Source of the DNA: a virus
IMG/VR virus record: IMGVR_UViG_3300036715_001868
Coordinates: 1-33,913 of that record
Reading direction: 5' to 3' (one strand)
DNA length: 33,913 nucleotides
In this document: piece after piece, positions 1-33,913 of the stretch
Position numbering within the stretch: the stretch's first letter is position 1
Layout of the letters: every line of letters starts with the position of its first letter
The notes under the pieces: model-generated
What the model was told of the DNA's origin: nothing
What the model saw: the letters and a program-made list of their open reading frames with translations, nothing else
The model's database searches: none
Translations under genes and position numbers: made by a program

Positions 1-85
1 TGGCTTGTTTAATACCCACCTCAGGGGCTTTTTCAATTAAGGCTTGTAATCTATCAAGCCCACCAACTTTTAACTCTAAACTCAT
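1..85 (-). CDS. HK97 gp10-like protein, 5' fragment (duplicate of the gene at 33413-33865)
   Basis: This is the start of the gp10-like gene, cut by the window edge. ATG lies at 85-83 and the first 28 codons are identical to the complete gene at the right end. It is not a second gene but the overlap of a circular map. Its ATG overlaps the adaptor's TGA (ATGA), showing tight coupling of the two genes. Confidence 0.9.
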   Translation of the reverse strand, partial: MSLELKVGGLDRLQALIEKAPEVGIKQA

Positions 86-133
86 AACTCAGGTGCAGTG
101 AGTAAATACTTTTTATGTGCAGTGAGTGAAAAC
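1..133. repeat. Direct terminal repeat, left copy (overlap of a circular genome)
   Basis: Bases 1-133 match 33781-33913 except at position 124 (g here, a at 33904). The mismatch is in the third position of a Leu codon of the adaptor gene (CTC versus CTT), so it is silent. The simplest reading is a circular or circularly permuted genome linearised with an overlap. A real short terminal redundancy is possible. The silent difference suggests two variants in the sampled population rather than random error. Confidence 0.95.
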
Positions 134-405
134 ATAGTACCACCTCGTGAGTGGTCTGCTACACCTCGCACTGTATAGTCAATGCTGTTTATGGTGAGTT
201 TATCACCAGTACGTATATCAACCCCTACCTCTGTAACTAACTGATACCCCTGACCAAACTGTATACCATTAAGGCTACTTTGTTCCTCTGTTAATGGGCG
301 TAAGTAACCAGTAGCAGTACCAACACTGGTAAAAGTAGACTTATTACCAGTATATACCTGCCTTTTAATGGCTGTAATTGCATTTTGGTTAGTAAATAAA
401 AGCAT
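82..405 (-). CDS. Head-tail adaptor / head closure protein
   Basis: 107 aa. Length, position and sequence style fit small head-closure proteins of HK97-like siphophages, which sit under the connector ring and let the tail dock. The N-terminal stretch reads ITAIKRQVYTG, followed by a beta-rich middle with the phrase GDKLTINSIDYTVRGV, typical of this fold. It starts 5 bases after the connector gene stops and its TGA overlaps the gp10-like ATG (ATGA). No SD is visible before the ATG. The family call rests on synteny and general resemblance, not on a catalytic motif. Confidence 0.7.
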   Translation of the reverse strand: MLLFTNQNAITAIKRQVYTGNKSTFTSVGTATGYLRPLTEEQSSLNGIQFGQGYQLVTEVGVDIRTGDKLTINSIDYTVRGVADHSRGGTMFSLTAHKKYLLTAPEL

Positions 406-410
406 AATTT

Positions 411-1031
411 TTATATGCCATATCTAAAGGCTTGGTACTGACCAAGTACCTGCTTAACCATATCAGGGATAGTATCGTTATTATCCTTAAAACGTACCTC
501 TTGCCCCTCTGTACGCATCTGTGAGATACCACTAGCCTGACGGTTACCAAAGTAGTGAGCAGTAAGCATTGTACACGCCATAGTAAGGTCAAATGGTAGG
601 GTGTGTGTTAATGGTGACACTACTGTTTCATTAGCAAAGTCTATAAGGTAACCTGCTGTGTAAGTAATCTGCATACCCTGAGGTATTTTTGATAAGTTAC
701 CGTAAAACTTAATATACCCCTCATTAAGGTATGTAAGGTAACTATCTACATTGTAAGTATTCCATACAGGTGTACTTGGTGTACCTGACCTATACTTTAC
801 TGACGCAATAGCAGTAATAGGGTACTGGTTAAGGAAAATTGTTTTACCGTCAGTATCATATACCTCTGTATAGTCCTGACTTAGAAACTTACGCCCACCA
901 CAATAGTTTTCAATAAACATTGTGGCTTGGTTAATAAGTAACTCAATAACAGCATCACTAGCACTATCCGTAATGCCAAGGTATGTTTTTACTTTTGCTG
1001 TTGTGGTTAGTGCGTTTGCTAGTGTGCTCAT
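411..1031 (-). CDS. Head-tail connector protein (HK97 gp6-like)
   Basis: 206 aa. The N-terminus has the helical pattern of gp6-like connectors: VKTYLGITDSASDAVIELLI, then ATMFIENYCGGRKF. The beta phrase YPITAIASVKYR and a C-terminal helical region (TMACTMLTAHYFGNRQ) follow. In the family this forms the ring below the portal through which DNA passes. At 206 aa it is longer than HK97 gp6 (about 110 aa), as is common in environmental relatives. It follows the small acidic gene by 9 bases and precedes the adaptor by 5, inside the head-completion operon. Confidence 0.8.
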   Translation of the reverse strand: MSTLANALTTTAKVKTYLGITDSASDAVIELLINQATMFIENYCGGRKFLSQDYTEVYDTDGKTIFLNQYPITAIASVKYRSGTPSTPVWNTYNVDSYLTYLNEGYIKFYGNLSKIPQGMQITYTAGYLIDFANETVVSPLTHTLPFDLTMACTMLTAHYFGNRQASGISQMRTEGQEVRFKDNNDTIPDMVKQVLGQYQAFRYGI

Positions 1032-1040
1032 AAGTTTTTA

Positions 1041-1295
1041 TTATTCTGTAACCTCTACGTCTGCCCCCTTGTTATCGTCTGCGTCACCACCTTTATTATC
1101 GTCTACAATTTCAGTATCAAGGTCTGCTTTAACTTCATTGCTGTCTAAAACTTCCACTGTTTCAACTTCGGTAACTGTTTCTGTTATGTCCTCAAAGTTT
1201 GTAAGGTCAAGGTCTGCAACTGTTTCGTCTGCGTAGACTTCGCCTTTTTCGTATCTTACCCCTGCTGTAATAAATGTAAATAGTGCTTTTTTCAT
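1041..1295 (-). CDS. Small acidic protein after the capsid gene
   Basis: 84 aa. The N-terminus (KKALFTFITAGVRYEKGEVY, then ADETVADL) resembles the short phage proteins often found beside capsid genes, with a beta strand followed by a 'Y.KGEVY' turn. The C-terminal half is highly acidic and low in complexity (EVETVEVLDSNEVKADLD, then DDNKGGDADDNKGADVEV). There is no membrane segment. A structural accessory or DNA-mimic-like role is conceivable, but nothing proves it. It is separated from the capsid gene by 87 bases that hold a strong hairpin. Confidence 0.6.
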   Translation of the reverse strand: MKKALFTFITAGVRYEKGEVYADETVADLDLTNFEDITETVTEVETVEVLDSNEVKADLDTEIVDDNKGGDADDNKGADVEVTE

Positions 1296-1338
1296 AAAAT
1301 GTTTTTATTGTTGTTAAAGCAACCTTATAGTTTGCTTA

Positions 1339-1375
1339 ATAAGAAGTGTATCACATTGCGTGATACACACCTTAT
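1339..1375 (-). promoter_or_regulatory. Strong hairpin just after the capsid stop codon
   Basis: Perfect 9-bp arms GTGTATCAC / GTGATACAC with loop attgc (1346-1368). The stem extends outward to about 16 bp through ATAAG / CTTAT with one mismatch and one G-U pair. It begins about 8 bases after the capsid gene's last base on the transcribed strand. No T-run follows on the minus strand (TAAGCAAAC), so it is not a classic intrinsic terminator. It may stabilise the 3' end of capsid mRNA or lower read-through. Confidence 0.6.
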
Positions 1376-1382
1376 AAACAGG

Positions 1383-2552
1383 CTATGACGCTGATGTTTT
1401 GAGCACTGCAAAGGCTGTTGGTAGTCCAACTGCTACAGCGTGACGTGTAATTACACGTACTGCTGACTGGTTTGTTTCAAAGAGTGAAACACCACCAATA
1501 ACACCCTCACTTGAAATAGACACTGCCATTTCCTGACGCATACCTACATAGAGATGCTTGAGGTTACCAAAGATAACGTACTTTGTACTGATAGCTGTGG
1601 TGCTTGGCATCTTATCTGATAGGTAAACTGGATAACCCCAAAGTGTACCTGCTTGTGCAGTAGGAAAACCTTGGTTTGTACCTGTAAGCATTGGGTTAAC
1701 AGCTGAGCCAAAGTATTCACCTGATGTAGATGCCTTTGACTTCTGTAGTAATGCCCAAATAGTACGGTGCATAATGTAACCTGCACCCTGTAGTGACCAA
1801 GGCTTTACGTTAGCAATGAGGTCACGCATATTGTCAACTGTACTACAAAGAGTAAATGTTGAGTTACCTGCTGACGGCTGTACAACTGTAACACCTGTGT
1901 CAGCGAGAATACCTGTGAAAGTACCTGTACCAACAAGTCCCTGTAGGTCAAGGTCACCTGCAATTGCCTCTGCAAAAAGTTCTGTTAAGAGGTCAACAAC
2001 TGAAACGTTAGCATCTGCCAAAAGTTCATTTGACATAGGTGTAAGCCCAATAGCAGTCTTTGCTAAAAGCTGTACGTTTTCAAATACTGGCTGTGATGCT
2101 GTACCTGCTGTTGCTTCACCTGCGTAGTAGATAGTAACTGACGATGCTAGACGTGGTACGTTTAGAGTGTCAGAGTTCATTGGAAACTTACGAGCAAGTT
2201 TTGCAACTAGTCCGTAGTCCTCAACTACACGGTTAACTTCACTAGCAAACTCCTCAGGTACTAGGAAACCACCGTTTGCATTTGTTCCCTCAGTCAATGA
2301 CTTAAACATTGCAATACTGTTTGCGTCCTTGTTGTAAAGGGCTGACAAAAACTTTGCAGTCTTTTCCTTTCCCTCTAACTTTGCAAGGTTTTCAGCACCA
2401 ATTTCGTGTGCTGACCCCTTGATAGCAAACTTATTTGCAGTCTTTGTAAGTTCTGACTTTGCCTTTTCTACGGCATCAATAGCACTCTTTTCTGCAACCT
2501 CAGACATTAACTTTGTAAGTTCGTCCTTAGTCATTTGTATTACTTCACTCAT
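1383..2552 (-). CDS. Major capsid protein, HK97 fold
   Basis: 389 aa, the usual size. The N-terminal about 90 residues are charged and helical (KDELTKLMSEVAEKSAIDAV...), like the delta/scaffold domain that the prohead protease removes. The mature part then shows family phrases: TEGTNANGGFLVPEEFASEV, RKFPMNSDTLNVPRL, the E-loop-like region after it, and a C-terminal segment GVSLFETNQSAVRVITRHAV. It lies directly after the protease gene (36-base gap) as in HK97. The upstream sequence is A/T-only-like with no SD. Confidence 0.93.
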   Translation of the reverse strand: MSEVIQMTKDELTKLMSEVAEKSAIDAVEKAKSELTKTANKFAIKGSAHEIGAENLAKLEGKEKTAKFLSALYNKDANSIAMFKSLTEGTNANGGFLVPEEFASEVNRVVEDYGLVAKLARKFPMNSDTLNVPRLASSVTIYYAGEATAGTASQPVFENVQLLAKTAIGLTPMSNELLADANVSVVDLLTELFAEAIAGDLDLQGLVGTGTFTGILADTGVTVVQPSAGNSTFTLCSTVDNMRDLIANVKPWSLQGAGYIMHRTIWALLQKSKASTSGEYFGSAVNPMLTGTNQGFPTAQAGTLWGYPVYLSDKMPSTTAISTKYVIFGNLKHLYVGMRQEMAVSISSEGVIGGVSLFETNQSAVRVITRHAVAVGLPTAFAVLKTSAS

Positions 2553-2588
2553 AAAATGTGTAAATTAAATTAAAACTTAATAAATGCA

Positions 2589-3695
2589 CTAGGCTACTGT
2601 TTCAGCCTTTTTCTTTGCCACAAACTTATTTACCATTGCTAGTACTGTTTCGTTTGTTTTGTCATTTGTACGTAACAGTGTTTGTACGTTTTCCATAACC
2701 TCAGCAAATGAAAGTATGACAACCTCAGCCTCAACGCTACCTGTATCTTGTACAGCCTCCGTTGGCTTTTCGGTGACAACTTCCTTTTCAATTACTACCT
2801 CCTCAGCACTTGCCTCCTTTGGGGTGCAACTATCTTTAAGGTTTTGTAGGTGTGTACAACCTGTACCCATTGCCTCCATAGCCTTATCAATAATAGCCAA
2901 ACTTTCCTTTGATAACTTAGCACCTGCCTTTTCCTCTTTAGGGGTAAAGTCTTTTGCCTCTGCTGAGCCAATAGCCTTACCAACCTTAGTTGTAGTATCA
3001 GCACTTTCACCGTCTGCAACCTGCTGTAATAGGTCTACTGTTTCAGTAAGAAGTGTTTGGAAACTATCAACAGGGGTATTTTGGTCAAAATAAACGCAAC
3101 CAAATGCCTGTATAACGTCCATAACCTTGCACCAGTTCTCATACTTAGCATCAAGCATTTCCTCAGCATTTATTTCCTCAGCAACAGCCCCTTTATCAAT
3201 AACCTCCATTTTAGCCTCAATAGTCTTAATAAAGTCAGCATCAAAACCTTTCTCTACTGCTCTACGTAGTGCCTCTTGGTTTGCAGGTACAGGTACAAGT
3301 GATAACTCAAGTAACTCACTACGAGTAATAACATTACCTTGTCTTTCTAGTGGTATAAAACCAACTGATGATGCGTTAACAATTCCCTCCTCATACAAAC
3401 GCTTTACTTGCTGTGCCATTGGGTTTGCATCTGCTGTAGCAAATATAAAATCTGCAATAAGCTGACCCTTTATTACTTGTGCTGATACTACTTTACCGAT
3501 AGGTAGGGCTGAGTAGTCGTGTGCCCAAAGTAGTACAGGGTTTTTCTTAAAGTTCGTTAAGTCCCAACCTGACTGGTCTACTACGTCACCCTGACGGTCT
3601 ACTGCATTTGTAGATGCAATGATAGTGAAAATATCACTACCGTTATCACCTGCCTTTTTTTCTACACCACCGAGTAAATAACTTTTAGTATTCAT
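2589..3695 (-). CDS. Prohead maturation protease, HK97 family, with long C-terminal extension
   Basis: 368 aa. The protease domain is residues 1-160: NAVDRQGDVVDQSGWDL, His59 in NPVLLWAHDY, Ser109/110 in GIVNASSVGFIPL and LSLVPVPANQEAL. These fit the His/Ser centre of the U35/S78-like prohead proteases, which cleave the capsid delta domain. The extra 200 or so residues are acidic and Lys/Glu-rich (EEKAGAKLSKESL; VEKEVVTEKPTEAV), longer than the usual 200-230 aa enzyme, and may act as a scaffold. The gene seems to have its own extended -10 box 6 bases before ATG. Confidence 0.9.
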   Translation of the reverse strand: MNTKSYLLGGVEKKAGDNGSDIFTIIASTNAVDRQGDVVDQSGWDLTNFKKNPVLLWAHDYSALPIGKVVSAQVIKGQLIADFIFATADANPMAQQVKRLYEEGIVNASSVGFIPLERQGNVITRSELLELSLVPVPANQEALRRAVEKGFDADFIKTIEAKMEVIDKGAVAEEINAEEMLDAKYENWCKVMDVIQAFGCVYFDQNTPVDSFQTLLTETVDLLQQVADGESADTTTKVGKAIGSAEAKDFTPKEEKAGAKLSKESLAIIDKAMEAMGTGCTHLQNLKDSCTPKEASAEEVVIEKEVVTEKPTEAVQDTGSVEAEVVILSFAEVMENVQTLLRTNDKTNETVLAMVNKFVAKKKAETVA

Positions 3696-3701
3696 ATTGT
3701 A

Positions 3702-3710
3702 ATAATATCA
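3702..3710 (-). promoter_or_regulatory. Extended -10 promoter (TGATATTAT) for leaderless protease mRNA
   Basis: On the minus strand TGA-TATTAT is followed by exactly 6 bases (tacaat) and then the ATG of the protease gene. The transcription start would fall on the A of ATG. No -35 box is convincing. The spacing repeats at 21201, 27366 and 32949, which raises confidence. Confidence 0.5.
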
Positions 3711-3735
3711 CGCTTTTTGTAAAGTGTCTGTTTAG

Positions 3736-3744
3736 TGTGGATAA
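3736..3744 (-). other. DnaA-box-like 9-mer (TTATCCACA)
   Basis: Perfect match to the classic DnaA box on the minus strand, in the short gap between the small membrane-protein gene and the protease gene. One such match can occur by chance in a genome this size, so a role in replication is not established. Confidence 0.3.
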
Positions 3745-3746
3745 TG

Positions 3747-3959
3747 TTAGCCGTTAAACTGCTCTTGTTTAGTGACTGTGAGTGTACTTGGTGTACTTAC
3801 AAGTCTATTTACGATAAGTAAAACTGCAAGTAACCCTTGTACTCCACTAGCAACCTTTGGTGGTAGTGCCTCTGACGGTAATGCCTGTAGCACACCGATA
3901 GCACCAACGAGTACAGCCAACCACAATGTCTTTGAGTATATAAAATGTTTAGTGTCCAT
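3747..3959 (-). CDS. Small two-segment membrane protein (holin-like or lysis accessory)
   Basis: 70 aa. Two hydrophobic segments are visible: about residues 11-27 (LWLAVLVGAIGVLQAL) and 38-54 (SGVQGLLAVLLIVNRLV), joined by a Pro-containing turn. The tail is polar. It overlaps the amidase 3' end by 11 bases, so it is likely part of the lysis cassette. Small proteins of this kind, with W.A.L...G.LQ...P and a VNR motif, often sit next to phage endolysins. It could be a second holin or an antiholin; the sequence cannot tell which. Confidence 0.6.
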   Translation of the reverse strand: MDTKHFIYSKTLWLAVLVGAIGVLQALPSEALPPKVASGVQGLLAVLLIVNRLVSTPSTLTVTKQEQFNG

Positions 3960-4725
3960 AAGTTTTATTTAAGTAAGCGAGAGTTAAAGCACCAACTCTC
4001 ATACCATTAAGTTTTGTAATCTCACTAGGCGTTGCAATGTTGTGCTTTAGTTGCAATGCCTTAACTGCCTGAGCAGTAGCGTTGTCATATGTACCACTCC
4101 CCTGCCCTGCTGTCATTAGCCCCTCGTATGCCAAAATCTGTTGTAAATACACAACATCTGCACTACGTATGCCGTAGGGGAGGGGGCTAGTAAAAACGTG
4201 TGTTGGTCTTGCAACTGTTTGACTTTCCTTAATAGTTTGAGTAGGTGCAAGTCGTTTAGTAACTTCCTCTACAGCAAACCAAACGTCGTCAGTCTTATAG
4301 TCGCACACGCTATGGTGGTCAATAAGTATAGGGTTTGCTATACCTGATGCCTTGATAATCTCAATAGCAGTATTATACTGCCACTCTGTAAGTGTATCAC
4401 CTGCAAACCAAACAAACTCTATACCAATAAGGTACTGGTTTGGGTTAATGTAGTTACCTACTATATCTTTTTTAAGTACAGCCTGTGCACGTGGTAATGG
4501 GTTACGTACTGTACCACAGTGCCAAGCAACATCTGCATTTTGTACCAACTGTATAACCTCACCCTCATTTTTACCTATGATGTAATGTGCACTGCTTGGG
4601 TTTGGTCTGTTCCCTGTTAGCAACCAGTCAACTGCCCCTGCATAGTTACCTAAAGTACCGTGCAAAACAAAACCTACCTTTGGTACTGTACCCTTTGCGT
4701 AGTTTGGTGACTGCTTAAATTGCAT
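3949..4725 (-). CDS. N-acetylmuramoyl-L-alanine amidase endolysin with C-terminal peptidoglycan-binding domain
   Basis: 258 aa. Residues 15-150 form an Amidase_2/PGRP domain: candidate zinc ligands are His22 (FVLHGT), His137 or His138 and Cys141 or Asp145 in IDHHSVCDYKTDD, with His69 in DVAWHCG. It should cut the bond between MurNAc and the stem peptide. Residues 187-256 look like a PG_binding_1 repeat domain (ADVVYLQQILAYEGL, TAQAVKALQLKHNI). No signal peptide is seen, so the holin encoded just upstream (4-base gap) probably releases it. The wall it targets is ordinary peptidoglycan. Confidence 0.92.
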   Translation of the reverse strand: MQFKQSPNYAKGTVPKVGFVLHGTLGNYAGAVDWLLTGNRPNPSSAHYIIGKNEGEVIQLVQNADVAWHCGTVRNPLPRAQAVLKKDIVGNYINPNQYLIGIEFVWFAGDTLTEWQYNTAIEIIKASGIANPILIDHHSVCDYKTDDVWFAVEEVTKRLAPTQTIKESQTVARPTHVFTSPLPYGIRSADVVYLQQILAYEGLMTAGQGSGTYDNATAQAVKALQLKHNIATPSEITKLNGMRVGALTLAYLNKTYGH

Positions 4726-4729
4726 ATTT

Positions 4730-5188
4730 TTATTGTGTTTGGCTAAACTCTTTTAGCCTATTAAGTAATTTTTGTGGTATTGAGTACCCTAGTACTGCAC
4801 CATTTTCTAGTATACTGATAAGTTCTGTGACTGATAGTATAATCATTATACTCTCGTCAACTTTCATATCAAAGCCTATAACTACCTCTGTAAGATGTCC
4901 TGCACTTATAAGTAAACCATAGACGGCAATTTTACCTGCTGAGGCAAAGGCTCTCTTTGATGTAATGATAGCCCCTGACTGCTTACTAGCCATAATGCCA
5001 GTTATCATATCCATTATAACAAGAATAACTACAGCACTCGCAACATTGTAGGGTATATTACCAAAGAAAATTGTATATACGGTAATACCTGCACTTGCGA
5101 GTAACTTAATACTGAGGTAATCACTGATACTTGTAAAAATGTTTTTGATGACTTCAACAAGTCCTCTATCGTGTAATATACCGTACAT
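4730..5188 (-). CDS. Phage holin (Phage_holin_4 / toxin-secretion holin family)
   Basis: 152 aa with three or four hydrophobic helices: around residues 28-45, 47-66 (NVASAVVILVIMDMITGIMA), 85-101 and 112-130. The motif DMITGIMASKQSGAIITSKR followed by AFASAGKIAVYGLL is characteristic of this family (D..TG......G...S....G). The protein makes the membrane lesions that let the amidase reach the wall. It is followed by the amidase, the standard cassette order. A TGTTACAAT box lies 29 bases upstream of the ATG. Confidence 0.88.
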   Translation of the reverse strand: MYGILHDRGLVEVIKNIFTSISDYLSIKLLASAGITVYTIFFGNIPYNVASAVVILVIMDMITGIMASKQSGAIITSKRAFASAGKIAVYGLLISAGHLTEVVIGFDMKVDESIMIILSVTELISILENGAVLGYSIPQKLLNRLKEFSQTQ

Positions 5189-5217
5189 AGTTAATAATAG
5201 TAATTTTATATACCTTT

Positions 5218-5226
5218 ATTGTAACA
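5218..5226 (-). promoter_or_regulatory. Extended -10 box (TGTTACAAT) upstream of the holin
   Basis: The minus strand carries TGT-TACAAT in the 56-base gap upstream of the holin gene, leaving a leader of roughly 20-25 bases. No clear -35. It may give the lysis genes their own late promoter. Confidence 0.4.
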
Positions 5227-5244
5227 TTTTTTTATATGCACACT

Positions 5245-5433
5245 TTACACAATTGTTGTAAATACTGCTTGAGTATCTACAATTGTATATACGTGGTTTT
5301 CAATAGTAATTTCTGTACTAGTAGTAACAACTTGCTTTTCGTCAACAATGTTACCCTCTACATCATAGAGAGTTGCAATGTTACCTAATACTATATACCC
5401 ACCGTATTGTGCACCTGATAGTACTATTTGCAT
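5245..5433 (-). CDS. Small beta-rich protein of unknown function
   Basis: 62 aa, not recognised. It is rich in Val, Ile and Thr with alternating hydrophobics (GGYIVLGNIATLYDVEGNIV, VVTTSTEITIEN), predicting a small all-beta protein without membrane helices. It starts one base after the stop of the large fibre-like gene and precedes the holin promoter, so it is probably the last gene of the fibre block. It may be a fibre-associated protein; that is inference from position. Confidence 0.55.
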   Translation of the reverse strand: MQIVLSGAQYGGYIVLGNIATLYDVEGNIVDEKQVVTTSTEITIENHVYTIVDTQAVFTTIV

Positions 5434-5434
5434 A

Positions 5435-6898
5435 CTAGATAAATCTACCCTTAATTAAACACGTACCTCTAAATATTTCCGTTGCTGTTGCTGTACCTAC
5501 TGGCATATTAAGTATCACGTGTACAAAACGCCCACTTTCTACTACCTCAGGTGTAACAAAGTTTACATCAAGTGGTGTAGCACACGCACCAACACCTGCA
5601 CCTATCTGAAAGTTTTGGCAACCAACCTGTCTACGGATAATGTTAGCCGTTGCAAGTGATACTGCTGATGAGTTAAAGCCCATTGACCACTCAAAGATAG
5701 TAGGGGTCGTGGCTACTGCAACTACGGTGTTATAAAGTTCAATGTGTATACCCTCACAAATAAAACGTGAGCCAACTGGTACTGTAAACGCAAATAGTGC
5801 GTAGTCTGTAACTGCACCTGCTGTTGCAACAAACTGGAAACGTCCACCAAGTGTTGTATATGCACCTGCTGTATTTGATAGAGTGCCTGATGTTGGGGCT
5901 GTACTGTTTGTGTGGTTTTCATTTTGTACACCAGTAAAAGGCTGTCGCCCTGCTGTCATACCAAGGTTACCTGCAATTTGTGAGGCATCAAGGTTTGTAT
6001 TTACGTCTGTTGAAAGTACCAAAATATCGGTAGTAATATATACAGGTGCAGTTGACGGTGCAGTATTGTTATAAACACGGTCATAAAATGGTAATGCTGT
6101 AGCACCCCACATCTTAATAACTGATATTGGTACTGGTAATGATACTGAGCCTATCATTTCACCTGTGTTTGTATCTTGGATAGTAAGCACGGCATTATCG
6201 TCGTCAACAATAAGGTCATACACAAAGTAGTTACTTGTGTAGTAACTGTTACTCATATTAAGGTTTGCACCTACTGTATTACCGTTAGAGGCTACCTGTG
6301 ATACAACGTTTGCAATAGCTGTTTCTACTGAGTTGATTGTATGTACAACCTGTACTGCACCTGAGTTTGTAAAACGCACCTGTGTACCGTTAGACACAAT
6401 GAGCGTAGTAGTAGCAGGTACACCCCAACCAAAGTCTGCAATTGTTCCTGACACCATACTATGACGTTTACGTGTCTTTATCTGTAGTGGTGTACGTTGG
6501 TTTTTATAAAAGAGTTTTTGTGACTGTAAAATTGCAACTGCTGACAATGTAGTAAGTGCAGTTGAGTTGAAAATATAACCACCAAGAGTTGACTGAGTAG
6601 GTACAAAAGTTGTGTTTGATGCAGTCCAACGTTGTGCGTGTAGTGTCGCACCTTCAAAACTTTCAATAAGTTCAGGTGTATAGTTACCAATAATAAGGTT
6701 ACCTTTTCGGTCACCTCGTAGCATTGTTGCAAACTGGTCATTTTTAACAGAAATAAGTTGTGCCTCTTGTGTTGAGGGTATAAACTCACGGTGTATTAGT
6801 GATAGTCCATTACCACTACTATCTTTTGGCTCACTAAATAAAGCACCTGATGTGCTGTTTCCCTTTGCTTGACCACCTGTGAAAAAGTCTAGTAACAT
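5435..6898 (-). CDS. Large virion surface or fibre-like protein
   Basis: 487 aa, beta-rich and Ser/Thr/Asn/Val-rich with few charged residues, no membrane segments. The N-terminal about 80 residues contain a hydrophilic stretch (EPKDSSGNGLSLIHREFIPS). A concanavalin-like middle follows (ESFEGATLHAQRWTAS, GTQVRFTNSGAVQVVHTI), then a jelly-roll-like C-terminus (YALFAFTVPVGSRFICEGI; FRGTCLIKGRFI). This design is common in environmental phage fibre or decoration proteins. It has a close extended -10 box upstream. The exact role, receptor binding or capsid decoration, is not decided by the sequence. Confidence 0.6.
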   Translation of the reverse strand: MLLDFFTGGQAKGNSTSGALFSEPKDSSGNGLSLIHREFIPSTQEAQLISVKNDQFATMLRGDRKGNLIIGNYTPELIESFEGATLHAQRWTASNTTFVPTQSTLGGYIFNSTALTTLSAVAILQSQKLFYKNQRTPLQIKTRKRHSMVSGTIADFGWGVPATTTLIVSNGTQVRFTNSGAVQVVHTINSVETAIANVVSQVASNGNTVGANLNMSNSYYTSNYFVYDLIVDDDNAVLTIQDTNTGEMIGSVSLPVPISVIKMWGATALPFYDRVYNNTAPSTAPVYITTDILVLSTDVNTNLDASQIAGNLGMTAGRQPFTGVQNENHTNSTAPTSGTLSNTAGAYTTLGGRFQFVATAGAVTDYALFAFTVPVGSRFICEGIHIELYNTVVAVATTPTIFEWSMGFNSSAVSLATANIIRRQVGCQNFQIGAGVGACATPLDVNFVTPEVVESGRFVHVILNMPVGTATATEIFRGTCLIKGRFI

Positions 6899-6906
6899 AT
6901 ATTTAT

Positions 6907-6915
6907 ATTATAACA
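6907..6915 (-). promoter_or_regulatory. Extended -10 promoter (TGTTATAAT) for the large fibre-like gene
   Basis: Minus-strand TGT-TATAAT ends 8 bases before the ATG at 6898, so the mRNA would be leaderless or nearly so. The hexamer matches the sigma70 consensus perfectly. No clear -35 at the usual distance. Confidence 0.55.
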
Positions 6916-6918
6916 TTA

Positions 6919-7371
6919 TTAAATTATTTGGTAATACACATTGCGTTTACCTACCATTAGGTAAGGTGACACAACGGTTAAAGTAAACGAGCCTGTACCT
7001 GCTAACCCTGTCATAGTAACTATGTCAGCCTCAAAGTCATTACCCACACGCCCTGTTGCAGGGGTAGGTGAGGGGTAGACAAGTATTTTATTTGAGCCAG
7101 TAATAGTACCGTTAGTAATAGTAAAACTCTTACTGCTTACTGGTGTACTACCAAAATCAATTTCAACCTGTGTAATTGAAACACCACCTGCTGACGGTGT
7201 ACCCCACGTTAAATCATCTTTAAGAAACTTACCAGTAGGTGTTGGTAACTTAGGAAAAAAGCCGTGCTTTGCAGTTGATACGTCCAGTGTTGTTACATCT
7301 GATAAACCAAGGTCAACCTCTGTAACATCACCGTCTTTAATTTGTGCCCCACGTACTATTGTTTGCCCCAT
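6919..7371 (-). CDS. Fibre or appendage protein
   Basis: 150 aa. The opening (MGQTIVRGAQIKDGDVTEVD) is typical of short phage appendage proteins that list trimerising beta-helix rungs, and KLPTPTGKFLKDDLTWGTPS is a common linker in tail-fibre families. The C-terminal half is a beta-sandwich-like stretch (VEIDFGSTPVSSKSFTI; DIVTMTGLAGTGSFTLTV). It lies 7 bases downstream of the next fibre gene and belongs to the same block. A fibre or tail-tip role is likely; receptor specificity is unknown. Confidence 0.6.
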   Translation of the reverse strand: MGQTIVRGAQIKDGDVTEVDLGLSDVTTLDVSTAKHGFFPKLPTPTGKFLKDDLTWGTPSAGGVSITQVEIDFGSTPVSSKSFTITNGTITGSNKILVYPSPTPATGRVGNDFEADIVTMTGLAGTGSFTLTVVSPYLMVGKRNVYYQII

Positions 7372-7378
7372 AGTTTAA

Positions 7379-8095
7379 TTATTTCATATATGACACACGT
7401 ATTTTATCACCTGCAATAGGTGCTGTAAGGTAGGTAATAGTACCACCTGATATTGTATAGTCATTACCTGCACCACTTTCTTGCTGTATACCATTAAGGT
7501 AAACCTCCTCTGTACCTGCTGTTGGTGTATTAGCAAGTGTAAAGGTTACGTTTGAGCCGTTAATTGTACCTGTTGGTGTTTCACGCTTAACAAAGTTTGT
7601 TGTTGAAAGTCCTGCACCTGCTGATGAGAATTGAGAAAACGCAAGTGCTGTAGTGTTAAGTACGATAGCATCATTTGTTGTACATACCCAACCTGTATCT
7701 GCAAGAGTTGTACCCTCAGTAACAAAACAGTACATACCTGCTGTTACCTTTGCTGATGTATCAGCATCAGTTGCACGTGTAGGTGCACCTGATACGTTTA
7801 CAGTATAGATACCATTTTCTGAGCCAGTTGCTTGGTTTTTAAGTAAGATACGGTCACCAGTTACAAGCGTTACACCGTCTACAACCTGACCATTGGCAAA
7901 ACTTGTGGCAAGAGTACCTGCAACAACAGTAGCAACACGCACACTGGCTTTAATATCAAGCCCTTGTATAAGTCCGTCAACGTAACTCTTAATTGCTACG
8001 TCTGTTGATGCACTTGGTGTACCAAAGTTTTGTGATGCGTTTGTAATTGTAGACGGTGTAATTTGCCTTGTTCCGTCAATAGTTGTTTTTGCCAT
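7379..8095 (-). CDS. Tail-fibre-like protein with a duplicated C-terminal module
   Basis: 238 aa. Residues about 40-160 form a widespread phage fibre domain: IKASVRVATVVAGTLATSF, GDRILLKNQATGSENGIYTV, TRATDADTSAKVTAGMY and GTTLADTGWVCTT. Residues about 168-238 (ETPTGTINGSNVTFTLANTP; VYLNGIQQ; APIAGDKIRVSY) closely resemble the C-terminus of the neighbouring collagen-like protein (ipTGTqNGinlTFnLmhTP; YYNGLRQ; APIASDNILVDY). The module looks duplicated. A surface fibre or tip attachment role is likely. Confidence 0.7.
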   Translation of the reverse strand: MAKTTIDGTRQITPSTITNASQNFGTPSASTDVAIKSYVDGLIQGLDIKASVRVATVVAGTLATSFANGQVVDGVTLVTGDRILLKNQATGSENGIYTVNVSGAPTRATDADTSAKVTAGMYCFVTEGTTLADTGWVCTTNDAIVLNTTALAFSQFSSAGAGLSTTNFVKRETPTGTINGSNVTFTLANTPTAGTEEVYLNGIQQESGAGNDYTISGGTITYLTAPIAGDKIRVSYMK

Positions 8096-8111
8096 AAGTA
8101 ATGTTTAATGT

Positions 8112-8936
8112 TTAGTATTGATAATCAACCAGTATGTTGTCGCTTGCTATTGGTGCACTCACAAATGTTATAACTGTACCACTAACGGTAAAGTCATTAA
8201 CAGGTGTTTGCCTAAGCCCATTATAATATAAATGTACCGTACCTGTTAGGGGTGTGTGCATTAAATTAAAGGTAAGGTTAATACCATTTTGTGTACCTGT
8301 TGGTATTTCATTATCAGCAAAGTTGTTTGTTGAGCCTGCACTACCACCACCACCATTGCCACCTGCATAACTTCCACTACTGTAGTTTTTATGTATCTCA
8401 GCCTTTACGATGTCCTCAATACCCTTAATTGCTTTAATGCTCAAACGTGACTTACCTTTAAGGCTCTCAAGTTTGTTACGTATCTCAGTTGCAGTAATTT
8501 CAGCACCACTTGCACCAGTATCACCTTTCTTGCCGTCAAAATAGTCCTTACCCTTAATAGGGGTTACAGCTTTCTTGATACCTGCAACGTCAACAACGGC
8601 ATCTTTACCGTCTTTACCCTTACGCCCTTGTACTCCACGTAGCCCACGTAAGCCACGTATACCCTGCTTGCCCTGTATCTGTTTCTTTATACTAGGGTCA
8701 ACTTTAATTTCATAGGTGTAGTCCTCTTTTTTTTTTACCTCCTCAGTGAGGGTTTCAAGTTTTTTTATTAGTGGTGTGAGGTCAATAGGCTCAGCAATGG
8801 GTATTTCTTTCTCATTAAGTTGTTTGAGCAACTTGTTGCCGTCCTTAATTACCTCTTTGAGTGACAACACCAGAGGGCGTACTTCATTTTGTAACGCATC
8901 TTTAAGTATTTTTTTCTGTGTTTTTTCAGGTGTCAT
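8112..8936 (-). CDS. Collagen-like fibre protein with coiled-coil start
   Basis: 274 aa. Residues 1-70 are a Lys/Glu-rich coiled coil (LKDALQNEVRPLVLSLKEVI). Residues 89-112 and about 129-145 carry Gly-X-Y repeats (GKQGIRGLRGLRGVQGRKG; GKKGDTGASG), a short collagen-like triple helix that trimerises phage fibres. A Gly-rich hinge (SAGGNGGGGSAG-like, about 190-205) leads to the C-terminal 65-residue module shared with the next gene. A 10-A homopolymer encodes Lys-Lys-Lys at 8727-8736. The gene begins 5 bases after the portal fusion gene stops. Confidence 0.72.
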   Translation of the reverse strand: MTPEKTQKKILKDALQNEVRPLVLSLKEVIKDGNKLLKQLNEKEIPIAEPIDLTPLIKKLETLTEEVKKKEDYTYEIKVDPSIKKQIQGKQGIRGLRGLRGVQGRKGKDGKDAVVDVAGIKKAVTPIKGKDYFDGKKGDTGASGAEITATEIRNKLESLKGKSRLSIKAIKGIEDIVKAEIHKNYSSGSYAGGNGGGGSAGSTNNFADNEIPTGTQNGINLTFNLMHTPLTGTVHLYYNGLRQTPVNDFTVSGTVITFVSAPIASDNILVDYQY

Positions 8937-8941
8937 AACTT

Positions 8942-11020
8942 CTAGTTAGAATTATCAAACACTGGCAATGTACCACACTCACAATTTGGGTGTGGGTCTG
9001 GTGGTTGTACTGAGCCGTCAGGGAAAGTATCACCAATATCAACTACCTTACCCTCATTTTGCTTACAGTCATTATCCTCAGGGTCTACTACTATCCACTC
9101 CCATTGACCAACACCTGCATCTTGATAAGCAAGTTTTGCACCCTCATTAGCTGATGCACTTGCCTCTGTTCTCGCTATCATATCAGCACGTGAGCCTTTT
9201 GCTATGTCATAGACGTTTGAAATGTTTGCACTTATTTCGTCTATGGTTAAGCCCTCATCAAGTCCTGCTTGTACTGTATCTACAATAGATGTTGCTGTTG
9301 TTTCTGTAATCTGTTCAGCAAATAACTTAGCACGTGCCTTTATAAAGTTTTGTGCAGGGCTACTGTTAATATCAAATGCCTCACCACCTGCTAGGTTACT
9401 TGCTTGGTCTGCTGACCTATTTAAGTAGTCCTGTAGGTATGGTGTCATAAGCGACACACCTGCCTTTATAGCCTCCTCTTCATCAAAGACAATATCACTT
9501 ACTGCCTTATACTTAAACTCTTTTGTTTCAAGTCCTTTAAGTTCATTACGTAGGTTACGTAGTACTTCAGCCTCTTGCTTAGTAAAGTATGCCTCAAGTT
9601 TTTTCTTGAGTTGTGCACGGCTAGAGTTAAGGTTTGCTTTCCATAGTTTAATATAGTTATCACGTACATCACCCTCAATATGCTTATATACCTTACGTGT
9701 AGGCATCTTACCTACAAAGTCCTCAATTGCTTTCTCAGCAATAGATAATGTCTTTGTGTCCTTTTTTGCAATAGCTTTTACTTTTAGCTTTTCTGACTTT
9801 GCCTTTTTAGGTACAGGTAAATTGTCTATTTCAACAAGGTTAATACCACCCATAATAACATCACCCTCAGCTGTAGGTGGTAAGCCCTCACGTGCACGTA
9901 TCTCATTACGAGTAAGCCAGTTGTTGATACCTGCTGTGTATTCAGCCAATACCTCAGTCCTGTCCTCTTTTACAGGGCTATCAAAGTCAAAGTACAGTGT
10001 ACCTTGCTCGTCAAAGTCAGGTAACAAAAACTCATTAAGTGTATCAACGATATTTTGCATCAACTCTTTAACGGTAAAGAGGTTAAAAACGTAAATACTA
10101 GCATCAGCAGTGGCACGGTTAACGTTATCTGTAAGCCCTAGTATTGTCTTTGGTACTTGGAAAATAGCAAGTATTTCGTCACGGTTAAGTACCTTTTGGT
10201 CAGCAAACTGCATCTCTGACTGGTTTGTACTTGTTTCTTTCCAAGTAACACCACCTGACAAGATAGCAACCTTATGTGCCTGAGCACTGCCTTTATGTTC
10301 CTTATCCCATTGCTCACGTAGTCGCTTGTACTCCTCAGTACCAACAGCACCGTCTTTACCTACCTCAAGTATTCCATTTGGTGTGGCACTATTCTTAAAG
10401 AAGTTTAAGTTCCACTTTCGTATTTCATTATCAGTATCAATTGCCCAAGCACTAGCCTCAACCACTGACATACCCATATGTGGAAATGGGTGCTCACCCA
10501 TTGGGTTAAAGTTTTTGAAATGGATAACCTCGTTAGCATCAAGTGCTATCTTACGCCCACCGTCTTGCTTAAAGACATAACCACCAACAAGCAAAGGGTT
10601 AGCACTATCAATAACCAAACTTACCTTATCAGGTCGTAGTATGTAAATCTCTTTAATTTCACCCTTACCGTCTTTATCACGTGCTAGATACCAAAAGGCG
10701 TTACCATTAAGGTCAAGAAAAGACTGTGTTGCTTTTAACAAGTCCTTTTTAGTCATATATGGGTTAACACGGTCAAGCAAATCTAGTATTGGGTTACTCT
10801 CTACCTCAACACCGTCCTTGTCATAAAGGTCAAGGTCAATGTTTGCAACAGCGTTAGCACGTACTTTTACACAAGCGTTTACCCAGTTTTTATACTCCTC
10901 AAGTCCTTTAAGCTGTACACGGCTCTGTACTCCTACACCATAACGACTACCTAGAAGTTGATAAAATGGCTGTTGTATTCCTTTGCTAAGTGACTGGTAA
11001 AGACGTGTAAAAATGTTCAT
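8942..11020 (-). CDS. Portal protein fused to a MuF-type minor head domain
   Basis: 692 aa, against about 400-500 for a portal alone. Residues 1-410 match HK97-family portals: KNWVNACVKVRANAVANIDL, GNAFWYLARDKDG, NEVIHFKNFNP, QVPKTILGLTDNVNRATADA and GLPPTAEGD. A Lys-rich linker follows. Residues about 430-690 look like the SPP1 gp7 / Mu gpF minor head protein: a long helical part, then IARTEASASANEGAKLAY and the Cys/His-containing end WIVVDPEDNDCKQNEGK...DPHPNCECGTLP. Portals form the dodecameric DNA gate; MuF domains sit inside the head, bound to the portal or DNA. Fusion ensures equal dose. Confidence 0.87.
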   Translation of the reverse strand: MNIFTRLYQSLSKGIQQPFYQLLGSRYGVGVQSRVQLKGLEEYKNWVNACVKVRANAVANIDLDLYDKDGVEVESNPILDLLDRVNPYMTKKDLLKATQSFLDLNGNAFWYLARDKDGKGEIKEIYILRPDKVSLVIDSANPLLVGGYVFKQDGGRKIALDANEVIHFKNFNPMGEHPFPHMGMSVVEASAWAIDTDNEIRKWNLNFFKNSATPNGILEVGKDGAVGTEEYKRLREQWDKEHKGSAQAHKVAILSGGVTWKETSTNQSEMQFADQKVLNRDEILAIFQVPKTILGLTDNVNRATADASIYVFNLFTVKELMQNIVDTLNEFLLPDFDEQGTLYFDFDSPVKEDRTEVLAEYTAGINNWLTRNEIRAREGLPPTAEGDVIMGGINLVEIDNLPVPKKAKSEKLKVKAIAKKDTKTLSIAEKAIEDFVGKMPTRKVYKHIEGDVRDNYIKLWKANLNSSRAQLKKKLEAYFTKQEAEVLRNLRNELKGLETKEFKYKAVSDIVFDEEEAIKAGVSLMTPYLQDYLNRSADQASNLAGGEAFDINSSPAQNFIKARAKLFAEQITETTATSIVDTVQAGLDEGLTIDEISANISNVYDIAKGSRADMIARTEASASANEGAKLAYQDAGVGQWEWIVVDPEDNDCKQNEGKVVDIGDTFPDGSVQPPDPHPNCECGTLPVFDNSN

Positions 11021-11043
11021 ATAAAAATGTTGTTTATGTTTTT

Positions 11044-11052
11044 AGTATAACA
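11044..11052 (-). promoter_or_regulatory. Extended -10 box (TGTTATACT) just upstream of the portal gene
   Basis: Minus-strand TGT-TATACT ends 23 bases before the portal ATG. No -35 at the right distance. It may be a second start signal downstream of the stronger TTGATA/TAATAT promoter at 11066-11094. Confidence 0.4.
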
Positions 11053-11065
11053 CAACGACTGCAAT

Positions 11066-11094
11066 ATATTACTTATGCACAGTGCATTTATCAA
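11066..11094 (-). promoter_or_regulatory. Promoter TTGATA-17-TAATAT with palindromic operator, for portal and late head genes
   Basis: On the minus strand TTGATA (11094-11089) and TAATAT (11071-11066) are separated by exactly 17 bases. The spacer holds a perfect odd palindrome ATGCAC-A-GTGCAT (11075-11087), a position where a bound dimer would block RNA polymerase. A related half-site, ATGCACAG, occurs at 20861. The transcript would run left into the portal and the late genes. Confidence 0.6.
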
Positions 11095-11102
11095 CATCGC
11101 TA

Positions 11103-11132
11103 TTGACACTATGTTACTAAAAGTGTTACAGT
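11103..11132 (+). promoter_or_regulatory. Plus-strand promoter TTGACA-18-TACAGT with TGT extension
   Basis: TTGACA (11103-11108) is a perfect -35. After 18 bases comes TACAGT (11127-11132), preceded by TGT, giving an extended -10. It points right, away from the portal promoter. The two -35 boxes are 8 bases apart. The predicted start is near 11139. No gene is in front of it on this strand, only the structured stretch and terminator at 11181-11208. Confidence 0.5.
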
Positions 11133-11138
11133 ATCGGT

Positions 11139-11208
11139 GTAGGCTACCGTATACGTGATACGACTTTAAACAGTTGGGAAAAGACACCTTTGCAGGGTGT
11201 CTTTTTTT
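11139..11208 (+). ncRNA. Candidate small RNA of about 70 nt between terL and portal
   Basis: The stretch starts at the predicted start of the TTGACA/TACAGT promoter and ends in the T-run of a rho-independent terminator. It contains GTAG/CTAC (11139-11147) and CGTAT/ATACG (148-162) small hairpins, then the 8-bp terminator stem. No ORF with a sensible start fits. It would be antisense to any terL-to-portal read-through transcript, so it could limit that or act elsewhere. Evidence is promoter plus terminator only. Confidence 0.35.
11181..11208. terminator. Intrinsic terminator between terL and portal, stronger in the plus direction
   Basis: Stem AAGACACC / GGTGTCTT (8 bp) with a 7-base loop. 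In the plus direction the last stem bases run into seven T (11202-11208). In the minus direction only four T occur around the stem end before CCC. It overlaps the terL stop codon (11207-11209). It can end the plus-strand small RNA and probably weakens terL read-through into the portal unit. Confidence 0.65.
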
Positions 11209-12571
11209 ATATCCACATAATGTTAGGTATCGGTGCAAAGTCAAAGTACATACGCATCATAAGGGTATCTGAAAAGTCAGGTGACCTACCTAGATGCTCT
11301 TTCATTTTGTCTTTAGGTATCACAGCAACCTTACCGTCTTTATCCATATTGTGTTGCTTTACCTGTTCCAACTCCTCACTTATCATTTGTTTTATCTTTT
11401 CATTTTGAGTATCAACACGCATCTTACGTGCGTTAATTTTCTTTGCTAGGGCAAAGTAACACTGGCTCTTGAGGTTTTGGTAGTTCTCTCCATTAAACGG
11501 TGTACCGTTGTTTAGAAAACCCTTACAGCCCAAGAAGTCCTTAACACCTCCACCTACACCGTCCTCGTCTACAAGTACACGGCTGATACCTACACCGTAC
11601 TTATCACGCCACTCTTGTATGATACCTGCCGTTGATAACTTCTTTGGGTCGTTAAAATCAGGTACGGTTGGTAACTTCGTGTACATTGCTATACGTTTAC
11701 AAGCAAAGCCCTCCCAGTATGAAATAACTGTCTTGTCGCTACCCATACGTGCTACGTCAGCAATGATGCACTTAAAATCACTGTCAGGCACAGGGTTACT
11801 CCAAAGGTCTTGTATTGCCTCAAAATCAACCAAACGTGCAGGGTCGTCGTCATACTCCCAGTTACCAAATAGTAAGCGTTCCTTTATCTCTTTTGGCTGT
11901 CTGCTGAGGTTATCAACATAGGTTGGGTCAATAAAAGGGTTATCAGTAGCAAGTGACTGCATAAACATCTTGTCATACGGCAATGTGCCACGTTTCCACG
12001 GCAAATAAAACTCACTATATAAATAGTTTTTACTTGGGTTACAGGTTAACAACTGCTTAGGTATAAGCCCAAACTCACGCAACTTATAACGTATACGTGA
12101 CCTGAGCACATCCTTACCTTTCTGCTCTACCTGTTGTGCCTCGTCAATAAAAGATGTTGTGAGTTCGTAACTACCTAGACGGTCATAGTTTGGGTCACTT
12201 GGGTAATAGTCCAACTCTAGTAAATAAATAACGCTACCTGTCTGTGGAAAAGTAACCGTGTTGTTTTGTTGGTTATATACATAATCTCTACCGTCACGTA
12301 AGCCGTCTAAACTCATTTGGTCAAAGAGTGTGAGCAGGGTAGTTTTCTTTAAGGTTACCAACTCCTTACGTGCTATTGCTACACGTGCACCCATATAGTT
12401 AATACACACGTCAATGACGTACATACAACCCAAACGGCTTTTACCTCCACCTGCACCACCTCCATAAACAAACTCTGTTATCTCTTTATTTTCTCGTAAG
12501 ATAAGTAACGCCTCGTACTGTTTAGGTGACACCTGACGCTTAATTTTCGTGGTATATGATGTACTAGCCAT
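11207..12571 (-). CDS. terL: Terminase large subunit
   Basis: 454 aa, the expected size. ATPase: Walker A GGGAGGGKS at residues 37-45; Walker B FIDEA at 141-145; the coupling motif is LLTCNPS (175-180). The nuclease has the RNase-H-like acidic residues Asp272 (IIADVARMGSDKT), Asp335 (VLVDEDGVGGG) and a C-terminal Asp near 437-440 (PDFSDTLMM). It packages DNA through the portal and cuts it. It overlaps terS by 8 bases and lies before the portal unit. Whether packaging is cos- or pac-type cannot be read from the sequence. Confidence 0.95.
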   Translation of the reverse strand: MASTSYTTKIKRQVSPKQYEALLILRENKEITEFVYGGGAGGGKSRLGCMYVIDVCINYMGARVAIARKELVTLKKTTLLTLFDQMSLDGLRDGRDYVYNQQNNTVTFPQTGSVIYLLELDYYPSDPNYDRLGSYELTTSFIDEAQQVEQKGKDVLRSRIRYKLREFGLIPKQLLTCNPSKNYLYSEFYLPWKRGTLPYDKMFMQSLATDNPFIDPTYVDNLSRQPKEIKERLLFGNWEYDDDPARLVDFEAIQDLWSNPVPDSDFKCIIADVARMGSDKTVISYWEGFACKRIAMYTKLPTVPDFNDPKKLSTAGIIQEWRDKYGVGISRVLVDEDGVGGGVKDFLGCKGFLNNGTPFNGENYQNLKSQCYFALAKKINARKMRVDTQNEKIKQMISEELEQVKQHNMDKDGKVAVIPKDKMKEHLGRSPDFSDTLMMRMYFDFAPIPNIMWI

Positions 12572-13082
12572 TTGTTGTTGTTTCTACTTTACGTGCAGGT
12601 ACAGGTACTACCTCGTATGATACTGATGCAACGCCCTTATAGTCGTGCTCTACTGTCTGCTTTTCACTCCATTTTTCTACGAGTTGAAACCATAACTTTA
12701 CCTCTAGCATATTGCCCTTACGTATAGCAGTGTTGTATAAAGAAAACAAAACATTTTTGCTCAAGTTTTTAGCCCATAGCATTGCCTCGTCCATTCCATT
12801 TTGTGCACCTACTGTTTTATTCCAGTCACAAAGTGTGCCCTCGTCAACATTAAAACGTGCACCAAACTCCTTTTGAGTAGTTAAGTCTACAAGGTTTAAC
12901 ATTTCCTCATTCTCAATACCCATTGACATTGCAAACTCACGTGGGCTTGGTCGCTCTTTAGTTTTCTTATCTATCGGTGGAAACCTAAAAAATGCAGGTA
13001 TGCTACGCCACAAGCAATAAAGGTCATACTCGTATTTTTTCTTTGGCTCTATGGTGACTAAATTGGTGTTAATTGGTGGCAT
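12564..13082 (-). CDS. Terminase small subunit (putative)
   Basis: 172 aa. Residues about 45-95 contain a HTH-like segment (LTTQKEFGARFNVDEGTLCDWNK is the pattern, with 'TQKEFGARF' as first helix), followed by a helical part suited to oligomerisation (WAKNLSKNVLFSLYNTAI). The position just before terL, with 8 bases of overlap, supports TerS, which recognises viral DNA and starts packaging. Sequence alone is weak because TerS families diverge. An extended -10 box ends 10 bases before the ATG. Confidence 0.75.
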   Translation of the reverse strand: MPPINTNLVTIEPKKKYEYDLYCLWRSIPAFFRFPPIDKKTKERPSPREFAMSMGIENEEMLNLVDLTTQKEFGARFNVDEGTLCDWNKTVGAQNGMDEAMLWAKNLSKNVLFSLYNTAIRKGNMLEVKLWFQLVEKWSEKQTVEHDYKGVASVSYEVVPVPARKVETTTNG

Positions 13083-13092
13083 ATTTACTATT

Positions 13093-13119
13093 ATTATAAC
13101 ACAATATGCTTTTCGTCAA
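13093..13119 (-). promoter_or_regulatory. Promoter TTGACG-15-TATAAT with TGT extension, upstream of terS
   Basis: Minus strand: TTGACG (13119-13114), a short 15-base spacer, then TGT and TATAAT (13098-13093). The -10 ends 10 bases before the terS ATG, so the mRNA would have a leader of only about 3-4 bases. The -35 abuts the stop codon of the preceding gene. Confidence 0.55.
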
Positions 13120-13401
13120 TTACGAGTTACTAACATACAAGCAATAAAAACTACCCTTAGGCGTTACCTTGTGCTCATAGTCTTTAAGTACGCAAAACCT
13201 AAACTGCTGTGGTAAACCTATAGCCACAACATCTTTCATTTCCCACCCTATACGTAGTACTAAGTGCTCTTTACGTATCTGTATTGCTATACCTAAGTCC
13301 TTTTGTTTGTCGCTCTTGTAACCTTTAACAACAAAGATAGTAACAATGTTACCTTGATATGGTTGTTGTGGTGTTTGGTCTTGATAGTTTATTACGTTCA
13401 T
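13120..13401 (-). CDS. Hypothetical protein upstream of terS
   Basis: 93 aa from ATG at 13401, not recognised. A longer reading from GTG at 13431 adds ten residues (Val/Thr-rich), but ATG is preferred because GTG starts seem not to be used elsewhere here. The sequence suggests a small mixed alpha/beta domain: NIVTIFVVKGYKSDKQKD, then HLVLRIGWEMKDVVAIGL and FRFCVLKDYEHKV. No metal or catalytic motif is evident. It ends where the terS promoter begins and is the last gene of the small-gene block. Confidence 0.55.
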   Translation of the reverse strand: MNVINYQDQTPQQPYQGNIVTIFVVKGYKSDKQKDLGIAIQIRKEHLVLRIGWEMKDVVAIGLPQQFRFCVLKDYEHKVTPKGSFYCLYVSNS

Positions 13402-13499
13402 ATCGGTTGTTGTTGTATATACGTGCCTCACTCCTTTTGCAATATATACATATACGCTTTGGTTTGGTAACCTGACGTGTGCAGGTTTGTCGTTGGCAT

Positions 13500-13703
13500 T
13501 TATTTTGCATTTTTGCTCTGTACTAAACCCTTAATACGGTCAATAATTTCCTTTGCTTTTTTATCAGCATTAGGCAATGGCACTCTGCGTGTACGTGTAA
13601 CCTCAATAAGTTTGTTAAGCTGTTCATTTATTTGTATGTCGTACTCATTACCAAACTCAAGTTTACCTATATCAATTTTGTAGTCTTTAATGGTTACTAT
13701 CAT
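13500..13703 (-). CDS. Small charged hypothetical protein
   Basis: 67 aa, not recognised. The N-terminal strand region (TIKDYKIDIGKLEFGNEYDI) is followed by a Lys/Arg-rich helical C-terminus (NADKKAKEIIDRIKGLVQSK). Its ATG overlaps the TGA of the 34-aa gene upstream (ATGA), so it is likely translated by coupling. No membrane segment. Confidence 0.55.
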   Translation of the reverse strand: MIVTIKDYKIDIGKLEFGNEYDIQINEQLNKLIEVTRTRRVPLPNADKKAKEIIDRIKGLVQSKNAK

Positions 13704-13804
13704 TTACGTTTTTGTTTAATTACATCAAATAAGCTCTGAGTTGCAACCCCTCGCTTAATTGCCTTTGCCTCATATTCTGTTGTTGCTAGTGGCTTTACTT
13801 TCAT
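13700..13804 (-). CDS. 34-aa basic hypothetical protein
   Basis: 34 aa (MKVKPLATTEYEAKAIKRG, then VATQSLFDVIKQKRK). It is net basic and probably one or two helices. It is real by context: its ATG overlaps the stop of the zinc-ribbon gene upstream and its TGA overlaps the next ATG, both as 4-base ATGA overlaps, so it fills an otherwise empty 97-base gap perfectly. Function unknown. Confidence 0.6.
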   Translation of the reverse strand: MKVKPLATTEYEAKAIKRGVATQSLFDVIKQKRK

Positions 13805-14076
13805 ACAAATATACTTTGTTTTATTGCAACAAATGTTTCAGCCAAAATCTCTTTATGTGTAATGCAGTGTGGACAGTCTACAATTTCAGTTGTTTCACTT
13901 CCTCCGTAGTCGTAGTAGTCATATTTTTCTGTGTACTTACCTGTGTTATTACATTTATAGCAAACACGGTTTGGGTTGTAGTAACACGTCTTTTCGTGCC
14001 TAACCATTACGTGCTGTATACGTACCAGTGGGCAAAATGCACATCTAAACTTTGGTTTTAATTTTACTGGTATCAT
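13801..14076 (-). CDS. Zinc-ribbon protein
   Basis: 91 aa with several CxxC knuckles: FRCAFCPLV at about 11-14, VCYKCNNTGK at about 37-42 and VDCPHCITH at about 66-71, plus His residues. The middle pair CYKCNNTG resembles the DnaJ-type Cys-rich zinc repeat (CxxCxGxG). It likely binds one or two zinc ions and contacts nucleic acid or protein. It is linked to both neighbours by ATGA overlaps. Exact role unknown. Confidence 0.6.
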   Translation of the reverse strand: MIPVKLKPKFRCAFCPLVRIQHVMVRHEKTCYYNPNRVCYKCNNTGKYTEKYDYYDYGGSETTEIVDCPHCITHKEILAETFVAIKQSIFV

Positions 14077-14519
14077 ATAACTTTTATAATACTTGGGTCT
14101 ATATCAATTATTTTACGTGGGTCAAGTTCGTGCCTCATAAACTTGCGTGTACCGTAGGTAACAGTCTTAAAACCTCCACGCTTTCCTGTTTCAAGTTCAG
14201 TAACATTACCATACTGCTCAATGGCATCAGTAATACTAAGTTGTTTAGTAATCAAAAACCAGTTTGGGTAAGCACACTCTAGTGAGCCATATTTATGCAA
14301 CTCACTCCAAATATCCTCACTACAATGTTTTGTTATAGCAAAACCCCATTGTGTACACTCACCACACCAACCGTCAAACAATTGTTTGCCATATCTACCA
14401 AGATAAGGTTTTAGGTGTGCAGGTATAAGTATCTCAGCAACTTCAGCCTCAATTTGCTCAGCACTTTTGTATGTGCCATTTTCTATTGGGTCATAGTGTT
14501 TTTCGTAGTCTACTTGCAT
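14073..14519 (-). CDS. Hypothetical early protein
   Basis: 148 aa, not recognised. It is mixed alpha/beta with a short Cys pair (DGWCGECTQWGF) and His at HCSEDIWSELHKYGS. The C-terminal part reads FMRHELDPRKIIDIDPS. It overlaps the upstream gene by 10 bases and the zinc-ribbon gene by 4 (ATGA). No signal peptide or membrane helix. No function is proposed. Confidence 0.6.
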   Translation of the reverse strand: MQVDYEKHYDPIENGTYKSAEQIEAEVAEILIPAHLKPYLGRYGKQLFDGWCGECTQWGFAITKHCSEDIWSELHKYGSLECAYPNWFLITKQLSITDAIEQYGNVTELETGKRGGFKTVTYGTRKFMRHELDPRKIIDIDPSIIKVI

Positions 14520-14758
14520 AAAAGTCTTATTATTTTTTTCTCAAACAGCTCATTTGATAACTGCCCCCATTCCTTAGTAGGTAAATGAAAGTACTTTAGC
14601 CTTGTTGGGTACACGTCTAGTACATTATTAACACGTACTTGGTAATCAGTTATGTGTCGCATTGTATAGCCTTTTTCCTCACAAAGGTCAGTAAGTTTAC
14701 AGAGGTTAAGGTTACGTGCATTTGCATCTCTTTGTTTTACAGCTTGTGTTTTACTCAT
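14510..14758 (-). CDS. Small early phage protein of a common unknown type
   Basis: 82 aa. The phrase DYQVRVNNVLDVYPTRLKYF followed by HLPTKEWGQL recalls short phage proteins with 'YQ.RV...LDV.P...R.H' found near replication genes of many phages; their function is not known to me. N-terminal half is Lys/Arg-rich and helical. It overlaps the next gene by 10 bases and starts one base after the previous stop. Confidence 0.55.
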   Translation of the reverse strand: MSKTQAVKQRDANARNLNLCKLTDLCEEKGYTMRHITDYQVRVNNVLDVYPTRLKYFHLPTKEWGQLSNELFEKKIIRLLCK

Positions 14759-14759
14759 A

Positions 14760-15005
14760 CTACTTTTTTGTAATTATTACCTCACCAAACTCACCACTAT
14801 TACCTACTTTATACACAAACTCTATCTCAATACCCTTGCGTGGGTGAAAGTACTTTAGTACACCACTAACAATTTGTGCAGGGTTAAGTGATATATCACC
14901 CCTACCATTATCAAGTTGTATAGGTAGTATCACAGGAAAACGTAAAGTATTTACACCTTTCTTAAAAATAAGTTTTTTCTTACTTTCTATTTTTTTATTT
15001 AACAT
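14760..15005 (-). CDS. Small basic hypothetical protein
   Basis: 81 aa, not recognised. A very basic N-terminus (NKKIESKKKLIFKKGV) precedes a beta-rich body (VILPIQLDNGRGDISLNPAQ; GIEIEFVYKVGNSGEFGEVI). It could bind nucleic acid through its tail, but no motif supports this. Its ATG overlaps the end of the 46-aa gene by 11 bases. Confidence 0.5.
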   Translation of the reverse strand: MLNKKIESKKKLIFKKGVNTLRFPVILPIQLDNGRGDISLNPAQIVSGVLKYFHPRKGIEIEFVYKVGNSGEFGEVIITKK

Positions 15006-15135
15006 AAGGTTTTTGCTTAGGTTGTAACTTTAACCCTGTTGCTTTTAGATACTTACGACGACTTGCACGGTTTTGTGCGTGGTCAACTTTTGGTTTTGCT
15101 TTTCCTGTAAGCCCTAGTTTTTCAAGTAATGACAT
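14995..15135 (-). CDS. 46-aa basic protein, first gene of the unit after promoter B
   Basis: 46 aa: MSLLEKLGLTGKAKPKV, then DHAQNRASRRKYLKATGL and a Lys/Gln-rich end. It is strongly basic with an RASRRKYLK core, suggesting RNA or DNA contact. It sits 11 bases after the conserved leader hairpin at 15146-15168 and is the first ORF of that transcript. It overlaps the next gene by 11 bases. Function unknown. Confidence 0.55.
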   Translation of the reverse strand: MSLLEKLGLTGKAKPKVDHAQNRASRRKYLKATGLKLQPKQKPYVK

Positions 15136-15145
15136 ATATTGTGTA

Positions 15146-15201
15146 AGCAAGGTGGTTATTTCCTCGCTATCATAATTATATCACACTTTTACGATGTGCA
15201 A
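15146..15201 (-). promoter_or_regulatory. Early promoter B with conserved motif and leader hairpin
   Basis: Minus strand: TTGCAC (15201-15196), 15-base spacer with the shared 10-mer in inverted orientation (ACATCGTAAa), TGA-TATAAT (-10 at 15180-15175), then a 5'-leader hairpin AGCGAGG [AAATAACCA] CCTTGCT at 15168-15146. The upstream half overlaps the 3' end of the ParB-like gene. It is one of three copies (also 20688-20745 and 22825-22880). Confidence 0.7.
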
Positions 15202-15680
15202 CAGCCAATATGTGTACAACTACACTCCTCAGCATCGTCCTTTTTTGCCTTTTCTTTCTTTGGCTTTTCCTCAGGCTCGTCTATATCAAAGCCAAAATCA
15301 CGGTCAGTAAAACCGTACTCTTTAAGGTCAGCAACCTCAAAATGGTTTGCTAGTACGTCATAGTCAAAACTACCTGTATTTTTATTAAGGCGTATGTTTA
15401 ACTCTTTCTCTTTTTCTATGTCAGCAATATCAATGTACACAACAGGCACTTTGTTCACTTTGAGTGACTTACCTGCACGTACTCTGAAGTGCCCACCTAT
15501 AATGATATTGAAACGGTCAGCGTTTGAGTTAACAATAACAGGGTCAACAAAGCCAAAGTGTCGTATGCTTTCCTTTATGTCCTCAAAATCTTTCTCAGTA
15601 GCCTTACGAGGGTTATAGTGTGCATCAACAAGGTCATTGATGTCTACGTATACAATTTGTAACTCAGGTCTATTTTTCAT
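15189..15680 (-). CDS. ParB-like N-terminal (ParB/Srx fold) protein
   Basis: 163 aa. Residues 8-100 match the ParB N-terminal domain: VYVDINDLVDAHYNPRKATE, DIKESIRHFGFVDPVIV, IIIGGHFRVRAGKSLK (the GG.HR-type box with His and Arg), VPVVYIDIADIEKEKELNIR. In ParB this domain binds and hydrolyses CTP; in phages it often partners a DNA methyltransferase, which is not seen here. The tail is acidic/basic with a Cys cluster (CSCTHIGCC). It overlaps the HU-like gene by 11 bases. Confidence 0.8.
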   Translation of the reverse strand: MKNRPELQIVYVDINDLVDAHYNPRKATEKDFEDIKESIRHFGFVDPVIVNSNADRFNIIIGGHFRVRAGKSLKVNKVPVVYIDIADIEKEKELNIRLNKNTGSFDYDVLANHFEVADLKEYGFTDRDFGFDIDEPEEKPKKEKAKKDDAEECSCTHIGCCTS

Positions 15681-15912
15681 TTATGTGCTCAGCAACCTTT
15701 GTAAATGCCTTAAAGCCAATACGCTTACGTGCCTTAACTGTAATATCTTTACCAACAATACTGTTGTACATTTTCTTTGCAGGTATCTTACGTACAGTAA
15801 AACTACCAAGCCCAAGTATACGCACCTGACCGTAACGCTTTAGCATATACAAAATGTCTGCTGTTGCTTTCTCGTCTAGTTTTATTGTTGTTGTTTTTAG
15901 TGTTGTTGTCAT
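15670..15912 (-). CDS. HU/IHF-like DNA-binding protein
   Basis: 80 aa, slightly shorter than HU (about 90). The HU signature is seen in GQVRILGLGSFTVRKIPAKK (G.G.F.VR...A) at about 28-47 and the C-terminal RKRIGFKAFTKVAEHI helix, equivalent to 'P.FK.GK.LK..V'. The N-terminal helices are abbreviated. HU-type proteins bend DNA as dimers and may aid recombination, packaging or replication. The gene overlaps VRR-NUC by 4 bases (ATGA) and the ParB-like gene by 11. Confidence 0.8.
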   Translation of the reverse strand: MTTTLKTTTIKLDEKATADILYMLKRYGQVRILGLGSFTVRKIPAKKMYNSIVGKDITVKARKRIGFKAFTKVAEHINEK

Positions 15913-16238
15913 AGTCCAATTTTCCTTACGTCCTCAAGTGAGCGTACTAAATAATAAAAGCCACCGTTATCAGTAACAAACAACTCAAATAATTTTTGGT
16001 CGTCGCTCTGCTTTCCAGTGGCACTCTTTACCTCAAGCCCTATAAACTTACCCTTTTTAATTACACAAATATCAGGTACACCTTTCTTTGCGTGTTTAGG
16101 CATTGCACGGTGTATACCATTTTTAACATCGTATATAGCACCAGTATTTTGTCGCCAATACAATAACATTTTTTGTTTTTCCCTAAGTGCTAGGTAGTCA
16201 CATATTGTATTTTGTATTTCGCTCTCTTTTATTGCCAT
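15909..16238 (-). CDS. VRR-NUC domain nuclease
   Basis: 109 aa, a stand-alone VRR-NUC. The catalytic PD-(D/E)XK core is readable: Asp56 in KKGVPDICV, Glu69-Val-Lys71 in FIGLEVK, and Gln77 in GKQSDDQ, with the first helix SEIQNTICDYLALRE. Such phage proteins cut branched DNA such as Holliday junctions or other structures during replication and packaging. It overlaps the HU-like gene by 4 bases and may have its own promoter (16249-16257). Confidence 0.88.
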   Translation of the reverse strand: MAIKESEIQNTICDYLALREKQKMLLYWRQNTGAIYDVKNGIHRAMPKHAKKGVPDICVIKKGKFIGLEVKSATGKQSDDQKLFELFVTDNGGFYYLVRSLEDVRKIGL

Positions 16239-16248
16239 ACCTATTGTT

Positions 16249-16257
16249 AGTATAGCA
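16249..16257 (-). promoter_or_regulatory. Extended -10 box (TGCTATACT) upstream of VRR-NUC
   Basis: Minus-strand TGC-TATACT ends 10 bases before the VRR-NUC ATG. A TTGTTG -35 lies 18 bases upstream. It overlaps the end of the HNH gene, so it would be an internal promoter with a very short leader. Confidence 0.4.
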
Positions 16258-16587
16258 TCAAACGACTATACCCAACAAGTCTTTTTTTACTCTTTCCAAA
16301 AAAGCGTTATCCTCGTCAGTAAGTTTGTAACCCTGACTGAGTAAAAAGCGTATAGTCTTTTGTAAGTAGCGTTGGTGTTCCTCATACGTGTGTAAAACCT
16401 TTGTGTGGCAACTGTGACATAGTGGGGCTGAGTTAAGTGCACTTGCTGACATACGCCCATAAATATGGTGCAACTCAATACCTCCACCACCTGACCCATT
16501 ACCATTACCACCACACTGCCAACACTCAAAGCAGTTGTAAAGATAAAGCCAACGTACCTCATTAGGAAATGGGTTGTTTAATTGCAT
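16258..16587 (-). CDS. HNH endonuclease
   Basis: 109 aa. The HNH pattern is clear: CxxC pairs at Cys19/22/25 (NCFECWQCGGNG), His40-His41 (IELHHIYGRM), the N-containing segment ASALNSAPLCHSCH with Cys57 and Cys60-His61. The two Cys pairs bind structural zinc and His binds the catalytic metal. It could be a packaging-associated nicking enzyme or a free-standing nuclease. It is far from terminase (3 kb) unlike the usual HK97 layout. It overlaps the upstream gene by 26 bases. Confidence 0.88.
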   Translation of the reverse strand: MQLNNPFPNEVRWLYLYNCFECWQCGGNGNGSGGGGIELHHIYGRMSASALNSAPLCHSCHTKVLHTYEEHQRYLQKTIRFLLSQGYKLTDEDNAFLERVKKDLLGIVV

Positions 16588-16987
16588 CTAGTTCAGGTAT
16601 TGACTGTTGTGATAGGCGTATACGTCTATTTTCTACACGCTGTGCAATTTCTTTTGCTTTATCAAGCCCTAACTCGTCTATCATTTCACTCATAAACTCA
16701 CGGTCAATTTTACTTATCTGGCGTAGTGCAAGTAACTCCATTTGTATATCAACGTGGTTACCTCTGTCTAGATAGTGTGAGAAACGTATAACACCCTCAC
16801 GTACAATTTCTAGTGGCTCAATGACAATATCTGTTTCACTCTCAGCCTCAGTAAATAAGTGGTGAGCCTCAGGCACATCTTTAAGTTGCTCATATAAGCC
16901 ACCTAGCCACTCAATAGCCGTTTCCTCATACGTCTTACTCATTTTGAGTGGTAACAATTCTGTTTGGTTTGGTGTCTGTTCTGTCAT
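16562..16987 (-). CDS. Helical acidic hypothetical protein
   Basis: 141 aa, not recognised. It is acidic and alpha-helical: EETAIEWLGGLYEQLKDVPE, VREGVIRFSHYLDRGNHVDI, REFMSEMIDELGLDKAKEI. There is no membrane segment, Cys or His cluster. It lies between YopX-like and HNH genes in the recombination operon and could be an accessory there. No function is proposed. Confidence 0.6.
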   Translation of the reverse strand: MTEQTPNQTELLPLKMSKTYEETAIEWLGGLYEQLKDVPEAHHLFTEAESETDIVIEPLEIVREGVIRFSHYLDRGNHVDIQMELLALRQISKIDREFMSEMIDELGLDKAKEIAQRVENRRIRLSQQSIPELDAIKQPIS

Positions 16988-16990
16988 AAA

Positions 16991-17458
16991 TTATTGATTA
17001 TTTGCAACAGCCTCAAGTGCTGATGTATCTACTTTAATAAGGTCGCTATTTTCTACAACATTGCCAACAACTTCAAGTTTACGTGTAACGTGGTCAAGTA
17101 GCATTACTGCCTCCTCTTTTTTGTCACAAAACTTTGCATTGTTATCTACGATAAAGTAACTGCCTACAGCATACAATACCTCATATAAAATGTTGTCTGC
17201 ATCTTTGAGTAAGTCACCGTGGTAAATAGGGTTACTATTTTTATCAAAAGCGTTTGTACTTTGATATAGCCAGTTTACCACCTCGTCAATGACTACTGTT
17301 TCATATACAGCAGGTGTTGCATCAGCTTGTGGTGATACCTCAAAACGTGCTGTTACCACTGGTAAACCTTTTACGGTAACCATATTTATACCCTCAGCCT
17401 GATGTCTTGAAAAAGTACCGTCAGTATTTTTTACGATAATTTGATATTTGGGTTGCAT
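16991..17458 (-). CDS. YopX-like domain protein
   Basis: 155 aa. Residues about 64-105 carry the YopX-type beta motif: NWLYQSTNAFDKNSNPIYHG, DLLKDADNILYEVLYAVG, SYFIVDNNAKF (compare the usual 'QYTGLKDKNGKEIYEGDIV'). Family members are common small phage proteins of unknown function. The N-terminal 60 residues are a beta extension (YQIIVKNTDGTFSRHQAEGI). It precedes the helical acidic gene by 3 bases and follows the superinfection gene. Confidence 0.65.
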   Translation of the reverse strand: MQPKYQIIVKNTDGTFSRHQAEGINMVTVKGLPVVTARFEVSPQADATPAVYETVVIDEVVNWLYQSTNAFDKNSNPIYHGDLLKDADNILYEVLYAVGSYFIVDNNAKFCDKKEEAVMLLDHVTRKLEVVGNVVENSDLIKVDTSALEAVANNQ

Positions 17459-17462
17459 ATAT

Positions 17463-17639
17463 TTATTGCTTAAATGACCACGCTAGGGCGATAACCCAAC
17501 CTATGAGCGTCCACCCTAGAAAAAAGTTAATAATGAAAATTGCTGATGTATTCTTATGCTTATTACTTCTTGCAACAATTGTTGGCAAGAAATATAAAGC
17601 GATAAGTATAAACGGCATTAGTATTGCAAATATGTACAT
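17463..17639 (-). CDS. Superinfection immunity protein (Imm_superinfect-like)
   Basis: 58 aa with two membrane helices: about residues 2-21 (FAILMPFILIALYFLPTIVA) and 36-55 (AIFIINFFLGWTLIGWVIAL). Between them lies the basic loop ARSNKHKNT. The order PTIVA..KHK...AIF..NFFLGWT.IGW..AL..S is the hallmark of the T4 Imm-type family, whose members block DNA entry by related phages. It lies 4 bases before the YopX-like gene and after a long structured element. Confidence 0.82.
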   Translation of the reverse strand: MYIFAILMPFILIALYFLPTIVARSNKHKNTSAIFIINFFLGWTLIGWVIALAWSFKQ

Positions 17640-17664
17640 AGTGTTATGTGTTAAACATCAAGCC

Positions 17665-17773
17665 CCTAAACCACACTACTAAACTGTTTTGGAAATAACC
17701 AAACTAAAACAGTGATAGAAAATACTTGTGGGAGCAAGTCAGTAGTGTGGTTTAGAGGCACGATGCCTCTAAA
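17665..17773. other. Three-way-junction-like inverted-repeat element
   Basis: Outer arms CTAAACCACACTACT (17666-17680) and AGTAGTGTGGTTTAG (17741-17755) are a perfect 15-bp match. They enclose hairpin 1, ACTGTT...AACAGT (683-713) with an inner TTTGG [AAATAA] CCAAA, and hairpin 2, ACTTG-tgggag-CAAGT (724-739). A 10-bp hairpin TTTAGAGGCA-cga-TGCCTCTAAA (751-773) shares bases 751-755 with the outer stem, so the two exclude each other. There is no T-run. On the minus strand it is the leader of the superinfection gene. Hairpin 1 (plus strand) contains GGAAATAACCA, the exact string of the early-leader hairpins (minus strand). Confidence 0.7.
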
Positions 17774-17777
17774 TAAA

Positions 17778-18617
17778 TTAAAACGGTATATCGTCAGGGT
17801 CAGGTGCAGTGCCGTCGTCATAGTCAATGCTTGGTAGGTCGTCCATACCACCTGTAATAACACCCTCAGCCTTTACAGTATCACCAACCTTTGTTGGTAC
17901 TGCCTTTGCTTTATCATACTCAGTAAGTTTTGCGTGTATATCTCGCATAGCAACCGTCACCTTTTCTATTTCCTCAGGTATAAGTGGTCGCCCCTTTGAG
18001 AAGTTTGCAAAAAACTTTTTACCAAGTTTTGTTTGGTACGGTGTACCAGTCATTACGTTAGTCATTGTGTAAAAGTGTTCACCTTTACTCATACTACCAA
18101 TATAGTCATAGAATAACGTAGCGTTTTGCAACTTTTCTTGCATTGAGAGTGAGCCACCTTTAATAATTACCTTGTAGATAGTACCTGTTGCAATATCCAT
18201 TGCATACACTAACTGGTTAACTTTCATTTTTGGGTATAGTCCTGCATCACCATTGATGCTTGATGCCAATATACCAGTCTGTGTTGCACCACCATTATAG
18301 TTATAGATAGCCACATAATCGGTTTTGGTGTTATGTTCGTTTGTTTGGCGTACAACACCGTCTTGGGTCTTTTCTATCAACTGGCGACGTAATTTTAGCC
18401 AAACTAACTCAATTTTATTACCTAGTACGGCTTTCTCGTACACTTCCTTGGTAGTTCCAGTGAGTTCATCAGTTTCCTTTACCTTTGCACGTGTCTTATA
18501 TTTCACGTTAAAGATACCGTCGTTACCGTTTAAGCCTATCTCATCGTACACAGGTAGTGAGGTAGTCTTATAGGTTGTTTCACCACTCATAGATGCTAAA
18601 TCATTTTCGTTGTTCAT
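17778..18617 (-). CDS. Single-stranded-DNA-binding-like protein with SSB-type DDIPF tip
   Basis: 279 aa. The C-terminus is an acidic tail (SIDYDDGTAPDPDDIPF) ending in the hallmark SSB tip that recruits repair and replication proteins. The body is beta-rich (VYDEIGLNGNDGIFNVKYKT, VYAMDIATGTIYKVIIKGGS) and lacks an obvious classic OB sequence. In context (YqaJ exonuclease and coiled-coil protein upstream, nuclease genes downstream), a ssDNA-binding or annealing role in phage recombination or replication is reasonable. The next gene lies across the structured element. Confidence 0.65.
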   Translation of the reverse strand: MNNENDLASMSGETTYKTTSLPVYDEIGLNGNDGIFNVKYKTRAKVKETDELTGTTKEVYEKAVLGNKIELVWLKLRRQLIEKTQDGVVRQTNEHNTKTDYVAIYNYNGGATQTGILASSINGDAGLYPKMKVNQLVYAMDIATGTIYKVIIKGGSLSMQEKLQNATLFYDYIGSMSKGEHFYTMTNVMTGTPYQTKLGKKFFANFSKGRPLIPEEIEKVTVAMRDIHAKLTEYDKAKAVPTKVGDTVKAEGVITGGMDDLPSIDYDDGTAPDPDDIPF

Positions 18618-18674
18618 ATAGTTTTATTGGGTATAAGTTAATAGTGTGGTCTTACCTTTTACGTGCCACGGTTA

Positions 18675-19622
18675 CTATGATAAGTCTAGCGTGTTTACCT
18701 TTTTATATAAAGTAATAACTAGGTTATCATTTTTAACAATAAACTGGTCTTTGGTTTCCTCTGTATATCCATTCTCAGCCAAAAACTTTTGGTATATTTT
18801 CTTTTTCTCTAAAGCAATACGCTCAGCCTCCTCTTTTGCTTTCCTGTCCTTTTCCTCACGCTCAATACGTGCCCTTTCGTCTGCCCTTGCTTTTTCCTCA
18901 CGTTCCTTTGCCTCTTTTTCCTGTCGCTCTTTGGCTTGTGCATCTGCTACGGCTTTCTTTTTATCGTCCTCAATTTTCTGTAAACGTTCACGCTCAGCTT
19001 GTTGCTCACGTGCAACCCTGTCCTTTTCCTCTTGCTCAGCTTTAGCAATACGGTCTGCCTCCTCTTTTGCAAGTCTGTTTTTTTCGTCCTCAAGTTCCTG
19101 CTCTTTACGTTTCTGCTCAGCCTCACGTGCCTCAAGTGCTAAACGGTCAGCCTCATTCTTACGTGCAACTGCACGGTTATAATACTCAGCCCAACCCTCG
19201 TCAGTAAGTAGTAGTAGGTTTTGTTGCTGTTCAGGTGTAGGCTCAAAACTTAATGCCTTTAACATTGCTAACTTATCAGGTAATAAACCAATACGTCTAT
19301 CTTTCTCAATTTGCATTGCAACCTCGTCCTCAAGTTTCTGTAGTCTTTCCTCCTCAGGGATAATAATGCCTACAAGTTCCTTTTCTTTTTCAAGCACCTT
19401 ACGTTGGTGAGCAAGTGCCTCCTCACGTAACTCTTTACCTTTGTTGGTAATTGCTACACGTATCTTTTTAAGTTCCTTACGCTTAGCACTTACTATCTCA
19501 ACCTGTGCTTTATCTTTGTAGTCAGTAATAACTAAATCTTTTGCAGTGCCTACTATCTTGTTAAGTTCGGCAACTGTTGGGTTAAAAATCTCAACCTCTG
19601 CTGTTGGTGGTAATGGTGTCAT
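18675..19622 (-). CDS. Long coiled-coil protein of the recombination module
   Basis: 315 aa. Residues 1-60 are a small globular start (AEVEIFNPTVAELNKIVGTA). About 60-110 and 155-280 are nearly pure Glu/Lys/Arg/Ala coiled coil (DRVAREQQAERERLQKIEDD). A conserved-looking end follows (KFLAENGYTEETKDQFIVKN). This pattern resembles DUF1351-type proteins found between phage exonuclease and annealing genes. It may be an assembly factor for them. It starts 3 bases after the YqaJ gene stops. No catalytic motif is seen. Confidence 0.6.
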   Translation of the reverse strand: MTPLPPTAEVEIFNPTVAELNKIVGTAKDLVITDYKDKAQVEIVSAKRKELKKIRVAITNKGKELREEALAHQRKVLEKEKELVGIIIPEEERLQKLEDEVAMQIEKDRRIGLLPDKLAMLKALSFEPTPEQQQNLLLLTDEGWAEYYNRAVARKNEADRLALEAREAEQKRKEQELEDEKNRLAKEEADRIAKAEQEEKDRVAREQQAERERLQKIEDDKKKAVADAQAKERQEKEAKEREEKARADERARIEREEKDRKAKEEAERIALEKKKIYQKFLAENGYTEETKDQFIVKNDNLVITLYKKVNTLDLS

Positions 19623-19625
19623 AAA

Positions 19626-20273
19626 TTATCTTGTTATTTCGCCCTCAAACTGTTCCAATAATGTGCTGATAGTTTCGTTAACTTCATTAACAAAACTTAC
19701 CTGCTTAGTACGTGATAACTCTATTTGTGCCCCTAGACTTTCACGTGTAACCTCAATGACGTGCAAAGGGTGTATTGTAATCTCAGGGTTGTAACAAATG
19801 AAATAGAGTAAGTCCATATCAGTGTTAACTATAAACGCCTGTACTACTTGGTCTTGGTACTCGTCAGGTACTTGGTTTTTAAGCCACGCCTTTACATAGT
19901 TTTTACCCTCAGGGCATTTAATCTCAATACCCTTTGTAAAAACACCGTCCTCATTGGCAATAAAACCGTCAGGGCTAAAGCCAATAAATGCGTTTGTATC
20001 ACTCTCACAAAATGCTACCTGTGATACTGTAACCCCATAAGCAAACTCAAACATCTCACGTGCTTGTGGCTCAAGTCTATTACCTCTATCCATTGGGTTT
20101 TCGTGACCCTCAGGGACACCGTCTGTTAAACGCTCAGCAAGTATTTCATAAAAATACTCCTCACGTGCTTTTGGTGTTCCGTTCAACTTCTTTGCACCTG
20201 TGCCAGTAATTTTACCTTTACGTATATAGTCCCAGTCTTGGGTCTGTTGGTCAAAGTCTGTGTATGTTTTCAT
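19626..20273 (-). CDS. YqaJ-family viral recombination exonuclease
   Basis: 215 aa, usual size. PD-(D/E)XK core: Glu68 in MDRGNRLEPQAREMF, Asp102 in IGFSPDGFI, Glu117-Ile-Lys119 in GIEIKCPEGKNY, followed by the Gln helix VPDEYQDQVVQAF. It should degrade one DNA strand 5' to 3' (lambda Exo type), giving 3' ssDNA for annealing. It lies one base after the previous gene stops. A partner SSAP is not obvious; the DDIPF protein two genes downstream is the best candidate. Confidence 0.9.
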   Translation of the reverse strand: MKTYTDFDQQTQDWDYIRKGKITGTGAKKLNGTPKAREEYFYEILAERLTDGVPEGHENPMDRGNRLEPQAREMFEFAYGVTVSQVAFCESDTNAFIGFSPDGFIANEDGVFTKGIEIKCPEGKNYVKAWLKNQVPDEYQDQVVQAFIVNTDMDLLYFICYNPEITIHPLHVIEVTRESLGAQIELSRTKQVSFVNEVNETISTLLEQFEGEITR

Positions 20274-20274
20274 A

Positions 20275-20679
20275 TTATGCTTTTGGTGTTACATACTTTT
20301 TACGTTGTGCTTGTGCCTCAGCAAGTATGTCTGCTTGGTTACGCTCGTCTTGTGTGAGTGATGCCCACACTACCTTGAGTTCAACCAAATTGTTTGTTGC
20401 TTGTAATCTTGTAAGTGCATCACCGACTTTTACATTTGCACTACTCAAAGTAACCATACGTTTGTGATGCTCAGCGTGTTCGCTTAAAAACCACTCACGC
20501 CACTCAACAATTGCTTTTTGTATTGTTGGCATATCTTGCATATACTGTGGTATTTTTGTAACTATCTCAATTGCATTGTTTGTGCTGTTGAAAAATGCAA
20601 TTTTGAGGTCTTTATTATCTTGTGCCTCTCGTATACTCTTGGCTTTCGCCACAATAAGCGATGTATCTTTTTTTTCCAT
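20275..20679 (-). CDS. First gene of the recombination operon, unknown function
   Basis: 134 aa from ATG at 20679 (MEKKDTSLIVAKAKSIREA). A longer frame reaches 20760 but would include the promoter and leader hairpin, so this start is preferred. The protein is helical (EIVTKIPQYMQDMPTIQKAI; EWREWFLSEHAEHHKRM), with an end TNNLVELKVVWASLTQDERN of the kind seen near phage recombination proteins. It heads the operon transcribed from promoter A. It may support the exonuclease; function is not recognised. Confidence 0.65.
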   Translation of the reverse strand: MEKKDTSLIVAKAKSIREAQDNKDLKIAFFNSTNNAIEIVTKIPQYMQDMPTIQKAIVEWREWFLSEHAEHHKRMVTLSSANVKVGDALTRLQATNNLVELKVVWASLTQDERNQADILAEAQAQRKKYVTPKA

Positions 20680-20687
20680 ATATTTAC

Positions 20688-20745
20688 GCAAGGTGGTTAT
20701 TTCCTCGCTGTAGTTATTATACCATACACATCGTAACATTTGCAA
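20688..20745 (-). promoter_or_regulatory. Early promoter A with conserved motif and leader hairpin
   Basis: Minus strand: TTGCAA (20745-20740), 18-base spacer holding GTTACGATGT, TATAAT (20721-20716), predicted start near 20709, then 5'-leader hairpin GCGAGG [AAATAACCA] CCTTGC at 20708-20688, nine bases before the ATG at 20679. A perfect DnaA-box-like 9-mer lies just upstream (20748-20756). Confidence 0.75.
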
Positions 20746-20747
20746 AG

Positions 20748-20756
20748 TTATCCACA
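20748..20756 (+). other. DnaA-box-like 9-mer in the control region
   Basis: TTATCCACA, a perfect match to the classic DnaA box, directly upstream of the -35 of promoter A. It could recruit host DnaA for replication or control of the promoter. A chance match is possible. Confidence 0.35.
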
Positions 20757-20777
20757 ACACACTTTAACTTTATTATG

Positions 20778-20783
20778 TATAAT
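20778..20783 (+). promoter_or_regulatory. Plus-strand TATAAT box in the control region
   Basis: A perfect TATAAT on the plus strand without a recognisable -35. A transcript would start near 20790 and meet the hairpin at 20856-20885 after about 100 bases. It runs divergently from promoter A. Confidence 0.35.
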
Positions 20784-20855
20784 ATAGTAAGACAGTACTT
20801 TAACAATCTATCCAAAACAGAGGACATTTCAAAAAAATTATCTTTTCAGCAACAG

Positions 20856-20885
20856 CCCCTATGCACAGTTATGCGTGTATAGGGG
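20856..20885 (+). terminator. Hairpin with T-rich tail (possible attenuator)
   Basis: CCCCTATGCAC / GTGTATAGGGG form an 11-bp stem (one G-U pair) with an 8-base loop, followed by tttgttgtttgtt. This is a plausible plus-strand intrinsic terminator with a broken T-run. It contains ATGCACAG, the half-site of the palindrome in the portal promoter. Confidence 0.5.
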
Positions 20886-20894
20886 TTTGTTGTT

Positions 20895-20903
20895 TGTTAC
20901 AAT
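20895..20903 (+). promoter_or_regulatory. Extended -10 box (TGTTACAAT) for the plus-strand gene
   Basis: TGT-TACAAT lies 10 bases after the hairpin and 33 bases before the ATG at 20937. No clear -35. Confidence 0.4.
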
Positions 20904-20936
20904 GATATAGGTAGTTACTTTTTACAAGGGGGTTTT

Positions 20937-21128
20937 ATGATAAAGACTGACAAAACGTTAGATAGGTTACAAGCCCTTGTAAAAGAGAGTTTGCAACCAA
21001 TTGTTATGGACGGTTACACGTGGTATGACATAACAAACGAGGGGTTAGAGGCTGAGGTTAAAATACTAAGAGTAGGTGGTGCTATTGCACACCACCCATT
21101 AGTAAATACCTTGATACGTTTCAACTGA
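20937..21128 (+). CDS. Plus-strand 63-aa protein of unknown function
   Basis: 63 aa (MIKTDKTLDRLQALVKESL, then QPIVMDGYTWYDITNEGLEA, with a hydrophobic end AIAHHPLVNTLIRFN). The only clear plus-strand gene besides two micro-ORFs. It is also the only one with a SD-like sequence: AAGGGGG four bases before the ATG. It lies in the divergent control region, so a regulatory role is tempting, but no HTH or other motif is seen. It is followed by a good terminator at 21171-21201. Confidence 0.6.
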   Translation: MIKTDKTLDRLQALVKESLQPIVMDGYTWYDITNEGLEAEVKILRVGGAIAHHPLVNTLIRFN

Positions 21129-21170
21129 GAAAGTGAGGTGGTCATATCTCCCGTACAGGGTTAAGTACAT

Positions 21171-21201
21171 AGGTAGGGGCATCAATGTCCCTACCTTTTT
21201 T
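21171..21201 (+). terminator. Intrinsic terminator after the plus-strand gene
   Basis: AGGTAGGG-gcatcaatgt-CCCTACCT, an 8-bp stem followed by TTTTTT (21196-21201, sharing one T with the stem). It lies 42 bases after the stop codon of the 63-aa gene. Confidence 0.8.
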
Positions 21202-21209
21202 GTTATACT
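21201..21209 (+). promoter_or_regulatory. Extended -10 promoter (TGTTATACT) for the 33-aa ORF
   Basis: TGT-TATACT begins at the last T of the preceding terminator and ends exactly 6 bases before the ATG at 21216, predicting a leaderless mRNA. Same spacing as at 3702, 27366 and 32949 on the minus strand. Confidence 0.5.
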
Positions 21210-21215
21210 TAAACT

Positions 21216-21317
21216 ATGTACTATAAGCAGGTAACTGCCTTGCGTAAAGTATATAAGTCTTTTAAGTTATGGCTTATAAAAATACAACAAGAGGACACTG
21301 ACAACGCTGAGTGGTAA
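21216..21317 (+). CDS. 33-aa plus-strand micro-ORF
   Basis: 33 aa (MYYKQVTALRKVYKSFKLW, then LIKIQQEDTDNAEW). The first half is basic and amphipathic, the end acidic. The case rests on the extended -10 with the same 6-base spacing to ATG used by clear genes, and on lying between two terminators. It has no recognisable family. Confidence 0.4.
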   Translation: MYYKQVTALRKVYKSFKLWLIKIQQEDTDNAEW

Positions 21318-21320
21318 AAT
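21312..21320 (+). promoter_or_regulatory. Possible extended -10 box (TGGTAAAAT) for the 17-aa ORF
   Basis: TGG-TAAAAT overlaps the stop of the 33-aa ORF and again ends exactly 6 bases before an ATG (21327). The hexamer is one mismatch from TATAAT. Confidence 0.25.
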
Positions 21321-21326
21321 GTGACT

Positions 21327-21380
21327 ATGCCACCTTATGAGGTGGTTACTCAATACCAGAGTAAGAAAAAGCACCACTAA
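21327..21380 (+). CDS. 17-aa plus-strand micro-ORF ending in the terminator
   Basis: 17 aa (MPPYEVVTQYQSKKKHH). Its stop lies in the loop of the terminator at 21366-21398. It includes a small CCACCT-tatg-AGGTGG hairpin at its start. Supported only by the repeated promoter-to-ATG spacing, so it may be fortuitous. Confidence 0.2.
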   Translation: MPPYEVVTQYQSKKKHH

Positions 21381-21398
21381 TACTTTGTGGTGCTTTTT
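21366..21398. terminator. Bidirectional intrinsic terminator
   Basis: AAAAAGCACCAC / GTGGTGCTTTTT, a 12-bp perfect stem with a 9-base loop. T-runs stand on both sides, so it ends plus-strand transcripts from the control region and minus-strand transcripts of the 22.8-21.4 kb early genes (the last gene stops at 21402). Confidence 0.9.
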
Positions 21399-21401
21399 CG
21401 T

Positions 21402-21590
21402 TTAAGGTAATATGCTTTTTACTAAAGCGTACACTGATGCAGGTGACCAGTCTTTTGCATTACTTGGGTATTGCATCTTTGGTATCTCAACTGGCTTATA
21501 AGGTTGCATTGCCTCCTCACGGTTACACATTGCACGTGCAACCTCATATGGTGTTGCTCTAGCAAGTAAATTAAAATTAGTGTTTCGCAT
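21402..21590 (-). CDS. Small early hypothetical protein
   Basis: 62 aa, not recognised (MRNTNFNLLARATPYEVARA, Pro-rich middle KPVEIPKMQYPSNAKDWSP, C-terminal helix). It is the last gene of the early unit; its stop is 3 bases before the bidirectional terminator stem. It overlaps the 56-aa gene upstream by 14 bases. Confidence 0.55.
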   Translation of the reverse strand: MRNTNFNLLARATPYEVARAMCNREEAMQPYKPVEIPKMQYPSNAKDWSPASVYALVKSILP

Positions 21591-21747
21591 TTTTTGCTTT
21601 AACGTTAATTATTAAATAGATGTCTATGCCTGACCATTCAAACAACGGCTTTGAGTTATCAAGTTTACAAGCCTCAAACTGTTCACGTGTAAAAGGGCAC
21701 GTTGGGTCTTTTAACATTTCCTCTGCACGTTTTTGGTCTATTGGCAT
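21577..21747 (-). CDS. 56-aa early hypothetical protein
   Basis: 56 aa (MPIDQKRAEEMLKDPTCPF, TREQFEACKLDNSKPLFEW, SGIDIYLIINVKAKNAKH). It fits the gap between the 62- and 67-aa genes, with a 14-base overlap at its 3' end and a 2-base gap at its start. No motif is recognised. The phrase 'DPTCPFTREQF' gives a small helix-turn start. Confidence 0.55.
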   Translation of the reverse strand: MPIDQKRAEEMLKDPTCPFTREQFEACKLDNSKPLFEWSGIDIYLIINVKAKNAKH

Positions 21748-21749
21748 AC

Positions 21750-21953
21750 CTACTTTTTAGCGTTTTGCTTTCTCTTTAACTGTATCTCTTTAAGGTCAGC
21801 CTCAAGGTCATTTTTTGCACGTGCAATGAGTTCCAAAAAAGAAATAATACCCTCAGTACTATCAACATATAGACTAAACTTTAAGTCTATACCGTTTACC
21901 TCATAATCATACTGCTTTAGTATTCTGTTTTTTTGTATCAATTTTTTTGCCAT
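21750..21953 (-). CDS. Small basic early protein
   Basis: 67 aa (MAKKLIQKNRILKQYDYEV, VNGIDLKFSLYVDSTEGIIS, FLELIARAKNDLEADLKEIQ, basic end). A beta hairpin then a long charged helix. It is 2 bases from both neighbours, so clearly part of the early operon. Function unknown. Confidence 0.55.
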   Translation of the reverse strand: MAKKLIQKNRILKQYDYEVNGIDLKFSLYVDSTEGIISFLELIARAKNDLEADLKEIQLKRKQNAKK

Positions 21954-21955
21954 AA

Positions 21956-22312
21956 TTAGTTTGTTATAAATGCACTTTGTATATAATAATTTTTACACTT
22001 GTCGTAAAACTCCTTTAAGTCTAAGTCTACTATATCAGCAGGTGTTACGTTAATACTTAAACGGTAAGCATAGTATTTTGCACCACTCTTACCTATGATA
22101 TATTTACGCTCAAGTAACTTTGGGTTTTTCTTAAACATCTCACTCATACGAGCACTAACCTCATAAGAAACAAAACCCCACACCCCTATTGGCTTTACGT
22201 AAGCCTCGCCTATCAACTCAAAAATAGGGGTGTACTTTTCCTTATCAAGTTTACGTGCCTCATAGAGTTTATAAAACATTGTTTGTACTTGGGTTACTTT
22301 TACTTTTTTCAT
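21956..22312 (-). CDS. Early hypothetical protein, 118 aa
   Basis: 118 aa, not recognised. Basic, mixed alpha/beta: KVTQVQTMFYKLYEARKLD, VWGFVSYEVSARMSEMFKKN, LLERKYIIGKSGAKYYAYRL, DIVDLDLKEFYDKCKNYYI. It could contain a winged-helix-like part (VSYEVSARMSEMFK), but this is not certain. It overlaps the 39-aa gene upstream as ATGA. Confidence 0.55.
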   Translation of the reverse strand: MKKVKVTQVQTMFYKLYEARKLDKEKYTPIFELIGEAYVKPIGVWGFVSYEVSARMSEMFKKNPKLLERKYIIGKSGAKYYAYRLSINVTPADIVDLDLKEFYDKCKNYYIQSAFITN

Positions 22313-22428
22313 ATTACTTCTTTACCACAACTACAATTTTCTCCTAAATTTCTAGCAACGCCACAACAATTAGTAAACTTTGTGCTGTTAAAATCGTTTG
22401 CATAATGCCAACCTGTTGTTTTTTTCAT
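22309..22428 (-). CDS. 39-aa Cys-rich protein
   Basis: 39 aa (MKKTTGWHYANDFNSTKFT, NCCGVARNLGENCSCGKEVI). Four Cys near the end (CC...C.C) with a His could bind zinc. Its stop overlaps the next ATG (ATGA), and it starts 4 bases after the preceding stop, so it fills the gap between two firm genes. Confidence 0.55.
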   Translation of the reverse strand: MKKTTGWHYANDFNSTKFTNCCGVARNLGENCSCGKEVI

Positions 22429-22432
22429 ATAG

Positions 22433-22816
22433 TTATTGTGGTTGCCCTACATAAAGAAACAACCAAGCAAGTGCACTTAATAAAACAAACATTGCAAACC
22501 AAACAATTGGGTGTGGCTCAGTTTCCTCAAGATTATTAACGTAATCTTTTACAAATACTTTTGCCTCTTCATTTGTTAAAAGTAACTTGTAATCAACTGG
22601 CTCAACTGATGTAAGCACATCGTGTAAACCGTGTCCCTCCTCACGCTGATACTCATAGTTATAAAGTTCAACATAGTACACATCACCTTTCTTATCAACG
22701 TATAGGTCTTGCATCTCTACCCACTCACGTATACGTAAATCTCTTTTAAGTTTATTGAGCAAGTTCTCTATTGCATCATACTCAACGTCAGCGTAGTATT
22801 TTGTTATTGGTTTCAT
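22433..22816 (-). CDS. Tail-anchored membrane protein, first gene after promoter C
   Basis: 127 aa. Residues 1-100 are soluble and charged (YYADVEYDAIENLLNKLKRD; LHDVLTSVEPVDYKLLLTNE). One membrane helix is at about 103-122 (PIVWFAMFVLLSALAWLFLY) followed by only four residues. So most of the protein would face the cytoplasm. As the first gene of an early unit it could act on the host membrane, replication site or immunity. Not recognised as a family. Confidence 0.6.
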   Translation of the reverse strand: MKPITKYYADVEYDAIENLLNKLKRDLRIREWVEMQDLYVDKKGDVYYVELYNYEYQREEGHGLHDVLTSVEPVDYKLLLTNEEAKVFVKDYVNNLEETEPHPIVWFAMFVLLSALAWLFLYVGQPQ

Positions 22817-22824
22817 AAAATTAT

Positions 22825-22880
22825 TGAGGTGGTTATTTCCTCATACTTTATATTATACGCTGTACATCGTAACATTGCAA
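22825..22880 (-). promoter_or_regulatory. Early promoter C with conserved motif and leader hairpin
   Basis: Minus strand: TTGCAA (22880-22875), 17-base spacer holding GTTACGATGT, TATAAT (22857-22852), predicted start near 22845, then leader hairpin TGAGG [AAATAACCA] CCTCA (22843-22825) 8 bases before the ATG at 22816. Compared with copies A and B the fifth pair from the loop changes from C-G to T-A and the fourth from G-U to G-C. Confidence 0.75.
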
Positions 22881-22895
22881 GTATTTTGTGATATT

Positions 22896-23093
22896 TTAGG
22901 CATCTAAAAGCCCCTTATAATCTAACGTTTTTATAGTCTTATTCACACATATCTTTTCCATTTTATCTTTATGTATCATAAAACCACAACGTAAAGTACA
23001 CATTACCATTTCCTCAGTCTTATCAAACCACAGTATCTTATTGCACTTAGGGCAACGGTTACGTAGTAGGTTATTATAGTTTAGTGTTTGCAT
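22896..23093 (-). CDS. Zinc-ribbon protein
   Basis: 65 aa. CPKC at about 14-17 (NRCPKCNKILWF) and CTLRC at about 32-36 (VMCTLRCGFMIH) form a two-knuckle zinc ribbon, followed by a second Cys (KICVNK). It overlaps the gene upstream by 20 bases and precedes promoter C, so it ends the replication-initiator unit. Nucleic-acid or protein contact is expected; specific role unknown. Confidence 0.6.
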   Translation of the reverse strand: MQTLNYNNLLRNRCPKCNKILWFDKTEEMVMCTLRCGFMIHKDKMEKICVNKTIKTLDYKGLLDA

Positions 23094-23352
23094 TTTCGGT
23101 AAAAAACTTACGACCTACACTCATAACTTCTTTATGTTTTTCTTGTAGGTCTTGTGACGAGTTTGCCATTAACATTTGCATACGGGTGTTAAAGTTCATA
23201 TCAATACTAAAAACATCGTAGCAAATACAAAACATTTGTGAGCCTTGCATATAGTAAAATGGTATACGCTCACCGTTTTCCTCCCAAAATAACTTGGCAA
23301 CATTTGGGTCGTCTTGTAGTACAGGTGAAGTTATAACTTTTAGGTCTGACAT
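23074..23352 (-). CDS. Hypothetical protein downstream of the replication initiator
   Basis: 92 aa from ATG at 23352 (MSDLKVITSPVLQDDPNVA), one base after the initiator's stop. A start at 23403 would overlap the initiator by 50 bases and is less likely. The protein is mixed: AKLFWEENGERIPFYYMQGS, CICYDVFSIDMNFNTRMQML. No motif recognised. Position suggests a replication accessory, but this is inference. Confidence 0.55.
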   Translation of the reverse strand: MSDLKVITSPVLQDDPNVAKLFWEENGERIPFYYMQGSQMFCICYDVFSIDMNFNTRMQMLMANSSQDLQEKHKEVMSVGRKFFTENANTKL

Positions 23353-23353
23353 A

Positions 23354-24058
23354 CTAGGTAAAAATAACCTCAGGCTCTTTGGCTTTATTTCGCTGTACAG
23401 CATCTTTAATCTTAACCCACTTATCTCTTAACTCAACTGGCGTGGTTACACTCGGCATATAGGGCAATTTTTGCTTTAAGATAGGTATTGCCTTAATGAC
23501 CTGAGTGACTAAATCAAGCCCATACTCAGAAATAAGAAAGTCGCACGCCTCACGTTGGGTTTTGTTACCATAAAAGCGTTTATTCTTTGGGTCAATGGTT
23601 TCCATTTCTTTAATTACTAAAGGTATAAGGGTAGCATTACCTGTGCAAGGCTCTGCCTTGCTAGTATTATCTTTATTATTATTACTTGTAGTATTATCCT
23701 CATCATTTTTAGTGATAGGGGTATCACTATTTTTAGTGATAGGGTCACCCTTTTTTTGTGTGGAGGGGTATGTACATAAACGTATATACCTAGCCTCAAC
23801 CTGTTTACTATTTTCTTTGTAAACTATCTCTGATGAAATAAAACCGTAGTCAATAAGTTGTGCTATCCAAAGCGATACTGTATTAACTGATACACCATAT
23901 AATTTTGCAAAATAACTATTACTCGCCCAACAAAAACCCTCTTTATTTGATAGGGCTGTTATCTCTGAGTAAAGCAATTTTGCATTTGGTTTTAGTCGCA
24001 CGTCATATCTTATCTCGGCAGGTATAATGCCATAGTAACTTGGGTTTTGTATTTGCAT
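23354..24058 (-). CDS. Replication initiator-like HTH protein (DnaD-like layout)
   Basis: 234 aa. Residues about 10-75 are a winged HTH of the type common in phage initiators: YGIIPAEIRYDVRLKPNAKL, LYSEITALSNKEGFCWASNS, YFAKLYGVSVNTVSLWIAQL. A Ser/Asn/Thr/Asp-rich linker (about 105-140) repeats PITKN (DPITKNS, TPITKND). The C-terminal 90 residues are helical, like the DnaD-type helicase-loading domain of Firmicutes phage proteins. The linker-coding DNA has three 8-mers at 12-bp steps (23710-23741), a likely origin. Confidence 0.75.
   Translation of the reverse strand: MQIQNPSYYGIIPAEIRYDVRLKPNAKLLYSEITALSNKEGFCWASNSYFAKLYGVSVNTVSLWIAQLIDYGFISSEIVYKENSKQVEARYIRLCTYPSTQKKGDPITKNSDTPITKNDEDNTTSNNNKDNTSKAEPCTGNATLIPLVIKEMETIDPKNKRFYGNKTQREACDFLISEYGLDLVTQVIKAIPILKQKLPYMPSVTTPVELRDKWVKIKDAVQRNKAKEPEVIFT
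23706..23744. repeat. Iteron-like alternating repeats inside the initiator gene (candidate replication origin)
   Basis: TAGTGATA (23710-23717), TATCACTA (23722-23729) and TAGTGATA (23734-23741) are perfect and mutually inverted, separated by GGGG and TTTT, a regular 12-bp step. The 15-mer TTTTTAGTGATAGGG occurs at 23706 and 23730. A location inside the initiator's linker is typical of phage origins (lambda O type). It also fits simple repetition of PITKN codons, so binding is not proved. Confidence 0.55.
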
Positions 24059-24059
24059 A

Positions 24060-24584
24060 TTAGTTGAGTAGTAATGTGTTTAATTTTCCTATAAGTTCCT
24101 GAAACGTCTGACTTTCACCACACAACTTTTTAACACCCTCAATGTAATTACGTGCTTGGTTACAAGTTTTATCATTTGCTATAAGCCTAAAGTCCTCACT
24201 CTCTAAGTCGTAACCTTTATTAAAGCCAAGTATTTTATTATAGTCAGGTAGTATTGAAATAATAGCATCGCCCTTAAATGCCCCACCACTGCATACAACT
24301 TGTGCCTTACGTTGAAAACCCCACATAACTTGTGGTAACTCATCTTTAGGTATTGTAATGTCCTGCCCTTTGTCATTGTATGCAAGTCGCACTGTATAGT
24401 AAAAAGGTTGCTCAGGTTTTTTATCAAAAATAATTGCAACCATTTCACTTTTCTTAATTCCGTTAATCTCAGTGTCACCACTAAAAGCATTATTATACTT
24501 AAACTCTGTAAGTTGCTCTGCTTGTTGTTGTGTAATATTGTAGTCCTTTCGTTCACCATTTCTCTCTACTGTTAGGGTAGCCAT
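24060..24584 (-). CDS. First gene of the 24.6 kb early unit, unknown function
   Basis: 174 aa, not recognised. Beta-rich first part (LTVERNGERKDYNITQQQAE; INGIKKSEMVAIIFDKKPEQ; FYYTVRLAYNDKGQDITIPK), a Gly/Cys stretch (AQVVCSGGAFKGDAIISIL) and a helical end (TCNQARNYIEGVKKLCGES). It is expressed behind a long structured leader (24611-24706) and 1 base before the initiator gene, so it is probably needed early, with replication. Confidence 0.6.
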   Translation of the reverse strand: MATLTVERNGERKDYNITQQQAEQLTEFKYNNAFSGDTEINGIKKSEMVAIIFDKKPEQPFYYTVRLAYNDKGQDITIPKDELPQVMWGFQRKAQVVCSGGAFKGDAIISILPDYNKILGFNKGYDLESEDFRLIANDKTCNQARNYIEGVKKLCGESQTFQELIGKLNTLLLN

Positions 24585-24610
24585 AAAATACTTTAATTAA
24601 AAACTATTAA

Positions 24611-24706
24611 AGCCGTATTGTTTTGTTGCACACTCTCTGTTATCTACTACGCCCCACTGGTAAGCAAGTAGTAGTAGATAACAAAGTACCAGTTAACCTT
24701 ACGGCT
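24611..24706 (-). ncRNA. Structured 5' leader with pseudoknot topology
   Basis: On the minus strand, 5' to 3': AGCCGTA (P1), ACTGGTA (S1), TGTTATCTACTAC (S2), loop with TACCAGT (S1'), GTAGTAGATAACA (S2'), TACGGCT (P1'). P1 7 bp, S1 7 bp and S2 13 bp are all perfect. The order S1-S2-S1'-S2' is an H-type pseudoknot inside P1. P1 begins about one base after the predicted transcription start (24707) and the element ends 26 bases before the ATG at 24584. A cis-regulatory leader (riboswitch or protein-binding) is likely; an unlisted ncRNA or DNA-level use is possible. Confidence 0.65.
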
Positions 24707-24713
24707 ACATAAC

Positions 24714-24719
24714 AGTATA
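24714..24719 (-). promoter_or_regulatory. -10 box (TATACT) for the structured leader
   Basis: Minus-strand TATACT, followed after 7 bases by the predicted start near 24707, right at the first base pair of P1. It is partly inside the palindrome TATAC-C-GTATA (24716-24726). No -35 fits, so an activator or a non-standard sigma factor may be needed. Confidence 0.45.
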
Positions 24720-24765
24720 CCGTATATATCTATAATGCCATTGTGGATAGTAAAATATTATAAAC

Positions 24766-24786
24766 AAAAAACACCGTTATACGGTG
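24766..24786 (-). terminator. Intrinsic terminator ending the late operon
   Basis: On the minus strand CACCGT-ata-ACGGTG followed by TTTTTT. A 6-bp perfect stem with a short loop and a good T-run, 30 bases after the stop codon of the acidic gene at 24816. It separates the late from the early unit. Confidence 0.85.
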
Positions 24787-24815
24787 CGATTTGTAATTGT
24801 AAACTTAATTGTCAA

Positions 24816-25163
24816 CTATTCTGTTGGTGTTGTCGCAATAACTTCCTCAACAGGTGTTTCAACTGCAACCTCATCAGCAACAATCTCTGTTGGTGCAACG
24901 ATGCCCTCAGTATCGGTAATACCTGCCTCAGTAATTTCAACCTCACCAGTACCGTCAGCTTTAACGTGTGTATCTTTCTGACGAATAATATAAAGGTCGT
25001 TAGTAAGTTCACCACTTACATTATCGTTTTCAAAACGGATAACTTCGCCTGTGTCCTCACGTCTTACAAGCACAAAGTCGTCTTGTGGGTTTGTAGTATC
25101 GCTTTCAAAAGCGACTGCATCAAAACAAAGTTCTGTTACTTTTTCTATAATTTCGTATTGCAT
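24816..25163 (-). CDS. Acidic hypothetical protein at the end of the late operon
   Basis: 115 aa from ATG at 25163 (MQYEIIEKVTELCFDAVAF). A longer frame to 25223 would cross the promoter. The first half is mixed (DDFVLVRREDTGEVIRFEND; LYIIRQKDTHVKADGTGEV). The second is acidic low-complexity (TEIVADEVAVETPVEEVI), as in the small gene after the capsid. No recognised function. It is preceded by an extended -10 box and followed by a terminator, so it can form its own unit. Confidence 0.6.
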   Translation of the reverse strand: MQYEIIEKVTELCFDAVAFESDTTNPQDDFVLVRREDTGEVIRFENDNVSGELTNDLYIIRQKDTHVKADGTGEVEITEAGITDTEGIVAPTEIVADEVAVETPVEEVIATTPTE

Positions 25164-25199
25164 ATATATGTTTTTATTACTATTAAATTGTACCTTTTT

Positions 25200-25208
25200 A
25201 TTATAGCA
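25200..25208 (-). promoter_or_regulatory. Extended -10 promoter (TGCTATAAT) for the acidic gene
   Basis: Minus-strand TGC-TATAAT overlaps the last codons of the HTH gene. A leader of about 30 bases follows to the ATG at 25163. No clear -35. Confidence 0.5.
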
Positions 25209-25605
25209 TAAACTCTTTTGCAAAAGTTTCGCTGTGCACCGTTTCAGTCTTTAATAAACCACAGCACCCACACTTAAATGTTTTAACTATTTCGGTGTGT
25301 GTGCACGTTTCTCGTAGTTTAAGTTTTCTGTCCTCAGCCTCTTGCACATAGTCGTCATAGCATTTTACACGTTGTAAATTAAAGTGTTTACTCTGTGTGT
25401 CACTAGGTACGTGTGCACGTTTAGGTATAGTTTGCCTGATAATAAAATTACCACTCAACTTATTACGTTTGTTGATGTGGTAAATTATTGTACTATGATG
25501 CTTACCAAACTTTTTGGCAATATGTAACTTTGGTACGTCTAACTTATAGAGGGCACAAATCTCGTCAATTTGTTCCTCTGTAAGTTGTTCGTCTTTTGTT
25601 CGCAT
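25201..25605 (-). CDS. HTH and zinc-ribbon protein (possible transcription regulator)
   Basis: 134 aa. Residues 8-45 form a HTH of the resolvase/Trp-repressor kind: LTEEQIDEICALYKLDVPKL, HIAKKFGKHHSTIIYHINK. The middle is basic. The C-terminus has two Cys pairs (KTFKCGCCGLLKTETVH, with CTHTEI just before) fitting a small zinc ribbon. It is the only strong DNA-binding regulator candidate in the window. It could bind the palindrome at 11075-11087 or the 10-mer of early promoters A-C; this is a guess. Confidence 0.65.
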   Translation of the reverse strand: MRTKDEQLTEEQIDEICALYKLDVPKLHIAKKFGKHHSTIIYHINKRNKLSGNFIIRQTIPKRAHVPSDTQSKHFNLQRVKCYDDYVQEAEDRKLKLRETCTHTEIVKTFKCGCCGLLKTETVHSETFAKEFML

Positions 25606-25606
25606 T

Positions 25607-25789
25607 TTAATGTGATAGTACTATTGTTACTTGTGCTCGTAGACGTGCAAGTTTTGCATTGTCCTCGTCACTCATAGTGCTATTACTTAAAATAATATCA
25701 CACAAAGATGTCAAGCCAGTGTTTATATCCACAAGTGTCGTTGCGTTTTCTATTGATTTAATAATTTCTGGTATGGTCATATTAAGCAA
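25607..25789 (-). CDS. Small helical hypothetical protein
   Basis: 60 aa (MLNMTIPEIIKSIENATTLV, DINTGLTSLCDIILSNSTMS, DEDNAKLARLRAQVTIVL). It is all-helical, no membrane segment. Its 5' end overlaps the Gly-rich fibre gene by 8 bases and it stops 1 base before the HTH gene. An assembly helper of the fibre upstream is possible but unsupported. Confidence 0.5.
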   Translation of the reverse strand: MLNMTIPEIIKSIENATTLVDINTGLTSLCDIILSNSTMSDEDNAKLARLRAQVTIVLSH

Positions 25790-26894
25790 AGTAATTATTT
25801 TTTGCCACTAAAGAATAAGCACCTGCACCACCACCACCACCACCACCACCACCTGCACGTCCACCTAGCCCTGTCCCACCAGTTCCTGCACTACCTGCAT
25901 TTGTACCACCACCTGCTGTGCCGTTTGTCCCATTTGTTCCACCACCACCTGCACCACTAGCACCACCTGCACCATAGTAACCACCACCACCACCACCACC
26001 ACCACCACCCCAAGCATTATTAGCACCGTCTTGTGCTGTTGCTGACCCACCATTACCACCATTACCACCATTAGATGTAATAGTGCCTGAGTTTGCTGTA
26101 AGTATGTTATATAAAATAATACAATTACCTGCTGACCCACCACCACCACCACCACCACCTGCCTCTGTACCATTTGGGTTACTTGGGTTTGCAGGTGTAA
26201 TACCATTTTGTCCTGATGTATTTATTGTTCCTGTAAAATTAAGTGCACCACCACACTCAATTAAAAGTGCACCACCACCACGTCCACCTGCACCACCTAC
26301 TGATGTTAAAGCCCCTGAGCCACCACCTTTATTACCAAAACCACCACCACCACCACCTGACCCAGCCGTTATTGGCAAATAACGTCTTGATAATGTCATA
26401 GTATCTACTGGATATAAGAATGTATTACCTTGTTGTATTCCACCTGCACCTGATATACCATTAACACCTGCACTACCATTGCCACCTTTAATTCCTTTAT
26501 GTGTTGCAAGTACATCAACAGTACTATTACTTTCTGTACCGTCTGTAGCTGATGTCGCTGTATTAGCAATACCACCAGTACCACCAATTGCACCAAGTCC
26601 TCTAAGGTCAATACAAGGTGTAGTTGATGATGTTATTGTAACGTCACCCTGTGACCTTAAAACTATTACAGTACCATTTGCGTGTGGGTTTGTAAAAGTT
26701 AAACTTGCTGTACCAGTAATAGAAATAGACGTATAATTTTTTTCTAAAAAAGCAACACCTGCTAAATCTATATTTGTTGCACCACTAGAAATTGTAAGTG
26801 CACCGTCTACACCAGTACCACCAAACTGAGCAATACCATTTATATCTGATGCTAACACTTGGTCACCTGCAACCCATACTTTTCTTTTTGCCAT
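25782..26894 (-). CDS. Glycine-rich tail fibre or adhesin
   Basis: 370 aa. Residues 1-110 form a beta-rich base (AGDQVLASDINGIAQFGGTG; ANGTVIVLRSQGDVTITSST) similar to fibre N-termini. The remaining 250 residues are runs of Gly (GSGGGGGGFGNKGGGSG; NNAWGGGGGGGGGG; GRAGGGGGGGGGAGAY) separated by beta-loop segments (NFTGTINTSGQNG; NAWG). This resembles the polyglycine-II packing of phage S16-type adhesins, where variable loops at the tip bind the receptor. It lies 3 bases after the next fibre gene. Confidence 0.75.
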   Translation of the reverse strand: MAKRKVWVAGDQVLASDINGIAQFGGTGVDGALTISSGATNIDLAGVAFLEKNYTSISITGTASLTFTNPHANGTVIVLRSQGDVTITSSTTPCIDLRGLGAIGGTGGIANTATSATDGTESNSTVDVLATHKGIKGGNGSAGVNGISGAGGIQQGNTFLYPVDTMTLSRRYLPITAGSGGGGGGFGNKGGGSGALTSVGGAGGRGGGALLIECGGALNFTGTINTSGQNGITPANPSNPNGTEAGGGGGGGGSAGNCIILYNILTANSGTITSNGGNGGNGGSATAQDGANNAWGGGGGGGGGGYYGAGGASGAGGGGTNGTNGTAGGGTNAGSAGTGGTGLGGRAGGGGGGGGGAGAYSLVAKNNYFA

Positions 26895-26897
26895 ATA

Positions 26898-27359
26898 TTA
26901 TGAAATAGTTATTGTATAATCAATAGTCAACGACTGGCTCGTTGTCTTTGTGATACTTATTGCTACACGACTAAATAGCGTACCACTGTTTGCTGTTCCT
27001 GTTGCGTTCATAAAAATACCTGCCTCTGTATACGTTCCTGATGTTTCAGGTGCAGTATAAAAAGCAGTTGCATATGCAATGTTGTTTGAGTTTGTAGCAC
27101 TTGCAATAGCCTTACGGTATGTTTCAGTTTGTAACTGTACATCACCGTTAGCAGGTGCAGTTACACCAGTACCAAGTGCTGTATAGTTTAAACGCATTGA
27201 TGCAGGGGACGGTGACGAGTTTGTAAGCCAACTTGCAATGGCTGTACGTCCTGCTGTTGGTATTAAGTTTTTGTACTCTTTTACAATAACCTCGCCTGTA
27301 TATATATCACGCAAAGTAAACTTGTAAACTCCATACATTTTCACGTTGTCTTTTAGCAT
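26898..27359 (-). CDS. Tail-fibre-associated protein
   Basis: 153 aa, beta-rich and Thr/Ala/Ser-rich. Phrases: FTLRDIYTGEVIVKEYKNLI, PTAGRTAIASWLTNSSPSPA, TALGTGVTAPANGDVQLQTE, SGTYTEAGIFMNATGTANSG, FSRVAISITKTTSQSLTIDY. This pattern is common in phage tail-fibre or baseplate-wedge genes (the 'NLIPTAGR...LGTGTTAP...L..E' type). An extended -10 ends 6 bases before the ATG, predicting leaderless mRNA. It starts the second fibre block. Confidence 0.7.
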   Translation of the reverse strand: MLKDNVKMYGVYKFTLRDIYTGEVIVKEYKNLIPTAGRTAIASWLTNSSPSPASMRLNYTALGTGVTAPANGDVQLQTETYRKAIASATNSNNIAYATAFYTAPETSGTYTEAGIFMNATGTANSGTLFSRVAISITKTTSQSLTIDYTITIS

Positions 27360-27365
27360 ATTTTT

Positions 27366-27374
27366 AGTATATCA
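27366..27374 (-). promoter_or_regulatory. Extended -10 promoter (TGATATACT) for leaderless fibre mRNA
   Basis: Minus-strand TGA-TATACT ends exactly 6 bases (aaaaat) before the ATG at 27359. Same architecture as at 3702, 21201 and 32949. Confidence 0.55.
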
Positions 27375-27390
27375 TTTTTTAATATCAACA

Positions 27391-29145
27391 TTATCCCAAG
27401 GGTGACCCCTCAAGTATAAACTGCCTACTTGTTCCTGTTGGTATAATTGCACCTGCACAAAATATAACAGCATAGTTTAATGCTTGTACTGTTGTACTTT
27501 CACCCATTGTTACTGTTTCACTTTGTGGGTTACTACTCGTACTTATAGTTACGCTTTCACTTAAAGTTACTGTTTCACTAGCACTATAAAGTACTTGTAA
27601 TACTTCGTTAAGCCCAATATCTATTTGGTCACTAACATTTGTAACAAGCAACTTATTAAGCACATCGTTCATAGTTACAACGTCAGCCGTTACAACTTCA
27701 ACTGAGTAAATAAAAGCATCTGGCTTATACAGTCTTGTAGTAATTCTATCTATCTTAAAAGTTTTATTTACGTTACGTATTGTACTATTGATACCAATAT
27801 TTTGCCCTGCAAGTAACCCTGCTATTTTAGTATCAAAACTACCACCATCAATTTGTGCTGACCACTTAGCTAACTCACTTGTTAAACGCTGACCTGCTGA
27901 GGCTGTTGTTGTAATGTTAGCATCAATAATAACCTGTTGATACGTGCCGTATGTTGAAATACTACCCAAGTCTAGTTTTTGGGCAATGAGTGGATAGGTA
28001 GGTGTGCCAACCCAACGTACAACATCGTTAAGTGCAGGTGTGTTTGTATTTGCAAAGCGTACAAGCCCTGTAGTAGGGTTATAAACTACATCAACGGTTG
28101 TTGGGTCAACTACACCGTCTAAACCATTTGTGAGCACCTTATATGCCACTGTATAGGTATGTGTACCTGACTGTGTACCTGATGTTGTAACTGGTGACCC
28201 TGCACGTGTTGTGCTTACGGTAAAAGTATCAGCTGTTGGCACGCTTACAATAAAGTAGTTTGTAGCAATACTTAAACCAGTAGGTAATGCCCCTGTGGTT
28301 GTAAATGTAAGTATTGTACCTACTGCAAAACCGTGTGCAACCTTAGTAAATACAGCAGGTGATGCAATGGTTACAGTAAAGGTTGCTGTAGGTGGTGTTG
28401 CTTGTCGTTTATAAAAGTCATAGTTTACGAGGTCATAACCAACAAAGAAAGTATTTTGTTGACCGTCAGCAATTTTGTAGTCAACATATTCTGTACCAGT
28501 TGTAGTACCTCCACGCAAAATAATATGGTTACGTAGTTGTGAGATGTCACTATTAAAGTTAAGACTTTCCCAAATAAAGTTTTGTGACGTATCACTTAAA
28601 TTAAATGGTGCGTTTGATGTACCGTTAAGCGTAAACTTAACGTCTTTGTTATAGTCAACATACCAAGAGTATGCACCTAGTGTATTTACTAGTTTTTTAA
28701 GACACTCACTTATAGTAAGGTAGTTAAAACTTATTGCTGTTACAATTGTTGTATCAGTAGTACCAACGCAAGTAAAACCAGTAGCGTAAGTTGTAATCAA
28801 ATCGTTTACTATGTACGCAACTGTTTGCCCTGTATATGTTTTAGTTACAAGTTTACGGTCTAGGGTATGGCTGTAGTCTTTACAGTTAACTGTAAGCGTC
28901 TTAACAAGTGCCTCAACTTTCTCTTGCACACTGATAATAATGCCACCAAAGATAAGTGTTGTACCGTCTACATCGTACAGTTTTACATCGTCACCTAGTG
29001 CAGGTCTGTATGTCTTTGCAGGGTAGTTAATAATATCAAAAGTAAGAGTGTCAGGCTCTTTTGTTGCTATCTGTTGTTTCTGTAGACTTCGCCAGTCAAT
29101 TAAACTTGTCTTATCTACTGTGTTTATTTTAAGTAGTATGCTCAT
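27391..29145 (-). CDS. Tail hub / distal tail-associated protein with an inserted beta domain
   Basis: 584 aa. Residues 1-210 read like the hub/baseplate (gp27- or Siphovirus Tal-like) fold: TLTFDIINYPAKTYRPALGD, GTTLIFGGIIISVQEKVEAL, SECLKKLVNTLGAYSWYVDY. Residues about 254-334 are an inserted phage beta domain (TKVAHGFAVGTILTFTTTGA; YFIVSVPTADTFTVSTTRAG; SGTQSGTHTYTV), a module also found in unrelated phage proteins. The Ser/Thr/Val-rich end (SETVTLSESVTISTS) may be a stalk. It follows the tape measure by 5 bases. Confidence 0.7.
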   Translation of the reverse strand: MSILLKINTVDKTSLIDWRSLQKQQIATKEPDTLTFDIINYPAKTYRPALGDDVKLYDVDGTTLIFGGIIISVQEKVEALVKTLTVNCKDYSHTLDRKLVTKTYTGQTVAYIVNDLITTYATGFTCVGTTDTTIVTAISFNYLTISECLKKLVNTLGAYSWYVDYNKDVKFTLNGTSNAPFNLSDTSQNFIWESLNFNSDISQLRNHIILRGGTTTGTEYVDYKIADGQQNTFFVGYDLVNYDFYKRQATPPTATFTVTIASPAVFTKVAHGFAVGTILTFTTTGALPTGLSIATNYFIVSVPTADTFTVSTTRAGSPVTTSGTQSGTHTYTVAYKVLTNGLDGVVDPTTVDVVYNPTTGLVRFANTNTPALNDVVRWVGTPTYPLIAQKLDLGSISTYGTYQQVIIDANITTTASAGQRLTSELAKWSAQIDGGSFDTKIAGLLAGQNIGINSTIRNVNKTFKIDRITTRLYKPDAFIYSVEVVTADVVTMNDVLNKLLVTNVSDQIDIGLNEVLQVLYSASETVTLSESVTISTSSNPQSETVTMGESTTVQALNYAVIFCAGAIIPTGTSRQFILEGSPLG

Positions 29146-29150
29146 AAGTT

Positions 29151-31292
29151 TTACATACCTATACGGCTCATTGTCTTAAATCGTTTAACTATCATATCCC
29201 CAACCTTACGCCCTGCATCGTCTGATAAGAAAGTGCCAGTGATGTTAATTGTAATAGGTGCACCACCGTTACTACCTCCACCCATAGCATTGTTAGGTGT
29301 TATGTTTCCACTTTGTGATGCAGTAAATAACTCAGCACCACGCTCACCAACAAGGTATGTACTACCCTTTGCAACGTTACCACCAAGGGCACGTTTACCT
29401 GCAATAGGCACACTTACAGTTGAAACACCTGCTGAGGTAGACGAGCGTACTGCTGACATAGCTGAGGCAAGTGCTTGGAAAAGTGCAATACTTTTATTAA
29501 CCTCGTCAGTTGTTTGTGCGAGGCGTATATTACTTTGTCGTGTAAACTCGTCTGTTGCTGACTTCTCTAGTTCAGTAATCTTTGCAACTTTCTGTTGGTG
29601 TAAGTTCCACTCTTGTACCTGCTTATCACTCTGAGCCTGTAACTCACGCTGTAGGTCAGCCATTTTGTCATTAAACTCTTGTATTGCAAGTGCTCTACGA
29701 GTGTTAAAATCCTCAATGTCACGCTGTAGCTGTGTAAGTCCTGCACGTCTTTTAGCCTCAGTAATAGCACCTGCATTTTGAGTTTGGAAAGTCTTACTAC
29801 TATCAAAGTTTTTCTGTTCATCGTCTAACTGCTTTTGTATATCTGCCTTTTTCTTTGCGTCTGTTTCATTAGCAATTTGTGTTTTAAAGTCTGCAATTTT
29901 CTGCTCACTAGCAATTATCTTATCAGCAAGGTTTGCAGTATCGTCCTGCTGTTGTCTACTATATGCAGTCTGTAGGTCAGTAATTGAGCGTTTAACCTTA
30001 TCAATAGATGCACTCATATCGTTCATCTTACTCAAAAACTCACTCGTCATATTAGCGAGGTCAGTAGTTGTGCTTGACTTTAAGTTATTATAAACATCAC
30101 CAAGTTTTTTAACTACATCAGCGTGTTTAACTAAAGCTGTTTCAGCACCCTTATTTGCATTAGCAATACCTGCACCCATATCTACACCTGACTTATGTGT
30201 TTTTTCAAATATCTTACTTGCAGTATCGGCACTTTTTGCCATTGTATCAATAGGGTTTTTAATCTTATCAAGTGTTGCAATAAGATTATCAGCGTTGGTA
30301 CTTAGGTGGTCAGCACCTTTACCTGCCTCTGCAAGTGCACCTTTAAAGTCAAAAGATACAACCTTTTTAGCAACGTTAAAACTATCAACAAGTACTTGCC
30401 CTGTTTCTTTTGCTGACTGACCCAAGAAAATAATACCCTGTACGAGTTCAAAGACTGCAACCTTGAGTATCTTTGCAGTACCGTCAATGCCGTCTAGTAC
30501 GTCACCAAACTGCCCACCACTGTCAATTGCTGAGGCTACAGCACTTACAAAGCCCTCCCCAACACTTTCTTTAAGGTTATCAAAAGCAACCTTTACTGTT
30601 GCAATTTTGCCGTTTGTTGTTTCAGCATACTGCTCAGTACTCATTGTTACTTTTTGCTGTACAGCACGTAGCATCTCAGCCGTTGTTGCGTTAGCATCAA
30701 GCTGTATTTTGTACTCCATTAAGGCACGTTGACCCTTACCTGTCATTATCTTTGCAAGGTTATCAGTATTACTCTCAAGCGTACCAAAACCACTTGCTGT
30801 TAAATCACTAGCAAGTTTTGCTAACTCCATACCCTTAGTAAAATCACCACCTGCTATTTTACCCAACTTAGCCATTGCCATTGATGCGTCCTCATCGTCA
30901 ACACCCATACGTGCCATTTTCTGAGCAAAGGCATCTATCTGTACGCCAACCTTTTCGTATGACTGACCAGTTGATACAACTGTTGCCCTCACCAAGTTCA
31001 TTTTTTCCTCAGCCTCTAAGTAAGCCTTAACGCTCTCTTTCGTAAAATCAATAGCAATTTCAGTACCTTTCTTTAGTGCCTCAAGTGCTAAGCCACCCTT
31101 AAATACTGATGTCGCCATACTTTCAGTACCTTTACCTGCCTTGCCTTGTGCATCATTAAAATCTTTGAGGTGCTTGTTAGTATCGTCAGCTGTAGCACTC
31201 ATATCACCTAGCGACTTTTTAACAGCATCAAGTTGTTTTGTTGCCTCATCTACTGCCTTTATTGTAAATTGTAGTGTGTTATTTTCAGCCAT
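29151..31292 (-). CDS. Tape measure protein
   Basis: 713 aa. Long alpha-helical protein with the usual start (FTIKAVDEATKQLDAVKKSL), a Ala/Gly segment GLALEALKKGTEIAIDFTKE, a lambda-H-like central part (QIDAFAQKMARMGVDDEDAS; KIMTGKGQRALMEYK) and the C-terminal GERGAELFTASQSGNITPNN found in many tape measures. Its length sets tail length; a rough 0.15 nm per residue gives about 107 nm. It follows the frameshifted chaperone, the conserved order of siphophages. Confidence 0.92.
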   Translation of the reverse strand: MAENNTLQFTIKAVDEATKQLDAVKKSLGDMSATADDTNKHLKDFNDAQGKAGKGTESMATSVFKGGLALEALKKGTEIAIDFTKESVKAYLEAEEKMNLVRATVVSTGQSYEKVGVQIDAFAQKMARMGVDDEDASMAMAKLGKIAGGDFTKGMELAKLASDLTASGFGTLESNTDNLAKIMTGKGQRALMEYKIQLDANATTAEMLRAVQQKVTMSTEQYAETTNGKIATVKVAFDNLKESVGEGFVSAVASAIDSGGQFGDVLDGIDGTAKILKVAVFELVQGIIFLGQSAKETGQVLVDSFNVAKKVVSFDFKGALAEAGKGADHLSTNADNLIATLDKIKNPIDTMAKSADTASKIFEKTHKSGVDMGAGIANANKGAETALVKHADVVKKLGDVYNNLKSSTTTDLANMTSEFLSKMNDMSASIDKVKRSITDLQTAYSRQQQDDTANLADKIIASEQKIADFKTQIANETDAKKKADIQKQLDDEQKNFDSSKTFQTQNAGAITEAKRRAGLTQLQRDIEDFNTRRALAIQEFNDKMADLQRELQAQSDKQVQEWNLHQQKVAKITELEKSATDEFTRQSNIRLAQTTDEVNKSIALFQALASAMSAVRSSTSAGVSTVSVPIAGKRALGGNVAKGSTYLVGERGAELFTASQSGNITPNNAMGGGSNGGAPITINITGTFLSDDAGRKVGDMIVKRFKTMSRIGM

Positions 31293-31298
31293 TGTGTT

Positions 31299-31783
31299 TT
31301 ATTTGCTACGTGCCTCGTTTTCAACTGCCCACTTAATTAACAGTTTATCAATAAACCACTCAGGTTGCTCATTAAACTGTTGATACGTCCACCCCATTTT
31401 TTCACACACTATTAACATAAACACATCATTGTCAGGTGTGTTGTTACTTCCTGCTAGGAAAGTTTTATAGTCATAGTCAAAGTCCTCTAGTCCTTTTTTT
31501 TTCCTATGACAATATCAGTAGCCTTATTTAGTACAACAACACCCTCGTCAGCAGGTAGGTTTGAGATGTAGTTAAGTATATCTGTAACAGCTATACCCTC
31601 TTTATTTGTGATACTTACAATAGTTGTCTTGAAAATAAAGTCTTGTACCTCTTTTGCAATAACGTCCTGTGTTGTTTCTTTCTGATAGATGCCGTTTAGT
31701 GCAGTCTTTTCACCAAAAGTAATGTACTCATTAAGTACAGCAACATCGCCATTTGGTAGTATAAAGTTTTGTGTAGGTCGCAT
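31299..31783 (-). CDS. Tail assembly chaperone, -1 frameshift product (gpGT-like)
   Basis: A 9-A run (31493-31501) follows Ile-Gly codons: in frame 0 GGA AAA AAA AAG GAC TAG ends the short product. A -1 slip gives ...AAA GGA CTA GAG and 61 more codons (GLEDFDYDYKTFLAGSNNT...KLLIKWAVENEARSK) up to TAA at 31301-31299, for a total of about 161 aa. The extension ends 6 bases before the tape measure ATG. In lambda and HK97 the long form recruits the tail tube and tape measure. The slip is inferred from context, and a homopolymer sequencing error cannot be ruled out. Confidence 0.75.
31487..31783 (-). CDS. Tail assembly chaperone, short product (gpG-like)
   Basis: 98 aa in frame 0 (MRPTQNFILPNGDVAVLNEY, FGEKTALNGIYQKETTQDVI, TDILNYISNLPADEGVVVLN), ending GKKKD at the slippery A-run. 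Position between the tail tube protein and the tape measure is conserved for gpG/gpGT. Together with the frameshift product it chaperones tail assembly and is absent from the virion. Confidence 0.75.
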   Translation of the reverse strand: MRPTQNFILPNGDVAVLNEYITFGEKTALNGIYQKETTQDVIAKEVQDFIFKTTIVSITNKEGIAVTDILNYISNLPADEGVVVLNKATDIVIGKKKD

Positions 31784-31788
31784 AAGTA

Positions 31789-32769
31789 TTAGTATGCAGT
31801 AGCAACTATGTTACGTAGTGTTACGGTCATCATTTTACTATCTACTAGTGAGTAGTAAGCCTTAAACTTGAGTGTCTGAGTAACGAGGTCATCATTACCA
31901 ATTTTACGTGCAACCTCAGTAAGTTTTGCCTTAGCAAGGTCAATAGTAATTGTAGGGTTACTTGATGCACCAATAGTTGTACTAGTCATAACAGCTGAAA
32001 GGCGTAGTGCCTTTTGTGTATCAGCAGTCATAAGGTCAATATAAGTGTGGTCAGAGTATATAAGCTCAACTGTCCCCTCACATTCAAATGACTTATTTAC
32101 ACGGTCAACTGGTGCAAGGTTTCCAATAGTCCAGTCCTCATCAACGTTTGCCTTAATAGATACTGATGCCTTACGCACACTAACAGCTGATGCCCCTGTA
32201 AGTCCTGCTAGGTTTGTCGCTATCTTAAATGTTGCTTGCTGTGGTAAAAAGGCATTTTCAGTTGTAGCAAATGACACTGTGTTTGCTGTCTGTACGCCAG
32301 TATTTGTACGGAAACCTGCCTTATATGTTGAGTACTTGTTAATTTCAAAGTTAAGGTCAAGACTATCTACCATACCAAGTGCATAACGGTAACCTGTACT
32401 TTCACCAAGTCCTGCTGTTGAAAGTGTAAGAGTAGGGTGCTGTGCTGTCTGTAGTGTTGTAAATACGTGGTCGTAAGCTGTTGTTTCAACGAGTGTTGGG
32501 GTATCTGTTCCAAAAAGTCCCAAGAGAATAAGCCCCAGTGTTGTGTCATTCATACGCCCAGTAATGCTACCCTCAGCATATTTACTGGTGATGTCCTGCC
32601 CTTGTGCATTTTCAATTACTCCAACGCTAGAGTTATCTACTGCGTAGTTAATCTTGTCGTCAAATTGAAAGTCCATTTTTGGCAACCAGTAAGTAGGTGC
32701 AACTGCTGTACCTCTCACTGTTTCCTTTCCTAAACCGACACTAAGTTTTCGTCCAATATGTGTTGACAT
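31789..32769 (-). CDS. Major tail tube protein
   Basis: 326 aa. The N-terminal motif is RKLSVGLGKETVRGTAVAPT YWLP-like, with 'G.KE...GT....YW.P', then GSITGRMNDTTLGLILLGLF; typical of TP901/HK97-type tail tube proteins. The end reads QTLKFKAYYSLVDSKMMTVT. It polymerises around the tape measure to form the tube. It precedes the chaperone gene by 5 bases and follows the 55-aa gene by 5. Confidence 0.87.
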   Translation of the reverse strand: MSTHIGRKLSVGLGKETVRGTAVAPTYWLPKMDFQFDDKINYAVDNSSVGVIENAQGQDITSKYAEGSITGRMNDTTLGLILLGLFGTDTPTLVETTAYDHVFTTLQTAQHPTLTLSTAGLGESTGYRYALGMVDSLDLNFEINKYSTYKAGFRTNTGVQTANTVSFATTENAFLPQQATFKIATNLAGLTGASAVSVRKASVSIKANVDEDWTIGNLAPVDRVNKSFECEGTVELIYSDHTYIDLMTADTQKALRLSAVMTSTTIGASSNPTITIDLAKAKLTEVARKIGNDDLVTQTLKFKAYYSLVDSKMMTVTLRNIVATAY

Positions 32770-32774
32770 AATAT

Positions 32775-32942
32775 TTATTTATTTTTAGCCTCAAGTATCT
32801 TTGCTAACTCAAGGTCAGCCTCAGCCTGTGAGGTTGCGTTAATAGTAATTTGATAATCAGGGTAGTGGAAACCTTGCACAGGTGCTTTGACCTGTATATT
32901 TTCTTTGCCTATGACTTTGTTAACTGGTGCTTTTTCTAGCAT
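32775..32942 (-). CDS. 55-aa protein upstream of the tail tube gene
   Basis: 55 aa (MLEKAPVNKVIGKENIQVK, then APVQGFHYPDYQITINATSQ and AEADLELAKILEAKNK). Mixed beta strand then helix. It fills the gap between tail terminator and tail tube genes with its own extended -10 box 6 bases before the ATG. Not recognised; small structural or regulatory proteins do occur at this place. Confidence 0.6.
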   Translation of the reverse strand: MLEKAPVNKVIGKENIQVKAPVQGFHYPDYQITINATSQAEADLELAKILEAKNK

Positions 32943-32948
32943 AATTTT

Positions 32949-32957
32949 ATTATATCA
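32949..32957 (-). promoter_or_regulatory. Extended -10 promoter (TGATATAAT) for the 55-aa gene and tail tube
   Basis: Minus-strand TGA-TATAAT ends exactly 6 bases (aaaatt) before ATG at 32942. The hexamer is perfect, and the start would fall on the A of ATG, so the mRNA is predicted to be leaderless. It may boost the abundant tail tube. Confidence 0.6.
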
Positions 32958-32985
32958 CTTATTTTATAAACAAGTATGCACATTA

Positions 32986-33411
32986 CTATATGCTACTTGC
33001 GACATTACACCTTAAACGTAACTCTTGGTATATCTGGTTACCGTTAGGGCTTTGTACTTCTTGCCTCTGACCCATAGTAGGCATAACCCAGTCTACTGTG
33101 CCACCTAAAGTATCGTTTGCCTTAGCCTCAAGCACGTTGATAACAGCCTTACTTGCATTATCTAGTATTGTTTTTGCTAGGTTTTCACCCTTAACAGGTA
33201 ACTCACAAATTAACCATATAGTAAAAGTGAGCACACGTACATTATTGGTGTCATCTAACATTGTGCCCTCCTCATTAGTCATATCAAAAATAATAGCAGG
33301 GTAGCCATCAATTGCACTATTACGATAGTCATATACATAAGCAACCTCTGTTACTGTCTGTAGTAAGGTCTTTATTTGTGCACGTATTGCTGAGGGGTCA
33401 TATGTAGACAT
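32986..33411 (-). CDS. Tail terminator / tail completion protein (gpU-like)
   Basis: 141 aa. Length, position (gp10-like, then this, then tail tube) and sequence style fit: SAIRAQIKTLLQTVTEVAYV, YPAIIFDMTNEEGTMLDDTN, VRVLTFTIWLICELPVKGEN, with the helical middle NASKAVINVLEAKANDTLGG. In siphophages this caps the tube at the head end. It starts one base after the gp10-like gene stops. No catalytic residues to check; family call by synteny and fold pattern. Confidence 0.7.
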   Translation of the reverse strand: MSTYDPSAIRAQIKTLLQTVTEVAYVYDYRNSAIDGYPAIIFDMTNEEGTMLDDTNNVRVLTFTIWLICELPVKGENLAKTILDNASKAVINVLEAKANDTLGGTVDWVMPTMGQRQEVQSPNGNQIYQELRLRCNVASSI

Positions 33412-33412
33412 A

Positions 33413-33865
33413 TTATTTTAATTGTTCAATGATATTGTTAATCGTTCCTTTTATTATAACATTTACTCTGTCAACACTTGCATCAAGTGCACGTTGAAAA
33501 AATAGGTTTGCTTTTGTTCCTTTCTTTTCTATGCTCTTAATAACTGCCCAAGGTGATATACCTTTCATTTTTGCCCACGGTGCAATTTCGTCATATGGTA
33601 CTGTATGTGGTGCTGTTCCATATTCAACGTCTGAGGCATACAGTCTGCCACTCTTAATTGTACCCTCAAGAGGTTTAAACTCACGTGTAAAGGTACTACG
33701 TAGTTTACCTGTCACCCCTCGTGGGGCTTCTTTTTTAAGTTCATTATCAACAACAGTAAGCACAGCTTGTATTGTTGCATTGGCTTGTTTAATACCCACC
33801 TCAGGGGCTTTTTCAATTAAGGCTTGTAATCTATCAAGCCCACCAACTTTTAACTCTAAACTCAT
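33413..33865 (-). CDS. HK97 gp10-like head-tail protein
   Basis: 150 aa. The pattern KVGGLDRLQALIEKAPEVG, then ANATIQAVLTVVDNELKKEA, PRGVTGKLRSTF, RLYASDVEYGTAPHTVPY and KKGTKANLFFQRALD is that of the gp10-like family ('P..TG.L..S......G.V....YA.YVE.GT', 'PF..PA'). It is thought to help tail completion. Its ATG overlaps the adaptor's TGA across the window join. Confidence 0.85.
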   Translation of the reverse strand: MSLELKVGGLDRLQALIEKAPEVGIKQANATIQAVLTVVDNELKKEAPRGVTGKLRSTFTREFKPLEGTIKSGRLYASDVEYGTAPHTVPYDEIAPWAKMKGISPWAVIKSIEKKGTKANLFFQRALDASVDRVNVIIKGTINNIIEQLK

Positions 33866-33913
33866 AACTCAGGTGCAGTGAGTAAATACTTTTTATGTGC
33901 AGTAAGTGAAAAC
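33781..33913. repeat. Direct terminal repeat, right copy
   Basis: Second copy of the window's first 133 bases, with one silent mismatch at 33904. It contains the 5' end of the gp10-like gene and, from 33862, the last codons of the adaptor gene, which is complete at the left end. Joining 33780 to 1 restores the order connector, adaptor, gp10-like, tail terminator. Confidence 0.95.

Follow-up and report, generated by a model that had tools for sequence, protein, structure and literature searches.

The terL-portal gap

In the window, by which we mean the whole 33,913-bp stretch of viral DNA analyzed here, the genes for two head-building proteins, the terminase large subunit (terL) and the portal protein, are separated by a gap of 186 bp. 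The region is also present at locus L003 of a related genome. The genes and the features between them are as follows.

8942–11020, minus strand: portal protein gene with a head-morphogenesis-like C-terminal region (PHROG portal profile, E 1e-114)
11044–11054, minus strand: extended −10 element TGTGTTATACT, the likely portal promoter; identical in L003
11073–11081, plus strand: DnaA-box-like site 1, TTATGCACA, 9/9 to TTATNCACA; identical in L003; at −36 to −44 of the leftward promoter
11075–11087, no strand: palindrome ATGCACAGTGCAT of the original prediction, overlapping site 1 and the gap after it; not conserved as a palindrome
11088–11096, plus strand: DnaA-box-like site 2, TTATCAACA, 8/9 in the window; TTATACACA (9/9) in L003
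11103–11132, plus strand: sigma-70-type promoter TTGACA-18-TACAGT, with TG before the −10 box; aligned copy in L003
11139–11208, plus strand: predicted non-coding RNA of ~70 nt, with predicted ends; promoter, terminator, and core conserved in L003
11146–11161, plus strand: conserved RNA core ACCGTATRCGTGATAC, 15/16 identical in L003; mostly unpaired in the predicted fold
11161–11176, plus strand: small hairpin CGACU-loop-AGUUG (CAAGC-loop-GCUUG in L003), predicted in both RNAs
11179–11208, plus strand: intrinsic terminator with a 10-bp stem (arms 11179–11188 and 11196–11205) and a rightward T7 tract
11207–12571, minus strand: terL, clear by profile; its stop codon adjoins the 3′ end of the RNA

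Every motif named in the original prediction, which was made from the window alone, is present at its position.

The genome and its relatives

The window is an IMG/VR record. Because its two ends share a 133-bp direct repeat (1–133 and 33781–33913, with one mismatch), the record probably represents an entire genome of about 33.8 kb (33,780 bp), circular in its map and opened at an arbitrary point. Nearly all genes run leftward. IMG/VR holds one close relative, the 33,500-bp record G001, which contains L003; it is collinear with the window at ~69% DNA identity, and the amino acid identity is 75% for TerL and 70% for the portal protein. G001 is opened at another point, near terS/terL.

No carrier of the terL-portal control region besides these two was found in IMG/VR, and further scans with terL, portal, and decoration-protein genes did not find a third genome with the region; the comparative evidence on the control region therefore comes from two genomes. 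In the distant relatives examined, the terL-portal gap is short, with little in it beyond a promoter, and for this reason the RNA and the boxes look like an insertion particular to the lineage of the window and L003. A search of GenBank phages found no relative at the DNA level. Among the TerL relatives whose hosts are named, most are phages of Bacteroidota, at 35–45% identity, and portal relatives are scattered; a prophage and host search of a genome collection returned just distant homologues of the portal protein, from Paenactinomyces and from an Anaerolinea MAG, which are uninformative on the host. Intergenic identity between the window and L003 is 63%, and the runs of identity by themselves are only mildly unlikely (P 0.03).

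The likely portal promoter

The portal promoter is most likely the extended −10 element at 11054–11044. A 12-mer that holds this element, TTGTGTTATACT, is common to the window and L003, and in both a very short leader precedes the portal gene; for the window the predicted start is near 11037 and the leader is about 17 nt long. Equivalent elements stand just before portal in at least five divergent lineages, with portal identity of 50% or less: TGTGATATACT (L093–L096), GTGATATACT (L100), TGTGGTATAAT (L001), TGTGATATAAT (L102), and TGGTATAAT (L004). Similar extended −10 elements, present as orthologous copies in the two genomes, also precede other genes, terS (13103) among them, and the distance from element to ATG is often 5–10 bases. 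This phage seems, from such recurrences, to use many nearly leaderless promoters; the portal promoter would most likely be one of many alike, and no special switch.

Matches to TGnTATAMT lie before gene starts on the minus strand of the window at 32958, 27375, 25209, 20725, 13103, 11054, and 6916, most of them with G001 orthologues.

The original prediction had described back-to-back promoters, with TTGATA (11094–11089) and TAATAT (11071–11066), 17 nt apart, as the leftward one. Divergent promoters were right in kind, but the leftward one was misplaced: L003 aligns TTGTGT and an unrelated stretch to the two boxes, and the conserved extended −10 element is ~20 bases to their left.

The rightward promoter and the candidate RNA

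The boxes of the rightward promoter are TTGACA (11103–11108), 8 bases from TTGATA, and TACAGT (11127–11132), a mediocre −10 box, with an 18-nt spacer ending in TGT. L003 has TTGACT-18-TATAAT at the aligned place, an 11/12 match that is stronger than the window copy. The test is fair, since both place and spacing had been predicted beforehand from the window. Only two sites of at least 11/12 occur in the whole of G001 on both strands (0.2 expected per strand), and the probability of such a site on that strand of random sequence resembling the intergenic region is 0.003, or 0.0006 with a spacer of 18. At the level of sequence, then, the predicted rightward promoter is borne out by a copy of the same place and spacing. 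The consensus used for scoring is of the E. coli type, which may not apply fully to the phage’s host.

The terminator hairpin is found in both genomes, ~70 nt from the start, with a rightward tract of T7 or T6. On its leftward side there are only three or four T in both genomes (TTTT then CCC in the window), which would make the hairpin a weak terL terminator at most; since the T tract lies on the opposite, rightward side, the idea that it is mainly a terL terminator was dropped. The window and L003 RNAs fold alike over their 3′ two thirds, which comprise the 5-bp stem and the terminator, with folding z-scores of −3.2 and −3.5. Between the two genomes, two of the five pairs of the small stem have changed on both sides with pairing kept, and in the terminator stem six of the ten pairs have both bases changed and are still paired; these pairs were compared on hand-registered stems, as MAFFT sets the RNA hairpins one base out of register. 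Such compensatory changes, in two sequences only, are suggestive of RNA structure.

The window and L003 RNAs share no reading frame. A short frame (mini-ORF) in the L003 RNA is closed in the window. We found no Rfam match at the gathering score, and chance-level matches only at a relaxed threshold. An IMG/VR scan with the core gave no other credible carrier; three more exact matches, without promoter and terminator, were taken as chance. A search for phage-internal targets of the core revealed no convincing site.

We infer that an RNA is made from 11139–11208, because promoter, terminator, and core are conserved. The aligned promoter and terminator in L003, together with the absence of a shared frame, agree with the earlier proposal that the right arm makes a short non-coding RNA ending at an intrinsic terminator, and the candidate is better supported than could be known when it was first noticed. 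Our guess is that the RNA is regulatory and that its 16-nt core, which is mostly unpaired, base-pairs with a transcript of the host or the phage.

The gap might instead be an operon boundary only, consisting of a terL terminator and the portal promoter, with the rightward promoter and DnaA-like sites there by chance. This reading draws on the hairpin right after the terL stop with the portal promoter next, and on the abundance of sigma-70-like sites: scored against the consensus, the window alone has 12 promoter-like sites in 4.5 kb, with 10.8 expected, which is the level of shuffled sequence. Indeed, the rightward promoter and terminator are significant only because of the comparison with L003. 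That same comparison tells against a mere boundary, as L003 has the T tract on the rightward side, the promoter at the same place and spacing, and the RNA core. We consider a mere boundary unlikely.

A pair of DnaA-box-like sites

The palindrome ATGCAC-A-GTGCAT, proposed as an operator in the TTGATA/TAATAT spacer, is there in the window; in L003 its right arm is GTACTT and the palindrome is lost. By itself the palindrome is weak evidence, and degenerate copies occur elsewhere in the window no more than by chance. Its half-site ATGCACAG does recur at 20861, as had been noticed, in a hairpin loop. A direct pair of DnaA-box-like sites is the better reading, because L003 has lost the palindrome and kept both nonamers and their spacing. 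The two nonamers are in direct orientation with six bases between them, a 15-bp spacing, alike in both genomes. Counted from the portal promoter, the pair lies at −36 to −59, and from the rightward promoter, at −43 to −66.

The sequence TTATNCACA is the DnaA-box consensus (PMC4447404, PMC5835720). G001 has three perfect copies, with 0.41 expected; two are this pair, and the third is orthologous to window positions 3736–3744, in the non-coding gap that precedes the protease gene. None of the three perfect copies in G001 lies in coding sequence, and of the window’s five, three are likewise non-coding. The motif was recognized only post hoc, and pairs of boxes at 15-bp spacing are not rare in viral contigs. 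From the match of the boxes to the consensus, and from that only, we infer that DnaA binds the pair, and we offer this putative binding as a new, testable lead.

Paired boxes beside the promoter of a short RNA could also belong to a replication element, in which they would belong to an origin, or an origin enhancer, that depends on DnaA, with the rightward transcript serving transcriptional activation or priming. Such a role was once proposed for the lambda pO transcript, where DnaA sites lie nearby and pO activity affects replication (PMC3985674). In the window, however, the replication initiator gene (23354–24058) is 12 kb off, GC skew does not turn at 11 kb, and there is no repeat array besides the two sites, which makes a replication element quite improbable.

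Very improbable is the genetic switch first suggested, with a repressor on the palindrome toggling both promoters and an RNA antisense to terL-portal read-through that helps set late timing: a perfect palindrome does lie between divergent promoters in the window, and the RNA is complementary, by position only, to any read-through transcript, but neither the palindrome nor the TTGATA/TAATAT boxes are conserved, the degenerate copies are at chance level, no repressor was identified, and similar extended −10 promoters serve many other genes in both genomes, leaving the switch and late timing without support. The protein encoded at 25201–25605 on the minus strand (134 aa, with a CGCC motif), once suggested as the palindrome’s binding partner, has only weak helix-turn-helix matches, one to HTH_38 and one, 19 residues long, to the C-terminal helix-turn-helix of DnaA, both below cut-off, and we found no evidence linking it to the site.

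A probable divergent control region

We favor, as the probable reading, a divergent control region in the 186-bp gap, with the portal promoter directed leftward, the ~70-nt RNA rightward, and the putative DnaA-box pair between them. The extended −10 promoter would start the portal/head operon leftward with a very short leader, and the near-consensus sigma-70 promoter would make the RNA, which would end at its own terminator beside the terL stop and might act by base pairing through its core. A protein on the box pair, most simply host DnaA, could act on both promoters, as the upstream positions of the pair are places where a bound protein can contact polymerase.

A bolder version has the gap as a replication-sensing control point in the late genes, at which host DnaA on the boxes would set the RNA and the portal/head operon oppositely. 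We think this rather improbable. If it were true, head assembly would follow the state of DNA replication; and if DnaA really binds between the RNA and portal promoters, the phage would be reading a host replication signal to set head-gene expression.

Small RNAs of phages have mostly been found by RNA-seq in a few model phages. Recognizing a small-RNA unit by comparing two uncultivated genomes shows a way to look for others.

Other elements in the two genomes

A second divergent region lies at 20680–20940 of the window (8080–8290 of L089), with a leftward extended −10 element at 20725, a perfect intergenic DnaA box, TTATCCACA, at 20748 (8/9 in the relative), a conserved plus-strand stretch, AGACAGTACYTTWACAAYCTATCCAAA, and a hairpin whose loop contains CTATGCACA (20859) in the window and CTATCCACA in the relative. 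It is possibly another leader or small RNA. The gap before the protease gene (3690–3745, minus strand) is strongly conserved, with TAACATTATCCACA, AAACAGACACTTT, and GCGTGATATTATTAC followed by ATG, and its perfect DnaA box is oriented along the direction of transcription.

Immediately following the major capsid gene (1335–1375, minus strand) is a hairpin, GTGTATCAC-GCAAT-GTGATACAC, which the relative retains with its loop changed and no T tract; it is perhaps an mRNA end or processing site. It shares GTATCACG with the candidate RNA in the window only, not in the relative. In the replication-initiator region of the relative (L089, 11649–11710), the palindrome GCGACATTTTTGTCGCT occurs three times at 22–23 bp spacing, as possible iterons or operators. 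Imperfect short direct repeats cluster at 25816–26359 of the window, inside a 370-aa reading frame (25782–26894).

Comparison with known systems

The leftward promoters resemble extended −10 (TGn) promoters in having TGTGnTATAMT without a good −35 box. They differ in often standing only 5–10 bases from the start codon, which suggests leaderless or nearly leaderless mRNAs. As in DnaA-regulated promoters with box pairs (PMC4447404, PMC5835720), two TTATNCACA-like nonamers lie in direct orientation upstream of promoters, whereas here the sites are putative and lie in a phage late region.

Among known arrangements, lambda pO/OOP and its neighboring DnaA sites come nearest, an analogy in which we claim no sequence relation. 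OOP RNA, of 77 nt, is made from the pO promoter, with DnaA-box-like sites nearby (PMC3985674, PMC12197685). Like OOP, the candidate RNA of the window would be a short non-coding RNA with its own promoter, an intrinsic terminator, and DnaA-box-like sites near the promoter. OOP is antisense to the coding end of cII and lies beside the origin, whereas the predicted window RNA does neither: it would span just the gap that follows terL, among the late genes, with the initiator gene 12 kb away.

For position, the nearest parallel is in the lambdoid prophages of EHEC, which carry short sRNA units (AgvB and others) in a late-region insertion site (PMC4104026). Those units adjoin moron genes that lie downstream of PR′, and they use Hfq to act on host RNAs, whereas the window locus has no moron gene. 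In both cases, small RNA genes, that of the window being a candidate, lie between late phage genes and are oriented against them.

Follow-up and report, generated by a model that had tools for sequence, protein, structure and literature searches.

The SAM-II, preQ1-II, and fluoride riboswitches are leaders in which an H-type pseudoknot alternates with a state that blocks the start codon, and the leader of the replication gene repZ of IncB/IncI carries a pseudoknot controlled by antisense RNA. To our knowledge, structural pseudoknots have been described in few phage mRNA leaders other than those of T4-like phages. In the gene 32 operator of T4 and RB69, a 5′ pseudoknot acts as the nucleation site from which an SSB coats an initiation segment containing UUAAA (PMC535899). 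HK022 putL lies just downstream of PL, acts as RNA alone, and consists of two stem-loops of ~70 nt (PMC9378689).

Here, we analyzed a predicted pseudoknotted leader in IMGVR_UViG_3300036715_001868, an IMG/VR record of 33.9 kb that was examined over its whole length (hereafter, the window). The record encodes siphovirus-type proteins (terminase, portal, capsid, tail tube, and tape measure), and the minus strand carries all of its main genes. A Shine-Dalgarno sequence is missing from almost all genes of the window. Querying with the replication initiator retrieved a sister phage, IMGVR_UViG_3300033067_000378, which runs colinear with almost all of the window at ~69% DNA identity. The arginine codon CGG accounts for 0/8516 codons in the long ORFs of the window and 3/7793 in the sister; TGA is a rare stop codon in the window.

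Anatomy of the leader

The leader lies within a 231-bp gap (24585–24815), past a terminator-like hairpin, and is read on the minus strand into the gene for a 174-aa protein. An earlier note on this DNA had described three perfect helices of 7, 7, and 13 bp that nest and cross, starting at about +1/+2 of a TATACT promoter and ending 26 bases before the ATG of the 174-aa gene, which is followed by the replication initiator. Helices, spacing, and gene order are all present as it described them. In transcription order, the features are:

24771–24787 (−): intrinsic-terminator-like hairpin GCACCGTATAACGGTGT followed by TTTTTG, closing the upstream transcription unit (sister: CGTCCTAAAGGGCGTTTTTT, same place)
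24742–24750 (−): DnaA-box-like element CTATCCACA, upstream of the leader promoter (sister: TTATCCCCA, at equal distance from the −10)
24714–24719 (−): −10-like TATACT (sister: TATAAT), with no good −35
24700–24706 (−): P1 5′ strand AGCCGTA, at ~+1/+2; alternative partner, the start codon region
24694–24699 (−): J1 AGGTTA, a single-stranded joiner, invariant in the sister comparison
24687–24693 (−): S1 5′ strand ACTGGTA (sister: AATTGTA)
24671–24686 (−): S2 5′ strand, with 13-bp core TGTTATCTACTAC at 24683–24671; 16 bp including one G-U
24663–24670 (−): L2 TACTTGCT, conserved part CTTRCT
24656–24662 (−): S1 3′ strand TACCAGT (sister: TACAATT), with two two-sided compensatory changes
24651–24655 (−): L3 GGGGC, conserved part GGG
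24635–24650 (−): S2 3′ strand, with 13-bp core GTAGTAGATAACA at 24650–24638
24611–24617 (−): P1 3′ strand TACGGCT, pairing with 24706–24700 over 7 bp
24591–24612 (−): A/U hairpin CTTTAAT-AGTTTTTA-ATTAAAG, its first bases overlapping the P1 3′ strand
24578–24589 (−): start codon region ATTTTATGGCTA; alternative-fold partner, 24707–24696 (TAGCCGTAAGGT), 12 bp
24060–24584 (−): gene for the 174-aa protein, family unassigned; first gene after the leader, ATG at 24584
23354–24058 (−): replication initiation protein gene, second gene (phrog_19658, E 3e-31; HTH_36, E 1e-16)

P1 thus encloses an H-type pseudoknot in which S1 (7 bp) crosses S2 (13 bp, or 16 with one G-U). The TATACT site scored only 9/12 in a promoter scan, and comparable sites are about equally common in shuffles; the putative promoter call rests mainly on position and on conservation in the sister phage.

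The earlier note had also cautioned that an L1 of 3 bases across a 13-bp stem is sterically tight. The problem is real: a 16-bp S2 abuts S1 and leaves no L1 at all, and the sister S2 (20 positions, one A-G mismatch) does likewise. Given this tightness (0–3 nt across S2), opening of the outer S2 pairs is probable, the alternative being that S1 doubles back along the S2 helix. L2 and L3 measure 8 and 5 nt with an S2 of 13–16 bp in the window and 11 and 9 nt with an S2 of 20 in the sister, and such growth with S2 length is what a real pseudoknot would require for S1 to double back along S2. The long S2 helix has high stability (−21 kcal/mol), the sister S1 is weak (−4.3 kcal/mol), and the A/U hairpin that could form after P1 is weak as well (about −2 kcal/mol).

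Pairing is kept through sequence change in a sister phage

The sister phage presents the identical order of terminator, −10, P1, S1, S2, P1, A/U hairpin, and ATG at comparable spacing, and its counterpart of the 174-aa protein is 72% identical. Its P1 is TAAAGCCGT/ACGGCTTTA; the P1 core GCCGT/ACGGC is invariant in both phages and carries zero covariation information. MAFFT does not take structure into account when aligning the leader interiors, so we used a script to count pairs across several registers. For S1, five pairs are unchanged, two are changed on both sides, and none is broken. S2, which is 4 bp longer in both arms in the sister, yields 8–10 two-sided changes when its arms are lined up from one end or the other. 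The register that maximizes identity leaves 11 pairs unchanged, 2 two-sided changes, and ~6 paired indels; lowering the gap cost further absorbs those two-sided changes into paired indels. A conservative count would be two two-sided changes in S1 and about two in S2 (identity-maximizing register), plus the paired change in S2 length, with the comparative support drawn from two sequences only (window and sister).

The single-stranded blocks J1 (AAGGTTA), L2 (CTTRCT), and L3 (GGG) are kept in both phages, and the S2–P1 joiner is not. The pseudoknot-type leader proposed from the window sequence is supported by compensatory change. Homologues that keep the sequence and lose the pairing had been named as the outcome that would speak against it, and the sister displays the opposite, with pairing kept through sequence change.

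The fold against shuffled sequences and known RNA families

Folding of the leader strand beats 200/200 of its own dinucleotide shuffles (z −5.4). The nested 7/7/12-bp architecture appeared in 0/500 dinucleotide shuffles of the whole window, both strands included, which bears out the earlier expectation that a chance origin is unlikely. A looser descriptor (S2 score ≥12, S1 ≥7, and P1 ≥7) was matched in 1/150 window shuffles and 0/150 sister-genome shuffles; in each real genome it finds one element, at the orthologous place. S2-like hairpins alone occur several times per shuffled genome. We consider it very probable that the leader fold is under selection. These comparisons provide good evidence for a selected RNA structure, as judged from sequence, and that evidence does not extend to function.

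As the earlier note had anticipated, the leader belongs to no known riboswitch class in Rfam 15. Neither the window nor the sister contains a match at the gathering cut-off, which excludes a known RNA family, and the best E-value matches at the leader locus are chance matches, all far below the cut-off. HDV-like, hammerhead, and pistol ribozymes are likewise without an Rfam match. Judged by inspection against the HDV-like core (P3, P1.1, P4, and a catalytic C), the 8-nt L2 and 5-nt L3 are too small for P3/P4. An attenuator or terminator within the leader was rejected, the hairpin past P1 being very weak and nearly all A/U, as was a leader peptide, since inspection of the leader revealed no sensible ORF.

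No third homologue of the leader was found in IMG/VR, 84,980 genomes, or among named phages, the latter giving neither a DNA nor a protein match to the leader gene. Queries with the 174-aa protein, a 118-aa neighbor, a tail gene, the replication initiator, and two gapped DNA patterns recovered the sister only. Fourteen other matches to the gapped DNA patterns are without promoter or pseudoknot and resemble coding sequence, and the structure descriptor returned nothing comparable from further related phage records. We conclude that this is a real structured RNA leader, previously uncatalogued and seen in a narrow phage group.

The start region and an alternative fold

Of 35 orthologous start regions compared between the phages, only one is better conserved than the 34 bases that precede the ATG of the 174-aa gene (30/34 identical), a pattern that would tie the leader element to translation start. 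This pre-ATG segment, GGCUUUAAUAGUUUUUAAUUAAAGUAUUUUAUG, is A/U-rich and contains one UUAAA. The P1 3′ strand and the A/U hairpin (in its 5′ arm) have five bases in common in the sister and two in the window, so P1 and this hairpin are partly mutually exclusive.

The P1 5′ strand GCCGUAAGG can pair alternatively with the start codon region UUUUAUGGC, forming 12 bp in the window and 9 bp in the sister, G-U pairs included. Computed without counting the pseudoknot, the P1 state and the start-codon-paired state have energies of −50.3 versus −46.8 kcal/mol in the window and −41.6 versus −42.2 kcal/mol in the sister. When all start regions of each phage are compared for this helix, the 174-aa gene comes out 1st of 57 and 2nd of 49, ranks that are not independent because the phages share the paired sequences through common descent. 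Its sequence is invariant between the phages, with no covariation, and the candidate start-codon pairing is best regarded as a lead rather than a result. This pairing, the A/U hairpin that overlaps P1, and the sister phage all go beyond what the earlier note described.

The 174-aa protein has no above-threshold match in Pfam, PHROG, NCBIfam, or PDB, and no RNA- or DNA-binding domain was recognized in it. Family searches matched it to neither a known enzyme nor a known transporter, and its AlphaFold model is poor (pLDDT 56).

Other features of the window

The DnaA-box-like sequence (T/C)TATCC(A/C)CA recurs at matching relative places in both phages, at 24742–24750 (−), 3736–3744 (−), and 20748–20756 (+) in the window and at 12683 (−), 25361 (−), and 8133 (+) in the sister (G001 numbering). 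In both phages, one copy precedes the leader promoter, another precedes the strongly conserved promoter-like region of a 368-aa head protease gene, and a third stands at the start of an exonuclease operon. They may be sites for DnaA or a promoter element that the phages share. Conservation of upstream regions between the phages peaks (32/34) at 3696–3745 (−), before the head protease gene, which is likely a late promoter region.

A long non-coding gap at 20761–21401 holds a terminator-like inverted repeat (21365–21399) and a conserved block, GACCACCTCACTTTCTNAGTT; the counterpart gap in the sister (L002 6873–7880) holds, by inspection, an apparent gene for an HNH endonuclease, encoded on the other strand. 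A 25-nt inverted repeat (17656–17680 / 17741–17765, 88% complementary, 60 nt apart) sits in the 319-bp gap between a 279-aa gene (17778–18617) and a 155-aa YopX-like gene. Preceding the leader region in transcription order, a 370-aa protein (25782–26894, −) contains long glycine runs (CCACCACCACC tracts), and family searches gave it no family.

Role of the leader

The most likely role for the leader, with a probability of roughly 0.45, is to act in cis on the 174-aa gene as an operator or switch of translation. Transcription would start at P1, and the RNA would fold into P1 and the S1/S2 pseudoknot with the A/U-rich start region left free. A bound factor or a folding change would then shift the RNA to a state with a blocked initiation region. 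Candidate factors are the 174-aa protein itself or another phage or host protein, with a small molecule less likely. The earlier note had named control by a ligand, a protein, or the phage, or a processed ncRNA, as possibilities. The block could arise from a protein that coats the A/U-rich segment cooperatively, in the style of T4 gene 32, or from pairing of the P1 5′ strand at the start codon. Consistent with an operator are the order shared by two phages, the compensatory changes, the conserved loops, the conservation before the ATG, the near-isoenergetic states, and the gene 32 precedent. Against it stand the limit of two homologues, the invariance of P1 and of the alternative helix, a 174-aa protein with no recognized RNA- or DNA-binding domain and a poor fold model, the weak sister S1, and the tight L1.

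By anatomy, the gene 32 operator of T4 and RB69 appears to be the closest precedent. Both leaders precede an early, replication-linked phage gene and have a 5′-terminal pseudoknot followed by an A/U-rich segment that reaches the start codon, and in both the fold is kept despite sequence divergence between related phages. At our locus, a 5′-terminal pseudoknot upstream of the initiation region is predicted and preserved in two phages, and a UUAAA-type segment lies between it and the start codon. In contrast, the T4 pseudoknot spans ~28 nt and has no outer P1, gp32 is a known SSB whereas the 174-aa protein has no recognized domain, and the window leader is without a Shine-Dalgarno sequence. We liken the leader to the gene 32 type but do not file it there because it is larger, has an outer P1, and precedes a protein that is not a demonstrable SSB. 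IncB/IncI repZ also places a pseudoknot in a replication-gene leader, but control there is by antisense RNA, and the window has no convincing opposing promoter (weak sites only).

Three main alternatives and one remote one bear on the same evidence. The leader could simply protect a long-lived early mRNA, with P1 tying up the 5′ end and the pseudoknot stopping 5′ nucleases without any switch. The predicted 5′ terminus does fall at the start of P1 in both phages, and the stable S2 is free to drift in sequence; plain stability, however, needs neither the crossing S1, nor conserved loop motifs, nor a conserved A/U segment up to the ATG, and we regard this account as doubtful. The conservation up to the ATG also weakens a put-like antitermination or anti-pausing role, in which the nascent leader would bind host RNA polymerase so that early-region terminators are read through. 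The leader does lie at +1 of the apparent first early promoter, directly past a terminator, and the early region holds a terminator-like hairpin (21399–21365) with one at the same place in the sister. HK022 putL and putR are likewise structured RNAs just downstream of early phage promoters, putL being active as RNA alone (PMC9378689). Yet put comprises two adjacent stem-loops in ~70 nt, present in two copies and with no pseudoknot, and would not need strong conservation up to a start codon, whereas the window has a single copy of one pseudoknotted hairpin closed by P1. A weak candidate promoter may also serve the downstream unit. Such a role is unlikely.

A metabolite-binding riboswitch of a new class would account for conserved single-stranded blocks within a variable helical frame and for two states of nearly equal energy, in one of which the start codon is paired. 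Even so, it is quite improbable: a riboswitch-type core shared across many lineages is not what we found, the collections searched having yielded one relative, and the controlled gene encodes no known enzyme or transporter. Unlike SAM-II, preQ1-II, and fluoride riboswitches, the leader has no sequence or covariance-model match and occurs in two phages only. Least probable, and very unlikely, is that the element is a product of chance or a DNA-level inverted repeat, such as a binding site or origin, rather than RNA. Short inverted repeats are common, S2-like hairpins among them, and a DnaA-box-like element is nearby, but the nested architecture is missing from the strict shuffles, is kept through compensatory changes in the sister, and is placed at +1. 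The sole non-Watson-Crick S2 pair in the window is a G-U on the minus strand; the sister also has a G-U, plus one A-G.

Returning to the operator reading, a more specific and speculative version is a pseudoknot switch of a new class. Here, the 5′ strand would either form P1, together with the pseudoknot, or pair at the start codon, and the leader would sense a factor from phage or host to time the replication operon in an uncultured host without Shine-Dalgarno use. The leader is compact and begins at +1, and a diverged homologue is in hand for compensatory comparison. By position, it would control the replication operon of a phage in which almost no gene has a Shine-Dalgarno site. If the switch interpretation holds, the leader would place the early-to-replication step under RNA control and offer a regulator that is both small and portable.
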